Program-made: the position numbers and the translations under genes | Notes under the pieces: generated by a model | What the model was told of the DNA's origin: nothing | What the model saw: the letters and a program-made list of their open reading frames with translations, nothing else | Database searches by the model: none | Source: Calocera cornea HHB12733 | Taxonomy: Eukaryota; Basidiomycota; Dacrymycetes; Dacrymycetales; Dacrymycetaceae | DNA length: 64,000 bases | Direction of reading: 5' to 3' | NCBI GenBank assembly: GCA_001632435.1 | Contig: KV423987.1 | Span: 85,240 to 149,239 of the forward strand | In this document: in pieces, positions 1 through 64,000 of the stretch | How positions within the stretch are numbered: the first letter of the stretch is position 1 | How the letters are laid out: the number at the start of each line of letters is the position of its first letter

Positions 1-1
1 T

Positions 2-1004
2 CACTTTGCATGGCAGCCCAAGCTAGATCAGGCGTATGGTATCCTTCCTCGTAGAGGCGCAAAGTCGGAGGACATGAAATGGTTCTATGCCGACAACGCA
101 TTCCACGGTCATGGTGAGGAGCTTGATTGTGCAACCGCAACAAATGCTGATCAGAGGTGTCAGTGGCAAACGCATACGAGAACGAGGAAGGAAATATCGT
201 GATCGATCTCACCGTGGCCGACGGCAATGTATTCTACTTCTTCCCGCCGGACGAGAGCAGAGTCGGCGAACCACCGCGTGTCAAGTTCAACTCCCCAATG
301 CACCGCTGGGTGTTCGATCCCAAGGCACCCGATGGTACGCGGTACAAGCCGCACGAGCTATTCGACACGCAGGGCGAGTTTGCGAGGTCGGATGACCGCT
401 ACCTTGGACAGCCGTACAACCACTTCTTCTTATGTGTTATCGACCCGACCAAGCCGTATAACTTCCAGGTGTGTGGCATCGTGCGTCTGTCCATGTGTCG
501 CTGACCGTGTTGTAGAGGTGCGGTCCGCCCGTCGGTGGTCTGTTCAACTGCTATGGCCATTTCAACTGGAAGAACCACTCCAAGTCCATCTGGTTTGCCG
601 GTGACTGCTCAACCGTACAGGAACCCGTGTTCATTCCACGTTCGCACGATGCTCCAGAGGGCGACGGCTATTTGATGGGCCTCGTGAATCGGCTTGACGA
701 ACTGCGGAACGACCTTGTTATCCTCGATACTGCGCGGCCTTTCGAGGAAGGACCAATCGCGGTTGTCAAGCTGCCGTTCAAGCTCCGAACTGGATTGCAC
801 GGCAACTTCGTTGAGAGCAAGGACATCAAGGAATGGAATGAACGGCTGCCGAGGGACCAGATCCCAAGGCAGAACGTCGACGAAGTCATCAAGGCCAAGG
901 CGGGCAGCGTGTACAAGGACGGACTGAAGCCGATCATGAATGGTATCTTGCAGCCTGCTGCGAATGGAGTAAAAGGGACGAATGGAGTGAATGGGGGCCA
1001 TTGA
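2..1004 (+). CDS. carotenoid/stilbene cleavage oxygenase, 3' part
   Basis: Partial gene entering from the left edge. Exons 2-113, 164-468 and 516-1004 join in frame through introns of 50 and 47 bp and give about 301 C-terminal residues. The family (RPE65/lignostilbene dioxygenase) is non-haem iron enzymes that cleave carotenoids to apocarotenals such as retinal, or stilbenes to aldehydes. Visible signatures are the LPRRG turn, the FH...NAYE strand carrying one iron-ligand histidine, [14 protein letters not shown], and the terminal RTGLHGNFV, whose His is the last of the four iron ligands. The first two ligand histidines would lie upstream of the window. The C-terminus ends in a short Asn/Gly tail. 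The substrate cannot be decided from this part. It is convergent with the GCP2 gene, with 182 bp between the stop codons. Confidence 0.9.
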
Positions 1005-1186
1005 ATGCTGTCCGACGGCTAGCTTGTTTCGTCGCTTCGAATGGTATCAGTCATCAATAGTACAATCCATTATGGATAAGGCTACACATTATATCCATCG
1101 ACATGGGTATACCAAAAAAGAACCATCAACTGCCCAAGCGAACAATTTTACGCTATCATAACCAGACTCATACCAGATGGGTCTGT

Positions 1187-4100
1187 CTAACCTCTTGCGC
1201 CATTGCTTCCAAGTCGAACGACAAGACTCAAGAGGGCGGTGTTCTCGCTCGACGCATAGAATTGCAAGCAATCCATGCAGACCTGAGAGCCTATTAGTCA
1301 TGTCCATGGAAAGACTCTAAGTGCGACGTACCTGGAACGAATGATTATAGTTCGCCTCAAACTTCTGGAAGAACTCCCATGGCTTTTGCATATCCTGCTC
1401 TCCCTTCCCGGCCCACTTGTTAAAGTTTGACGAGTAGTTTGCAAATGTTGAACATGTGAGCAGAAGACGCGAATAGACTTTCAGCAGCTTCGAGCTCGTC
1501 AACATGCATTCCTTCAAGCATGTGTCCAAGAAGTCGACGTGATCCTTGAGGAGCTGATCGACGGTTGACACCTTCTCAAGTGATGCCTCGAGTTTGCGCC
1601 AGTTTGGCTCCAGCACTTCAGTGGTGGCATACGCCATCACTTGCTGAACGAACGCCAACATCCTTGCTCGAAGGTTGAACACTCTCCTGCGCCACGCTTC
1701 ATGCTCTGATACTTCGAGGGGCAATGGAATGGGTGGTGGGAGCGGGGATGACGTCATACGGGAAGATGCTCTCGAAGGCGCGGTCGCTCGTGAAGCAGGT
1801 CGGGAAGAAGTGGCAGCAGGGATGGGCGTCGACGAGTTCGAGGAGGACAGAGGGCCACGCGATCGCCAAACGGGCTGCGATTGGTCCGTCCACATGCCGA
1901 GCAGGGCGTGTTCCGTCACCTTGAGGTGGAGCAAGAAGCGGAACAGAAGCTGATATCGGAGCAGCGTCTTTCTTGAAATGACGAGAGAAAGCGGGAAGGT
2001 GACGGTGTAATCCAGAGTCAGGGCATCCATCGCTAGTAGCACTACGTTAGAACACGACATGAAGCGTGAGAAAGCGACTCACTCAGCAGATCACGCTTAT
2101 CCTTCTTGTCTTTATCTTTATCCTTGTCCTTCTCAGAGTGAGCGGTGCTTCCGTGTCCAATCGATCCCAAGTCGCCGCTGACGGCTACGACCTTCAGGAG
2201 CCAATCATACAGCCCCTCCCTGGCCATGGTGAGCTTGATATCCTCCCTGAATCCGCCGATTCCCTCATCAGGCAAGTTCATCGCCACTTCGAGCAGCGCC
2301 TGCAGTTTCGGCAGGGAGACGGAGCGGGACGGCTTTCGCAGGTCGGACATGGAGAGGTCGAGGAAGTGGGTGAAGAAGCCCGATTGGGAGAGGAAGAAGT
2401 AGCGCTTGAGGGAGCGGAGGCGCGGGATGAGCTGCTGATCTTGTACTAGCAGCGTCAGGAGGGTGCGGTTCGCTCGCTGATATGCGTCCTCGATGCGTTT
2501 GTAGAAGCTGGGGCTCCGTCAGTTCCCAGCCGCGGCCCGGTACATAATGCCACTCACGGTGCGCAGTCCATACCGCCCTCCCAATCCTCGTTCCTCGAAC
2601 CCACATCCCTCCCACACTCCCGAATGACATTGACATATTTCCCCGCCAGGAGTACCTTCCTCTTCCACCTGTCCAAGAACTCCGGCACACATGCCCCTCC
2701 CGGCAGCCGGCCCGTGCTCTGCCTAGGCAGCGGCACGCCTGTGGTCATGCGTTCCTTCTGCCCCGGCTCGGTGGGCGTTCCGTCCCGCAACGTGTAGCGG
2801 CGGTCCCAGTACTCGTCTGTGTAGTCCCGCTCTAGGAAGGAGGGTGCGAGGTACGGCTGGGAGCGGACGAAGAACTCGTTGTGCGGGTCGGCGAGGAGGC
2901 CGGATTCGGCCCAGAGGAGGAGGGTCCGCGCATAGGGCGTTGAGAGGCGGGCGAGCAGCGGGTTCAGCAGGGCTGGGGTCAGGGGATCACTAGGAATAAT
3001 CAGCATCATGCAGCTTTCAGGGCTAGTTCGACTCACCCTGCCATCCGCCGCATACAGTCCCACACAGTGGTAATCACCTCCCCTCCCAACACCTCACCCT
3101 CATCCTCCGCGTCCGCCCCAAGCCCCTTGATAACATTGCTTATCCCGCCGAGCCCCAGCTCCGCATTCCGTCTTTCCTCCTCAGAGTCGACCTCGCTCTC
3201 GTCTTCCGTTGAGGTGTCCGCGCCGGCTGGGTCGAGCAGGAGAGAGGAAGTGAGGGTGTAGAGCAGAGCGAGCGTGCGCGCGCTGGGGTCGAGGTGCGGC
3301 ATCAGGGAGTGCAGGGTCAGCCCTGGCTCGCCCAGGCGGGGAGGGCTGAGGAACGCGTGTTCCAGTCTTGTCACCAGAGTGACGTGCTCCTGGATTCCAG
3401 TTAGCATGTGATTCCTCCATACAACCGTGCTGGCATACCTGGAGGACGGAGCGCAAAGCACCGCAAAGCGCGTGATTCACAAACCCGCATCCCTCGATGC
3501 TCTTTGCGGCAATAAACGCCTCCAGAGCCGTATAGTGCGTCGCAATCGGTAACAAGCGCGTAATGAGATCTCGCATGCTCGGATCTAGCACACCATCAGC
3601 ATTCTTCTTCCACAAAACGAAAGTACCCACCAAGCGTCTCGTTGCACACGAACACGGCCCCCGCGAGGGGGTCGTCCACATGCGGGCTCTCGGGCGAGTA
3701 CCGGATCAGCGCGCCCTCAATGCCCAGCATCACGAACAGCAGGTCCTCCAGGACCATCGCCTCCTGGAGCTCGAGGCTGATCCCGCGCAGGTTCACGTCG
3801 CCTTCCGCGGCGCCGGCCGAGGCGCGCGACTTGCCCTTCCCGTTCGTAGGCGGCTCGAACGCTGCTGCGGAGGGAGGGGGCACGCGCGAGTTGAGCGGCG
3901 CTTGGAGGAAGGAGGGCTCGGCGGCGAACGATGTTTCTGCCCATCTGCTGGGGCCAGCTCCAGCGTCCCTCTCAACCCCCCGCGCGCTGGCCCTGCCGTC
4001 CCTATCCCTCGCACCAGCAGCAGCGCCCAGTCCCAGGCCTCCCACTCGGTCCCTGATCTCCTCCTCCTCCTCCTCTTCCAACCTCTCTCGCATTTCCTCC

Positions 4101-4270
4101 TGTTCCTCCTCCTCCTCCTCTTCGTCGTTGTCTCCATGTACCTCCCTTAGCCCCCGCCTCGCGGATGTGAGAGTGCTAGTGACCTTGTTGAGCTGCTTCG
4201 CCGACAGGCCCAGTGTCTTGTGCCTCCTCGCGCGCGAAGCTGGCCGCAGAGGCGTGTAGGGCGTCGTCAT
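1187..4270 (-). CDS. GCP2: gamma-tubulin complex component GCP2 (Spc97/Alp4 type)
   Basis: Seven exons on the minus strand: 4270-3631, 3584-3439, 3389-3037, 2989-2558, 2507-2083, 2032-1332 and 1282-1187. They give 930 aa, the usual GCP2 size, and all introns are 46-50 bp. GCP2 pairs with GCP3 to hold gamma-tubulin and nucleate microtubules at spindle pole bodies. Family motifs follow in order: MVLEDLLFVMLG, DPSMRDLITRLLPIA with GFVNHAL (GCP2-type rather than GCP3-type), DYTDEYWDRRYTL, KYVNVIRECG, LKRYFFLSQSGFFTHFLD, and the C-terminal FYASSENTALLSLVVRL on the last exon. That last exon is recovered only by splicing at CTCTCAG; the simple open frame stops early after SFQ. The first 150 residues are acidic and low-complexity with Glu runs. 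A lysine/aspartate repeat near exon 5's end and a Ser/Pro insert in exon 6 look like disordered loops. Confidence 0.93.
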
Positions 4271-4786
4271 CTCCCTTCTTTCGTTCGTTGTCACTATCGG
4301 GTACCGCGCTGAGCCGAGCCGGGTGGTGTGGTGTAGTTGCGGAGCGAGGGACGTCGGCGCGGTGAGCGACGGCGACGCGTCAAAGTGGACGACGCGCAGG
4401 AGAGAGACGGAGGCTTTTTGCACAGGCACGTGTTGGCAAGGCGGAATCGGCTGTGTATCATATTCGTTGATCTTCTTCACGATTCCTCACCGCCACTGTG
4501 CGGCTTTCACTTAAATTCTTTGATCTTCCTCGTGATTCCTGCCGCATGCAGTTTGATGAAGACGCGCTGTTCGTGACTGATGAATATGGCTCGACTTTTC
4601 GACCCGACTGGGATTCACGGCAAATCCCAGTCAGTGCACATTGCTCCATTCTCCAGCGCTGCCAGCATGAAGCGTCGAGTCACCCTCGAGTTGCATCCTC
4701 AAAATAACGTGCACTATTGATACAGCGACAGTTCTACATATCCTAAAGTGGCCCACTGTGACCTGCCCAGCAACGCGCCACCAACA
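4271..4786. other. intergenic, GCP2 promoter side
   Basis: About 0.5 kb between the GCP2 start and the MFS transporter stop. The part next to GCP2 should hold its promoter. I see no open frame with coding character, repeat or RNA gene here. Confidence 0.6.
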
Positions 4787-6474
4787 CTAGTAGATGGCGA
4801 ATATCCTCGGCTCCTTCTTGAACCTCGCATACAGCAGACAGAGCGAGCCCGTGATGCACCAAGCGCCGCTGAGGGAGAACACGGCGTGCCAGTTCCCGCC
4901 CGTCGCTGAGAACACAGCGCCGAGGATCGGCGCGCCCGCACCGTTCCCCGGGGTGAGGAAGAGGATGAGCAGCCCGCTGAGCGCGGCGAGGTCCTTCACC
5001 CCGAACAGCTTTGCGCCTAGCACGCTCGAGAGGCTGACGAACGCCGCGCCGAAGAAGCCGATGAAAATCGAGTAGAACATGATTATCCCGAAGTTGGTGG
5101 CCAGGTTCCAGATCACTAGCTGGGCGAAGCCCGCCATGAACACGGAGAAGATGAAGGCGTTGAGCACGCCGAGCTTGTCCGCCAGCAGGCCCATGCTGCT
5201 CCTTCCCAGCGCGGCGGAGAAGTTCATCACTGAGAGGGGGACGGCGGTGAGGGAGGGGGAGAGGTGGGGCAGGGTAGCGATGGTGTACTGCTGAATGTAG
5301 AAGTACGGCCCGAGGTAGCCGAAGCAGGCGAAGAAGATGGCGAGCGCGACGGACCAGAAGATTGGGTCGCCGAACAGGGTGAAGTCGAACCATTTTATCT
5401 TGGCCTTGGTGAACCGGATGGATGAGGGGTGCGGCCGGTCCTTCATCATGAATATTGCAGAGGTCATGAGGAAGAGGTGGAGGAAGGCGTAGAAGAGGAG
5501 CGTGTAGCGTAGGCCGATGCGGTTCAGCAGTTGTTGCACACAGAGGGAGGCGACGCCGCCGCCTGGGAAGGCGGTGAGTCGACGGTGCCAGGGCACACAC
5601 AACAGAACGTACCGAACGAGCCACCGGTGAGGACAATTCCTGTAGCGAAACCTCGTTTCTTACGGAACCACTGCGATGGAGAGGACATGATGACCGGCTG
5701 GACGAAGCCCCCCGCCAGCCCTTGCAGAACACCCTGCGCTCAATGTCAGACGGTGGCCAAGCCTGTGATGGCTCTACGCACCTGGGTGAGGAAGAACTGC
5801 CATAGGGTGTTGGAGAACGCAGCGCAGAGCATGGCGATGAACGCCAGGACCGTGCCGTATATGACGCATAGTCGGTACCCGCTGAACGCACGTCAGCATC
5901 GAAGTGCCAATAATCCATAAACCAATTTGGGGCGTACTACCGGTCCGCGACCTTCCCAACGATGAACGCCGTTGGGTTCATGACCATCCCTGACAAGCTG
6001 CCGAGGAGGGAGAGCACCGACGGCTCCGCGTCCGGGAAGACGTGCTGCTTGTAGTGGGCCTGGAACACGCCCCACGTGAGGGACCATCCGATGATGACTA
6101 TCCGCACAAAGGTTACATCCTCCTTGAAGAACGGTCGGTAAAGACCACGCACCTCCTGCGATGATTGTACACCCCGCAACGACAAACCAGCCCCTCCCTC
6201 CCTCCGGATACTCCCACTCTGCCCCATCCAGGTTCGCATCCACCGCTGCAGCACCTTGGACATCCCCTGGGATCCTCCGTTCCAGATCTTTATCCCCGCC
6301 ATCCTCGGTCTCGTCCTGCGACGTGGGGTCTGGGGAGACGTAGGGCTGCTTTTCTGAGAGGTACTGCTCGGTCATTGTCCCGGGGGTGATGGGCGTGACG
6401 GGCGTTTCGTCGTCGGCTTTCTCCTTCTCCGCCGCGGATGAGAGGTCGACGGGGGTCCCATCTGGAGACGGCAT
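4787..6474 (-). CDS. monocarboxylate-type MFS transporter 1
   Basis: Five exons: 6474-6153, 6097-5941, 5881-5782, 5733-5613 and 5562-4787. They give 491 aa with about 12 hydrophobic segments. The protein belongs to the fungal monocarboxylate porter branch of the major facilitator superfamily (MCT/Mch-like), plasma-membrane or vacuolar carriers of carboxylates or related solutes; the real substrate is unknown. Visible marks are the acidic cytosolic N-terminus (about 100 aa), EYPEGGRGWFVV at TM1, TWGVFQAHY, DRGYRLCVIYG after the second intron, WFRKKRGFATGI in loop 4-5, and the C-terminal FKKEPRIFAIY. Two paralogues lie at 31.7-33.4 and 34.3-35.9 kb. This copy alone has an intron inside SFG|GGVASL and lacks the late intron of copy 2. 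The ATG is the first in frame and opens the typical acidic tail. Confidence 0.9.
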
Positions 6475-6953
6475 ACCAGGTCGTTAAGGTTGAAGAAGCC
6501 GCTCGTTGCAGACTGGCGCTCACAAGCACCAGATGGTGCAGCGCAAGTATGACCCGGTCTAGCCATTACTATCCTCACTTCATTACAGTAACACGACACC
6601 TCGCCGGGCAAACGGCGTGGCCCGAGCGGGCCGGCAATGACGAACACTGAATAGCGGCGGATCGGCAACCGGCTCAGCGAGAACGGCAGGGCCCCGGTCG
6701 GTGTGGCGGCCGAGGGGGCGGAGGTGGAGGGATTTGCGGGAGAGCGACACACGGAGGTGGCGTAATCATACCGGCGCCGGGTGCGCGAGTGCGGGGAAGC
6801 GATCAAGCGCGGCGGCTATTCGGCCATGAACCGGGCCGAATTCATTCTGTGGCCGATAGTAAACCAGCCTCAATTGGTTTGGTTCCCATCAAACAAACCT
6901 AACTTTGCATAATCTCATATACGACCGTCCAGCGATTTAGGCTGATCTATTCA
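6475..6953. other. intergenic, promoter side of MFS 1
   Basis: About 0.48 kb between the MFS 1 start and the stop of the upstream monooxygenase, both on the minus strand. It is GC-rich next to MFS 1 and AT-rich towards 6,900. No gene or repeat seen. Confidence 0.55.
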
Positions 6954-8640
6954 TCATGCCAAGCTCATCTCGAACCACGCCACCGCCGTCTGGAGCTGCT
7001 TACTGATGTCCACACTCCAAATCCAGTCCATCCTATCCTCCGCGACCCTCGCAAACTCCGTCACATTGTCCCCAGCCGGCGAAACCAGCTCCCACAGCCG
7101 GCCAGTCTCGTACGAAAGCTCCTTGATCCGCTGCACGCGGTCTTTGCGTACGAGCTCGTAGGCTTTTAGGGCGGCAGAGACGTTGTCTGGGGTCACTTTT
7201 GGGTGCGCGAGAAGGTGAGCGAGCAGGTGTGCGTCCTCGATGCCTTGTGAAGCACCGTTGCCTTGATGGGGTCTAGCGATTGTCAGCACTCATGGACCCG
7301 TCCGGTCTCAGGTTAGACAAACGTCATCGCATGAGCCGCATCTCCCAGAAGAGCAACGTCCCCCTGCACGAAGTACGGCAGATCCGGAACGTCGAACATG
7401 GCCCATCTGGAAGGCCGTTTGACAAGCTACTTTCCTTGAGCCTCCTGCTATCTTTCCTCCAGCTGGATCTCACCTCCAGAATAGCCTTCACCTGCGACGC
7501 ACAACCCTCATAGTCCTTCATCAGCTCCTTCTCGTCGACATCGTGCTCCACTGTCACCTCCATTAGTCCTGCCCAAACTTGCATGAGGCGGACGCACCCC
7601 AGTCCTGCGTCTCCCACGTCGGACATCTTCCCTTGGTGTAATCGCTCTTGAACGCAACGACGTTGATGTACTTTCCACCCGCCACTGGGTAGTGCACGGC
7701 ATGCTGTTGCCATCTCAGCCGTGGGTCTCCGCACAAGGGCCGAAACCCACCTGGCTAGGGGCGAGCCACATCATCGGTGTACTCGTGATCGTCCTCCCAA
7801 CCGCAGCGAGGACCTTCTCTGTCGGCACCAGCGCGCGATACGCGTACGACCCGGACCATCTCGGCTCCTGCAGCGCCAGGTCGCCCCTCGCCTCGTACAT
7901 GAGCTTCCTAACCCTGCGCCGCATCAGATTCAGCACCACTCCCCGAGGCAGCAAAGGACCGTCTCACGTCGACTTGATCCCGTCCGCACCCAGGAGCACA
8001 TCGCACTCCTCCTGCGTGCCGTCACGGAATGCTACCGTGATGGACCCGCCAGGCTGCTGCGAGTAGCGGATAAGCTGCTTCTGGAACTTGACGCACGATG
8101 CGGGCACGTGCGCTAGGAGGAGCTCGAGCAGCTCTGCGCGGTGGGTGTTCATCTGCCCGCCGGGTGTGCGCATCTACTCAACCCCCAGCCCACCGTCAGC
8201 TAAGCATACCTCCAGCGCCAGCACCCATCACACACCGTAAAGAACGGTTCTCCGCCTCTCCTGCCGTCCCCAAACCGAAACTGGAAGAAAAGCCCCTCCC
8301 CGTCCCTCCCCACCGCCTGCCCGCCACCCTCGAGCCAGCAGCCCCGTGCAAGCGCCTCGTACTCCTCCCCGACGCCCAGCGCGCGCAGGACCTTGAGCGC
8401 GTTCCACCCGATCATGATCCCCGCGCCGATCTCGGAGAAGTGAGCCGCGGACTCGTACAGTGTGAAGGTGAACGGGGGCGGCACCGGCGTGTTGGAGCCG
8501 GGAGCCGGCGGGTCGGAGAGCTGCTGCTGTTGCTGCTGGGCAAGGGCAAGGGCGAGCGTCAGCCCGACGATGCCCCCGCCGAGGATGGCGATCCTCAGCG
8601 GGCCCGGGGCGGGCTTTTCGGATGGAGGGAGGTCGCCCAT
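6954..8640 (-). CDS. FAD-dependent monooxygenase (salicylate hydroxylase-like)
   Basis: Seven exons: 8640-8236, 8173-7968, 7913-7751, 7703-7598, 7550-7474, 7426-7323 and 7272-6954, giving 459 aa. Group A flavoprotein hydroxylases use NAD(P)H and O2 to hydroxylate aromatic or related substrates. The dinucleotide-binding motif AILGGGIVGLTLALALAQ lies near the N-terminus and is followed by a short Gln run. HRAELLELLLAHVP is the usual helix after it. GADGIKSTVRKLM is the DG motif, and GDAAHAMTPHQGNGASQGIEDA is the GD motif that contacts the FAD ribityl chain. The whole chain is a normal length. The intron after QDW (7597-7551) uses the acceptor behind a CTAAT branch site; nearer acceptors would leave introns under 30 bp. 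The substrate cannot be told. It is divergent from the next gene across 1.6 kb. Confidence 0.88.
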
Positions 8641-10211
8641 GGTGGACGTTGGCCGCTGCTGCTGGCAGCGAGCCGCCCATCCAGACGCTATTGTGCCACG
8701 CAATGCGTGGATGGAGAGGGCATGCCAGCATACTGTATGCGGGGTTCGTGAATGACCATAGTGAAGGGAAGCATCGAAGCCTTGATACATATGTTGAATC
8801 CAGGCGGAAATGCTGGCGTCTGCCGCACAGAGCATCCCCACTCGCCGCAGCACGCTCTCCGAACCCTCCAGCAGACAGCTGCTGGCAGAGGATCTTCTAT
8901 CTGGGCGAGCAACTCGACAAGCACGGGCCAGACGGAAACTTAGGGAGAAACAAGGAAACGGCGACTTCACTATAACATGCACGCCCCGCGCCGGGGTTCA
9001 GTTGGAGTTATACAGTGCTGGGAGACATTTCAGGACGTGAGGTATAGTAGATGGGAAGGATTCGTGAGGCTATTCAATATTATACTGCTACAATCGATCC
9101 TGAGCATGGTCAGCACCAGCACCAGCGTTACGCTGCGAAAGACGGACGGACGGAAAGCACCAGCTGGGAGGGGAACGCGGCTCCGGCTCCGACTCCCTCT
9201 CCTCTTTGCTCCCCTCCGGATGGTCGACGTACTAGAGCGTGAGCTGCGCGAGCCGGTGCGCGTACATAGTCATCTCCCAGGACGTAGAACCTCGCGCGGC
9301 TGGTGAGGAACGGCCGGGGCAAGCGAGGCCAGAGCGCGCATCCGTATCAGCATCAGCATCGGGAGTGCGCTCCTGTACGCTGAGCGGGGGAGCGGGGCCC
9401 CAGGTCTTGGCAAGTACAGTCAGGACGAATGCGATTGCATAGCAAGCGGCCTGGGAGTCTCCATCTCGTCACGCAGCCGCGCATGGGACTTCCGCCCCCC
9501 CACGCTCCAGTCTTTCTCCTCCCAGGTCACTGCAGGCCGCAGGCGTCATTGATGCGGTGACCGCTGCAGGGCGGCACCGCCTCCCATCCCCCTGTCCAGC
9601 ACCTCACTACTAGTGTAGTACGGCGTTACTGTCCTGTCAGCGACGTCAGCAGCATCAGCATCAGCATCAGCATCAGCATCAGTGTCATGTGCGGCTGTCA
9701 GTGGGCGTTGGGCGAAGAGTCAGGTGCGCTACGTCAAGCGGTGCAGACTCCCCGCACCCCTAGGCAGGCAGCTGGCGTAGAAGTACTGGTGTAGTGCGGC
9801 CGCTGGGCTTTGCAAGCCGTTATCGGGATTGTTAGACGGTAACTTACTTGCAGCATTGTCACTCGTTGTCCACCACCACCACCGTGCATCACCGTAAGCC
9901 CAGCCCGCTCGGCTCCGGCTCCGGCCCCTTGCATCCGCTTCCGCAATCACACGCCTGTCCACGTGGCCGTCCCCTGCCCTTTGAAGCCCTTCCGCCCGCC
10001 CGCTGGCGGTTGCTGAGTCGCCGACTCTGTCTCTCCCTCCCGCTCGCTCGCTCGTCGCTCGCCCGTTCCTTCCTGCACCGTGTCGTCGATCGCCGATCCC
10101 GGCACCACGTCGACCCACCGCGCCTGGTGCAGAAGCGTGCGATCGGCTGCCGCCTTCCTGTCGCCAACCGACACTGCGCTCATAAACCCGGCCGCCGCCC
10201 CACCGCGCAGG
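8641..10211. other. long divergent intergenic region
   Basis: About 1.6 kb between two divergently oriented genes, so it should hold both promoters. It contains a hexamer microsatellite at 9647-9682 and shorter CAGCAC and CAGCAT runs near 9,112 and 9,343. Open frames here have no coding character. Confidence 0.6.
9647..9682. repeat. CAGCAT hexamer microsatellite
   Basis: About six tandem CAGCAT units in the promoter-side spacer. It is read directly from the sequence and likely to vary in length between strains. Confidence 0.9.
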
Positions 10212-12137
10212 ATGCTCGTCCCGCTCCTCTTCCTCTTCTCCATCCTATACCTCGTCGTAAACCTCCGCCCGTTCTACGCAGCAAAGCCAGCGACACCCCC
10301 CGCCTCCCCCGCGCCCTCGACCACCTCAAACACGCCCTCAGCAAGGCGCAGCACACTCGACGACGGCGAGGACATGCCCCTCCTCACCGTCCAGGGACAC
10401 GAAGCCAGGATAGGCAACCTCAACCTCGGACGCAAGCCACACCCCCGCCGCAGGTCCCCGCCGCTCCCCCACCTTCAGCCAAGGCAGCCGCAGTTCCACC
10501 TCGCCCCCGTCCCCCTCTCACACCCACGCAACCTCTACCGCCCACCACCCCGCTTCTCCCCCTCGCCCAACACCACACCCTCGCTCTCGCCCTCCCGCAG
10601 CCCCTCCCTCCCCTCAGGCCCCAGCTCGGGCACAGGCGCAGTCCCGCCAGCAGGCGACATCGCCAGCCTCAAAGTCGAGGTGGAGAGCCTGCGCATCCAG
10701 CTCGCCGAGGCGCGCGCCCGCGAGGAGCACGCCCAGATGCAGGCCCACCACCTCCAGCAGGTCCTCGCCACCCTCGGCCACCCACCAGCATGGGTGCACC
10801 ACCTGAACCAGCAGGCGCAGGCACAAGCACAGGCCTGGCTCTCCCCGCCGGCATCGCACAGCCAGCCGCTCTCCCCGCAGATGCACGTGCACCACATGCA
10901 TGCCTTCTCCCCGTCCCCGCAGCACCAGCAGCCGCAGCTCGTCGTCCCCCAGCCGCAGTACCCCGCCGGCTACGCGCCCGCCCCTCCGCCAATGCAGCAT
11001 ATGCCGCACTCGATGCCCCCGCTCGGCATGGGCGCGCTGGGGCCGTACACCGTCCCACCCCCGCCGCAGGGGTACCCCTTCCCGCACACACCAGGGTCGA
11101 TCCTCTCCCCGCCCACGGGGCAGCATATACCCACCTCCCCGCCGCACCCCGAGCAGCAGTTCGCCGACGCGCTCGCGGCCGCCCTAGCCGCCGCCGGGGC
11201 AGGCGCAGGGCTGCAGTCCCAGCCCGTCTCCGCCACATCGACTACGTTCTCTGAGCGCGACCGCGAGGAGAAGCGCGAAGCCGCACGGCAGGACCTGTTC
11301 GGAGCTATCCTGCGCCGGCCGGGGATGCATGCTGGCCTCGGGATCAGTTCGCCCGCCCTTACTCAGCAGCAGCAGCCGGTCCAGTCCACGAGCAACCATA
11401 GCTTGCAGAGCATGCACAGCCAGCAACAGCAGCAACAACAGGAGGGCAACTCACTCAGCCTCAGCCTCAGCCTGTCGAGCATGGACAGCCTGCCCACGCC
11501 GCTCATGGAGGGCCTCGCACCGGACTCGGACCTGAGCGCGGACATTTCGGGCGCCTCCCTGCCTGCTGCTGTCTCTGCGCCTTCTGTCCTTGCTCTCGCC
11601 GATCCCAGTGAGGGCGCAGCGGCTGCCCAGGTGCAGGAGATGATCGACCACGTCGACAGCGCCCTGGCCTCCTTCGACAGACTCGACTGCCCCGGCCCGC
11701 AGACCCGGTCTGCCCAACCCGGCCTCACGTCGAGCATGACCGCCCCGTCGTTGCTCGTCCAGCCCTCGACGCCTACCGCGCCCGCCTCGCCAGAGGAGGG
11801 CTCAGGGTCAGACCCGTCCATCTACTCACAGCGGTCCTCCTTCGACGTCAAGCCCTTCGAGCACGGTATGAAGTCCTCGGCCAGCACTGGGTCCCTCTCC
11901 GACGCCTCTGTCTCTGCCTCTGCCTCTGGCGCAGACTCGGACAGAGGCAGCGCCGTCTCTGCCCGCTCGGAAGGGAGGAGGAAGCGCCATGTCACCCTTG
12001 CCACGAGCCTGCCGAGGAGCGAGCAAGGCAGCAGTCTGGGCCGCACGGAGCCGGGCGAGTCCGAGTCCCAGTCCGAGTCCCAGTCGGAGGAGAGGGTGCT
12101 CGCGCTCGACCTGGACGCTGCCTCTGTCCTCGAGTGA
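10212..12137 (+). CDS. membrane-anchored low-complexity protein, unknown
   Basis: A single open frame of 641 aa from the first in-frame ATG; the frame upstream of it opens only on a GTG. The protein begins with a strong hydrophobic stretch, MLVPLLFLFSILYLVVN, that should act as a signal anchor. Next come a Pro/Ser-rich segment, a short coiled coil (IASLKVEVESLRIQLAEARAREEHAQ, given here only as a region around residues 155-180), then long Pro, His, Gln and Ser-rich disordered sequence with Gln runs. Codon third positions are strongly GC-biased, which supports real coding despite the low complexity. A competing frame on the same strand from 9848 is Pro/Arg/Ala-rich and looks like a shadow. I do not recognise a family. 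An intron cannot be excluded in the first 150 codons. Confidence 0.6.
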   Translation: MLVPLLFLFSILYLVVNLRPFYAAKPATPPASPAPSTTSNTPSARRSTLDDGEDMPLLTVQGHEARIGNLNLGRKPHPRRRSPPLPHLQPRQPQFHLAPVPLSHPRNLYRPPPRFSPSPNTTPSLSPSRSPSLPSGPSSGTGAVPPAGDIASLKVEVESLRIQLAEARAREEHAQMQAHHLQQVLATLGHPPAWVHHLNQQAQAQAQAWLSPPASHSQPLSPQMHVHHMHAFSPSPQHQQPQLVVPQPQYPAGYAPAPPPMQHMPHSMPPLGMGALGPYTVPPPPQGYPFPHTPGSILSPPTGQHIPTSPPHPEQQFADALAAALAAAGAGAGLQSQPVSATSTTFSERDREEKREAARQDLFGAILRRPGMHAGLGISSPALTQQQQPVQSTSNHSLQSMHSQQQQQQQEGNSLSLSLSLSSMDSLPTPLMEGLAPDSDLSADISGASLPAAVSAPSVLALADPSEGAAAAQVQEMIDHVDSALASFDRLDCPGPQTRSAQPGLTSSMTAPSLLVQPSTPTAPASPEEGSGSDPSIYSQRSSFDVKPFEHGMKSSASTGSLSDASVSASASGADSDRGSAVSARSEGRRKRHVTLATSLPRSEQGSSLGRTEPGESESQSESQSEERVLALDLDAASVLE

Positions 12138-12391
12138 CCCGCTCAGCCCGCCTCGCCTCTCCCCCCCCGCCCAGTCCCCTCGGATTCCAGAAATCGTACA
12201 CATACCCTCCTCCGGCCGTTGGAGAACGCATACTGTAGATCCCCCGCATCACCCAGCATCCCGCTTTGCAACAGCAAGTCGCACGCCGCCTAATATCTGC
12301 CTCTCATCCAACCCTTTCATCGAATCCGAATCCGAGTCCAATGCCTCAGTTCCTCAATTCTTCAATTCTTCAATTATCACAAGTGCAGTGC

Positions 12392-12427
12392 CGAGTTTCG
12401 AGTTTCGAGTTTCGAGTTTCGAGTTCG
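12392..12427. repeat. tandem CGAGTTT repeat
   Basis: Five 7-base units, the last one imperfect, downstream of the low-complexity gene. Read directly. Confidence 0.85.
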
Positions 12428-12874
12428 CAGCAACCCAGTGCCATGATGCGAGTCGTGCGCGACGACGCGAGGCCCAGCTTGATTCCTTCCGTGTATAGTA
12501 GTGTACTTTACCTTGGGTGAGCGGGCGAATGAAGACAGTTTTCACAACTCTTTCCGTGGTGCGGAGTGCTGGCTCGGGTCTGAGATCGGTTGGCAGACCT
12601 AAACTGCGTCTAGGCAGGGTTCCCCAGTTTCGTGAAACGGCCGTGGCGCCGACTGGACGTCTACACGCTCGTTCCGGCAAACTTTCTTGCTCCTCTTCTA
12701 TACCAAACTGGTGATATTTTCCATTTGTAGACTAGTTGCCCAATCTAGCGAATAACGAATAACTGACGACTGGCGAGTTGCGGCTCACGCTGATGGCTGC
12801 CGGTCATCGGCCAGTGACTGCCAGACAGCAGATACTGTCAGCGACCGACAAGCACAATCAGGACCACTGCTGAC

Positions 12875-13000
12875 AGACGACATTGGTGTCGACGCCGGCA
12901 CTGGCACGGACGTTGAAGCCGACACCGATACCGACGTTGACACCGACTTCGGACTTGACAATGACAGTGACAACGACAACGACACCGACATGAACCATTG
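12875..13000. repeat. degenerate GAC/GACACC repeat tract
   Basis: The plus strand repeats GACNNN hexamers imperfectly for about 125 bp (gacgac, gccgac, accgac, aatgac, aacgac and so on). Translated on the plus strand it would be Asp-rich, but no start or splice context supports coding. It ends about 90 bp before the stop codon of the convergent F-box-type gene. Confidence 0.6.
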
Positions 13001-13090
13001 CATGGACACACCGACTTTGACACCGGCGCCGAAACCGAAACAGACACTGGCGCCGACAGCGGCACCGAAGCCACCACGCACATCCTACAC

Positions 13091-14746
13091 CTAAACCATG
13101 AAGACGACGTCGAGCTCCGAGCCTCCGTTGGGGGGCGCGTCGCTCCGGTGCGCGATGAGTCGTTCCTCGTCGAGCCATGTCCACTCGGGCTTGCGAGCGA
13201 AGGGTCCGCGAACCCTGATCTCGCGGAAGGGGAGGCAGCACTCGATCTCGCCGTCCTCGAACGCCGGGTGGATGATGGGCGTCGTGGCGGTTATAATCTT
13301 CGAGCCTATGTCGGCCATCTCCGCATCGATACAGGAGAGGCGGGGATGGGGGCCGGTGCCCGTCAGCGCTTCCTGCCGACGGGAAGGGAGGATGTTGAAG
13401 TCCGCGATCACGTAGGTGTATGGGCCTTCGGCGTTCTGGTTGTTGTCCACTCGCTGGATGACGATCCTACTGCCATGTACGCAGGGTGGTCCGTGTAAGC
13501 CGAAGTACATGTTCCCGTCCATCGAGAACCATCGAGTGTATTCCGATCCCCACCAGTCCCAAGTAATGGGCTTCGGTCCAGCAGGGAGAGCTGGATCGGT
13601 GAGCACCGCAGGATCAATGACAACGTTGTAGAACCCGGACAGAGATAGGTCGATAGATACCCGGATGTAATGAACGCGGGCTTCAATCGGTAACGTTGAA
13701 CGTCGACCGATTGGGTTTGACACGTTGGTCGTAAATGCAAACGTCCGGTCTTCCCGTATTCGAGGTAGTTCGAGAGACCGTTCCAACCGGATAGTGTCAC
13801 CGATCACGTAGTAGTCAATCGTCGGCGGTCGATGGTAGCCGGCACTTGCGATAAAGGTGGTGGATGACAGGAAGTTAAACGAGGTGTACACCTTGTCGAC
13901 ACAAAGTTGAGGCAGTTGAACACCGGTCTTCCAATTCCAAACGCGAAGCACGGTGCCGCTTCCCGCACTTGGCGCAGCTCCAATGATGTCACCGCATACG
14001 TCGCATGGAACAGGTGCTTCCTCGTAGTACTGAAGGCCATGCCACATGTTGTCTAGAGGAGGCGGAGGAGCATGCGTCCCACAATCGACATATCCATGAG
14101 ATAATGGATGGGTGAATCCGGCAATCGTGAAGCACATCGCTCGCACAGCAGAAGTCCTGAAAGATATCAGAACAAGAGCGGATTTTTATTCCGAAAATCT
14201 CACTCATCGCGGGTTATCAAAAGCAGAAGATCCTGATCCTGGTCAACCAGAATCCCCTTTGTTTCGAATGCGGTGACGGGGAGCGGATAGCGCGCGGTAG
14301 TCGACGCCTCGCCCGTCGAATGTGCATTCAAGCGGACAATGTCGTAATGGGTTCTGTCTGCCTCCACATAGATTCCTTTGCGGTAGCCGATGAGAGGCTT
14401 TGCCAGAGGCGGATTCGGTAACGTTACAGTCTCCTTGCGTTTCCCTTCGAATCTTGCCCACCGCAGCGTGTGCAGTCTAAGGAACGTTTCCAGTTCAGGA
14501 ATGGTGCAAGTAAGGGACTGCGGGCGGATGACGTAGTTTTCTGCATATGCGGCAAGCAGGAATTGGAGCCGTAAGGAATCACGGATAATCGTGTGCAACC
14601 GTTTGCATGTCTGTCATGTTCAGAGTCATTGCGGTGGTTCAAACGTCGAGGCAACTCACTTGTGAGACTGTAAGCAGGTTCTGAATCGGAAGATCGTAAA
14701 GAATGTGGAGAACAACGTCGTCATTCAGATCAGCGAAGTCAACCAT
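13091..14746 (-). CDS. F-box-type protein with long unknown C-terminal region
   Basis: Three exons: 14746-14660, 14610-14204 and 14156-13091, introns 49 and 47 bp, 519 aa. The N-terminus MVDFADLNDDVVLHILYDLP followed by NLLTVSQTCKRLHTIIRDS fits the F-box pattern of agaricomycete receptor proteins of SCF ubiquitin ligases, which bind Skp1. The remaining 450 residues are not a leucine-rich repeat by eye; they look beta-rich, as in the many fungal F-box proteins with a WD- or kelch-like C-terminus, but I cannot assign a fold. The first exon is only 29 codons and is not visible in a simple frame scan. Targets unknown. Confidence 0.75.
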
Positions 14747-14961
14747 TGTAGAATAAATAACAATGTCAGAGAGTACGACTCAGAGGTATGAACAATGACG
14801 AGGAATAGGAGCATGTGAGAGGCGCGTGCTGGCACGCCGTGGCTCCTGGAAGTCTAACACCGCCACGAGAATCCCCCAAGGCCAGAATCCCGTTTAGGAA
14901 ATGCACGTGGCTAAGTCCACGTGAAGTTCATTGTCCTCTTCAGTGCTCGGTTCGGACCGCT

Positions 14962-16572
14962 CTAATTGGTCGGGGGGTCGGTGCTGAGGCCTATGCGCTC
15001 CGTCAACTTTTGTGATTTTATCTCCGTGCATTCCTGACCTGAGTCTTTCTGCGGAGCTTGAAGGCCCGATAGCTTGTTCTGCACCTCCGCCCAGCGGGAC
15101 CATCTATGCCCCACTCCATTGTGACTCAGCTTGACGTTCGGAAGAATGGAGTACAGGAACTCTGCGACTGAATCTGGATCTTCGATCTCCGCACGGCCGA
15201 CGTGTAGGGCCAAAGGTTGCAGTCCGGTCGGGAGCAGATCACGATGACGGTATGGGACATCGGCGTTGATAGAGGTGAGAGAGAACTTCTCCAGCTTCGG
15301 GCATTGCTCCACGAATGGGACCAGTGAGTTGAGAGTCAAGGCTGCCTCGTCCCATAGACCACCTCGGGATATTGCGACAGGAAGGCCAGAGCGTCTCGGG
15401 TGTTTGTCGGCGGGTGTCCATGTCATGCAGAAAGTCCGTAGATCCGGCCATGCTAGCGCCATCTTCTCCAGATCTGTATCTCGAACATCCACCGCGCTCG
15501 GCGACTCCACTTGGAGGAAGAGCTCTCGCATGTGATTGCTTTGGCAGAGACTTTGAAGGATGGCTGGGTATAGGGAAAGCGGGCGTCGTCGCCGATCGTT
15601 CGACTTGTCCACAAGAATGATGGTTGTGCATCTCAGGCTGCGTCCACACTCATTGAGAGCAACAGACAGATCTTGGACCGACTTGAAGGGCAGCTCATCA
15701 TTGTAGACCTTGATGGTGAGCTCGCTCAACATCCAGGTGACTTTCTCCAGGAATTGGGTAGCGACGTGAATGCTGATATCTTTCAAAGCGAGTTTGCGCA
15801 ATTGTGCAAACCCCTGCATATCGGGGCTACTGAGCTCGAATTGCCGATCGTCTCCGAATTGATTATCGACCGTCAAGGACAATAATCGCGGTGCTCGGGC
15901 CAATGCACGTACGGTCAGCGGACCAAGGGCAATGTTGGATATGTCAAATTGCATGAGGTGGGTGCAGGAGTCAATGAGCGCAGAAAACGCCTTGTCCAAT
16001 GTCGTTAATAGTCGTAGCCCAGTCCCCATGAAGCTGAGATGTTCTAGGTTTGGGCAGGTCTGCCGGGCATGGTCCAGCAGTGGGACAAGACACTTGTCCC
16101 AGTCCGATCTGTCGTTGACCGCTTCCCCGCACTTGATGTCTAATCGGAATATACCAGATGACATGAACGGTATAACCCGGGCGGTGAGATCCGGAGACTC
16201 GGTTATCCAGATGCTGAGCTTGCCCAGATTGGGAAATACCGCCTGGTGCATCTTCCGATCGAAGAATGCATCCAGAAGACCATTCCGAACGGGATGTATG
16301 TCGAATTCCAGCTGAGCTCGTCGGACGAGATGGCAGTACATGTCGAGTCGAGGGCACACGCTGGGGTGCGGGTTACGGCTTGCCATGTGACAGATTGGAT
16401 TGCCAATGTCGGCCAGCGTCCGCAGCTTTCGGTCATTGACAAAGCGCCAAAGATGCCGCAGGGCAGGTACCTGAAGGTCCCTGCATGTTCGGGCGAGACG
16501 TGCGAGATCGGCTCTCGGTAGCTGCTCGAGAATAATGTCTTGTATATCGCGGATGTACAGTGCGCGATGCAT
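14962..16572 (-). CDS. F-box / LRR-like protein
   Basis: A single exon of 536 aa. The F-box is at residues 4-45: YIRDIQDIILEQLPRADLARLARTC followed by LRHLWRFV. Downstream are repeated segments with leucine-rich character, for example CPNLEHLSFMG, LLSLTVDN, LRKLALKDI, LRTFCMTW and CPKLEKFSLTS, typical of the expanded fungal F-box/LRR families that recruit substrates to SCF E3 ligases. The ATG chosen is the one directly in front of the F-box; the frame is open 195 bp further upstream. The neighbour at 13.1-14.7 kb is also F-box-like but not an obvious duplicate. Confidence 0.82.
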   Translation of the reverse strand: MHRALYIRDIQDIILEQLPRADLARLARTCRDLQVPALRHLWRFVNDRKLRTLADIGNPICHMASRNPHPSVCPRLDMYCHLVRRAQLEFDIHPVRNGLLDAFFDRKMHQAVFPNLGKLSIWITESPDLTARVIPFMSSGIFRLDIKCGEAVNDRSDWDKCLVPLLDHARQTCPNLEHLSFMGTGLRLLTTLDKAFSALIDSCTHLMQFDISNIALGPLTVRALARAPRLLSLTVDNQFGDDRQFELSSPDMQGFAQLRKLALKDISIHVATQFLEKVTWMLSELTIKVYNDELPFKSVQDLSVALNECGRSLRCTTIILVDKSNDRRRRPLSLYPAILQSLCQSNHMRELFLQVESPSAVDVRDTDLEKMALAWPDLRTFCMTWTPADKHPRRSGLPVAISRGGLWDEAALTLNSLVPFVEQCPKLEKFSLTSINADVPYRHRDLLPTGLQPLALHVGRAEIEDPDSVAEFLYSILPNVKLSHNGVGHRWSRWAEVQNKLSGLQAPQKDSGQECTEIKSQKLTERIGLSTDPPTN

Positions 16573-17063
16573 TGCCCGTCGTGAGGGGTAAGTGAAGTCA
16601 AGGTGGCCACGGGTGATGCGAAGGGGCTGTAGGGCCAAATAGTGGAAAGGGCATCTTTGTATCGATAGACTGGGTGGCCCCGTGCTGGCAGGAAGCAAGG
16701 AACCGCGGGATTGGCAGGATTGGAAGCGCTGATCGATCGCCGTACGCGGCAAAAACGTGCGGTCCACGTTTCTGCCGCTTAGCGACCGCGCTTCTTTCCT
16801 CCCGCTTTTACACCGCCTCGATAGACGAGGACAAGGAGCTGATTACTTTTCATATATGGAAGACGACAAAGAGACTACAATGGTTGCTCAGGGAACAAGG
16901 GGAATTGTTTTCCATCGCTTTGAACAAGAGAACCAATGGACTGCAGTCATTCGGATTTCCTTTCTAATTCTACACACAGCAGTATTGTACAGCCCTGCAC
17001 GATTCTGCACCATAGATAAATGAGAGATGATAACTTGTTTGTCGTACTCGCAGCCATGTAAGA
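16573..17063. other. intergenic
   Basis: About 0.5 kb upstream of the F-box/LRR gene and downstream of the NCS1 permease. It should contain the F-box promoter. No repeat or gene seen. Confidence 0.5.
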
Positions 17064-19036
17064 CTACGCCTCGTCTCTGACGGGGCTGGCAATGGCCTCG
17101 GTCTCCGCACCCTTCTTCTCGTCCTCATCCAAGGAGCGATTGACGCTGTACGGCTCGTACAGCTCGTTCCTTTCGAGATCCGCTGCGGTGTAGGCAAGCT
17201 TGGGATCGACAATGCGGTCGCCGACCTCAAGCCACTTGCCAGTTGGGCTGGTGGCCGGGACAGGGAAGAACTTGCTCAGAATCCAGTAGGTGGACGAGGC
17301 GACGATGAAGCCGGCGAAGAAGTTGATCCGGTAGATGTACGTAGCCCCGATAGGAACGTTGTCCCCGATTGCACCCGCAAAACCGACAACGTTGATAATG
17401 ATGCCGGCGATGTAGGCTGCATACGCACGCCAATTGACACCAAAGCTGTAGTAGTAAGGTCCGTTCTTGTGTGCGGAGTACAGGTCGAGTACTTGGAGGT
17501 AGCCTTTGCGCACAAAGTAGTAGTCGCTGATGAGCACGCCGGCTATCGAGGACAAGAAAACAGAGTAGGAGGACAGGTACGTCGTGAAGTTGTTTGAGGA
17601 GCTGAGAAGGTTCCAGGGACACATGGCGAGCCCAACGAGGGCGCAGACATACCCGCCGCGGCGAATGTTCAGATACCGTGGGAGGAGCGCCGTCATATCA
17701 GTACCGGCAGAGACCGAATTGGCGGCGATGTTGGTGCCGAGCTGCGCAAGGGCGAATGCGAATGCAATGCAGAAGACGCCAAAGCGGGCGCCAGAGTTGG
17801 CACCCACTAGGAAATTGCCGAGAAGGTCGAGAGGCGACCAGATCGGCTGTCCGTAAATGACGGTTGAGGATGACGAAACGATGATGCCGATGAAGGATGT
17901 GATAGCGAAGCCCGTGGGAATAGTGATCAGTTGGGACCAGAGCTGGTCACGTGGCTTGGTCGCGAAACGCGCAAAGTCAGGATCGTTGACGATCAAGGTA
18001 GCGAAGTTGGCGATCGAGGACATGATGCCATTGACCATCGCCCAGCCGAGCTCGGATCCATGAATGGTGTTGGTCTGGCGGACAATGGGACCAATGCCGT
18101 GTGCTTTGACGATGGCCCAGATGAAGAAGGCGATGCCCGCGGTTGGCACAACGAACGCCTTGACTGTGAAAAGATGACGGATCTGGTGCACCGGGAACCA
18201 GATCGCCGGCAAGGAGCAGAGCCAGAACAGGAAGAAAGACACATAATCGCGTGTGTTGATTCCGGCGGACGCCGGCATCGAATTGGGCAGGTTCTCGAAG
18301 CTGCCCGAGGCAAATTAGTCCGGTTCAACAATGCAAAGACCTCCTCCGCACCTGCTCCAGATAGATCGGATCATTAGATACACACATGTGCCTCCAATCG
18401 CCGATTGCACACCGTACCCTGGTCCGCAAATCAGCTTCTCCCGCCCACCCACAGCCAATGGGATAAGACTCACATATGCATGCCATTGCAGCTCGGTTGA
18501 AGACGGGCCACAGGGCACCCCAGATGCCGAACGACGAGCGCGAAACGACAGGGAAGCCGATATGATATGTGGCACCAATGCGACCGGTCATTGTAATGAA
18601 GCAAGCGGCAATAGTATAGCCGATCCATACGCTGTAAGAGGTTGCGTTAACTCTCGGGCATGACCGGGAACGAGAGCGGCGTACCAGAGCCAAGACTGCC
18701 ACCAAGAGAGACCAGCCGTAATCATGCTGGAGGAGATCATCCACGTGTTCTGTGATCATACATGTCCTTTAGCACACCCTTTACACACACGTCCTCTCAG
18801 AGTGAAACATACAATGTTGAATGAGTCCGCAATCCAGAAGCTGACGAAGTTCCAGGGACCCCACTGCCGGCGCGCAGGCTCGACTGAGGCAGGCAGCTCA
18901 GTAAACAATCACTTTAGCTCCGGCTGAAACGCAACATACCAGGCTTCAGATCATCGTTCGTCAGCATCAGCTGAGCCGACGATAGGCCGGGCTCATGCGG
19001 CGCTTCAAGCTTGTGGAGGAAAGTCGTCACGCCCAT
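17064..19036 (-). CDS. NCS1 family uracil/uridine/allantoin permease
   Basis: Six exons: 19036-18940, 18883-18813, 18749-18685, 18631-18474, 18418-18352 and 18300-17064, giving 564 aa. NCS1 carriers are proton symporters for nucleobases and related compounds in the plasma membrane (Fur4, Dal4, Fui1 types). Clear family signs are [93 protein letters not shown] and [12 protein letters not shown]. About 12 hydrophobic segments follow. The early exons are short (65-158 bp) and none gives a long frame of its own. Substrate cannot be separated among uracil, uridine and allantoin from these motifs. The last ~60 residues are a charged cytosolic tail. Confidence 0.92.
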
Positions 19037-20276
19037 GGTCGTCTAGTCCGATGCGGCAGCAAGTCGAGATGGTCGGAAGGTAACACGCGTAGAGCAAGGA
19101 AATCCCACGAATACAAGAAGAATATGCGCTGGCTCAGTCTCGGGTGCGAGCGGGGTGAGGAACGCGTGCACAAGACCATAATCATTGCCGGACCGGCGCA
19201 TATTTATGTATTCCCCGACTCATCGGACCTCCGCCATCCACTTCCCCGCTGCACAATCGGCCGCAGTTCCATCTTCCTTGTCTCGCACGCCATGACGAAG
19301 AAGCAACCCCGATTAGATGAGTGTAAAATTTGTGGAGCTTCTAGTGTCGCGCTGGAGCGCGTCTGAGCCAGTGAGGAGTGCGTAGGAGGCCCTCTATCGA
19401 TAACGAAAACCTGCTGCTGTGATCTAGCGCGCATGGACCCTGATGGACACGCGTTGCATCATCGGCCGGAAGAGGAGAAGACCCACAACCGCCAATCACG
19501 GGCGCGATACCCTGTGGCGCCTATCTCTCTGCCACCTGCCAAGCGCATAATCAGTGGGGAAAGGATAGCAGCACTATGGAGGGTTTCCCTGAAATGCCTT
19601 TATGAAGGAGCAAGACGTGCTGGGCGCCTACTGGTCCAGTCTCTTGGTTTGACACAATGAGGTCACCCAATGCCCTTATCACCTCTCTGAGACCTCAAGC
19701 GCTTCTATCGGCACCGGAGACAGATATTTCCTTCTCATTGTTCCTTCTCATTGGTTATTCCCGTTGTCGGGTTATCAGCCTTCCTGGTGGAGATGTTGAC
19801 TTTTGTGTCGATCTCAGGAACCGAGCTACCTACCACTTGCTTGCAAAATAGCAGAGTGAAAATTTCCAGAACGTTAATGCTATGCAGCGAAGACGCGGTT
19901 GTTCCTGGTTGCGTCGGACTTGTGCCGCTCCGAAAGACCGAGTGCGTCCATTGGCAGAGATCTCTCGCTGGCATGGGTTCTAGCGTTCGGCCATGGTCGG
20001 CAAGACTGACTAGTCTCTGGGTCAGTGTTCTTCTCATCCCCTCTTACGAGAGCCGACACAGCGTGCCCGGCTGATCTTCACCAGCATTCAACCGTCCAAC
20101 AATACAGACAACTGACGGCCTCGGGTCGCTTCGATGAGTGCAGAAAATTTTCATCTCTGCCTGAAGCTACATTGTGCGTGTGAGCATGACGCACCGTGAT
20201 GTTGATTATGACAGGGACATGCGAGCAGTATAGCGCAGTATGGCCCGAGTGGAGTGTTGTGAAAGAATTCCATTGC
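19037..20276. other. gene-poor stretch
   Basis: About 1.2 kb upstream of the NCS1 permease. The first few hundred bases should be its promoter. I see no coding frame with splice support and no clear repeat. Confidence 0.5.
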
Positions 20277-20808
20277 GAGTTATCTTCTCTTTTGCCCTCA
20301 GGGACGGGCAATACATCTCCTTTGCCCTTCGGCATCCCCTTGTCCACACTGCCCTGCCGGCTGGGCTCGTTTCGCGCGTGATGTTATTCATTTGCTGACA
20401 TATTGTGCTGCCCACACCAAAGGATGCGTCTTTTTACGTTACAGTACATCTGGGGACCTGGTCCTGTTCCAACAATTTGGGTGCTGATTTAAGTAACAAT
20501 ACGTACATTAATGTTAATATATCTCTGCACTGACCTTTTCTACAATAACTGAACATGTACTTATAGAGAAGAGGGGCGAAATAGACCAAACTGTGATATT
20601 GGTGTAGCGTCTCAAGGCGGCGCCCCCGGAGATATGTTTACTCCAGAAGACGCGTCGCGCAACAGGGGCGGGGGCGCCAACACGCGTCACCAAATGATGT
20701 ACAACACGCGCGAATCAAGCCCATCCGGCAGGGCAATGTAGACAAGGGGATGCCGGAGGGCAAGGGAGACAAATTACCGGTCCCTGAGGGCAAAAGAGAA
20801 GATAACTC
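20277..20808. mobile_element. MITE-like inverted-repeat element 1
   Basis: A 532-bp segment whose ends are imperfect inverted repeats of about 110 bp. The left end begins GAGTTATCTTCTCTTTTGCC and the right end is its reverse complement with few mismatches. Directly outside the ends are ATTCCATTGC (20267-20276) and ATTACATTGC (20809-20818), a 9-of-10 match that looks like an aged target-site duplication. No protein-coding capacity is visible inside. The 9-10 bp duplication and long terminal repeats are the pattern of non-autonomous Mutator-like elements; that superfamily assignment is inference. Confidence 0.75.
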
Positions 20809-20818
20809 ATTACATTGC

Positions 20819-23074
20819 CGGAGCGAAGCTCAAGGGAACGATTTGAGAGGAAGTCATGTACTGAAGAGGCTTGCAATCAAGGTTCGAGATGGCAGACCCA
20901 TGCGCATGCAACATCCCAGGCACTGAACTACCCAACAGGTGTCATGCCTGTTGCATGAGTCGAGGGCCTTGCTGTTTTCAGAACGTGATAATAAATGGCA
21001 GATTCATTGACAGATAAGAGCCGGGGGAGAGATGCAGCGCGACCGCCCTCTGACTCTGACGGACAACTGGAACAACAGAAATTTCCTTCCCCTTGAGGTT
21101 GAACAATGCCATTGGTTCACTCGGTCATGTGCAGAGGGGAGCACAATGCCCTCCTGAGAATTTATCGCCAGGAATGCAGGGATAAAGCAGGTGGCCAGCA
21201 GTCACACCAGGCTCTCCTCTGACGGAACCGAAGCAGAATCAGTGCCTGCTGCCAATGAAGATGCAATGACACCAGTTTGTCAGTCCACTGGGGGAGATCC
21301 AAGTGTGTTGCAAGGTATTGCCAACTACACTCTGAGGAAAGCAAGGCAGAGGGGGAAGGGCACAGCTCAGCCGCCCTCTTTGCTGATGATGAGTCTGACA
21401 CACGGCATCCGTGACCCTCCTTGTTAGAGGCTGGCTGTCATTGTTGGACTCCTCCCATCAGATAGTTGGACTCCTCCCATCAGATAAAGAGGGGAGCATG
21501 CGCAGCATCCACAGGGCCTATGTTGCCAGTGTCTGGACAGAAGGCAGCTAAAGAATGTGTCAGAGTCTTCCAAACACAATGCATTATCCAGAACTGAGAG
21601 GACCTAGTGCGACTACAGGCCCTTGCCATAGATAGTCAGAAGCAAGCGCAATACTGTAAACATCATTGCAGGTGAAGCCAGCTCCACCACCCTCATTGAG
21701 TACATGTGGTGTACGCTGACAACAGCGCTCCTGGTATTGAGGGTAACCATTGTCATTGACTCCGCTGCAGGACAATGAGGGGGGCAAGGGTGTCCTCAGA
21801 GAGCCATTGTTGTTGCCAGAGTAAGCCTGGGTGGCAGGCAGTGCGCTCACGAACCAGACCCTCCACAACGCTTTGTACCCCTCGGTAGATCATGCTTGTG
21901 CGTACAATGGCGCAACATGCCCACAGGACACAGCGGTGGTGGAGGGTCCGGTGCGATGCAGCTACCCTGACACAGAAAAGTGAACTGGAGGAACTGAAGG
22001 TGGTGACAAGAAGCGTTGCCACTCCATCCACCCTCTCCTACTCACAAGTTACTACCAAACAATGGGCTGGAACCCTTCAGAAGGGGCAACACCACTGTCC
22101 AGAGGATTACGAGGTCGAGAGGGGAGATAGAGGCCCACAGAGACCATCAGGAGGAGCCAGAGCTTGCCGGTTGGGAGGTACTAGAAGTCGAGGGCATCCG
22201 GGAGGGATACTCCTCTGCCGGGTGGTCCAATGCGACGCACGCTGGACAACACCAGCGTAGAGCGGGCAGGTGTTTCAAGATACGAAGCGGCGACCACCTG
22301 CAACGGGTGGACGGCACCCAGATTGCAGGGATGTAGGAGCCGCCAGACGATCGTCCGACCCATACCTCCTGGGACTAGTCGGCTTTGGATAGTGCCAAGC
22401 TGGTGTACAGGAGCCCAGAGGGCATCACCGACCAAGCTCACACGATGTCCGATGCCACACGAGGGAGGGAGACGGACGACCGCAGTCCGGGCAGTGCGCG
22501 TTACATCACCAGCAGAACCGTCTGCGGCCTTCAACCCAAGAGAGGGGAAGGTGGTGGGACGAAAAGAAAGAACGCTAGAGACTGTCCGTCTGCTTCCGCC
22601 TCAAATACCTTTTTCGCCGCACGTGCCCTGTGCGTCAGCCTGCTGACGCGGCACCCTCAGGGTCCGTGCGCAGCCCGGCCAATGTGCCAAGGCGGTGCAC
22701 CGATCTATAATTACATTGTCGCGCCGACCGGCGAGGTGTTCGGTGGTGGTGGGCGGGTGGTCGGACGAGTTGGGAATTGTGCTGGAAGAAAGGGCTGGGT
22801 ATGCACCGGTTTGCTGGGGGAAGACATTCACCCCCCGACTGCCTGATACGGAAGGCAGATGCCCAATCACACTGCGCACGTCCCGCTCTGCTGCGCGAGG
22901 CAATGAGGCAATGATGCGCCCCCAGCCTGCTGGGACACCGGCACCACCGGGTGGGTATACATATGCCCCACCAATCGAGCTGCCCTGCTGGCCACCGCGA
23001 GGTCTCATATACCTCCCTGTGCCGCTCGCTGGCCGCTCTGCTAGCTGAGACCCAGAGCCACACCGGCATCGACC
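20819..23074. other. gene-poor stretch
   Basis: About 2.2 kb with no frame that I can support as a gene on either strand. It includes a perfect 22-bp tandem duplication at 21443-21486. The final part before 23,075 should hold the promoter of the small downstream gene. Confidence 0.5.
21443..21486. repeat. 22-bp perfect direct duplication
   Basis: The 22 bases from 21443 to 21464 (starting GTTGGACTCC) are repeated exactly at 21465-21486. A local slippage duplication is the simplest reading. Confidence 0.95.
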
Positions 23075-23858
23075 ATGTTCACCTCCAGCTCGACAGAGAC
23101 CTTCAACATCGCCCGCTCGCGCGCGCGCTCCCAGCTGCGCGCCCGCAAGGAGAGCATGCGCAGCGGCGTCGCGCCGAGCTCGCGGGCCAAGGGCAAGCAG
23201 CGGCAGCAGCGCGGGGAGGACATCCCGCTGGACCTTCTCGCAAGCTGTGTGCCGTATCCACTCCATCCTTGTGCAGCGCTGACGCCACGCAGACCCGCAC
23301 TCCGACCGCCTACCGCTGGACGACCTCCCCAGTGTCGTCGTCGCCGAGACGTTCTCGACGCCCATGCTCTCCGGAGGCGGCCGCTGCTGGTCCTACGCGG
23401 GCAGGCTGGCGATTCGGCTGTGGAGGGACGAGGAGGAGTTCCGGCCTCGGATCCATGCCAGGCTGTTGGGCAGGAGGGGCAGGACGGTGTTTGACGCCCT
23501 GCTTACGCACCCGGTGGTGTACTCGGAGGAGCCGGTCGGGTGCAGTCTGTGGTTAGAAGAGCCGGAGGAGGAGCTGAGGGGATGGTGCTTCCGGGTACGT
23601 GTCGTGCTCCTCTTCATGTGCCTTTCTGGCATTGCTAATCTCAGGAACTCGCAGTTCGACGACCCCCTCACCGCCAGGCAATTCGCGACCCTCGCCGCAG
23701 TGTTGACCGAGGACGACCCCGTGATCCGGCGCAACGTGCGCAGGATCGAGCAGGGCGACTGGATCTACACGGGCGGCGGGAGCGACGACGACGGGGATGG
23801 GGTGGCTGAGGGGAGCTGGATGAGTCGGAGGATGAGTTGGTTGTCGACCAGGTCGTGA
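23075..23858 (+). CDS. hypothetical protein, 225 aa
   Basis: Three exons: 23075-23246, 23293-23594 and 23655-23858, with introns of 46 and 60 bp that both have branch-site-like CTGAC or CTAAT near the acceptor. The N-terminal third is basic and Ser/Arg-rich. The middle contains LPSVVVAETFSTPMLSGGGR and WSYAGRLAIRLWRDEEEFRP, and the C-terminus RRIEQGDWIYTGGG is followed by Asp residues. I do not recognise the family. Splicing is supported because both junctions restore one continuous acidic and aromatic-rich frame; without it the frames stop. Exact junctions are less certain than the existence of the gene. Confidence 0.6.
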
Positions 23859-24248
23859 TTTTCTTGAAGATTGAGTTTCCTTGGAGCTTGCACCGTCGGT
23901 GTAGGCCGAGTTTTTGACGAACATTACGAACTAAGTTGTTGTGGAGGGGAAGTGGTCTAATTCGATGTCCAATGCAATGTCGTTTGTGCTTATTGATTGT
24001 TGAACGGTTGTCACTTCCAATTTGTTGCTCCGTCACTTAGAACCGCAAAGCGCTGTCTCAGAACGGTTTGGTATCGGGCTCACTGAAGCCGCCAACTGGC
24101 AAGAGAGTGATTTTGTGAACAGCTACGATGATACCATTGCAAATTTGGAGGGGTGCACAAGAGAAAACAGGAGCACTCTGCGACTATCGGATCAGATCAC
24201 GTGTGCTACCTGGTACTGAGATTCCGAGTGCGTTTGGGTGGATGGCGC
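23859..24248. other. convergent intergenic
   Basis: About 0.39 kb between the stops of two convergent genes, moderately AT-rich. No feature seen. Confidence 0.5.
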
Positions 24249-25940
24249 CTATTTCCAGGCGGGAACGAGCGCCCCAGCGACGAGCGTAGTATCGGTCCAG
24301 ACGCCGGAGGTGTTGGTGGGCACCATGGAGAGGACGTACGAGGGGTCGAAGGAGCCGGCAGCCCAGCCAGTCCAGCCCAGATATACGTCCGAGTTGGTGT
24401 TCAGGTACGCGAGCTGGGTCGCGATGTACGAGATGCAGCCAGCATCGTTTCCTCCGCCGAACTCGGAGTTGATCGCCTGGCGGCCGTTGGAGCGGAGCCA
24501 GTCCGCGAGGGGTCCGAACGCGGTGGAGATGTTGTCAGTTACGCAAGTGGCGGAAGTGCCGGAGTTGTCGGAGTCCGAGTACTTGTGCACGTCGAAGATC
24601 AGGTTGGTCTTGGTGCCGTCCGGGTTCTTGACGTTCAGGAGGGCAGCGCCGGAGCCGTCGGACCAGATGGTGGCGGCAGAGGTGTAGTCGTTACCGGGCA
24701 GCAGGATGTACTGCGTGGTGGCACCGGCATTGCGGATGGCAGTGACGGACGCCTGGACGGTGTTGGCCCAGGTGGTGACGTTAGGGAGATCGTGAGGCTC
24801 GTTCATACTGTTACAAGTTAGACATGGAGCGGGACGGGTGTGGTGGGGTGACGTACATGCCGAAGATGACGTTGGTCGTGGACTTGTAGTAGGTTGCTAG
24901 GGAAGTCCAGAGAGCAGCGAGGTCAGAGTCAGGGGGGCCACCTTGGCCAATGATCTCGCCGTTCCAGCGAGCGTAGCTACAAGGAGATTCAGCGTCATTT
25001 CAAGCCCAAATGGCCAGAGCTCAACTTGTGGATATCGATGATGCAGTGAGCACCGAGACCAAGGCAGTCCTGGACGAGGGTATCGTACTTGGCGAAGTTG
25101 GTCTGGTTGAGGGTCTATTGCCAAATTGTGTGCATGTATAAGGTATGCAAAAGGAAAGTTATAGAGTGCTTACACCTCCAAGGACGTTATTGGTCAGGAA
25201 CTGCCAGCCAACGGGCAGGCGGAACATGTTGAAGGTGTCATCTAATATGCGTATGATTCGATGCCCCTTTGGCATTGGTTCAAGTGGACTTGCCCTTGAC
25301 GAAATGGGTCATCTGGCCGTAGCCATCGGGGCCGTAGTACTGGGTGAGAGGCGGGTACGCGCCAGCAGCAGTGCAGTCGCCCTGTCGACTCGATCGTTAG
25401 CTCCATTTTTGCTAGTGTTCAGGGTACGCACCGAAGTATCACAACCGAAGTCGAAGCCGGAGATGTTGATACCGGCGAACTTAACCTTGCCGGAGCCAGC
25501 CGCAGGGGTGGTCGTCGACGCGTAGCCAGATGCAGTGCTGGTAGCAGTTCCAGTGCCTTTAGTTGAAGAACTAGAGTGAGCAGAGCTCGTGGTAGAATGC
25601 GTGCTCGTAGTCCCACCAGCAGCTCCAGACGGCAAGCATTGCCTGGAAGTCGATTAGTGCCAGCTGGATACATGTGCTCAATTGCACTTACGAATAGTAC
25701 GCGTTAGAGTACGTGCAGGTATAGCCCGACACGCAGGTCGTGGCGCCGCTAGTCCGCGTCAATATGAGATAATATGATGCACATATTCGCTCACGTGAAG
25801 CCGCTGTCGAACCGTCAGTATAATCCCAACAAGCACATCGAGAGTACTTACGTGCCACCACACTGTGCGTAAGCAGCAGCTTGCGCGTAAGCGCCGGAGC
25901 AGAGCGACAGAAGAGCGGCGGCGGAGAAGAAGTACTTCAT
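24249..25940 (-). CDS. secreted endoglucanase, CBM1 plus GH5
   Basis: Nine exons: 25940-25852, 25803-25795, 25748-25692, 25642-25432, 25381-25294, 25241-25174, 25114-25026, 24976-24857 and 24807-24249, giving 429 aa. Order: signal peptide MKYFFSAAALLSLCSGAYAQ, a cellulose-binding CBM1 (QCGGTGFTGATTC to YYSQCLP), a Ser/Thr/Gly linker of about 50 residues, then a GH5 subfamily 5-like catalytic domain that cuts beta-1,4-glucan in cellulose. The acid/base Glu is in GIMNEPHD (about residue 247) and the nucleophile in INSEFGGGN (about residue 359). Other family marks are FNMFRLPVGWQFL and CIIDIHNYARWNG. Exon 2 is only 9 bases and encodes the GFT turn of the CBM1. Intron 5 starts with GC instead of GT (GCAAGT, the usual GC-donor form). 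A TATA box stands about 70 bp upstream. Confidence 0.95.
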
Positions 25941-26007
25941 GGTGATGATCACTTAAGACTTGCAAGTCCGATTTGACCTGCCATTCTAACCACATTGTCT
26001 AGCTGGG

Positions 26008-26014
26008 TTTTATA
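26008..26014 (-). promoter_or_regulatory. TATA box of the endoglucanase gene
   Basis: On the minus strand the sequence reads TATAAAA, 68 bp upstream of the endoglucanase ATG. Position and sequence fit a strong, regulated fungal promoter. Confidence 0.7.
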
Positions 26015-29000
26015 CCTTGTCAATAACCGCAAGGCCGACATATACAGTCGTCGACAAGTAGAAGTTGGACCAAACAGGCAGGACGGTATATCCGTAAACG
26101 TGGGTACCGCACGGCAGGATGTCGGGAAAATCCCCAGCTGGGACGGGCACAATGAGATATCACCGCCGGCAGAAGGTGGCCGCCCAGCATTCAAGACCTG
26201 TTCCCCAGGTCAGTTGGGCTGACGGCTCATACACATGACGCACCTATGAATAGCCAGGCGCTTGATCATACCCCGCGTATTCACGTGGAACATGGTCCCG
26301 ACTTGCTGGCACGTACCGAGCTGTCGAGACAGGGGCGGATGAGCACGGAAAAACGGCCTGTTCAAGAAGAACAGGAGAGCCGCGGCCATCATGAAGTCAT
26401 TGGACCCTGATCCAGGAGAAGAAACGTGCTTGCCGCCTTTCCAATTGCTCGGAACAGGCAAACACGGGCTCCAAAGCAAGTGAACAGAGCACGTGTACAA
26501 GGTACGCGAGAGGAAGACAGCCTGGCTGAGCATCAAAGAAGTATTACTGAGGAGGAAGAGTGCGTACGTACAGCTCCCGTCCTTCCACACTGCCCGATGT
26601 CCGAGGATAACGCAGAGTGATCGGCCATTGCCATTCATCAGGGGGCAATAGCCGGCGATCGGAGGACCTCGCGGTCCAATGACCACCTTTGTTGCCTCTC
26701 TTTGTCACCAGTTTTCTTTTCCATTGGTTTTCCAGAGCAGGAAATGGCAAGAGCCAGCCGATCGTGATTGAATCTGCAAGCGCCGAATGCCAAGTGAATG
26801 GGACGATATGTTCTTAACATTCATCCAGAACGTGCTGCCAGTGCACGAGAAGTTAAGAAAGGTCTAAAGGAGTGGGTGTGGAGAGCACATACCCTAGAAG
26901 CTAGTTCTGTCGCGCTTTACCACAGCGCTCCTTGCTCCCTGAACCCCACCCATATCGAGATCGCAGAGACTCAGGGCGGCCGGAGGAGGCGCATACTTCG
27001 GGATCTTGCTCAAAGCGGCAAGCCCTGGGTTCCTCAGGTCCACACTTCCTAAGCGAAAAAATCACGGCGGGGTCATCAAATTACCGGCGGCTGGGAAAGT
27101 TCGTCCATATTCTGCCCTGGAAAAACATGTCGTCTGACCTGGAAGGCCGAGGCGTTCGTCGTTCGTCATAACAATGGTGCGAGGCACGGCGAGCGGGCGA
27201 CCACGAGGGCATCTCGCGCGCCCGGATTTGAGGCGGGCGTCCCAGGGCCACGGGGCCGACAATGGCCGAACTGGGGGCGTGGAAAGGTGCATTGTGATTG
27301 AGACCAGATAGTGGGACGAAGGGTTGCGGAGGTTCCCCACCGCGTGCTGCCTGGTTTTGCCGAGCTTATCCCACAGAAGGGCAAGAATGGCGGTAGCGCT
27401 GTCCAGAATTGCGGTGGTTCCAATACTGGTGCGCAGCAGGCCTACTTCGCCTTTAGCCACGAATCACAGCGACTGCGGACGCCTCCTGAAGACATCGTGC
27501 TACAGGCTGCCGCCGCGTACCACTCAGTGAAGGGACCTTGCCAGGGAAGTCGCTGGGACTGCTCGGACGTCAGATAGCCTGCACTAGGCATACAGGGTTC
27601 ATCAAACGCGGTGGACGTACGAAGTGGGCAGAGAGATTCTTCAATTCGTATTCCACCGATGTTGTCCCAGGAACGCTCGGGCTCAGCCGTGGTGGGAAGG
27701 TGCTGAAAGAAGGCATGGCGCCGTCGTGGGCTGTATGTATCCTGCGGACAGAATCGGATACTGGTCAGAGGAGCGGTAGAACTTGGGAGTCGGATCTTGG
27801 GCTGCCCGCATTCCCGAGACTTGGGCGTTGGTAGGAGGTTGGGAGAACGGGGAATGAAGTGCGCAGCCCCTCAAGGTGCAGGTGATCTGGAGCTGGCCGT
27901 AGAGCACGGTCAGGCTTGCCTCGCCAACGGCAAGCAGCCACCAACACAGCGGGACTCACGTGCGGGTCCTGAGGGCAGGACACCGACAACTTTCAATTCG
28001 CTCGGATTCTAGACCATCGTCCACATTCCGGCGAGGTTGTTCCGCCCCACCACGCTGCCGCCCCGGAAAACTCGATCCAGCAGCTGTCGACAATTCATTA
28101 GACCTCCTTCAATCGGGGTATCGATCAAGCCTGATCTGCAGGCGCTTACCGAGTTAGGTTGCCCGGTCATTTCGCAACACGCTGCCAAGCGGAGCTGGAT
28201 GGCGCCCGCGCTCGTTCGCTCATTCGCTGTATTGGTGGGTAAAGCGGGCAACATCTTTGGTTTGCGCGAAGTTGCCCCGCAGGCGGCAGTTCCTCTCCTG
28301 GAAGGAGCAACCCCCGCTTGGGGAGTCAGTTTCGCCGTTCAGGGAGACAGACGTGGTACTGGGTTTGTCCTGCTTGGTGTCCTGGCCGTTCACTCCGGAG
28401 GACGATGTAGAGCTGGACAGCGGGAGCGGCGAAAAGGCGCATCTATTCCATATATGCGTCTGTCAGCGGGAAAGTGTGTACATGCGGCTGTTGCCCCATG
28501 AAGCGAGGGGTGGTCCGACTTGCGCTCTGCTTCAGATGCGCGGATCGAGGTCGTTACCCTAGCGGCATAGAAACCGTGAGCCGGCTGACGCCGTGGGCGA
28601 AGCAGTCAACATATCGTCTAGGAGAATCACAGCTATGAAGAACGCGTGTCGGCATTACAGTACAATGGATGTCGGTGGTCGCGGAGGAACGGCGCACGCG
28701 CAAACACGCGACGCGCCGTTGCACGCGACCTGCTTAGTCAGCCTTACAACTCGCGCGACGAGCGGAGGCTTTTGCCGCTGTCCCTCCGAGTCGATGTGGC
28801 CGCCCATCACACCGCGCACACAGTCCAGTCACTGGCGACCACCTCGCAGCGCAATACCTCCCACCCAGACCATCTCTCGCTCTCTTAGAAAGGCAACTGC
28901 GTTGTCTCACTGAGTAGCAAGAGTGTGCGGGATAGGGGCAGAAGCGCACGCTTGGAGCGTTTGATCGCCCGTCGATCGACAGCGCGAACCCGGTGACTCG

Positions 29001-29180
29001 CCTCGTGGTGGTCAAACAAAAGCACACGCCGCGCACGCAAACAATCACCGCACACCGTTTCTTCCTCACCCCGCCCCGCTCCACCCTCCCCCTCTTCCCC
29101 CCTTCTTCCGATACCACCACCATCTCCTTCCTTCTCTACAGGTCACCCTCCGACGAAGACAATAATCGCCGACGACAACG
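26015..29180. other. 3.2-kb gene-poor region
   Basis: I find no gene that can be supported between the endoglucanase and the coiled-coil gene. Several frames of 70-160 codons exist on both strands but none shows family motifs, splice support or codon bias. Just before 29,181 there is a pyrimidine-rich leader (about 29,060-29,150) typical of a fungal core promoter. Confidence 0.5.
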
Positions 29181-31364
29181 ATGGTGCTCTTCTCCGCTCG
29201 CTCAGAGGTGCTCGACGCGCTCTCCCCGCCTCCCTCCCACTACCCAGCAACCACCCTCAACCAACCCAACGCACAACAGCAGCGCCCCCTCGCGCCAACC
29301 CCCCGACGTAAGCGCCCCGCGCCCCAGGCCTCCCCACCCCCCATGGACGGCATCTCCGACTCGGAGACCCGCGCCGGTGCAGCCATGCGCCAGCGACGGG
29401 CCGAGTTTGATGTGCACGTCGGCCGCGCGTGGGCCCGTGCGCAGACGGACCGTGCGAGGGAACCCTCTCCCAACAGGGAGGGCAGGAGGAAGCACAGGGT
29501 TGTCGTGGAGATCGAGACCGACTCGGAAGAGGAGCGCCGCGCTGCGTCCAGGCTTGCGGACGAATACTTGCACTCTGATGGGGTGTACGATGCGGATCCG
29601 TATGGCGAGCGCGTGGACAACGAGGAGGAAGACGAAGACGAAGAAGAGGAGGTTGTACCCCTTCCCGACCAGACCGGCAACCGCCAGTTCCCGATCGAGC
29701 TCTCCCCCGAGCCAGACGACGCTGCACATTTGGAGCAGTACAAGCGCGCGAAGGAGTTTGAGCGTGAGGCCGAGCGGCGCAAAGCTGCGTTGCGAGCGAA
29801 GCGCGCGAAAGAAGAGGAGCGAGAGGAGGAGAAGGAGGATCTGCGCGCGAGGCGCACGCCCGGTCGGGCCGCCCGCGAACTGAAGGAGCAAGAGCAGCTC
29901 GTCGCCGAAGCCCTGCAGGCACTCAGCACCAAGTGGAGCGTCGCGGAGGAGACGATAAGACAGCGCGCCGAGGAAGCCCAGGCCGGGCCGAGCACGACCA
30001 AAGGCCAAGCGTTCAACCGGCCCAGAGGGGCGAGGAAGGAGGAGCAGGAGGAGGGCTGGCAGTGGCGTGGGAACGAGTTTGCCCAAGCAACCGAGCGCAT
30101 CCGTAGGCAGGCGGAGGCGGCGCGCGCTGCGGCTGAGGCTGAGCTGGGCGGAGAGCGCAGGCGCACCACCACCCCGCACGCGCGCGACGACAGCCCCGAC
30201 GTCGAGATCGTCGAGCCTCTTCCGGACCTGGCAAAGCTGCAGCGGATCCGGGCGCAGTTTCAGGCTACGGAGCGGCAGGAGGCGAACAAGCGGAAGGCGG
30301 CCGAGGACCGCGCACGCAGGAAGAGGGAGGCTGACGAGGCGCGTTACCAAAAGGATGTGGAAGAGGGGCGCGCGAGGCTGGAGCAGTCGAGGAGGCAGCG
30401 AGAGCTCGAGGAGCGCGCGAGGAGGCAGCGGGAGGAGGCGGCGCGCCAGGTGAGGGAGGAGCGGGAGCGACGGCTCAGGGAGCAGAGGCGGGAGTTCGAG
30501 AAGCAGCTCGAGGAGGCGGCGAGGGAGTTAAGGAAGGCTGAGGAGGCGGAGAGGGCGGAGAGGGAGGGGAGGAGGCGCGCTGAGGAGCGCGTAAGGCGGG
30601 AGCAGGAGGAGAGGGAGCGCCTCAAGCACGAGCAGGAGACGAGGGAGCGGGAGGAGCGGGAGCGCCGTCGCCGCGAACAGGAACGGCACACCGACCGCAT
30701 GCGCCGGGAACAGCAACGCCAGCAGCAGCAACAGCAGCAGCAGCAGCAGCGCCGAAAAGGCGCTCGCACCATGTTCGACGATGACGAGTTCGACCCCTTC
30801 GCTGGTTTTGCCCGCGGCTTTCCCGGATTCGGCAACTTCGGCGAAGGCTTCACCTTCGAGCAGTTCGCGGATCCCTTCGGAGGCACGTACACCCGTGCGG
30901 GATTCCACGCCACGCCCCCACCGGGCGCTGCCTCCGGCTCTGGCAGAGCGAACGGGAGCACCCCGCTCCGCGCTACGAAGCCGAGGCCGAAGCTCAACTA
31001 CAACCCGGCTCCGGAGGACGTCGCCGCCGCATGGACGGCGTACGAGCAGCGCTGGGCAGGCCTTGGCTCCCTCCCAGACAGCCCCGAATGGACCTTCTCT
31101 ACCATCCCCTGGCCCGTCACCTACCCCATCTCCAATCCCCAGGCGCTCGAGCCGCTCACCGTGCGGAGGTTCCTGCTCGCGACGGTGCACAGCCAGGGCA
31201 AGAGCAAGAAGGAGCGCGTGAGGGCGGCGATGCTCCGGTGGCACCCGGACAAGTTCTGCCCCAAGTGGCTTGGTAAGGTGCGCGAGAGCGACAGAGACGC
31301 GGTCAAAGAAGGCGTGAACGCTGTCTCGAGAATCTTGGGCGATCTGCAGGCGGAGTGCGCGTGA
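29181..31364 (+). CDS. long coiled-coil protein with HPD-type C-terminus (NFKBIL1-like)
   Basis: A single exon of 727 aa starting at the first ATG after a pyrimidine-rich leader. Residues 1-120 are disordered and acidic towards 130-160. Residues 180-530 form an almost continuous Arg/Glu/Lys/Ala coiled coil that ends in a Gln run of about 10. A Phe/Gly-rich stretch follows (FDDDEFDPFAGFARGF region). The last 90 residues contain FSTIPWPVTYP, then LTVRRFLLATVHSQGKSKKE and AAMLRWHPDKFCPKWLGKV. The WHPDKF core recalls the HPD of J-domains and the C-terminus of NFKBIL1-like proteins. It lacks the rest of a canonical J-domain by eye. Function unknown; a nuclear or cytoplasmic scaffold would fit the composition. 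Confidence 0.8.
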   Translation: MVLFSARSEVLDALSPPPSHYPATTLNQPNAQQQRPLAPTPRRKRPAPQASPPPMDGISDSETRAGAAMRQRRAEFDVHVGRAWARAQTDRAREPSPNREGRRKHRVVVEIETDSEEERRAASRLADEYLHSDGVYDADPYGERVDNEEEDEDEEEEVVPLPDQTGNRQFPIELSPEPDDAAHLEQYKRAKEFEREAERRKAALRAKRAKEEEREEEKEDLRARRTPGRAARELKEQEQLVAEALQALSTKWSVAEETIRQRAEEAQAGPSTTKGQAFNRPRGARKEEQEEGWQWRGNEFAQATERIRRQAEAARAAAEAELGGERRRTTTPHARDDSPDVEIVEPLPDLAKLQRIRAQFQATERQEANKRKAAEDRARRKREADEARYQKDVEEGRARLEQSRRQRELEERARRQREEAARQVREERERRLREQRREFEKQLEEAARELRKAEEAERAEREGRRRAEERVRREQEERERLKHEQETREREERERRRREQERHTDRMRREQQRQQQQQQQQQQRRKGARTMFDDDEFDPFAGFARGFPGFGNFGEGFTFEQFADPFGGTYTRAGFHATPPPGAASGSGRANGSTPLRATKPRPKLNYNPAPEDVAAAWTAYEQRWAGLGSLPDSPEWTFSTIPWPVTYPISNPQALEPLTVRRFLLATVHSQGKSKKERVRAAMLRWHPDKFCPKWLGKVRESDRDAVKEGVNAVSRILGDLQAECA

Positions 31365-31666
31365 ACCGAAGCCTGCAGAATTTGAAATTGCGTGTCTCTT
31401 TTTTCAGTTTACAAATTGTCATGCGACTCTCTGCATTGTTCCTTTACTTCTTCCCGTCTCATCAATAGTCAATACGTAGATCCCCGCAACTATCATCGAA
31501 TAGCCCGCAATGCATTGTACTGTACATTCAACAGCTGTGATCCATTTCAAGAGAAATTCAAACGCGTTTCCATTGCGGTATTGTTACAGATGCAAGATTC
31601 CGAATCCTACAGGTATGCACAACTACATTATGTTCCGTCTCCCCCTCCTTATCGTCCACTCCGTGC
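31365..31666. other. convergent intergenic
   Basis: About 0.3 kb, AT-richer than its surroundings, between convergent stops. It probably holds both 3' ends and polyadenylation signals; nothing else seen. Confidence 0.5.
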
Positions 31667-33389
31667 TCAGTATATGGCGAATATTCTCGGCTCTTTCTTA
31701 AACCTTGCGTAGAGGATGATGAATGCCCCAATAACTGCGGATAGACCGCTGAAACTGATAGCCGCGTGCCAGTTGCCTCCTGATCCGGAGAAGATTGCCC
31801 CAACTAGCGGCGAGCCCGCAGCGTTGCCTATGCACCCCGGGTCAGCAAATTCTTGGAATAGGAGATCTTAAGGAACCCACCAGGCATGTTAAACATCATA
31901 AGGATGCCGCTTAGTGTGGCGAGGTTTTTGACACCAAACAGCTTGCCGCCAATGACACTTGTCATGCTCAAGAACGCGGCGCCCGAGAACCCAACCAGGA
32001 TGGAGAAGACGATTATTGTGGCGAAGCTGTTGGCGAAATTCCACAGCAGGAGTTGCATGAGTCCGCTGAACAGAACGGCCCCAAAGAACGCGTTGACCAC
32101 TCCGATCCTGTCGGCCAGCGAGCCGATTGCTGTTCGCCCAGCCGCGGCGGAGAAGTTCATTACGGCGGCCGGGACGACGTACAAGGACGGACTGAGGTTG
32201 GGGAGTTTGTCCATAGTATACAGCTGAATGTAGAAGTACGGCGGAAGATACCCGAAGACGGTGAAGAACACCGCGAGAGCCACCGACCAGAAGATGGGCT
32301 TGCGAAACAAGGCTGTATCGAACCACACAATCTTAGTTTTTGTGTAGCATGCACTGAGCGGGTGCGGTCGGTTTTTCAGCATGAATACCGCACAGGTCAT
32401 GAGGAATAGGTGGTAGAAGGCGAAGAAGATCAGGGTGTAACGCAGGCCGATGCGGCCCAGCATTTGTTGTGCTATGAGAGAGCCCGCGCCGCCGCCGAAA
32501 GAACTTCCGGCAATGACAATTCCGGTCGCTAGACCACGCTTCTTGCGGAACCACTGTGATGGGAAAGCCATTGCCACTGGCAGGATCAAGCCAATGCAAA
32601 GACCTTGGAGAATGCCCTGCATAGATTTACGATCAATAACTGAGGGGGCGAAGAACCGAAAGACTCCTACCTGGGTCATGAAGAACTGCCACAGCTCCGT
32701 CGAGAACGCAGCAGTCAGCATGGCAGTGAAAGCCGTTACGCAGCCAGCGATGATGAATTGGCGGTACCCGCTACGAATGGACTAGTCAGCACACGTCCGA
32801 GCTGTATGTTGTGCAATGACACTTACTACCGGTCGGCCAGCTTGCCCACCACAAACGCTGTGGGCGTCATGACCAAGCCTGAAACACTCCCTAGAAGAGA
32901 AAGCACCGAGTCTTCTGCGTCGGGGAAGAGGTGTTCCTTGTAGTACGCTTGGAATACACCCCATGCTAATGGCCATCCGAGAGTAACTAGATGGAGCAGG
33001 TTCAGCCATCTCCTCCATACTTACTCATAGAAAGGCGTACCAGCAGCAATAATCGTACAGCCAGCAACAACCCACCAACCTCTGCCTCCCTCCGGATAGG
33101 TCCACTCAACGTCGTCCTCGTTCAAGTCGACCGCTTCCGCGCCAAAAAGATCCGCCGGCACGCGAGCCTCGAGGTCCTTGTCTCCTCCATCCTCGTCCGG
33201 GCTTTGAGAGGTGGGGTCATAAGACAGCTTCTCGTCTATTGGCGGAAGGTCAAGCGAAGGTGGGCTCGAGGACTTTGGCTTTTCCGGATTGGTACCCGCT
33301 GCTGCGACGAGGGACGGGAGGTCGACGGCTGTGGCGTTCGGGGACACCATGTTGCTCTCGTCAACTTGCGTGCATCCAGGTGTACTCAT
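31667..33389 (-). CDS. monocarboxylate-type MFS transporter 2
   Basis: Five exons: 33389-33041, 32986-32830, 32770-32671, 32616-31881 and 31827-31667, giving 500 aa. It is a paralogue of the genes at 4.8-6.5 and 34.3-35.9 kb, with the same acidic N-terminal tail, WTYPEGGRGWWVVAGCTIIAAG, VTLGWPLAWGVFQAYYKEH, WFRKKRGLATGIVIAGSSFG and the C-terminal FKKEPRIFAIY. The first three introns sit at the same codons and phases as in copy 1, and exons 2 and 3 are the same lengths (157 and 100 bp). It lacks copy 1's intron in SFG|G and has an extra one in NMPG|N near the C-terminus. Role as for copy 1: proton-linked or facilitated uptake of an unidentified solute. Confidence 0.92.
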
Positions 33390-34273
33390 CGTCCTTCAGG
33401 ACCGCACGCAGACCACGGGGAGAGGAGGGGAGGGAGAGCGGGCACGGGTGCCGTTTCCCACTCCATCCCGGCAAACAACAGTGATATATGAGGACCCACC
33501 CGAGCTCTGGCTGGGCATCGATCGGGCCACGTTGCGCAAACAGTCCAGGCCGTCATGTTTCCCTCCTGCCATTGGTCAACCCGGCATCCGGCCAATCATG
33601 GCATCCCCTCCTGGGGAAAGGGCGGCCCCGGCGAGGCGAGGGGCCGCCTGATTCGGAGCGTCGGCGTTCGGCACGGGCGCTCAGAACTCGTGCCGAACGG
33701 TTTTTGCCCGCCGGGCGGATGGAGGCAGGGCAGGTGGGCGGAGAGGGCCCTGGCATGGCCGACGCGTCCGACAATCACGTCACGCGGAGGCGCGGCCCGC
33801 CATTACGGCGAGGCCTTGTCGGGTCACGGCGCGGAATATATAAGGCTAGCCCGGCCGGCGATTGGAAGGTGGTGTGCACCGTGCAGAGCGGGAAGCGGCA
33901 TTGTATACCAGTGGATTGCTTCTCGATGATCGATGATCAGCCAGGTTGGGGCAGCAGCCATCTGTGGCGCACTCCATAGCCGGCGCTTGACTGCAGCTCG
34001 AATGCCGCTTTAACAAAGAGGGCAATCTCGGATCTTTCCGAGAACAAGGAAACGAGGAAGGTAAGAGGCCACTCCGTCACGGGCAAGCTCCAGAAGCAAT
34101 TCATCGGTTATCGACTTCTATCGCTCGGCATCGCGTATGGCATCGTTTCGTCTACATGATGGGGTCGCCCTCTATGGGGCTTCGTCCGGCTATTACAATT
34201 AGGCAGTTCGCGTGTAAGATATCGTGAGTGTATGCATGAAGGAAGATGAGGCCGAGTGAGATCGTCCGAATGT
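33390..34273. other. spacer between tandem MFS genes
   Basis: About 0.9 kb that must contain the promoter of MFS 2. A TATA-like TATATAAGG also sits on the plus strand near 33,837-33,845, facing away from any recognised gene. No coding frame with family features was found. Confidence 0.5.
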
Positions 34274-35925
34274 CTAATATACAGCGAAGATCCGCTTCTC
34301 CTTAGCGAGCCTCGCGGGGACCATGATGAACGCGCCGACGACGCAGCAGAGTCCGCTGAAGCAGATTGGGGCGTGCCAATTGTTACCGCTGGCAGCGAGG
34401 ATTGCACCCACAAGTGGTGACCCGCCCGCCTGGCCGGGCATGTTGAATAGCATCAGGATGCCGCTAAGTGCGGCGAGGTTGCGGACGCCGAAGAGCTTTG
34501 CACCCAGGACGCTGACCAGGGAGATAAACGCCGCTCCGAAGAAACCGCAGGCGATCGAGAAGACGATGATGACGCCGAAGGAGTGGGCGAAGTTCCACAG
34601 GAGCAGCTGTACGCAGCCAGCGATGAAGACGGAGCCGATGAACGCGTTCAGGACCCCAATTCGGTCTGCCAGCAGGCCGATCGTGCTCCGACCCAGCGCA
34701 GCAGAAAAGTTCATGACTGCGGCTGGGACAGCGAGGAGGGCGGGATCGAGATTCGGGAGCTGGGAGAGGGTGTACTGCTCGATGTAGAAGTACGGCCCCA
34801 GGTACCCGAAGACCGTCACGAAGATGCTCACTGCGACGGCCCAGAAGAGCGGCGTGCGGAAGAGGGAGGCATCCCACCACTCGATCGGGGCGTGCGTGTA
34901 GCGCGCGCTGCGCGGGTGTGGCCGGTCGCGGATCATGAGCACCGAGGCGGACATGAGCACTGCGTGCAGGAAGGCGTAGGCGAGGAGGGTGTATCGCAGC
35001 CCGAGGTGGGTGAGCAGCTGCTGCGCGACGAGCGAGGCGGCCCCGCCGCCGAAGGAGCTGCCGGCGATGACAATGCCGCTGGTGAGGCCGCGTTTCTTGT
35101 GGAACCATTGCGCTGGGGCGGCCATTGCGACGGGCAGGATGAGCCCGGTGCAGATGCCCTGCAGCAGGCCTTGCGTGAGGAACAGCTGCCAGAGCGTGGT
35201 CGAGAACGCGGCCGTGAGCATTGCGATGAACGCGGTGATGCATCCACAGATGATGAAGAGTCGGTAGCCGCTGCGTTCCGTCAGTTGTCTGACACGGGAA
35301 CGGTTCAAGAAGACACGCACTATCGATCTGCATACTTCCCAACCACGAAAGCGATCGGGTTCATGACCGTCCCCGGGATGCTGCCGAGCACAGAGAGCAC
35401 CGAGTCCGGCACGCCTGGGAAAAGGTGCTCCTTGTAGTAGCTCTGGAACACACCCCACGCAAGACCCCAGCCGAGCGTCACTGTCCTACGCTCAGAAATA
35501 TGGCATATATGCGCAGTGGCAAGGAACGTACCAGCAGCGATGATCGTACACCCAATGACAACCCACCAACCCCGCCCACCCTCCGGATACGTCCAGCCGT
35601 CATCTTCGTCCTCAGCAAGCAAGCCGCTAGTCGCCTCGGCACCCGCAAGCGTGGCAGGTACATGTGCGTCGAGCTCGGCGTCGGTGAGGTTCTTCTCCGT
35701 CGGCGAGGGCACAGTACCGGGAAGGTAGGGCAACGACTTGAGAAGCGTGTCATCGGGCGAGGACGAACCGCATTTCCCGGCCTCGGTGCGTTTCTCGGGG
35801 TCGGAGGCGATGGCGTGCAGCAGCGAGGGGAGGTCGACGGCGGTCACGTCGCGCGAGAGGCTGAGGGTTGGCGTCTCCGCCCCGCCCTCGTGCTCGACCT
35901 GTTCGGTAGGTTCGTCGCCGTGCAT
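34274..35925 (-). CDS. monocarboxylate-type MFS transporter 3
   Basis: Three exons: 35925-35532, 35480-35321 and 35270-34274, giving 516 aa. Same family and topology as copies 1 and 2, head-to-tail with copy 2. It keeps the first two conserved introns but has no intron after FLTQ and no late intron, so it is the intron-poorest copy. At the second intron the donor lies 3 bases further downstream than in the paralogues: the old site reads CG|AT, and the usable GTGCGT adds one Tyr (DRYGYRLF instead of DRGYR). The N-terminal acidic tail is longer (about 130 aa). The ATG at 35925 is the first in frame; the frame continues upstream only through a GTG. A TATATAT lies about 75 bp upstream. Confidence 0.92.
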
Positions 35926-35996
35926 CGCTCGTCCTTTCGTAGCTGCTGTCTCCTCTCCTGAGAGGACCACAGCTGGCCATTCCCTTGAATGGTTGG

Positions 35997-36003
35997 TATA
36001 TAT
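35997..36003 (-). promoter_or_regulatory. TATA box of MFS 3
   Basis: TATATAT about 72 bp upstream of the MFS 3 ATG on the minus strand; position fits a core promoter. Confidence 0.55.
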
Positions 36004-36946
36004 GCCGCCAGCTGAGAGGAGGGTTGGCTGAGCTCATGCATGACCAGTAAGCAAATTGCAGCATCATGGCCAGGCCATCCCGACCGGCTGTCGGGGTGCA
36101 CACGAGGTGCCGGTGCGTCCAACCCGGGGTCGGCAGGGCCAGCGTCGGATCTCGGGCATATCAACCTTATGCCGAGAATTTTCTCCATTGCGCAAGGGAT
36201 GAAGGATAACACGACCGTCCAGGTCCGGGCCAGGGACCAGCGCGAGCGGCAGCGCGAGCGGAGTCGGGCCTCGGCTCGGCTCGGACATATTTCCATGTTC
36301 GGAATGAAGGGGGAACCCCGACACTCGTCAATATAAACTGCTGATGGGCTGGATCATGTTCTTATTGTCTTACACATTACTTTGTACTGTTCCAAGCTCC
36401 TGGTTCTTGCTCCTTGGACGGCGCAGTATTATCGCCTGCGAGCCCTGCGAACGTGCCTTAAAGGTGCGTGGCAGAGGCCACCCGCCACGGACCCGTTTAT
36501 GAATAGCTCGGCCCGCCAACCGTGGCCGAGTTTTCGCGCACTCTATGCCTTCCACTTCCGGGCAGTTCCTATCTTGGCTATCGGGGGATGCGTTGCCACA
36601 GCAATGTTCTGGTGCCAAGGGCCTGATCAGTGACCGGCCGTACTCCATCGCCGCGGGCTCGGAAGGCCAGGGGCCCGGCAGGAAGCTATTCTCCTTGATT
36701 TGCCTGACTCGACCGGAAAAACAGTGGCTGGTTGCGGAGGACTGAAAGACACTAATCGCACCAATCGGGACAATTCTCAGGGGTGGACCACACTCTATTC
36801 TGTTCGCATATTGCGGTGTTTTGGAAAGAAGAAAGAAAGGTCGTGATAGGTCGTGAACACATGAAACAATTTGACAACCCCGATTGTCTCGGCAAGTTGG
36901 AATGTCGACGCCTTGGCCCTCGCGGTTGGCCCGATGGCTTTCAGCC
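36004..36946. other. intergenic
   Basis: About 0.94 kb between the MFS 3 promoter and the NADAR gene stop. A GCGCGAGCGGCAG-type short direct repeat sits near 36,241-36,262. No gene recognised. Confidence 0.5.
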
Positions 36947-38227
36947 TCACATCCTCTCCCACCTCTGGCGCATCTCCTCCCTGAACTCCATCAATGCTTT
37001 CCCGACCAGGTTCTCCGTACTGTCATCCTCCCCGTCGCACAGCTGCTGCCTGCCGGTCTCCCACAGCGCCTTCCTCACCTCCTCATGCTGTTCCAGCTTG
37101 GACCGCACCACCAGTCGGACCGACTCCCACCTGAGCGCTGGTCTGGGCCACCAGTCCTTCCTCAGTGCACCCGGATGCCGACCAGCAGCGACTTGCGGGT
37201 TCGGCAGTTCCATGAAGTCCTGTAGGACGTTCGCGGCATGAAGACCAGGCTCGAGGCGGAGGAAGAACAGCAGGTGCAGAGCGGTGGGAAACCGCTGGTC
37301 TTCATATTCCACGGCGTGGGAGGAGCGGAGGGAGAACATATCGGGCGGCTCGCCGCTGCCGAAGATGAGCTTCCCCCTCACTGCCGCTGAGGTGACGGCA
37401 GTCCACGCCTGAGGAAGTGCAGGCGAGTAGGTCGGCTGCGCTGCAGGAAGGACATATGCATCCTCTCTACGGACCATACGGCGGAAGACCGGCCGAGGTT
37501 TCTGCAATCGGTGAGAGCTCCAAGGCGCAATGGTGATTTTCGATTGTTCGTGGCGCGTCTGGTTGACAACTTGTGCCAGATTGTCGACAAAGGGGGTGAC
37601 CCTGCGAGAGACATAGCCCGAGTTGCCAAGTGGCCATTGCTCGACATTTGTATGCCACGACGTGGAATGCTGCGGGGTTTCGAATCTCGGTGCGGCTGGG
37701 ACAGCCTGATGTACAGGGCCCCGAGCGCGAGATATCGTGGCGAGCCGTTGCTGCATGGCATAAGCGCCGGGAAAGGCAGAGGAAACCGTGGTCGCTCTCT
37801 GCTGTGCATTGCTAAGAAGTATTGCGTTCTTCCTCGATTCCATTTCTTTCTGCTGCATCTTTTGGAATTCCCTCTGGCTGACCGGCTTTGAAGACGGGCT
37901 CCAAGGAGCGTTTGTGGCGACGCGGTGGTGGAACATGTCAAAGTCAACGCGTTTGGTGCTCGCGGCCGGCCGAGGGACGGAGGTGGAGCGCCGGAAGGAG
38001 CTTCGGAGGGGTTGCGGGAGTGGGGGAACCCCAGCCCTCGGGATGGATGGAGCGTAGGACTTGGGTGTGGGGTTGGGCTTGAGCTTCGGGGAGACGAGGT
38101 CACTCACGAGCTCCTCTGCGTACGTGGAGAGTGGCAAGCCATAGCGACCGGATGGTTGGAGGAAAGAGTCCTTCCACGGATCATGCATTCCTCTTGACTT
38201 GGTGAAGTCCCGAGAAGCGTAGGACAT
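36947..38227 (-). CDS. NADAR-domain protein with disordered N-terminus
   Basis: A single exon of 426 aa from the first ATG; the frame upstream opens only on GTG. Residues 1-270 are Ser/Pro/Arg-rich and look disordered. Residues about 280-426 match the NADAR (YbiA, DUF1768) layout: GKLIFGSGEPPDMFSL, HAVEYEDQRFPTALHLLFFLR (the FPSVEHYFQ-like segment), AANVLQ, P.QVAAGRHPG, WESVRLVVRSKLEQHEEVRKALWETG and the terminal NLVGKALMEFREEM. NADAR enzymes hydrolyse N-glycosidic bonds in riboflavin intermediates or ADP-ribose derivatives. The motif order and spacing are good, but the usual catalytic Glu in the SVEHY-type element is not obvious here (TALHL replaces it), so activity is uncertain. Confidence 0.72.
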   Translation of the reverse strand: MSYASRDFTKSRGMHDPWKDSFLQPSGRYGLPLSTYAEELVSDLVSPKLKPNPTPKSYAPSIPRAGVPPLPQPLRSSFRRSTSVPRPAASTKRVDFDMFHHRVATNAPWSPSSKPVSQREFQKMQQKEMESRKNAILLSNAQQRATTVSSAFPGAYAMQQRLATISRARGPVHQAVPAAPRFETPQHSTSWHTNVEQWPLGNSGYVSRRVTPFVDNLAQVVNQTRHEQSKITIAPWSSHRLQKPRPVFRRMVRREDAYVLPAAQPTYSPALPQAWTAVTSAAVRGKLIFGSGEPPDMFSLRSSHAVEYEDQRFPTALHLLFFLRLEPGLHAANVLQDFMELPNPQVAAGRHPGALRKDWWPRPALRWESVRLVVRSKLEQHEEVRKALWETGRQQLCDGEDDSTENLVGKALMEFREEMRQRWERM

Positions 38228-38606
38228 GTAATGATCTCGATGCACCAGACTGGGAGGTCGCCGCAGGGAGGGGCATGGGCTTGTTGAGATTGGAGGAGAG
38301 ATGTTATATGCGACAGAAATTGTGGAGAAACTCCTGCCTCAATTCAGCGACAACGCAAGCCGCAGAGGTCAAAGGATTGTGGTTTCCCGGTATTGTGGCA
38401 GCAGGTGTCCGACCTGGAACGTGCGCATCCACCGAGTCGGTTCATTGAAGGGAATACGACGTACCAGTGGCCGCGATCTCGCATGACAACACAGATACAG
38501 GTTGGTTTTTCTGGCGTGACCTTGCGTCACCCTTGAAAACGCCTAAGCCTGGTCATATGATGCGACATCGATCTATCCGTTCTCCCGGGAGACCAGCGGA
38601 CGAGGG
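38228..38606. other. intergenic
   Basis: About 0.38 kb between the NADAR gene and the end of the decayed F-box locus, holding the NADAR promoter. Nothing else seen. Confidence 0.5.
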
Positions 38607-39950
38607 TCATTCGGATGGCTCTCCAATATCCGATTGTAGATCGCTCAAAGTACCGCAGGAAGACAGGCATTCGCCCGAGTGTTCGGCAGGGAGTCGAGCA
38701 TGTAGCCAAACTGTCGATGATGCTGAGGCACCGCTTCTCCTATCGAACGTTGAAGTGGGATATGTGAGCTTGACATCACATGTGAAAACCTCGCCATCGA
38801 TTATGGTGACACGCTGCAAGGTGGGACGGCGCGGTCCGAGGCGGCGCAAATCATGCGAGACATCGAACACTCCCTCCAGTACACCGTTGAGGTATTCGTG
38901 ATACATTGAACGGACTTCGAGCGTTTTCAGAGCCTGGAAGTCCTCGAGAGCAGAGACCATCTCTTCGGCATTGGTGTGTTCTATGGACTGCAGGTCGTTA
39001 GCAACATGCGGTCACTAGCGTCGCCTGCAGTCGTCGTACTCACAGCTTCCGCAAGACCACACAAGTGCAGCGAGAGCGTTTTCAGTCGAGGCAAACCCCC
39101 GGCAATGCTTCGCAGGGCCCTGGGAAGCAAACCCTGCCAACAAATCTCGAAGCTTGTAATCGTGGCGAGAGACAATCGGAGGCATGCGAGGTAGCCCGGA
39201 AGCGTATTCTCCGCCACCACGTCCTCCCAGCTGGAAACGTGATGGATGTGTTGCACGGGTCGTCCAGCCGCCAAAATGACCTCGTATATACTGGGAGAAG
39301 TTAGAGATCGCAGCTCGGGCAGCATGATGACACCAGCGTTGTGTGTTAGATTAGACCGTGGTGGCCAACCGAAGCCGAGGACTCGCAGCCCCTCGTGAAG
39401 CGATGTTATTGCTGAGGAGGGAGCAGCCTTGAGGAAATTCCTTGTGATCCTCACTGAGCAGATGTACTGGACGCCGCCGTATGCCAGAGTCAGGGACTTC
39501 AGGCGCGTAAGAAGCGCGAGGGAACGCAGGAGCAAGCGCATACAACCGGCGCTGAAGGCGACATTGCATCCCGGAGGCCGGCCGTAGTTGAGATAACGAT
39601 GCTCATCGGGAAGCCTCACTGTTAGCTTGAAAATCTTCTGTTATAGCTCGGGCCGCCTGGACAATGTTGCATGCAGAGCAACGAGAGCACGGAGTCGATG
39701 GACGATGACGGTCCGATACAAATGGCGTTCGGCGATCTCGCGAAGGCTTCGGTTTGAACGACATCTCTGAGCGAGATCGTCTGTATCTCAACGCGGCTGA
39801 CGATCTGGTCAAGAACGTCGTAAGGAAGAGTAATGCGCTGGATCCATCTAAAGAGTGCATGTTGGTGGGGAGCAGCAAGATTGAGGTCGGCGAAGTCTCG
39901 AAGGGCTGGCGCGGAGGCAAGTGTCGTTGACCTGACGACGGCGGCCGGGC
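38607..39950 (-). pseudogene. decayed F-box-type gene
   Basis: Minus-strand remains of an F-box protein. Upstream, LPYDVLDQIVSRVE is followed in the next frame by DLAQRCRSNRSLREIAERHLYRTV and LRALVALHATLSRRPEL. The frame break is near 39,787, where one base appears to be missing. The same frame then meets TAA at 39641-39643 before resuming as FKLTVRLPDEHRYLNY and leucine-rich segments. A normal 55-bp intron follows GLAEA, and the last exon ends at 38607. No intron with usable splice sites removes both defects. It may be a true pseudogene or contain two sequencing errors. No convincing start codon was found. Confidence 0.6.
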
Positions 39951-40224
39951 TCCTTGACTTGCGACGCGTTCCCCCCTTTGGAAGGCGCGTCTCGGTCCCA
40001 ACGTACGCGCGAGTATCTCACAGGCCTTCCTCGTGACAGGCCCCATCAGCGCCAATCTCCTTCCACTGGGGCACATCGCACGCGCTTTACGAGCCATGGA
40101 AGATGAACAACGCGGTGCCGTTCGCTCCGATGGCTGCGATGGCTCGTGCTGTAGACCTCATGTAGCAGAGCTGGGCGTTAGCATTGTCGGCTCTGTCAAC
40201 ACGAGGAGGTGTATTATCCCAGAG
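39951..40224. other. intergenic, left flank of the transposon
   Basis: Short stretch upstream of the decayed F-box gene and next to the candidate left end of the DNA transposon. It contains no recognised feature. Confidence 0.45.
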
Positions 40225-40301
40225 TCACCGCGTTTTGGATAGGAGTTTGCTGAGGTGAGGGAAGGGTGGGAAAGGGTAGGAAAGGTTGGCTGCGCCAACC
40301 C
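40225..40301 (+). repeat. candidate left terminal inverted repeat
   Basis: Blocks TCACCGCGTTT, TTTGCTG, AGGTGAGGGAAGG and the near-palindrome GGTTGGCTGCGCCAACC occur in this order and match the reverse complement of the right end with gaps. Identity outside the blocks is low. Confidence 0.5.
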
Positions 40302-40670
40302 GCCCTGATCCCGAGCGCAGATGACCTATCCCATTCGGGGATTAGGTCATCAAAGCTTAAGTAGATTAGGCTGCGCTGTATTGTAGATTACTTAGAATGA
40401 TAATATTAATTAAATATTAACTTTACTTACCTAGAATGGGCAAGGCAGCGCTGCCTGGCCTCGAACTTAGGATAGTCAATCTGCTCCCCAGGCAGGGGAG
40501 CAGCCAACGAAATCCATTGCGATTTCGTGTAATAGTGCTGGTCGTCGGACCAGCACTCGAATACTTTCGGTCGTGTAATAGTTGCTGGCCGTCAAGACCA
40601 GGGAATCATCATTCATTGAGGTTATCTAATTGTACAGGTATGGCAGGCACAGGTATCTTCTCGACGCATT
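40302..40670. other. subterminal spacer of the transposon
   Basis: An AT-rich tract (about 40,360-40,430, including TTAATTAAATATTAA) is followed by two copies of the dispersed repeat at 40525-40541 and 40571-40588. Each copy has a partial inverted partner beside it. No gene. Confidence 0.6.
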
Positions 40671-41822
40671 CTAGGCGGCGGAGGGCTCATCGGCGGGCCA
40701 GCCGATGATCCTCAAAAACGTCGTCACGGTCCCCAGACCATGGTACTTGAGGAAGGCGGCGAGCGCTGAACACAAGCTTAGAGACGTTGAGGAAGAGCAG
40801 AAGGACGACGTACCGATCAAGCCAAGCGCCTTGAGGATGGCGAGCCCGTACTTGGCGAGGAACGCCTTGGTCGCCCCATACGCCGCCTTCGCCGTCTTCT
40901 TCACCCACTGGCCCGCTTTCTTCTTCTTCAGCGCAAAGCGCGCGTGGGCGTTGCCGATGTGCTCGCGGACACCGACTTTGACGCGCTCCATGCGGCTGAG
41001 CTCGATGCCCTGCGCGCGACCGATCTCGAACTCGCCGATGAGCTCCTCGAGGAGGAGGACCTTCTTGCCGTCGGCGACTTCGGCGTCGTACTGCGCGAAG
41101 CGCACGTTCTGCTCGTGGTAGCCGACTTTCTGGCCGTAGACGCGGCGCTTGTGCGCCTCAGCTTCCAGGCGAGCCGGCGACGCCTCGAGGAGGTCCCAGC
41201 CGGGCTCGCCGAGACCTTCAGCACGCATTTCGTCCACCGTGAGGACGTGGACCGCTCCTTCGGTAGCGGGAGCGTCGACGCCGTCGACGTCGTCCTCGTC
41301 GTCCTCGTCGGCAGCGATGTCTTCAGGAGCGGCCTGAGCACGCTCCTCGTCGTCGGTGTTGACCTAAACAAGAGGTCAGCATGGATTGATACGTGTGCTG
41401 GTCGCTTGTCGACCAGCACTGTTACACGACCGCTGCCCAATGGGCAGCCGTCGGCGCACCTTGGACGCCGCCAGCACCTCGCGCACCTCCTCATCCGTCA
41501 GCTCGCGCCCGACCTCCTTGGCCTTCTTGACGAGGGCAATGGCGAGCTGCAAGCTGGCGGGGTCGACGACCTCCAGCTTGATCTTGCTCTCGCCAGAGCC
41601 TTCGCCGACCTCCTCAGCGGCCTTCCCCTTCCCCTTCTCGTCCCCAGCCTCAGTGCGAGCCTTCTCCAGCTCCAAACCCGCCTTCTCGCGCTCGATCTGC
41701 GCCTTCTCGAGCTCGGTGCTCGCCTTCTCGAGGTCGAGCTCGTTCTTGAAAATCGTGCCCAGGTCGGGGCTCGAGTCGTTGCCGGCAGGAGAGGGGGGAG
41801 CAGAGTCGACGAGACAGTCCAT
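40671..41822 (-). CDS. transposon-borne gene A, unknown, 335 aa
   Basis: Three exons: 41822-41460, 41363-40814 and 40765-40671. Exon 1 encodes a Glu/Lys-rich coiled coil with ELEKAQIEREKAGLELEKAR near residues 35-55, then LTDEEVREVL. Exon 2 is first acidic (Asp/Glu run), then basic helical with VDEMRAEGLGEPGW, KVLLLEELIGEFEIG and KKKKAGQWVKKTAKA. The C-terminal part, YGLAILKALGLIALAAFLKYHGLG, is hydrophobic and could be a membrane or amphipathic helix. Intron 1 is 96 bp, about twice the local norm, and holds a copy of the dispersed repeat with an inverted half beside it; intron 2 is 48 bp. I do not recognise the family. Confidence 0.7.
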
Positions 41823-41837
41823 CGTAGAGCAGGATGT

Positions 41838-41896
41838 AGTGGTGGTGGTGGTGGTGGCGGTGATGGTGGTGGTGCGGATGAGAGAGAGAGAGAGAG
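41838..41896. repeat. GGT and GA microsatellites
   Basis: A GTGGTG-rich run at 41838-41874 and an AGAGAG run at 41881-41896 in the 5' leader of gene A. Confidence 0.85.
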
Positions 41897-42564
41897 GAAG
41901 AGAGCGAGCGCGGGAGAGGAAGCGCGACGAGCGTGTATGCGCTCGATTAGGGGCGAAGTTGCTTCCGCCCCTATTTCGCAGCGAGTCATCTGCGAATCCG
42001 GGCCATGCGTAGCATAGAGGCTCGGATTCGCAGAAATCCGGCGCTAGTAGCAGCGCTTTCGGCCGGATATCAGTCGTGTAATAGTGCTGGCCGACACGAG
42101 GCGGTCGCCAGCACAGCAAGCCCGCGCAGCGAATAACTCAAGCTGCAGACCACCGATTTCGATGATTTGTTGCCAGAGTAGTAGTGAATAGTATTGTAGA
42201 CAGTTTTTACATTTTAGATAGACAATGAAATCGGAGGGGAGGGAGCCTTGAATGAAACGGTCGTGGACGACGACCCAGACGACGACAATAATATCATCGC
42301 CTGCCTTATCGGGTCCATCGGGGTGCTTGGCGCGGAGGCGATCTCGGAAAAAATTAAGTCCGACGGCGCGCGTCAGGGGCGAGCTCATTGCCTCAAAGTG
42401 CGAGCTCATCGTCTGACTCCAACGACCACCTCTCTGCTCACAAACCTCTGCTGCACAAGCACCTTCCCAAGTAATCATACCATTGTAAGCTCCTTTCTTT
42501 CCTCTCTTTCTTACTCATACTAACTAAACTTGTCTTTAGGTAGAAGTCTCACACCTTTGAGAAG
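41897..42564. other. divergent promoter spacer inside the transposon
   Basis: About 0.67 kb between the leader of gene A (minus) and gene B (plus), so it should hold both promoters. One dispersed repeat copy lies at 42074-42090 with a partial inverted copy about 20 bp further on. Nothing else recognised. Confidence 0.55.
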
Positions 42565-43789
42565 ATGGCGAAGAAGAAAGGAGGAGGCTGGTTGTCGCCC
42601 TCGACGTCGGTGGAGATAAACCTCAGCAATGAGGCGGGTATTGGTACGCACCTCCTACCCACCGCATACATGCACTGTTCTAACCTTCTAATTAGATCCC
42701 GGCCCCGACGATCCCAATCACGACAGCACGAGCCCCGAGCGCGATACAGACAACATCGTTCGGGGTGAAGCTACCGTTGTCAAAGATGGATCCGTCGGCC
42801 AGCACTATTACACGAAGAACAACACCGCCCTTCGCCTTCGGGAGGGCCCGGTCGCCTCAATTGCGACCAACCCAGCAAAGTCCGCCGAGCATGCGGGCTC
42901 TGTCGGCCAGCACTATTACACGAAACTCGCCCTTCGCCTCTGGAAGAGCCCGGTTGCCTCAATCGCAACCATCCAGCCCGAGACCGCCGATCATGCGATC
43001 TCCGTCGGCCAGCACTATTACACGACTACCGCCCTCTGCCTGCGGGAGGGCCCGGACACCACAACCGTGTCCAACACCACCTCGGACTCCGCCAGCCCTG
43101 CGGATGCCACCCCAACCCATCCATCCACCCCCCAGTCCTCCATCTCCCACTCTGCCAACACAGCGGCTGCTGTGGCAGAGTCCGCAGTGATGGAGGACTC
43201 AGCATCTCCCGCTGTTCCTGCTCCAAGCCGCGAAGTCATCGCCGAGAACGTCACCAACGTCGTCGATGCCGTCGAGCCCGAACACACGAACCGAGATGCA
43301 TCCACCGAGCCCAACTTCGACCCGCCTCCCTACGAAGAGCAAGATCCTGCTGCTGGTCAGCATGCGTACGAGTCCCGTATCACCACTCCTCATCTCCAAA
43401 CCATCCGTCTCCAACCCGACTCCGACAACGACGAAGCCCTCCCCGAGTACCGCAAGCGGGAACTCCTCCCTCCCCTCTATTCACCTCCCAGGAAGAGACG
43501 CACCGCTGCTGCTCATGCCACCGCTACTGCTGCTGCTGTCCCTGCTGCTCGTGCTACTGCTGCTGCTGGGACTGCTGCTGCTGGGACTGCTCGTACTGCT
43601 GCTGGTGCCGTTTCTCGTCCTGCTCCTCGACCTGAGCGTCGCCTCCCCACCAACGAAGAGCTCCGGGCTCTGGCGAAGGCTGAAGCACAGAGGATCGTCC
43701 AGGAGCGCAACGCGAAATACGGCGTCCACATTCCCCAATCCAACATCAACCACCACAATTCAAACCGAACGATCTCCAACCGGGCCTAG
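42565..43789 (+). CDS. transposon-borne gene B, unknown, 390 aa
   Basis: Two exons, 42565-42643 and 42696-43789, with a 52-bp intron ending CTAATTAG. The N-terminus is MAKKKGGGWLSPSTSVEINL. Residues about 60-160 contain three copies of a repeat beginning SVGQHYYT and continuing with ALRLREGPVASIAT-type sequence; each begins on a copy of the dispersed DNA repeat. The rest is Ser/Pro/Asp-rich, with FDPPPYEEQD, an Ala/Thr run and a C-terminal helix LPTNEELRALAKAEAQRIVQ. No family is recognised. The low complexity and the DNA-driven repeats suggest a loosely constrained protein, but the long frame, intron and position between two other transposon genes argue it is expressed. Confidence 0.62.
42799..43110 (+). 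repeat. tandem repeat of about 105 bp in gene B
   Basis: Three units start at 42799, 42907 and 43009 (108 and 102 bp apart). Each opens with CCAGCACTATTACACGA and then a diverging stretch with CGCCTTCGGGAGGGCCCGG-like sequence; units 1 and 2 also share the CCTCAATTGCGACC-like part. Confidence 0.85.
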
Positions 43790-44384
43790 TGCCCTCCCGT
43801 ATGCCCATCTATGCGTCCAACGTCCTCTCTAACCCCACCACTGCCCTATGATTCCCGTCGGCCTCTTTGGAGGCTTTTCCACGCTCTTTGTTAGCTAAAA
43901 CGATGTCATTGTTGTAGGCCCTTAAGGCCGTATCTAACCTAATACAATCGTTTAGAAAAATTGGTGCCAGCTAACCTTTGCTGATTTAGCAAAGGTAAAA
44001 CCCTTCTGCTCCCCCTTGCTCCCCTCGACGCGTCCTACATGGCGCATACACGCGTCTTTGCTGCTCTCGTCCACGATCTTGCGCTGCCAGACGACCAGCT
44101 CGTCTTATCAGACGACGAGCAGCCTTTCAGGGACGTTGACGGCATCGGTCCCTGACTCCCCACAATCGACCTGCTCCTCGACCCCGACACCCACAAACCT
44201 CGTAACGCGTCAAGAAATCGATTTCAACTTTAGGCCGCCTCTTCCTGGGCTGGCTGAGAGGGATGAGAAGGTTGTGGGACCAGTAGAGAAGCAGGGAGAG
44301 CAAGAATCGCTTCGATAGTTCAAGGTGCGTCCCACATCTCCTCGAGTACATTGACAACACTAACCTTTGCCACAGATCATCTTC
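43790..44384. other. leader of the transposase gene
   Basis: About 0.6 kb. A short frame from ATG at 44039 (MAHTRVFAALVHDLALPDDQ, then a stop after 40 codons) could be an upstream exon or a leader ORF. A TTTGCCACAG acceptor ends at 44375, 9 bp before the chosen transposase ATG, so a 5' exon is possible. I could not join it in frame with confidence. Confidence 0.5.
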
Positions 44385-47300
44385 ATGCCCAAAACCACCC
44401 GCCCGAAAAGGTCAATCGCGTCCACCAAGGGAACTATTCGATGTCTGTGCGACATCTGCACAGCTACTCATGGTCCTGAAGGCCAGCTGTGGACTACGTA
44501 CAACCATCCCGGTCACCTTCGCCTCCTCGCGCGCAGAAAAGCCAATGCTGCCCTGTCACAAGTCCCAGCTGGACCATCTGCACCCAGTCATATGCCAGGA
44601 GGATGGCCAGGGCAGTCTACCCCGCTGCAATCGCAATTTGCCGACGAAGAGATGCTGCCTTACGAAGAGCTCGAGCCCGAGCAGCAGCCTCTGCCATCGT
44701 CCCAGCCCTTCGCCTCACCCATGCCCCCAGCAGCACCAACATCAGCAGCGCCAGTAGCGCCAGCACCAGCACCAACAGAAGCAGAAGCACCCCTGCCGCC
44801 TGTGACTGTCCCCTCCCCCCTTCTTCTGCCGGCCAGCACCATTACACGACCGGGCTCACCGATTCTTCCCCTCCCTCCTCTGTCGGCCAGCACTAATACA
44901 CGACCGGCCTCACCGGTCTCTCATCCCCCTCCTTTGCCAGCCAGCACTATTACACGACCCCTGGGAGTCGACTGCGAGGATCCCCCGCCTCCTTCCTCTC
45001 CTATCCCCCTTCTCCCACCTCCTACCTCGCCCTCTGGCTCTCGTGCGCACTCTCCCCTCCCACCGCCCTCTCCAAACCCGCTGCAAGTCCAAGAAGATCT
45101 TCCAACGTTCTCCGAAGATGATGAAGATGAAGAAGACGATCAAGGCATTTCTGTGGAGAATTTGGGCATTCCTCTGCCCGATGCGCAGGCCTGCTCGCGA
45201 GCCGAAGGGGCTAGCCAAGAGCCCTTCGCCTGCTATCTCCAGCTGCACGAGCACGCAGCAGTGCGCATTATCTGCCTGCTGCTGCTGCATATGCATGCAA
45301 GATATCAGTTGCCCCACCTAGCCTGCAGCTTTCTGGCTGCCATGCTCTGGGACGTGCTGCGATTCTTCCTGCTTCTGCGCCCGGACTGCGAGTACACGCC
45401 AGCGACTGCTCCTCCCCGGACCCTCAACACGATGTACAAGCGTTTGGGCTTGTTGGATCGCTTCGACATCAAGACTCTCTGTGCCACTTGCTGGCAATTC
45501 GAGAACTCAGAGGAGCCAGAGCATGACTTCATCGAACTGGACGATCTGGGACTGGACGATGCGGTGGATCCTCAGCCTGACTTGCGCGCTTCCTGGCAAC
45601 GGTTCTGCTCTGTCGAAAGATGCCGTGAACCGCTGTATCTCACAGCGCCGAAATCGGGCATTCCTAGACCGCGACGACAAGCACCTTACGAGCTGCTTTC
45701 CTGGCAGCTGGCTGAGTTCTTGGGCCAACCTGGGGTTGAAGCGGCCTGCGAGTCGTATCTGGACAGGCCAATCTCTCCCTCAACGTTCTCTTCTCTGCAG
45801 GATGGTTCTGTCTGGCGAGACATGCAAGCGCCTGATGGCGCTCCATTCTTTCCTCGCACTAGGGAAGAAGCTGCGGATCTGCAAGAACTGCGTCTGGGCA
45901 TCCTGGTGTCGCTCGACTGGTTCGACCCGAGCACATCAGCAGTTTCCGAGTCCCATTCGGTGGGACCGCTCTCCGTCTGCATCGCGAATCTGCCTCCCGA
46001 GCTGCGATTCCGAGTGTTCAACCTTGCTCTCATCGGCATTGCTCCTGGTCCGCGCGAGCCCGATGCCGAGCAGCTGCAGCGGTTCCTGCGGCCCTTCGTG
46101 GACGATCTGCTGCGCCTGTGGAACGACGGCATACCCATCAAGACACCGAATCATCCTCAAGGTCAGTATTCGACCAGCACGTATTACACGACCCGTACTG
46201 ATCTTCTCCAGGTCGAATCGTGCGAGTGGCCCTCCTCGCAGTCGTCTGCGATCACCCAGCCCTCTGCAAGATGTCCGGCTTCGGGGACCACATGCACACT
46301 GCGCGTCCTTGCACGCAGTGTGAAATCTCACACAAGGAAATGCTCAACAGTGGCTGGAACCTGCACAACGCTCGCGATGGGGCTCTCCACAAGAGGAGAG
46401 CTGCTCGAATGCACGAGCGAGGCCCTCAACCTGGAAGAAGATCGAACGACGCGTACTTCAAGAAGTACGGAGTGCGCTGGTCCGAGTTTTGCCGGCTGCC
46501 TTACTTCGACCCGGTCATTCACTCTGTGATTGATCCTATGCACTCTCTACTACAAGGTAAGTTATTAACACTAACTATAAGCTATGCTAACCTTTCTGAA
46601 GGGCTAACCAAGACGCTATGGTACTACGTTTGGGTATGCGGGGGCAAGGAAGGCATCAAGGCTCTTCGAGGGGCTACAGAAGGAGGGACGAAGCGGGAAC
46701 TGGACGAGATCCATGCAATGCTCAAGACGGTAAGTGATTTCATTGCACTTCTCGGTTCTCAACTGACTGTTTCACAGTACGAAATGCCTGGTTGGTATGC
46801 CAGACTCCCATCGCAGGTAGGATACCCTGCTGGTGGGAGTCTTACATCCGACGAATGGCGTTGTCTTGCAGTCCTCTACGGACCTGCTGTGGTGCGCGCT
46901 CTCTCCCATTCCCGCGTTCACCAAGCTAACTTCCTCGCAGATCCCTCCAATCCTCCTCAAAGCATCGAGGGAACCTCCGCCCAAGAAAAAGAAGAAGCGA
47001 ACAGGCCCAGATGAGACACAGCAAGCCGAGGAACAAGCTGAAGAACGACCTCGAGTACACCCCGCAGCAGGAAAGAACTACCTCAAGTTCGCGACAGTCC
47101 TCAAGATTTACCTGCGCCGCGAGATCACTGAACAAGAGCTGGACCGAGCGGCTGCGTTATATCTGGAGTTCTTCCAGGAATACGTCGAGGTACGTGTGAC
47201 CGGTCAGCACGTATTACACGTCCTGAATGGTGCTGGTCGCCTCTGTCGACCAGCACTAATACACGACCCCCTTCCTTCCCTCCCTTCTTCCCTTCTCAGA

Positions 47301-48390
47301 TCCATCTGCTGACTCCTGCCGCAGATCTACGGCGCTGCCAATGTGAGACCATCGTTCCATTGGGTCACTCACATGGCAGACCAGATCCGACGATACGGCC
47401 CCGTCCACGGATTCTGGACCTTCCTGTTCGAGCGCCTCAACAAGGTGCTGAAGGGATTCCAGACGAACGGGCACAAGGGAGGGGTTCTGGAGGTGACGTT
47501 TGCGAGGGAGTTCAAAAGGGAGATGACACTAGGACGAATGGTAAGTACCTTGTCCCCTGTGATTTCTCACTAACCTTGCTCGCAGAACAACATTCTCGCC
47601 AATCAGCATCAAGATCTCCTTGCCCGCGTTGTTGGAAAGGCACTTACGAAACGCGCTCGCGACATTGCTCGAACTGGAACATTGGCTGCTCTTGCTGCGG
47701 AAGCTCAGGACGAAGCAGAGGCTGGGCTGAGTCTGCGAACTACAGGGAGCTGCTTTGCGTCTGGTTCTGGAAAGCGGCGACGAATGGACAACAAGCTGCA
47801 TGACGAGCTTCTGGGCTGGTATCAGCGAGTGCGACCTGAGCTCGCTGTTCGACACTGTGGCGACTCTACCGCCCCTTTCAGCAGTTGCTTCATGTCTGAT
47901 CTGGCTACCTTCTTCGCTGAACTGACTCTTGAGGGGAATCGCATTCGTACTCTGCACGAGGACAAGCTGAACAAGTCAGATTCACTGGTGCTGTTTCGAT
48001 TTCGACCTGGTGTGCAATGGGTCGGAGAACTGCGTGAGGTCTTCCAGCACTTCCAGGATGGATTGCCGGCGCCGCTCACCTTTGTTGTTGTTGCCTGGCT
48101 CGTTCCCCTGCAAGACACTCCTGAGCACGCTGATATCTACCGGCAATTCCCAGAGCTCGAGGTCGACTTCTGGCAGTTTGGAAGGTATCTGGCTGCAGAT
48201 GACGTCGGCCCCGATGCTCTTCTGCTTGCTGAAGACATCTGTGGGACGGCTGCGCGCTGCAGGATGACGGTGGGAGGGATGCCGATGTGGATCACTACCG
48301 GCTTGAGCAGGGTAAGTCTTGCTCCCAACCAGCGTTCATTGAACTATACTAATGTAGACCTGCTACAGAGTGGAATCTCGCTATAACTAA
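44385..48390 (+). CDS. Tnp2-family transposase (CACTA/En-Spm superfamily)
   Basis: Eight exons: 44385-46161, 46212-46556, 46602-46729, 46778-46891, 46941-47189, 47325-47540, 47586-48311 and 48358-48390, giving 1195 aa. The N-terminus has a Cys pair in RCLCDICTATHG, then a Pro-rich disordered stretch of about 200 residues carrying three ASTITR/ASTNTR segments. The catalytic part shows LGILVSLDWFDP, LPPELRFRVFNLALIGIAPG, FLRPFVDDLLRLWNDGIPI, RIVRVALLAVVCDHPALCKM, a CTQCEISHKE zinc-binding-like segment, YFKKYGVRWSEFCRLPYFDP and SVIDPMHSLLQGL, then FLFERLNKVLKGFQTNGHKG. By family comparison the Asp of SLDWFDP and of VVCDHPA are likely catalytic. The frame is intact, so the element may be active. 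Introns 1 and 5 hold dispersed repeat copies; intron 5 is 135 bp against about 48 for the others. An extra 5' exon is possible. Confidence 0.88.
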
Positions 48391-48606
48391 CTACGAAGGA
48401 ACAGCACAGGTATTTTTTTTTCGTTATTTTGCTTTTCTGGAACTGGAACTAAACGAAACATTGGATGCCAGGTGTACGAATCGCTAGCAATAAAGTAAGT
48501 ATTCTCCCTTTCATAGCTCATCAGGAACTGACCTTAGAATGGACTTCTACAGGTCCTTTTGACGGCCAGCACTAATACACGAGATCTGCATAGCAGATCT
48601 CGTCTT

Positions 48607-50246
48607 CTAAGGACGACCCACGATCGAATCGCAGAGCTCCTTTGGGACGTGCAAGGGATACAGCGAGCGCACCTCCCAGCTCCCAAACCTCTCCATCTCC
48701 TCGCTCCTCCACTTGGGATCGATCATGAAATCGGAAGGGAGGACGAGGGGCATCAAGTGGGAGACTCGACCAAGGTCGACGCGCTTGTGGTCGATGCGAC
48801 CAGCGCGAGATCTGCCCTGGTTGGGAAGGGAGTTGGTCCTGTCGAGGAGCAGCTTCTTGTACCACTCCCAGTACTGGGAAGAAGGTAAGTATTTGCTCGA
48901 CCTGGAACAGATAACTGACCTTGATGTGCATCCATACAGGACGTTTAATCTCCCAGCAGTTGATGTTGGCATCGTCGCGCTCCCGCACCGATATCTCGCC
49001 GGTCTCGAACAGCAAGTCCCTCCACTCTTGACTCCTCTCCTCCGTCTCCTCATCGCACGACAACGCCTCTCCCACCCAGTCGTGGTGCACCAGCTCGTAC
49101 TTGGCAATGTCGTGGTCCAATCCGTGTTCGGCGCAGAAGGGCTCGAGCGCCTGGAAGAGCTGGTCGCGGCGCTTTGGGAGCAGTCAGTGGGCTGCGTGAT
49201 TGTGCAGAGATGAAACTTACCGTCTCCCGTCTTGCATTGCGCATCGCCCGCTTCGACTTAGCAACAAGCTCCAGCTCGTCCTTCCCCTGCTCCTTCCAGA
49301 TGCGCTTGAGGTTGGGCCACGATCTGTCGGCGAGCTCGAGGATAACTCCTTCCTTGAGCCAGCGAGGACGACGGCTCTCAGCGATGGCAACTGGGTTTTT
49401 CTGCCCAAGAGGTGAGTCGTGTATTAGTGCTGGTCGACAGAGAAGAGCACTCACCATCTCTTCCTTGTAGACCAGCTGAGCCGCCAACACCTGGATGCGT
49501 CTGTTCTCCGGGCAGTTGTTGCCCTTGGAGAAGTCCGGCACCATGCGCTCGATTGGGTCCTCGTTCGACTCTGGAACGTAGGGAGGCGCTGTCGGCCCCC
49601 CCACGCTGGGCATCGGGGTCGTGCCTTTGACGTACCCAATGATGCGATACATTTTATTGCGGACTTGGCTCTGCAGCAATTGTGAGTATTTTCTTCCCTG
49701 AGGAACTCTTGCTGACTTACCTGCAGGTAGCTTTTGATCTGCGCGTCGACATGGTCCAGCACATTGACGAACTCGCGCTCATCCGATGGGCGAGCACGCT
49801 TGGCAGCAGCCTCATCGGCGGGCAACTTGATTGGCCTCTTGCTGCGCTTTACTTTGGGCTTCTGGGCGACCTGGCGTTCGAGCTGGGTAACGCGCTGCTG
49901 AAGACTGGCGTCTGACTCCGAGTCTGCGCCGTAGCCGCTGTTGTCCGCGGGAAGGGAGGGAGAGATGGTTGTAGGGGAGACCTGAGGGGTCGACATGTAG
50001 GGGGAGGAGGCAGCTGAGGCGCTGGGGGTGGAACTGGAAGAGCAGGGCAAGGTGAGCGTCGTGTAAGAGTGCTGGTCGGCAGTCCACAACTCACGATGTT
50101 GTTCCAGGTCCGACGCCCCCACGATGCAAGCGCATGATGTTCTGGAGCCCCTCAAGCGGCATCTGGGCGATCTGCTGGAGCAACTCCGCCTGCAGCCGCT
50201 CCATGGGCAGAGGAGACGAGGAACGCTGCGAGGGGGTGGAGGACAT
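48607..50246 (-). CDS. transposon-borne gene D, unknown, 459 aa
   Basis: Six exons: 50246-50095, 50033-49721, 49670-49455, 49400-49221, 49171-48920 and 48873-48607. The N-terminal third is Ser/Pro-rich with a coiled coil (ASLQQRVTQLERQVAQ) and a basic KPKVKRSKRPIKLP patch that could be a nuclear localisation signal. The rest is globular and charged: REFVNVLDHVDAQIKSYLQ, SNEDPIERMVPDFSKGNN, RRPRWLKEGVILELADRSW, HDWVGEALSCDEETEERSQE, VWMHIKYWEWYKKLLLDR, DHKRVDLGRVSHLMPLVLPS and EVRSLYPLHVPKELCDSI. I do not recognise the domain. Introns 1 (61 bp) and 3 (54 bp) each hold a dispersed repeat copy in the sense orientation. It faces the transposase gene tail to tail. A DNA-binding accessory protein of the transposon would fit, but this is inference. 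Confidence 0.72.
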
Positions 50247-50564
50247 GGTGGAGAGGACGGAGAAGAGGGGCAAGGGGAGGATGTATGCGCTGAGGTGAGG
50301 GGCGAGTTTATAGAGGGGACAAGGCAATTGGGGCTTGCCTGTCCCGAGGCCGAGTAAGGTAGAGTTTGCCGGAAATATACTATGTTGGGCAAGATGATCG
50401 GCGATGGTCTGGACGCCGGCGCGTCATAGGCTGCAAAGGGATGGCTTTGCTACTTTCTCATATTTCAACTAAGCTAGATACATTCAGAAAATAATATACT
50501 AGCTATACTAAGGTTGAGCGCAGGCCCGGACTGACAGAATACCAGACTTAAAATGAAGTAAGAA

Positions 50565-50645
50565 AAGGTTGGCTGCGCTAGCCAAGGTCAGGTGACCTTA
50601 TCTCACCTATAACAGCCCAGCAAAGACGGACCCTAAACGCGGTGA
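50565..50645 (-). repeat. candidate right terminal inverted repeat
   Basis: Contains GGTTGGCTGCGCTAGCC, CTTATCTCACCT, CAGCAAAG and CCTAAACGCGGTGA, which read in reverse complement in the same order as the blocks of the left end. An 8-bp stretch (GGCTGTTA) has no match on the left. No target duplication was recognised outside. Confidence 0.5.
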
Positions 50646-51065
50646 GTGCAAAGGGCAGCTTGGCATCCCATTTCGTATGTGATGTTGTGGCAGTAGCGCG
50701 CTCCAGCGATCAGTCCAGCCCCGGGCGCAGTCCGCTTGGCCCAGATCGCAGACGGACTCAATGGTGACGCGTCACCTTCCTGAAAAGGCAACCCTGATCT
50801 CCATGGACGCGACCCCTGGCGCGTGTCATCATCATCCGCCTCCGGGTGTGAGTGCAGAACCCTACCTGCTGCGACCCGCCTGCCCGGCTTCCCCCATCGG
50901 CTTCTTGAGCATCGCAGTCCTACGCAGGCGTGTGCACAGCGCCTGCACCGTCCTCTCTCCACATAACTCTCCTCTTTGCACCTCGACCTATATCTTTACC
51001 CTCAGAACTTGTGCTATCATCAGGAGTCACCCCCAGCCGGCCGTTCTATCAACACACGGGTCGTG
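50646..51065. other. intergenic, promoter of the Osta-like gene
   Basis: About 0.42 kb between the transposon's right end and the next ATG. Pyrimidine-rich near 50,950-51,010, as in fungal core promoters. No gene. Confidence 0.5.
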
Positions 51066-53573
51066 ATGTGGCCCGCCCTCGGTGGCTCCGGATCGGCGCT
51101 CACCCCCATTCTCCTTGTCCTATGCGGCCTATCCACCCTCATTGCCACAGGAGTAGGCGCGGCGAGCGTCTACTTCCAGCTCAAGAACTATCGGCAGCCA
51201 CATCTGCAACGGTGAGTGCTTTGATCCGTCAGCGGCGGACGGCTGGCTGAACGCTTGGCGGCAGGCAAGTGATAAGGATCATGATCATGGTGCCGCTGTA
51301 TGCGATCTCGAGCCTGATCTCCCTCTTCTCGCTCGAAGCCGCCTTCTTCATCGATGCATTCCGTGACATCTACGAGGTACGCTTGTCCACACCGCTGTCT
51401 ATCGGTTCATTCTGACCAGTGGTCAGGCATATGTCATCTACTGCTTCTTCCACCTGCTCCTCGCCTACCTCGGCGGAGACCGCGCGCTGCTCATCATGCT
51501 GCACGGCCGCCCGCCTAAGACGTGGCTCCCGCCCGTGAACCTGTTCAAGAGCGAGTGCGACGTCAGCGATCCGTTCGTCTTCCTCGGCCTAAGGAGGGGG
51601 ATCTTCCGTGTGTCCACTCTACGCTCCCCTGTGTGACGCGAGGCTGACGAAAGTACAGAGTACGTGCAGATCAAGCCTATACTCGCAGTGGCCACCATGA
51701 TACTCAAGGCAACGAATCACTACCATGAGGGCACATTCAGGCCAACCGATGGGTACCTCTATATCTCTGTCATATACAACACGTCCATCTGCGTCAGCTT
51801 GTATTGCTTGGCCATGTTCTGGAAGGTCGTCCATGATGATATCCAACCATTCCGGTACGTAGTACAGTTTGATCCCATGTACGATGGTGCTGACGTTAAA
51901 GCAGACCTGTCCCAAAGTTCCTCTGCGTCAAAGGGATCCTCTTCTTCTCCTTCTGGCAGTCCATCTTTATCTCCATCCTCGCTGCCTCAGGCGCAATCTC
52001 GCGCCTCGGCCCGTACACGGACCAAGAACACATCGCGATCGGCATCAACGACATGCTTATCTGCTTTGAAATGCCCCTCTTTGCGTTCGCGCACTGGTAC
52101 GCGTTCAACTATCACGACTACGTCGATGTCACCGTCCGCCTCGCCGCGCGCATGCCCTTCTATTACGCGTTGCGAGACGCATTCGGCGTCAAGGACGTGG
52201 TGGAGGACGCGAAGGCGACGATGGAGGGAGGCATGAGCTACCGGTACTACGAACCTGCGGAGGGGGGCATGCACCAGGGCTCGGGGCGCGAGCGGCGCAT
52301 CCGCGCCGGGCTGCGCTACGCCCAGGGAGGGAAGAAGAAGTACTGGCTGCCACTGCCGCGCCACGACGCCACGATGACGACTGGCCCGATCAGCGCGGTC
52401 AACAAGCGGTGGGAGGAGCGCGAGCACGAGCACGAGGCGTACGCACCGCTCATGGCCGAGCAGCAGACGCACATTGTGCACACAGAGCATGGCGAGCCGA
52501 TTGAGGACGAGTACGCGGAGGACGAGTTTGACCGCACCTCCCTCGACTTTGACCTCCCCGGCCGCGTGGACGAGAACGACCAGGAGGTGCTGTATGCCAA
52601 GTCCAGGTTACTCGAGTTTGGAGACGGCAATTATCCGGTTATCGACTGCTCGGACGAGGCTGCCAGGAGGTGGATGCGCGAGGTAGAGGAAGGCATCGTC
52701 AGCGGGCGGATGAGTGCCGTGGGTCGAGGGCTGCGCGAGCGCGTCAGGCTGCTCTCTGAGCCAGGGGCGGGGATCGCCGCTGCTGTACCGGGGTACGGGA
52801 CGCTCCCGCCGGGTTCGACGCATCACGGAGGCGGCAGCGGCAGTGGACCAGCGACGCTGGAGCGGAGTCAATCAACGGACGGTCAGCCGGGCAAGGGCAA
52901 GGGGAAGAAGACGGAGGAGCGGACGAGCACGTACGGCGCATGGGCCGAGATCGCCTCTGAGATCCACGCCCCGCGCCCTGTACCTTCTGTACCCCCAATG
53001 CCCCCACGTGACCGCTCGCGCTCACGCTCCGCCAACGCCTCTCCCGCGCCCTCCTCCCGCGCAGTGGTGGACCTCGCCCCTCCCCCTCCCGACCTGGACG
53101 TGGACGGCGTGCGCTTGCACCTCTCACGAAAGCGGCCGGGGCACGCGAGCGTCGGCAGCCTCTCCCCGCCGCAGTCACAGATGGACAGGACCCGCTCGCC
53201 CCTTGTCCCGCCCAGCCCGGCCGGTAGCGGCAGCAGGCAGGCCAGCCGCACACACACGCCGACGATGTCTGCTCCTGGGGGGAAACCGCTCCCTGCCGAC
53301 GCGGTGGACCTGCTGATTGAAGACCCGGAGGAGAACGTCCCGCCCGGGACGAGGGGGTCAGACTCGCAACGCGTCGTGTACCGGCGTGGTGTGCCCGGAG
53401 AGGAGGGGAAGGAGGTGCGTGTGGAGCACCAGGGTGGGGAGACACGGGTCGAGGTGGGCAGGCCGAAAGATGGACCGGAGACGATCGCCCAGGTTGCGCC
53501 GAACGAGCCGCCCAAGGGGCAGGTGAGCGTGCTCGTAGAGCGGTACGATATGGAGAACAACCCATGGGCGTGA
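51066..53573 (+). CDS. Osta/TMEM184 (DUF300) family membrane protein
   Basis: Five exons: 51066-51211, 51265-51376, 51427-51607, 51659-51854 and 51905-53573, introns 50-53 bp, 767 aa. Residues 1-300 form a seven-helix domain of the organic solute transporter alpha type: SVYFQLKNYRQPHLQRQVIR, MVPLYAISSLISLF, AYVIYCFFHLLLAYLGGDRA, QYVQIKPILAVATMIL, LYISVIYNTSICVSLYCLAMF, PVPKFLCVKGILFFSFWQS and NDMLICFEMPLFAFAHWYAF. The 460-residue tail is cytosolic, acidic then Ser/Pro/Arg-rich and probably disordered. Family members sit in endomembranes or the plasma membrane; the animal homologue exports steroids and bile acids, while the fungal role is poorly defined. It begins just 0.4 kb from the transposon end and is not disrupted. 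Confidence 0.9.
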
Positions 53574-53823
53574 GCTCCTCCGTCCCTCCCTCTCCCACTT
53601 CACCGTATGTATGCGCATGAGGTGCGTGACGATATTGGATACCCCACTGGCCGCGATGCCATGACGCGCGGCTTATGCTTTGGTTCAAGACTGGGATAGA
53701 TGTAGCACTAGCTTAGTTATGTCTTATGTGGGATAATGATTTATATTTCTTCTTCATTCGGTTAGATCCTCTAGGGGTACATGTAAGGTGCCGAGGAGGG
53801 AAAGGCGGGTGCCGCGCGGGCGC

Positions 53824-54615
53824 TTAGAGGTGCTCGAGGACACCGTCGAGGCCGGTTTCCTTGAGTGCGCCGGTGTCGATCTGCACCATGTCAGCCCAAC
53901 AGCATTCATGGTCGTTCAAAGACATAAGTCACTCACGCCAACGTACGTGATCTTCAGATCGTCCAAGATGAGCGCATACCTCTTTGTCCTCATTCCCATC
54001 CCGCGCGAGGTGAGGTCGAGCTCCAAGCCAAGCTTGGCGCTCCACTCCGCGTTCGTGTCAGACAGCATCAGGATCTCGTCCTTGACGCCCGAGAAGCGGC
54101 CCCAGCCGGACATGACGAACTGGTCGTTCGCAGCGAGGAAGGCGACGACGTCGACGCCCTTGGCCTTGAGCTCCGCGTAGCGGGAGACGAAGGGCGGGAG
54201 GTGGTTCGCGTGGCACGTGGGCTGTTCCCGGGTTAGCACGGGTGTGGTGTGGAGAAGAGGGAGGGAGAGGGCGCACGGTAAACGCCCCCGGGACGGAGAC
54301 GAGGACGACCTTCTTGCCCTTCCAGGCTTCGGTGCTGAGCTTGTTGGGCACTCCGCACGCACGGCCGTCCTCGAGCTCGGGCGTCCAAGGGATGTAGTTG
54401 AACGTCCCCTCGGGGACGGTGTCGCCTACTTTAGCGGAAGCCTGTATGTGCCCCAAACAAACCACATTAGCACACTGTGCAGGCGTGCTTATCGCCTGGG
54501 GAAGACGCACCATTCTGGTTGAACTGGGTGGGCTGGAGTACGGTCTGAGAGAGCGGGAGAGGGAAGAGAGCCTGTATGCTGCTGCGGTGCGAGTGAAGAG
54601 AGCGGAAGACGCCAT
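53824..54615 (-). CDS. peroxiredoxin, Prx5/PMP20 type
   Basis: Four exons: 54615-54511, 54441-54277, 54221-53937 and 53880-53824, giving 203 aa. Thiol peroxidases of this group reduce hydrogen and alkyl peroxides. KVGDTVPEGTFNYIPWTPE opens the thioredoxin-fold domain. VVLVSVPGAFTPTCHANHLP contains the peroxidatic Cys (about residue 93) in the conserved PTC motif. GVDVVAFLAANDQFVMSGWG and LTSRGMGMRTKRYALILDD are further family blocks, and the last exon encodes IDTGALKETGLDGVLEHL. Exon 1 encodes 35 Arg/Ser-rich residues without acids, a likely mitochondrial presequence; the spliced ASAKVGD start would give a cytosolic or peroxisomal form. The C-terminal EHL does not match a strong peroxisomal signal. 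It is divergent from the Cdc4-like gene. Confidence 0.93.
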
Positions 54616-54985
54616 CGACTGGACCGGTCTGCTTATGTATGCGCCCACGCCATGGACTGCATTGCTCTCCACCCGACCTGGTCCCGGACAACGATCAGAG
54701 GGCGTCCCGTGCCTTCGGCCCTCGCTGCCCTGCCCGGCCCTCATCAACGATGGACCGCGCGTACCGTAGCACCGATCGTCCGAACTGCTGACTAAGCACG
54801 CAGCTCCGCGGGTTTAGCGGGCAAAGCGCATGACGAGCGGAGGAATTTCTCGCGACGCGTGCACGGGTGTTGGGCGCGTCGTCGGGCTCGCATCTCCACA
54901 CTCTGCACAACGCAAGTCCCAAGTCATCTTGTCTCTCAATCTTCCTCTCCAGTCATCTCCTACCAACCCAAACGAACAACCGAAC
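54616..54985. promoter_or_regulatory. shared divergent promoter, peroxiredoxin and Cdc4-like gene
   Basis: 370 bp between two divergent ATGs, so both core promoters must lie here. The plus side has a pyrimidine-rich tract and CTCACAATC-like leader before the Cdc4-like ATG. No TATA consensus is obvious on either strand. Confidence 0.55.
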
Positions 54986-55803
54986 ATGGTACCCCTCCCG
55001 TTCCCTTTCACACCCGTAGCACGCTGACGCACCCTCGCAGTCCGCATCCGCACAACAAGAAGCCGAGTATCGCGAAGCCTTCGCCCTGTTCGACAAGCGC
55101 GGCACGGGGTCTATCCCGCGCGAGCAGCTGGGCGAGCTCCTCCGTGCTCTGGGGCAGAACCCCACCCAAGCCGAGGTCGAGAGGCTGCAGCAGGCGGCGC
55201 CGAGGGAGGGTGAGTCGCCTTCTCGTTGGTTTCGTGCTGGGCGACAAGGAGTTGCGGCGCGCAAGGGCGGTTGGGGGATGCATGTGCTTGCAGGCGGAGT
55301 TGGGGAGTGAGATGGGCCAGGATATGTGCTGACAACGTGACCCAGTGGACTATAAGACGTTCCTCTCCGTGCTCATGCGGCCCGATGGGTGGAAGCCCGC
55401 CGGCACCGCCGGTACGTCCCCTCTCCCTCCCATCCTTATTTCACGCCGCTAACACCGCGCACAGACGAGTTCATCCGCGGCTTCCAGGTGTTTGACAAGG
55501 AGGGCAACGGTTTCATCGGCGCGGGTGAGCTGCGGTACGTGCTCACCCAGCTCGGGGAGAAGATGTCGGACGAGGAGGTCGATGAGCTCATGAAGGGCGT
55601 GCCGGTGGGAGCGTAAGTCTCTTTCCCGTTTCCCGTCTTCCATTCGTGTTTCTGCTGCCCATCTTCCTCTATTCTTGCGATTCGAACGGCCTGCTTCCTC
55701 TCCTCTTGCCATCTCTCCGTCTATCAGGACAGAGCTCATCCTCGCATGCAGGGACGGGAACATCAACTACGAGAGCTTCACGAAGATGATCCTCAGCCAG
55801 TAG
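54986..55803 (+). CDS. CDC4: essential myosin light chain, Cdc4/Mlc1 type
   Basis: Five exons: 54986-54988, 55041-55209, 55346-55411, 55465-55612 and 55752-55803, giving 145 aa, the size of fission yeast Cdc4. Exon 1 is the ATG alone, split from the second codon by a 52-bp intron. It is a calmodulin-fold protein with EF-hand-like units: [20 protein letters not shown], then [78 protein letters not shown] and [14 protein letters not shown]. Several loops lack full calcium ligands, as usual in myosin light chains. It should bind IQ motifs of class II and V myosins and act in the cytokinetic ring. Two introns (136 and 139 bp) are longer than average. The symbol is used in the fission yeast sense. 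Confidence 0.9.
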
Positions 55804-56377
55804 ATTCTCCACGCTCCATGTGCGGCAGCTCGGGGACCTGGGACCTGCCCCTACACGGGAGAGACGATGAACGGGCGACGGGACGGGTGTGTAGGATCAC
55901 GTAGGAGACGCATATGTTATGACCCGAGGTTTCACAATTGACGCGATGGCTTGAACTGCTCTGGGGTTGGATGTTCGCACTTCGGACGGAACGGTCTCGC
56001 GCCAATGTGTTGGGGCCAGACTGCCGGCTGATTATACATGGGGACGCTGGGAGACAGACGCGCTTTTCTGTTCTCGGAACTGCAACGCGCCCCGCTCCTG
56101 CTCCCATATGCGGCTTTTCCTGTGTTGTCGAGAATGCTAAACTCGCGACAAGCATTTGCTCACCTGGAGTTCTGAGCATGCTCTGCCCCACAGTGCTGAC
56201 AGGAGCCACAGAGACGCCAACTTCCCATTGTGCGCGGCGGGCGCCGATGTCTCGCCGAGTTGCACTGTGAGATTTGGCTCCGTCATACAGAGTAACTGCT
56301 CTCTCACCGGAGCTTTATCTCGCTGTTCCACATTTGTACAGTGACATCGCAGCGGACAGCGTCGACTAAGTATACCC
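55804..56377. other. intergenic
   Basis: About 0.57 kb between the Cdc4-like gene and the F-box gene, which are in the same direction. It should hold the F-box promoter. No repeat or gene seen. Confidence 0.5.
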
Positions 56378-57751
56378 ATGGACACAAGACTACCGTACGA
56401 GCTGTGGGACAAGATCTTCTCCTTCGTCGATGACAAAGGCGATCTTATCGAGCTCTGCCGCACCAGCTCCGCAATACGGTCCGTCGCCATCCGTCATTTG
56501 TACCGCGCAATCCACCTCAGACATCTCCCACCGCTTCTCAAACTACATCGCTCGCTCTCGCGATGTCCGACCCTGGCCCAATTCGTTCTCATTTTGGAAC
56601 TTGATTTGGCTGAATACCCATTTTATCACCGGCTTCCAGCAATACTGCACGACAGACACAGGATGAAGGTGCGACGCACGGCAAACTTTGGCTATGCTCC
56701 AGCTTGGCTCCGCCTTGTGGCCCGGCTGTTAAGCGTACTGCCGAACCTCAAGACGTTCACTTTCGATTGCAACGTCAAGTCGCGGGAAATGGCGAAGTGT
56801 GTTTCGACGGAATTTGAACGACTTCCGATGCGCCTTCACCGTCTATCAGTGAGAGGCGCGCCCCTATTTGGCATGGTCCGGTCCCAACTCTTGCTGGAAG
56901 ATCTCACTTTCAACACCAAAGATGTCCTTGTTTGGGAGCCAGGAGGCCTTCGAGGTCTTCCCAAAACCGCCTTACCTCGTCTCCGCCGTCTCATATGCGA
57001 TACACCGGACGGTGCCAGCCTGGCCGAAGGACGGCCCCTGCAAGAGTTCATGTATCGCCAGAGAGACAGGGAGGTAGATTGGGCGGAAGTGACGATGGAG
57101 AGCCTTCGCGACGTTCTAGCACCCTTGCAGAGGTCGACACGGACGCTTCGCGTCCTGGACCTGAGCGTGTCCTCGCCGGGAGCGGGAGTCTTCGGGTGTA
57201 TTAGTGCCGCTCTACCTGACTTGCTCGCGCTGAGCCTCGACATACCCAGCGGAATCGGTTCGTTAGAGGTACGATTACGGCTTGATGAGGAGCTTCCCGT
57301 CTGCTTACCCTTTTCCCAGCTTTTGCCCAGCTGGGAGAATGTCGATATAATTCGAGGATTTCAAGGATTCCGCCGGTTAGAAAGGCTTGAGTTACATTCT
57401 TGCTCCTTTCGAGACCCAGACGACTCGATCGGAACAGTGCACATATCAACAGCACTTCAGTTCTTAACGCCAGCTTGTCCAAGCCTTCGGAGGGTTACCA
57501 TCGAGATTGTATTCTTGGGATCTAGCAACGATTTGGTAATTTATTCCTTCACGAAACACAACCACGCTACACGCTCCGATGATCGGCCCAACATGAAGTG
57601 GGAATACACCCGACAGCTTCATGCAGAGGCCCGACGTGTCGGACCTTCCACCATCCCGGAGCTATTTGGAATAACAAAGGCTGGAAAACTCGCAAGCGAC
57701 GATGACTACCCGATGTGGGACGAGCTTGATGCCGATTGTCGCCTCATGTGA
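56378..57751 (+). CDS. F-box protein
   Basis: A single exon of 457 aa. The F-box is at residues 4-48: LPYELWDKIFSFVDDKGDLIEL, CRTSSAIRSVAIRHLYRAI. Further on are segments with weak leucine-rich character (LPNLKTFTFDC, LLLEDLTFNT, LPRLRRLICD, LRVLDLSVS, LDLLALSLDI-like, CPSLRRVTIEI). It belongs to the expanded agaricomycete F-box families that recruit substrates to SCF ubiquitin ligases. The substrate is unknown. The stop is followed within 60 bp by a MITE-like element, so the 3' UTR probably runs into it. Confidence 0.82.
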   Translation: MDTRLPYELWDKIFSFVDDKGDLIELCRTSSAIRSVAIRHLYRAIHLRHLPPLLKLHRSLSRCPTLAQFVLILELDLAEYPFYHRLPAILHDRHRMKVRRTANFGYAPAWLRLVARLLSVLPNLKTFTFDCNVKSREMAKCVSTEFERLPMRLHRLSVRGAPLFGMVRSQLLLEDLTFNTKDVLVWEPGGLRGLPKTALPRLRRLICDTPDGASLAEGRPLQEFMYRQRDREVDWAEVTMESLRDVLAPLQRSTRTLRVLDLSVSSPGAGVFGCISAALPDLLALSLDIPSGIGSLEVRLRLDEELPVCLPFSQLLPSWENVDIIRGFQGFRRLERLELHSCSFRDPDDSIGTVHISTALQFLTPACPSLRRVTIEIVFLGSSNDLVIYSFTKHNHATRSDDRPNMKWEYTRQLHAEARRVGPSTIPELFGITKAGKLASDDDYPMWDELDADCRLM

Positions 57752-57807
57752 CAAATACCATAAATAGATGTTACGGCCATTTATGGAAGATGCGCAATGC
57801 AAAGGGT

Positions 57808-58271
57808 GAGTCATTGTCTAGAATACCGTCCGGATTCACTCAAAAATCCAGAATATTGCTAGGGTCTTGTTATCGGCATGCGTTAAAGTGGAGCTACGCC
57901 CCAGGATCAAATATTGACTACCATGCCCCATAGTATAATGTGTACCTTGCCAAAGAGTAATTTCAGTACTGTTTTAAGCAATTTGAAGATGTTTCGACAT
58001 CAATTCCCCCCTGTTCAGTTGTGTAGCACCGGCAGTATAGTAATGACAACGAAATCAAATTGCCTGAACTATGACAGATATCATTATGTGTCCAGGGGAT
58101 CAAAGTGCATATGACACTGTGGGACAGAGTAGTTGATTTTGATATTGCCAGGGCATAGCGCCACTTTAATGCATGCCAATAGCAAGACCGTAACAGTATT
58201 CTGGATCTTATGGGAGCCGAACGGTATTCTGGTTTTGGAGTTAATCTGGATGGTATTCTAGACAATAACTC
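57808..58271. mobile_element. MITE-like inverted-repeat element 2
   Basis: A 464-bp segment with long imperfect inverted ends. Left: GAGTCATTGTCTAGAATACC; right, reverse complemented: GAGTTATTGTCTAGAATACC. The similarity continues about 130 bp inward, including GGCATGC(A/G)TTAAAGTGG. Outside the ends are GCAAAGGGT (57799-57807) and GCAACGGGT (58272-58280), an 8-of-9 match expected of an old 9-bp target duplication. There is no coding capacity. A 9-bp duplication suggests mobilisation by a Mutator-like transposase; that link is inference. The ends share GAGTTAT with element 1 at 20.3 kb. Confidence 0.82.
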
Positions 58272-58280
58272 GCAACGGGT

Positions 58281-58693
58281 TGGTACTTCCTGAGTGGGGA
58301 GCGGTGGACGCGTGCCGCACCCATTCGGCTTGTCTGGGTGGAGCATGAGACTTTCAATAGCATAACAAACCGACTATTGTGCAGTCAAACACGACCATGA
58401 AAACTGTTGTGTCCACGCCCCGAAAACGAACGAAGAAAGCGAAAGCGAGTTTGTCCCCACGCCGGGTCAACGCACACAACCGAAGTAGCCGGCGCTGACG
58501 GAAACCCTACAGCACCGCCACCACCGGCTATGACCGATTATCGGACCCTCGTGCGACCTGGAACAGGCGCTGGAACCGGAGGGCCTCGCTCCGCAATGGG
58601 TCTAGCCGCCTATTATGGGACCACATTCACTTGTATATAAGGCTACCGCTGTCGCCGTCATAATCCAGATTACCTTGTAATCCTTGCCCGACG
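58281..58693. other. promoter region of the MDR oxidoreductase
   Basis: About 0.4 kb. A TATATAA at 58634-58640 stands 54 bp upstream of the ATG. No other feature recognised. Confidence 0.6.
58634..58640 (+). promoter_or_regulatory. TATA box of the MDR oxidoreductase gene
   Basis: TATATAA followed by GGCT, 54 bp before the ATG. Confidence 0.65.
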
Positions 58694-59800
58694 ATGTCCA
58701 CCCCAAGCAGCTACACTCGCGTCGTCCTCGCCACCCGGCCAGAGTCGGGCAAGCCCATCGACCCCTCCACTGTCTTCTCCGTCAAGCATGAGCCGCTCGA
58801 CCTGACTCCCGGAGTGGGCGAGCTGCTCGTCAAAGTGCTCTACGCATCCATGGACCCGGCAATGCGCAGCTGGCTCAACGCGTCTGGGTCGTACATGGAC
58901 CCCGTCCCCGTGGGCAGCACGATGCGCTCAATCGACCTCGGCGTCGTCGTCACCTCCGGAGCGGGGTGCACGCTCAAGCCGGGGGACAACGTGCAGGGTC
59001 TGTTTGGATGGACGGAGTACGCATTGGTGCGCGAGAAACATGCGACGAAGCTCCCCCCGCCGCCGCCGGGTTCGGAGCTGCTCGACTTCCTCGGCCCGCT
59101 TGGCCCGACCGGCCTCACAGCCTATTTCGGGCTGAAGGACATCGGCTTGCTCAAGAAGGGCGAGACGCTCGTAGTCTCCGGTGCGGCTGGAGCGACGGGC
59201 TCGGTAGTCTGTCAGATCGGGAAGAAGTGGGGCGCGCGCGTGTTCGGTATTGCCGGTGGGAAGGAGAAGTGCGAGTGGCTCGAGAAGGAGTGCGGGGTCG
59301 ACAAGGCGATCGACTACAAAAGCCCGACGTTCCACGAGGACGTCAAGAAGTACGTCGGCAAGTTCGACGTGTTCTTCGACAACGGTACGTCGTCTTCTTT
59401 CGTCCGAGCTCCGTACACACTTGCTGATTTGATTGTGGCAGTCGGCGGGGAGATGCTCGACTTCCTCCTGACACGGATGAACCGGCATGCGCGTGTGATC
59501 ATCTGCGGCGGGATCTCCGAGTACAACAAAGCGCGGCCGGCAGGGCTGCACAGCTACCTCGCGCTCATCAACGCCCGCGCGCGCATGGAGGGCTTCCTCT
59601 TCATGGACTACGAGGCGCGGTTCCCCGAGGGGATGCGCGAGCTTGCGGGGATGCTGGGCCGGGGCGAACTGAAGAGGAAGTTCCATGTTGTTGAGGGGGT
59701 GGAGAAGGCGCCAGAGGCGCTGGAGCTGCTCTACACGGGTGGGAACGAGGGGAAGCTGGTGGTGAAGGTTGGAGAGCAGGAGATCAAGCCGAGGATGTGA
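58694..59800 (+). CDS. MDR-family NADP-dependent alkenal/enone reductase
   Basis: Two exons, 58694-59384 and 59442-59800, giving 349 aa. The 57-bp intron has no stop codon and is in frame, so it is easily missed; removing it restores the family motif FDVFFDNVGGEMLD. Zinc-free medium-chain reductases of the leukotriene B4 dehydrogenase/PTGR type reduce alpha,beta-unsaturated carbonyls with NADPH. Signs are ELLVKVLYASMDPAMRSWL, GVVVTSGAGCTLKPGDNVQG, LGPTGLTAYFGL, the nucleotide-binding GETLVVSGAAGATGSVV, GIAGGKEKCEWL, and RVIICGGISEYN. Likely cytosolic detoxification of lipid- or lignin-derived aldehydes, but the substrate is not shown. Confidence 0.92.
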   Translation: MSTPSSYTRVVLATRPESGKPIDPSTVFSVKHEPLDLTPGVGELLVKVLYASMDPAMRSWLNASGSYMDPVPVGSTMRSIDLGVVVTSGAGCTLKPGDNVQGLFGWTEYALVREKHATKLPPPPPGSELLDFLGPLGPTGLTAYFGLKDIGLLKKGETLVVSGAAGATGSVVCQIGKKWGARVFGIAGGKEKCEWLEKECGVDKAIDYKSPTFHEDVKKYVGKFDVFFDNGTSSSFVRAPYTLADLIVAVGGEMLDFLLTRMNRHARVIICGGISEYNKARPAGLHSYLALINARARMEGFLFMDYEARFPEGMRELAGMLGRGELKRKFHVVEGVEKAPEALELLYTGGNEGKLVVKVGEQEIKPRM

Positions 59801-60662
59801 ATGTGCATGTGCGGTGGTTGCGACAATCATCTGGGGATATGTATGCCGTCGTGCTGTCCCGAGCTATCGAAGTTGTTTGACTTCGTGGATTTCAGGGGCG
59901 TGAAGCGTCGTGCGCTGTCCGCCCCGGGCTTCCGAGTCTCCCATCGCACTTTTGTATTATCGATTCATGATATTTCATTGAACTACTGAAGACAACGTCA
60001 ACGACGCGCAGCCAGGTGCATGGCTATGTATGCGGACGGGACTTGAAGAAGTGCAAATCAAACAAACTTTTAGACGGTAGAGCGTCGATCGGCGGGCTGG
60101 TGCAGGGCATCCTCCTGGCCTGATACTCCGCTGGTCGGGATTTCGCAGCACCTTCCAGATCCAAGCACGACCTCTGCCAAGACAGAAACAAGCGCCCACG
60201 ACAGTGGTAACGGCCTGACATAGAGTCCCGGACCCGGATCAAACGTTGAGCGCACACCCCCAGCACTGCTCAATCCGATATGCACTGGTAACGACCCCAA
60301 TCGAATCGGAGGCGTGGGAGAGAATAATATGCGTTCGGCGTTTCACATGGAGTAACTACAGCTTGAGTCAGCGACGGCGACAGCCAATCGCGCGGCCCGA
60401 GCGCGAACTGGACCGCCGGCCGCAACCCATCGGCTTGAACCCTGACCATCACTTCCCGCCCCTGGCGGAATTCCGTTGAGGAATAATGTCCGCAAGGCCC
60501 GTCTGAGGGTCAAATTCTTAGAAGGGGTCTACATATAAGGGATGACATGGTCGTTTATGTTCGTAGGTGAAGATCTCCTACTCGTGGTGTATTTTCACCA
60601 AGGTGCGCCTGAGCTACGCTCAGCTCTTGTACATTCTACTAACACATGCCCAGGCCACGAAC
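59801..60662. other. intergenic
   Basis: About 0.86 kb. A TATAA-containing CATATAAG lies at 60533-60540, 125 bp upstream of the small secreted protein. No gene recognised in the rest. Confidence 0.5.
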
Positions 60663-61156
60663 ATGCTTCTCCGAACCGCGCTTCTCTCTCTTGCCTCCTT
60701 GTGCGTCATGCCACTCGCCACCCTCGCCTCAGCACTTGTTCCCAATGCACCTTACGGCAGACCACCCGAGACGACGTGGTACATCGCATGGGGCTGTATC
60801 CGGACGGGACTTGGAGCGCAAACCGAGCAAAACGATCTGGCGTCTCGACCCTCTGCGCGAGAGGTCAACCTGGCGGGGGCACCTGTGGTTGCATGTACAA
60901 CGTGTACTGCGACTCACAGCCAGTGTTGACGCAGGGCGAGATCGGCACACGGCTCGTCGACTCATTCGCGGAATGCCTCACGGCCTGCGACTCGATGATC
61001 ACATGCTGGGTGGCAGTCTGGCAGAAGAGCACACAAGTCTGCTCGATTTACGGTCCGGTGGGGTCCGTCACCTTCACCGGGAATGACGACTACCAGTCGG
61101 CCGTCTACGATTATCAAGATGACGAATACTGCGTGTCTGCTGGCATTTGTGAATGA
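60663..61156 (+). CDS. small secreted cysteine-rich protein, PAN-like
   Basis: Two exons, 60663-60795 and 60864-61156, joined by a 68-bp intron (donor GTATCC), 141 aa. A clear signal peptide (MLLRTALLSLASLCVMPLATLASA) is followed by GRPPETTWYIAWGC and, across the splice, QPGGGTCGCMYNVYCDSQ. Then SFAECLTACDSMITCWVAVW and STQVCSIYG resemble the core of PAN/apple domains, and the end is DDEYCVSAGICE. Ten or so cysteines in about 115 mature residues fit an extracellular protein stabilised by disulphides. It might bind carbohydrate or protein outside the cell. The splice choice is supported by joining the signal peptide to the Cys-rich frame; without it each half runs into a stop. Confidence 0.7.
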
Positions 61157-61897
61157 GACTATGTAGCTGCCGTCTGGCCGCTGAGAAGACCTGTCTCACA
61201 GCACGCTCAATCAGGGGGGCTACAAGACCGGTCAAAGGTACCCACAGTCAGGACACAACTTTGATAGATCCGTCATTGTGCGTACCGTTGATCTCCTCCC
61301 CTCTTACACTTTCGGAATACAATTGTATCCACCTTAATCATCCTAGCTCGTACGCTTGTACATAATGAGAGAACGTATGGTGACTGCTTCTCATAATCAC
61401 CTCGCCGACTCTCGGAAGAATGGCGAAAAGGAGAATCTCGATTAAGCTACAGTATGTTCTGAGTACGTTGCCCGGCATGCCAAGGTATCGGACTGGCGGT
61501 GCACAACAAATGGAACCTTGCGCCATAACATTGGCAGGAATATCTCGTTACATTGGTACTTGGCCGAGATTCAGGATTTATCCATCACTTCACTTGCCAA
61601 TCAGCCCCAACCCCCCTGCCCACTTCCCTCGCATCAGCCATGTGATTTGAGCGCACATGCCCAGCATGGCACAATCAATGTGCGGTAACGACCGCGAATC
61701 TTGAGGCGTGGGAGAGGGTCTGTGTTCAAAGTTCCTCTAATCTGGACTGGGGATTTTCGCCTTTCACATACTGTACTACTGTACGCCAGCGTAGGGCAGC
61801 ATGTCACCTGTTACCAGGCCCTCGACCTGTACACAGTGACTGTTTTGGCCCGACGTGCGTTCCTACACTATACATACACCCTACTCATCTGGTCATT
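61157..61897. other. intergenic, flank of the gypsy element
   Basis: About 0.74 kb with no gene recognised. The last five bases before the LTR (TCATT, 61893-61897) would be one half of the retrotransposon target duplication. Confidence 0.5.
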
Positions 61898-62322
61898 TGT
61901 CAGGATTGCGGGTCGGGCAGGTTCAGGTAGGTTCAGGTAAGCGAGGGTTGGGGTTCAGGTACCGGCTGGGATAGGTCGCGTCGAGCCGGGGGGACAGGAC
62001 AGAGGGGGAGAACAAGCTGGGATTGACTAGGGACAGGTACAGGGGGAAGCAAGTACAAGGAGGGAGAGCGAGAGTTGACACGACAGGGTGTAACTACCGT
62101 GCCGGGCACACTATATATACGGTACAGCACCTTGTGGGGCTGCGGGCCAGAGACAGGCCCGGGACCCATTCCAATGACATGAACGGGTCCTATAATTCCG
62201 TACGGTCCGGGTACATGTTTCGGATGTCCGGTTATTAGCTTGGCTGAGGTTCAGGTAAGGGAGGTGATGTTCCGGGAGGTTCAGGTAAGAGAACCCTGGC
62301 GGCCCGGAGGTGGTTCCTGACA
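61898..62322 (-). repeat. 3' LTR of a Ty3/gypsy element
   Basis: 425 bp bounded by TGTCAGGA and its perfect inverse TCCTGACA. On the minus strand it is preceded by a polypurine tract (AAGAAGGGGATGA at about 62335-62323), the plus-strand primer expected upstream of a 3' LTR. It contains a TATATATA box near 62,110-62,117 in minus orientation and five copies of the GTTCAGGTA word. The other LTR lies outside the window, so its exact ends rest on the inverted termini and the polypurine tract. Confidence 0.82.
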
Positions 62323-62968
62323 TCATCCCCTTCTTAAGGGTCGAGCACCTGCGAGACAGGCTATTGATCTGCACGATGGCGAGGCTGAGCCACACGTCCA
62401 GAGCGCAGGGTGGTTTGCTGGGGTGGAACATAGGAGTGATGGAGATCCGAGGCACCAGGCAAGGGATCCATTGGTTCAAGGGGCGGAATATCCAAACGAG
62501 GGAGTGTAGGGAGTGAGGGCGAGACTGGGGAGTCCGGGGGAGTGGTGAATGGGGACAAGGGAATGTCTGGGAGTGGTGAGAGTGGACGCTCTCCGGGTTC
62601 AGGTGAGAAGAACTCCAGAGGTTCAGGTAAAGGTGCATAGACCGCAAGTTTGGCAGGTTTGGGCCGTCGGGGGTGCCGGCGGTGAAAGCGCTCTATCAGC
62701 TCATTGACCTCAGTTGATAGGTCGGATAGAGGGATCCAAGCACGCTCAGCGATAGGCTGATCCTTGAAGTTGACAAGGTATTCAAACCGTTGTCCAATTT
62801 TCCGGACGTCGAGGACGTCATCCACTTGATACCAGGGTGAACCATCCGGGTCGATGTACACAGGTTCAGGTATAGGGGGAACTCGTCCTTCCACATTGTC
62901 TGGACTGGTGTAGGGCTCGAGTAGACTGACATGGAAGACTGGGTGTAGGCGCCGCATAGGTTCAGGTA
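61921..62968 (+). repeat. nine copies of GTTCAGGTA/G across the gypsy 3' end
   Basis: Copies at 61921, 61931, 61953, 62249, 62279, 62597 (ending G), 62621, 62864 and 62960, all in the same orientation, usually AGGTTCAGGTAAG. Five are in the LTR and four in the coding sequence, where the minus strand reads CCTGAACC as Pro-Glu-Pro or the like. Confidence 0.9.
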
Positions 62969-64000
62969 AGGCAAGGAGATATGCCCGGGTGCCCACAGGG
63001 CGGATGATCTTGAACGGACCAAGCTTCCGGTAGTCAAGCTTGTCAGACGGGCGGGTAGTCTTGATATTCCGGCGGAGTAGCCAGACCTGCTGACCGGGAC
63101 GGAATGGTGGGGGCGGTTGCACGCGCCGGTTGTAGGTGCGAGTATAGTCCTCCTGCGCATGCCGGAGCTCCGCCTTCAGTTCTTCATGAACATGTTGGAG
63201 ACTGTTGGCAAAGTCTTCAGATGCGGGAACTCTGGGCTGGTCTGCAACCATTGGTGTATAGGCGGGGTGGAAGCCATAGTTGGCATAGAAGGGGGAGACT
63301 TGCGACGAGGTTGAGGTATGGCTGTTGTAGGCAAACTCGGCAAGCGGGATGAAGCTGCTCCAGTCGTCCTGTTGGTATGAACAGTAGGACCGGAGATACT
63401 GCTCTAGTTCCTGGTTGACACGCTCAGTCTGCCCGTCGGTTTGCGGGTGGTAGGCTGTTGAGGCGCGGGGCTCTACCTGAACCAGCTCAAGTAGGCGCTT
63501 CCAGAACTGGGAGACAAACACGGAGCCCCGGTCAGAGATGATGGAGGTTGGGAATCCGTGAGGGCGGAAAATGTGCTGCAGGAACAGCTGAGCAAGTTCC
63601 GAGGCGGAGATGGTTTCTTCGCAGGGGACAAAGTGTGCCATCTTGGTGAAGCGGTCAACTACGACCCATATGGAGTCATAGCCTTGTGAGCGGGGTAGCT
63701 TGACAATGAAATCCATAGATATGGACTCCCAGGGGCGGCCCGGGACATCCAGTGGTTGGAGAAGTCCGTAGGGCTTGTGACGGGGTGCCTTGGTCCGTTG
63801 GCAGAGGTCACACCCAGTGACATACCGGCGTACATAGGCACGCATACCGGGCCAGGAATAGTCCCGACGGACACGGTTGTAGGTTCCAGCTCGGCCGGGA
63901 TGTCCGCTGGTGACGGAGTCATGGCAGAGCTTCAGGATTGAGGCACGGAGTGGGGCAGGGATGTACAGACGCCCGTGATGGAAGACAAGGTCATCCTGAA
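62361..64000 (-). CDS. Ty3/gypsy pol, integrase plus chromodomain, partial
   Basis: The frame is open from the right edge (codon start 63998) to the stop at 62361, 545 codons. It shows the H2C2 zinc finger of integrase (HDSVTSGHPG to CDLCQRTK), then the DDE core: SMDFIVKLPRS, SIISDRGSVFVSQFWK and HPQTDGQTERVNQELEQYLR. After the integrase come VWLLRRNIKTTRPSDKLDYR and RLHPVFHVSLLEPY, then a chromodomain (YQVDDVLDVRKIGQRFEYLV to IPLSDLSTEVNELIERFHRR). The tail is Pro-rich. Protease, reverse transcriptase and RNase H would lie beyond the window. The visible part has no stop or frameshift, so the copy is young. Chromodomain gypsy elements target heterochromatin. Confidence 0.95.
   Translation of the reverse strand, partial: QDDLVFHHGRLYIPAPLRASILKLCHDSVTSGHPGRAGTYNRVRRDYSWPGMRAYVRRYVTGCDLCQRTKAPRHKPYGLLQPLDVPGRPWESISMDFIVKLPRSQGYDSIWVVVDRFTKMAHFVPCEETISASELAQLFLQHIFRPHGFPTSIISDRGSVFVSQFWKRLLELVQVEPRASTAYHPQTDGQTERVNQELEQYLRSYCSYQQDDWSSFIPLAEFAYNSHTSTSSQVSPFYANYGFHPAYTPMVADQPRVPASEDFANSLQHVHEELKAELRHAQEDYTRTYNRRVQPPPPFRPGQQVWLLRRNIKTTRPSDKLDYRKLGPFKIIRPVGTRAYLLALPEPMRRLHPVFHVSLLEPYTSPDNVEGRVPPIPEPVYIDPDGSPWYQVDDVLDVRKIGQRFEYLVNFKDQPIAERAWIPLSDLSTEVNELIERFHRRHPRRPKPAKLAVYAPLPEPLEFFSPEPGERPLSPLPDIPLSPFTTPPDSPVSPSLPTLPRLDIPPLEPMDPLPGASDLHHSYVPPQQTTLRSGRVAQPRHRADQ

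Follow-up and report, generated by a model that had tools for sequence, protein, structure and literature searches.

Introduction

VANDAL transposons belong to the MULEs and encode a VANC protein of the DUF1985 type, whose binding to its motif brings about loss of DNA methylation across the element. The VANC motif of the Arabidopsis VANDALs is described as a short sequence private to one TE family and dense in introns and non-coding parts, which differs between related VANDAL families and is read by an element-encoded protein (PMC5735166). In the soybean CACTA elements (Tgmt*), the subterminal repeats are bipartite (TTGGCAG and AATCTTACAG), often occur as inverted pairs able to form stem-loops, and are found no more than 159 and 732 bp from the element ends; they differ between families of one species and are thought to be bound by unlike element-encoded proteins of the TNPA type (PMC2613891).

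Here we describe a repeated word in a Tnp2 element of Calocera cornea, located in a 64-kb window (the whole stretch of DNA analysed). The element shares with the plant CACTA elements a Tnp2-type transposase, and with their subterminal repeats a short bipartite motif, inverted pairs and a word that differs between elements. It departs from them in that the copies are spread through introns, exons and spacers and keep clear of the ends, rather than being confined to subterminal regions as the plant TNPA repeats are, and in that matching internal sites of its relatives bear another word. With the VANC motifs the Calocera words have in common, as tested, that they are dense, family-private and divergent between related elements. 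They differ from them in that most sites are single, with positions kept and exons included, and in the proteins encoded: the transposase is a Tnp2 and genes A, B and D give no Pfam match over the cut-off, so that the combination of a MULE with a DUF1985-type VANC was not found. A likeness of the word to the TNPA motif of En/Spm serves as a lead only; the letters of that motif were not found in the literature among the matches listed, and neither were fungal Tnp2 elements with word arrays that are internal or change in concert.

Results

The element and its word

The transposase matches the Tnp2 family (Pfam, 61.2 bits against a cut-off of 28.6, residues 495-635), and the 3-bp target site duplication on both flanks is as in CACTA/EnSpm (Table 1). 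Terminal inverted repeats of CACTA/EnSpm elements begin with CACTA or CACTG; the inverted ends here start with CACCG, and two other groups of elements of the same genome (C20/C158 and C91/C62) start with CACTG. Beyond the modelled exons a short 3' end of the transposase was read by eye, as far as a stop that immediately precedes the word copy at 48564.

Table 1. The Tnp2 element, its genes and the copies of the word (window positions)
Feature	Position	Strand	Remarks
CACTA-type (Tnp2) DNA transposon	40226..50644	.	10,419 bp; ends CACCGCGTTT...AAACGCGGTG; AGT target duplication (3 bp) on both sides
Gene A	40671..41822	-	335-aa product of 3 exons; no Pfam hit above cut-off
Gene B	42565..43789	+	2 exons, 390 aa; repeats 102-108 bp apart, one word each; no Pfam match over cut-off
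Tnp2 transposase	44385..48311	+	7 modelled exons, 1,185 aa; PF02992
Gene D	48607..50246	-	459-aa product of 6 exons, identical in sequence to CALCODRAFT_484435; no Pfam family; candidate word reader
Word copy 1	40525..40543	-	downstream of gene A; adjoining inverted half-copy
Word copy 2	40571..40590	-	downstream of gene A; one-base insertion
Word copy 3	41411..41429	+	gene A intron 1, antisense to A; adjoining inverted half-copy
Word copy 4	42074..42092	-	upstream of gene A
Word copy 5	42797..42815	+	gene B exon, codon phase 2
Word copy 6	42905..42923	+	gene B exon, codon phase 2
Word copy 7	43007..43025	+	gene B exon, codon phase 2
Word copy 8	44831..44849	+	transposase exon 1, codon phase 1
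Word copy 9	44885..44903	+	transposase exon 1, codon phase 1
Word copy 10	44939..44957	+	transposase exon 1, codon phase 1
Word copy 11	46172..46191	+	transposase intron after ...NHPQ; one-base insertion
Word copy 12	47202..47221	+	transposase intron before IYG; one-base insertion
Word copy 13	47248..47266	+	same intron as copy 12 (before IYG); adjoining inverted half-copy
Word copy 14	48564..48582	+	just downstream of transposase stop codon (stop by eye)
Word copy 15	49417..49435	-	gene D intron 3
Word copy 16	50059..50077	-	gene D intron 1

A preliminary description had reported a 17-18 bp word repeated 16 times in this one DNA transposon, and an indel-tolerant search of the window bears this out, the copies being spread over 9.6 kb of the element. 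With up to three substitutions and no indels the 64-kb window holds 14 matches, 13 of them at 40525-50075 with 0-1 substitution and the 14th at 56636 with three, against a mean of 0.07 and a largest value of 1 in 100 shuffles; allowing indels adds the three copies with a one-base insertion (at 40571, 46172 and 47202), as well as two weak relics within the element (47221 and 49753) and two 4-edit matches outside it (9679 and 16002). The length of the word stands as described, but the unit is bipartite, with a variable one-base spacer between its halves, and inverted half-copies are present at many sites. Likewise, the word does occur in spacers, introns and exons over almost all of the element, but stops short of its ends, the nearest copies lying about 299 bp inside the left end and about 567 bp inside the right end.

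Across the genome (32,095,676 bases, 302 contigs) 15 matches were found at up to two substitutions, 13 of them in the window element; the remaining two, on contigs C10 and C46, carry two substitutions each, and no match within one substitution occurs elsewhere in the genome. The reversed pattern gave 5 matches in the same search. To within one substitution the word is confined to one element, as had been claimed, and the similar density across the host genome that would have spoken against the claim was not seen. When 14-mers are counted with up to two mismatches and a minimum distance of 300 bp between copies, the best one has 10 copies in the element; both the four control stretches taken from the window and the eight shuffles reach 3-4. 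Chance origin of the array is rejected by the shuffles, the genome-wide search and these 14-mer counts, and a dispersed host repeat by the same genome-wide search.

Conservation of the word as DNA

Within exons the word is conserved at the level of DNA and not of protein, in agreement with the preliminary description, because it is read in different codon phases, as VGQHYYT in the three gene B copies and as AST(I/N)TR in the three transposase copies. In the more distant C91 family, a single frame of 967 aa contains six copies of that family's word, of which three run one way and three the other. A protein-coding cause of the word is rejected on both grounds.

Other words at the same sites in relatives

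The same genome contains 13 further loci of the same transposase clade, and Tnp2 relatives also occur in Calocera viscosa (62% identity) and Dacryopinax (53%). None of the 13 loci has the window word, but every one is overlapped by a cluster of a different word (4-19 copies among the matches listed), so that a word cluster overlaps 14 of the 14 clade loci, which hold seven or eight word types; reversed-pattern controls gave 0-2 per relative pattern. These loci themselves served as the source for most of the words; C51 and C180 did not, and bear clusters anyway. Counts of 14-mers in 3.3-kb loci do not discriminate by themselves, as the 12 loci have 3-4 copies and three are also reached by 13 of the 29 control windows and by 11 of the 48 shuffles; the claim for the relatives therefore rests on the genome-wide pattern clusters and on positions. 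No clear word was found in C43a.

Nine anchor sites recur in C26 and C7 in the same order and with a different word, the orientation agreeing at 9/9 in both, and their spacing is correlated with that of the window element (r = 0.97 in C26; in C7, where one site is probably mispaired, r = 0.83). The preliminary description had held that relatives without the word at these sites would speak against it. Relatives do lack it, but they have their own words at the matching places, which strengthens a functional reading instead of refuting it. Since relatives bear different words at matching sites, the words appear to have been replaced in place, apart from tandem duplications and some sites gained in single lineages (C13/C19, C88 and C183 have words in introns that carry no word in the window element). 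Beyond the clade, the C91/C62 family has an unrelated word private to it and the C20 group repeats palindromes of a less private kind. No right end was found for the C91 element, whose sequence contains a run of N there.

Concerted turnover

Mean word identity within elements is 0.943 (241 pairs), a value inflated because the sites were gathered by word patterns; between elements it is 0.671 at the same site (156 pairs) and 0.659 at different sites (1,619 pairs), with 0.516 for random comparison. Identity that is high within elements and nearly equal for same and different sites between them indicates, from sequence comparison, that the word is turned over in concert within elements. Homogenisation is incomplete among close relatives, as C26 and C7 share 0.97 identity at the same site vs 0.92 at other sites. 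Single-base switches that run through all or nearly all copies of a word are also seen: among the sites listed, the base before CGATTACATACC is T at 9/10 in C7, A at 10/10 in C26 and A at 5/6 in C249, and TTC stands at 3/3 sites of L028 vs TTT at 3/3 sites of L029.

Discussion

The clade carries private arrays with a common order and orientation of sites, concerted turnover and conservation at the DNA level in exons. The word is probably a bipartite DNA recognition site, present at about ten positions, with an element-encoded DNA-binding protein as its putative reader; among the options of the preliminary description, an array of binding sites for the element's own protein appears to be the best reading. 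The inverted half-copies and the variable spacer would fit a dimeric protein. The distance of the copies from the ends, the place of the binding repeats in plant CACTA elements, speaks against this reading. We infer the protein reader, its encoding by the element and its effect: the reader might be one of the accessory proteins (D, A or B) or else a part of the Tnp2 protein that binds DNA, and its sites, once bound, would identify the element along its full length as self. This would probably serve to keep the element accessible to transcription in the face of host silencing, like VANC for VANDAL, and/or to couple the transposition machinery to the element it belongs to, like TNPA for En/Spm. 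If the specificity of the reader drifts, all sites would follow, through selection at each site, copying between sites, or both.

Gene D is the most obvious candidate for the reader, yet it has no Pfam family and its database relatives are itself and one other protein (about 8,000 candidates scored per search). The search for it in C13 and C88, and in the C19 element lying at 54-64 kb, was negative despite the words there, as it was in the C91/C62 and C20-group regions, although words or palindromes are present. Its predicted structure (pLDDT 41) gives no usable model.

The strongest of the alternatives, unlikely in our judgement, is neutral homogenisation, in which the likeness of the words inside an element would come from gene conversion or template switching among its copies and serve no function. 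Concerted evolution alone yields uniformity within elements, and gene B shows a local duplication of units carrying the word; however, only the short word is uniform and its flanks differ from site to site, which means that conversion tracts would have to be tiny. Site order and orientation are kept between elements whose transposase DNA, where it matches, is only 63-77% identical to that of the window, copies are kept in exons, and other Tnp2 groups have separate repeated words or palindromes.

We give rather little credence to an RNA-level tag, in which the word and neighbouring hairpins act in transcripts (in splicing, export or through an element-encoded RNA-binding protein). By hand count, 9/10 site positions in the window are sense to their own gene (one-sided binomial 0.011), which counts against a pure DNA site, as this predicts no such bias, and in the relatives' transposase loci, searched on both strands, the copies run one way except for two chance-looking 3-mismatch matches. 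But the gene A intron copy is antisense, with the matching C7 and C26 sites in the same direction, and the C91 family has both orientations inside one open frame. Folding is stronger in the 5' flanks than in control windows (-13.8 vs -9.7 kcal/mol, 51 sites, p = 5e-9), whereas the 3' flanks do not surpass control windows in stability (p = 0.23), though their energies are lower than those of their own shuffles. Comparison of C7 with C26 over 164 pairs gives 9 double-sided changes, 10 one-sided and 0 broken, with the structure taken from the same two sequences; the C88 sites, by eye, mostly lack inverted half-copies, one exon site having one. An obligatory RNA hairpin is disfavoured by the 3' flank folding and by these C88 sites.

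Host-factor sites, whether for a fungal silencing or chromatin protein or as small-RNA targets that the elements cannot lose, are very improbable: words throughout the elements are what silencing targets might look like, but one host factor would need to read seven or eight words, and a silencing target would be expected to be lost rather than kept uniform. Least credible is the tiny mobile repeat (microsatellite- or MITE-like hairpin) that the preliminary description had considered as spreading inside each element, for despite the single-lineage site gains the main sites occupy corresponding places in elements whose words differ, which largely refutes it, and the window word within one substitution is nowhere else in the genome.

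Returning to the recognition site and its putative element-encoded reader, we tentatively suggest that each lineage may possess a whole-element address code, in which about ten internal sites, exons included, carry one private word and are rewritten together. If true, this would be sequence-specific self-recognition of a VANC-like logic (for anti-silencing or cognate-only mobilisation) outside plants and in a superfamily other than VANDAL. It bears on how transposons tell self from relatives and host, and on how a DNA-binding protein and its many sites change specificity together. With seven or eight word types in 14 loci of one genome, words in other Tnp2 elements too and single-base switches in mid-progress, the co-evolution of reader and sites would become directly testable.

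A private word in an apparently intact element

The CACTA-type transposon of the window is apparently intact and contains four gene models, all open in frame (Table), of which D is identical to the Calocera cornea HHB12733 protein CALCODRAFT_484435. The preliminary description had counted 16 copies of a 17-18 bp word along this element, and the count holds, with 13 copies carrying at most one substitution and three carrying a one-base insertion. The word is read as bipartite, because each insertion separates a left half (GACCAGCA or GGCCAGCA) from a right half (TATTACACGA). In the 32.1-Mb genome, a search allowing up to two substitutions finds only two matches beyond the element, each with two substitutions. 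The codon phase of the word differs between genes B and Tnp2, therefore its conservation cannot be explained by protein selection, and the earlier statement that it is conserved as DNA and not as protein is borne out. In gene B, the word-bearing repeats are spaced by about 102 bp (34 codons) and their copy number varies among elements; a nearby ALRLRE peptide is common to the window and the C26 element, whereas the peptide encoded by the word differs.

Table. Features of the window and of related loci (C numbers, other contigs of the genome).
Feature	Location	Strand	Description
CACTA-type transposon	window 40226-50644		10,419 bp; inverted ends CACCGCGTTT/AAACGCGGTG; flanked by 3-bp duplication AGT
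Gene A	window element	minus	gene model; word copies: 2 downstream, 1 upstream, 1 in intron 1
Gene B	window element	plus	gene model; word copies: 3 in exon
Tnp2 transposase	window element	plus	gene model; PF02992, 61.2 bits; word copies: 3 in exon 1, 1 in one intron, 2 in another, 1 on 3' side directly past stop
Gene D	window element	minus	gene model; word copies: 1 in intron 1, 1 in intron 3
Gene B word repeats	window 42797-43025		3 copies, spacing 108 and 102 bp
Gene B word repeats	C183:54914-55346		5 copies, 102-bp spacing
Gene B word repeats	C88:127847-127966		2 copies
Element ends	window 40226-40370 and 50560-50644		hairpins and second repeated motif AAGGTTGGCTGCGC (by eye), distinct from the word
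Word cluster	C149:75312-77770		5 copies, at the spacing of copies 1-5 in the C26 element; a second copy, probably partial
C70-like stretch	window about 61898-62322		429 bp, 86% similar to part of contig C70; by this similarity, another dispersed repeat
AGGTTCAGGTAA-type short repeats	window about 61929-62970		4-5 copies in about 1 kb; overlap the C70-like stretch

Related elements carry words of their own

A PF02992 search of the genome gives 22 matches. By DNA similarity, 12 of these form one group to which the window element itself belongs, another two, C91/C62, share 99.4% identity across 4.7 kb, and the remaining eight are C20/C25/C158/C166/C43b/C70 and the more remote C237 and C43a. A protein search that used part of the transposase as query places 14 loci, including C51 and C180, in the window clade, in addition to one fragment on C239; C30 and C232, with 99.97% identity across 2,830 bp, may be a single locus assembled twice. 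Candidate words were taken from short loci of these relatives and counted across the genome, with the reversed pattern as control (Table), and a few isolated matches lie outside clusters. All 14 window-clade transposase loci overlap a word cluster, partly by construction, as these loci, C51 and C180 excepted, supplied most of the words. Clusters with no transposase match in the protein search, on C149, C26 (229-239 kb), C30 (146-152 kb), C138, C208, C44, C201 and C111, are taken as putative fragments or diverged copies.

Table. Genome-wide matches of words from window-clade relatives.
Word	Matches	Control	Distribution
C7/C26/C249 type	36	1	
C13/C19	26	1	none off these two contigs
C88	12	0	11 on C88
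C19/C51/C180 type	69	2	
C91 (44-49 kb) and C30/C232 type	20	2	
C183	15	0	12 on C183, 3 on C111

Among the other Tnp2 groups, the C91/C62 word GGNNCCCAWTTCGYTY has 23 genome matches (control 0), 18 of them on C91 and C62; under a looser pattern, no match turns up among 206,723 bases of other sequence searched; six copies, three per orientation, lie inside one 967-aa frame and encode three different peptides. The palindrome of the C20 group, GACCTCCNNNNGGAGGGC, occurs mismatch-free at five places in C20 and C158 and at seven in C25, but it is less private, because the pattern has 284 genome matches at up to one mismatch vs 76 in the control. GTGCTGATNATCAGCAC is seen near one end in some elements of this group. 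C237 carries GACCTCCGNNCGGAGGTC at four places, plus one imperfect copy. Whole-element repeat counts are 10 for the window element, 11 for C91, 5 for C25 and 6 for C237, with 3-4 in controls and shuffles.

Sites are kept and words are replaced

C26 and C7 match the window element at nine anchor sites in unchanged order and orientation, with spacing correlations of 0.97 and 0.83, respectively; in C7 the last site was entered as the gene D intron 3 counterpart, in this correlation and in the identity comparison, though it better fits the intron 1 copy (1,537 vs about 1,493 bp). The intron before the transposase peptide IYG contains a word in all 10 relatives read there (L019, L021-L029). Non-anchor sites are variable, C13/C19, C88 and C183 having words in introns that are word-free in the window element.

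Word identity, measured as the best shift over 16 columns at 64 sites of nine elements, averages 0.943 within elements (241 pairs), a value inflated by the gathering of sites by pattern, against 0.671 at the same site between elements (156 pairs), 0.659 at different sites (1,619 pairs) and 0.516 for random stretches. The set includes 11 of the 16 window copies (all but four tandem duplicates and the copy at 50059) and omits part of the C13, C88 and C249 copies retrieved, as well as those of C183, C19 (54-64 kb) and C51/C180. In pairs sharing a word (C7/C26/C249; L028/L029), same-site identity is 0.92-1.00 and different-site identity 0.88-0.93, vs 0.54-0.72 for pairs that do not. Among the sites listed, the base preceding CGATTACATACC is T in 9 of 10 in C7, and A in 10 of 10 in C26 and 5 of 6 in C249 (the pattern permitted A or T only); at one word position L028 has TTC and L029 has TTT, each at 3 of 3 sites. 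These single-base switches show the process of concerted word change.

Inverted copies beside the word

At many window-clade sites, the left half or the entire word is also present alongside in inverted form. By eye, such arms are mostly absent at the C88 sites. At 51 sites recovered by script, including nine of the 16 window copies, the mean folding energy of the 5' flank is –13.8 kcal/mol, compared with –9.7 for the 660 windows used as control (p = 5e-9). The 3' flank is indistinguishable from those windows (p = 0.23, 51 sites), although it folds lower than its own shuffles. Between C7 and C26, the stems show nine two-sided and 10 one-sided changes and none broken among 164 pairs, the structure having been derived from those two sequences themselves. 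In most lineages the arms are read as making the DNA site an inverted dimer; less probably, they form an RNA structure.

A candidate reader of the word

A protein encoded by the element may read the word. Such a reader is proposed because the word is private, alike at about 10 sites, conserved as DNA in exons and changing everywhere together, as would be expected of its target. Pieces of protein D are found in other relatives with 29-52% identity, mostly at the corresponding place, and D is a candidate reader rather than a conclusion, since searches did not find it in C13, C19 (54-64 kb), C88 or the other Tnp2 groups. The window-clade arrays have features in common with two systems: the soybean CACTA subterminal repeats, which are family-specific, bipartite and stem-loop forming and whose presumed binders are unlike TNPA-type proteins (PMC2613891), and the private motifs of Arabidopsis VANDALs, which lie in non-coding DNA, are bound by VANC and diverge as tandem repeats (PMC5735166). 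Unlike both, the window-clade words are mostly single sites, lie in exons as well as introns and are replaced in place. The effect of reading the word would be anti-silencing, transposition of cognate elements only, or both.
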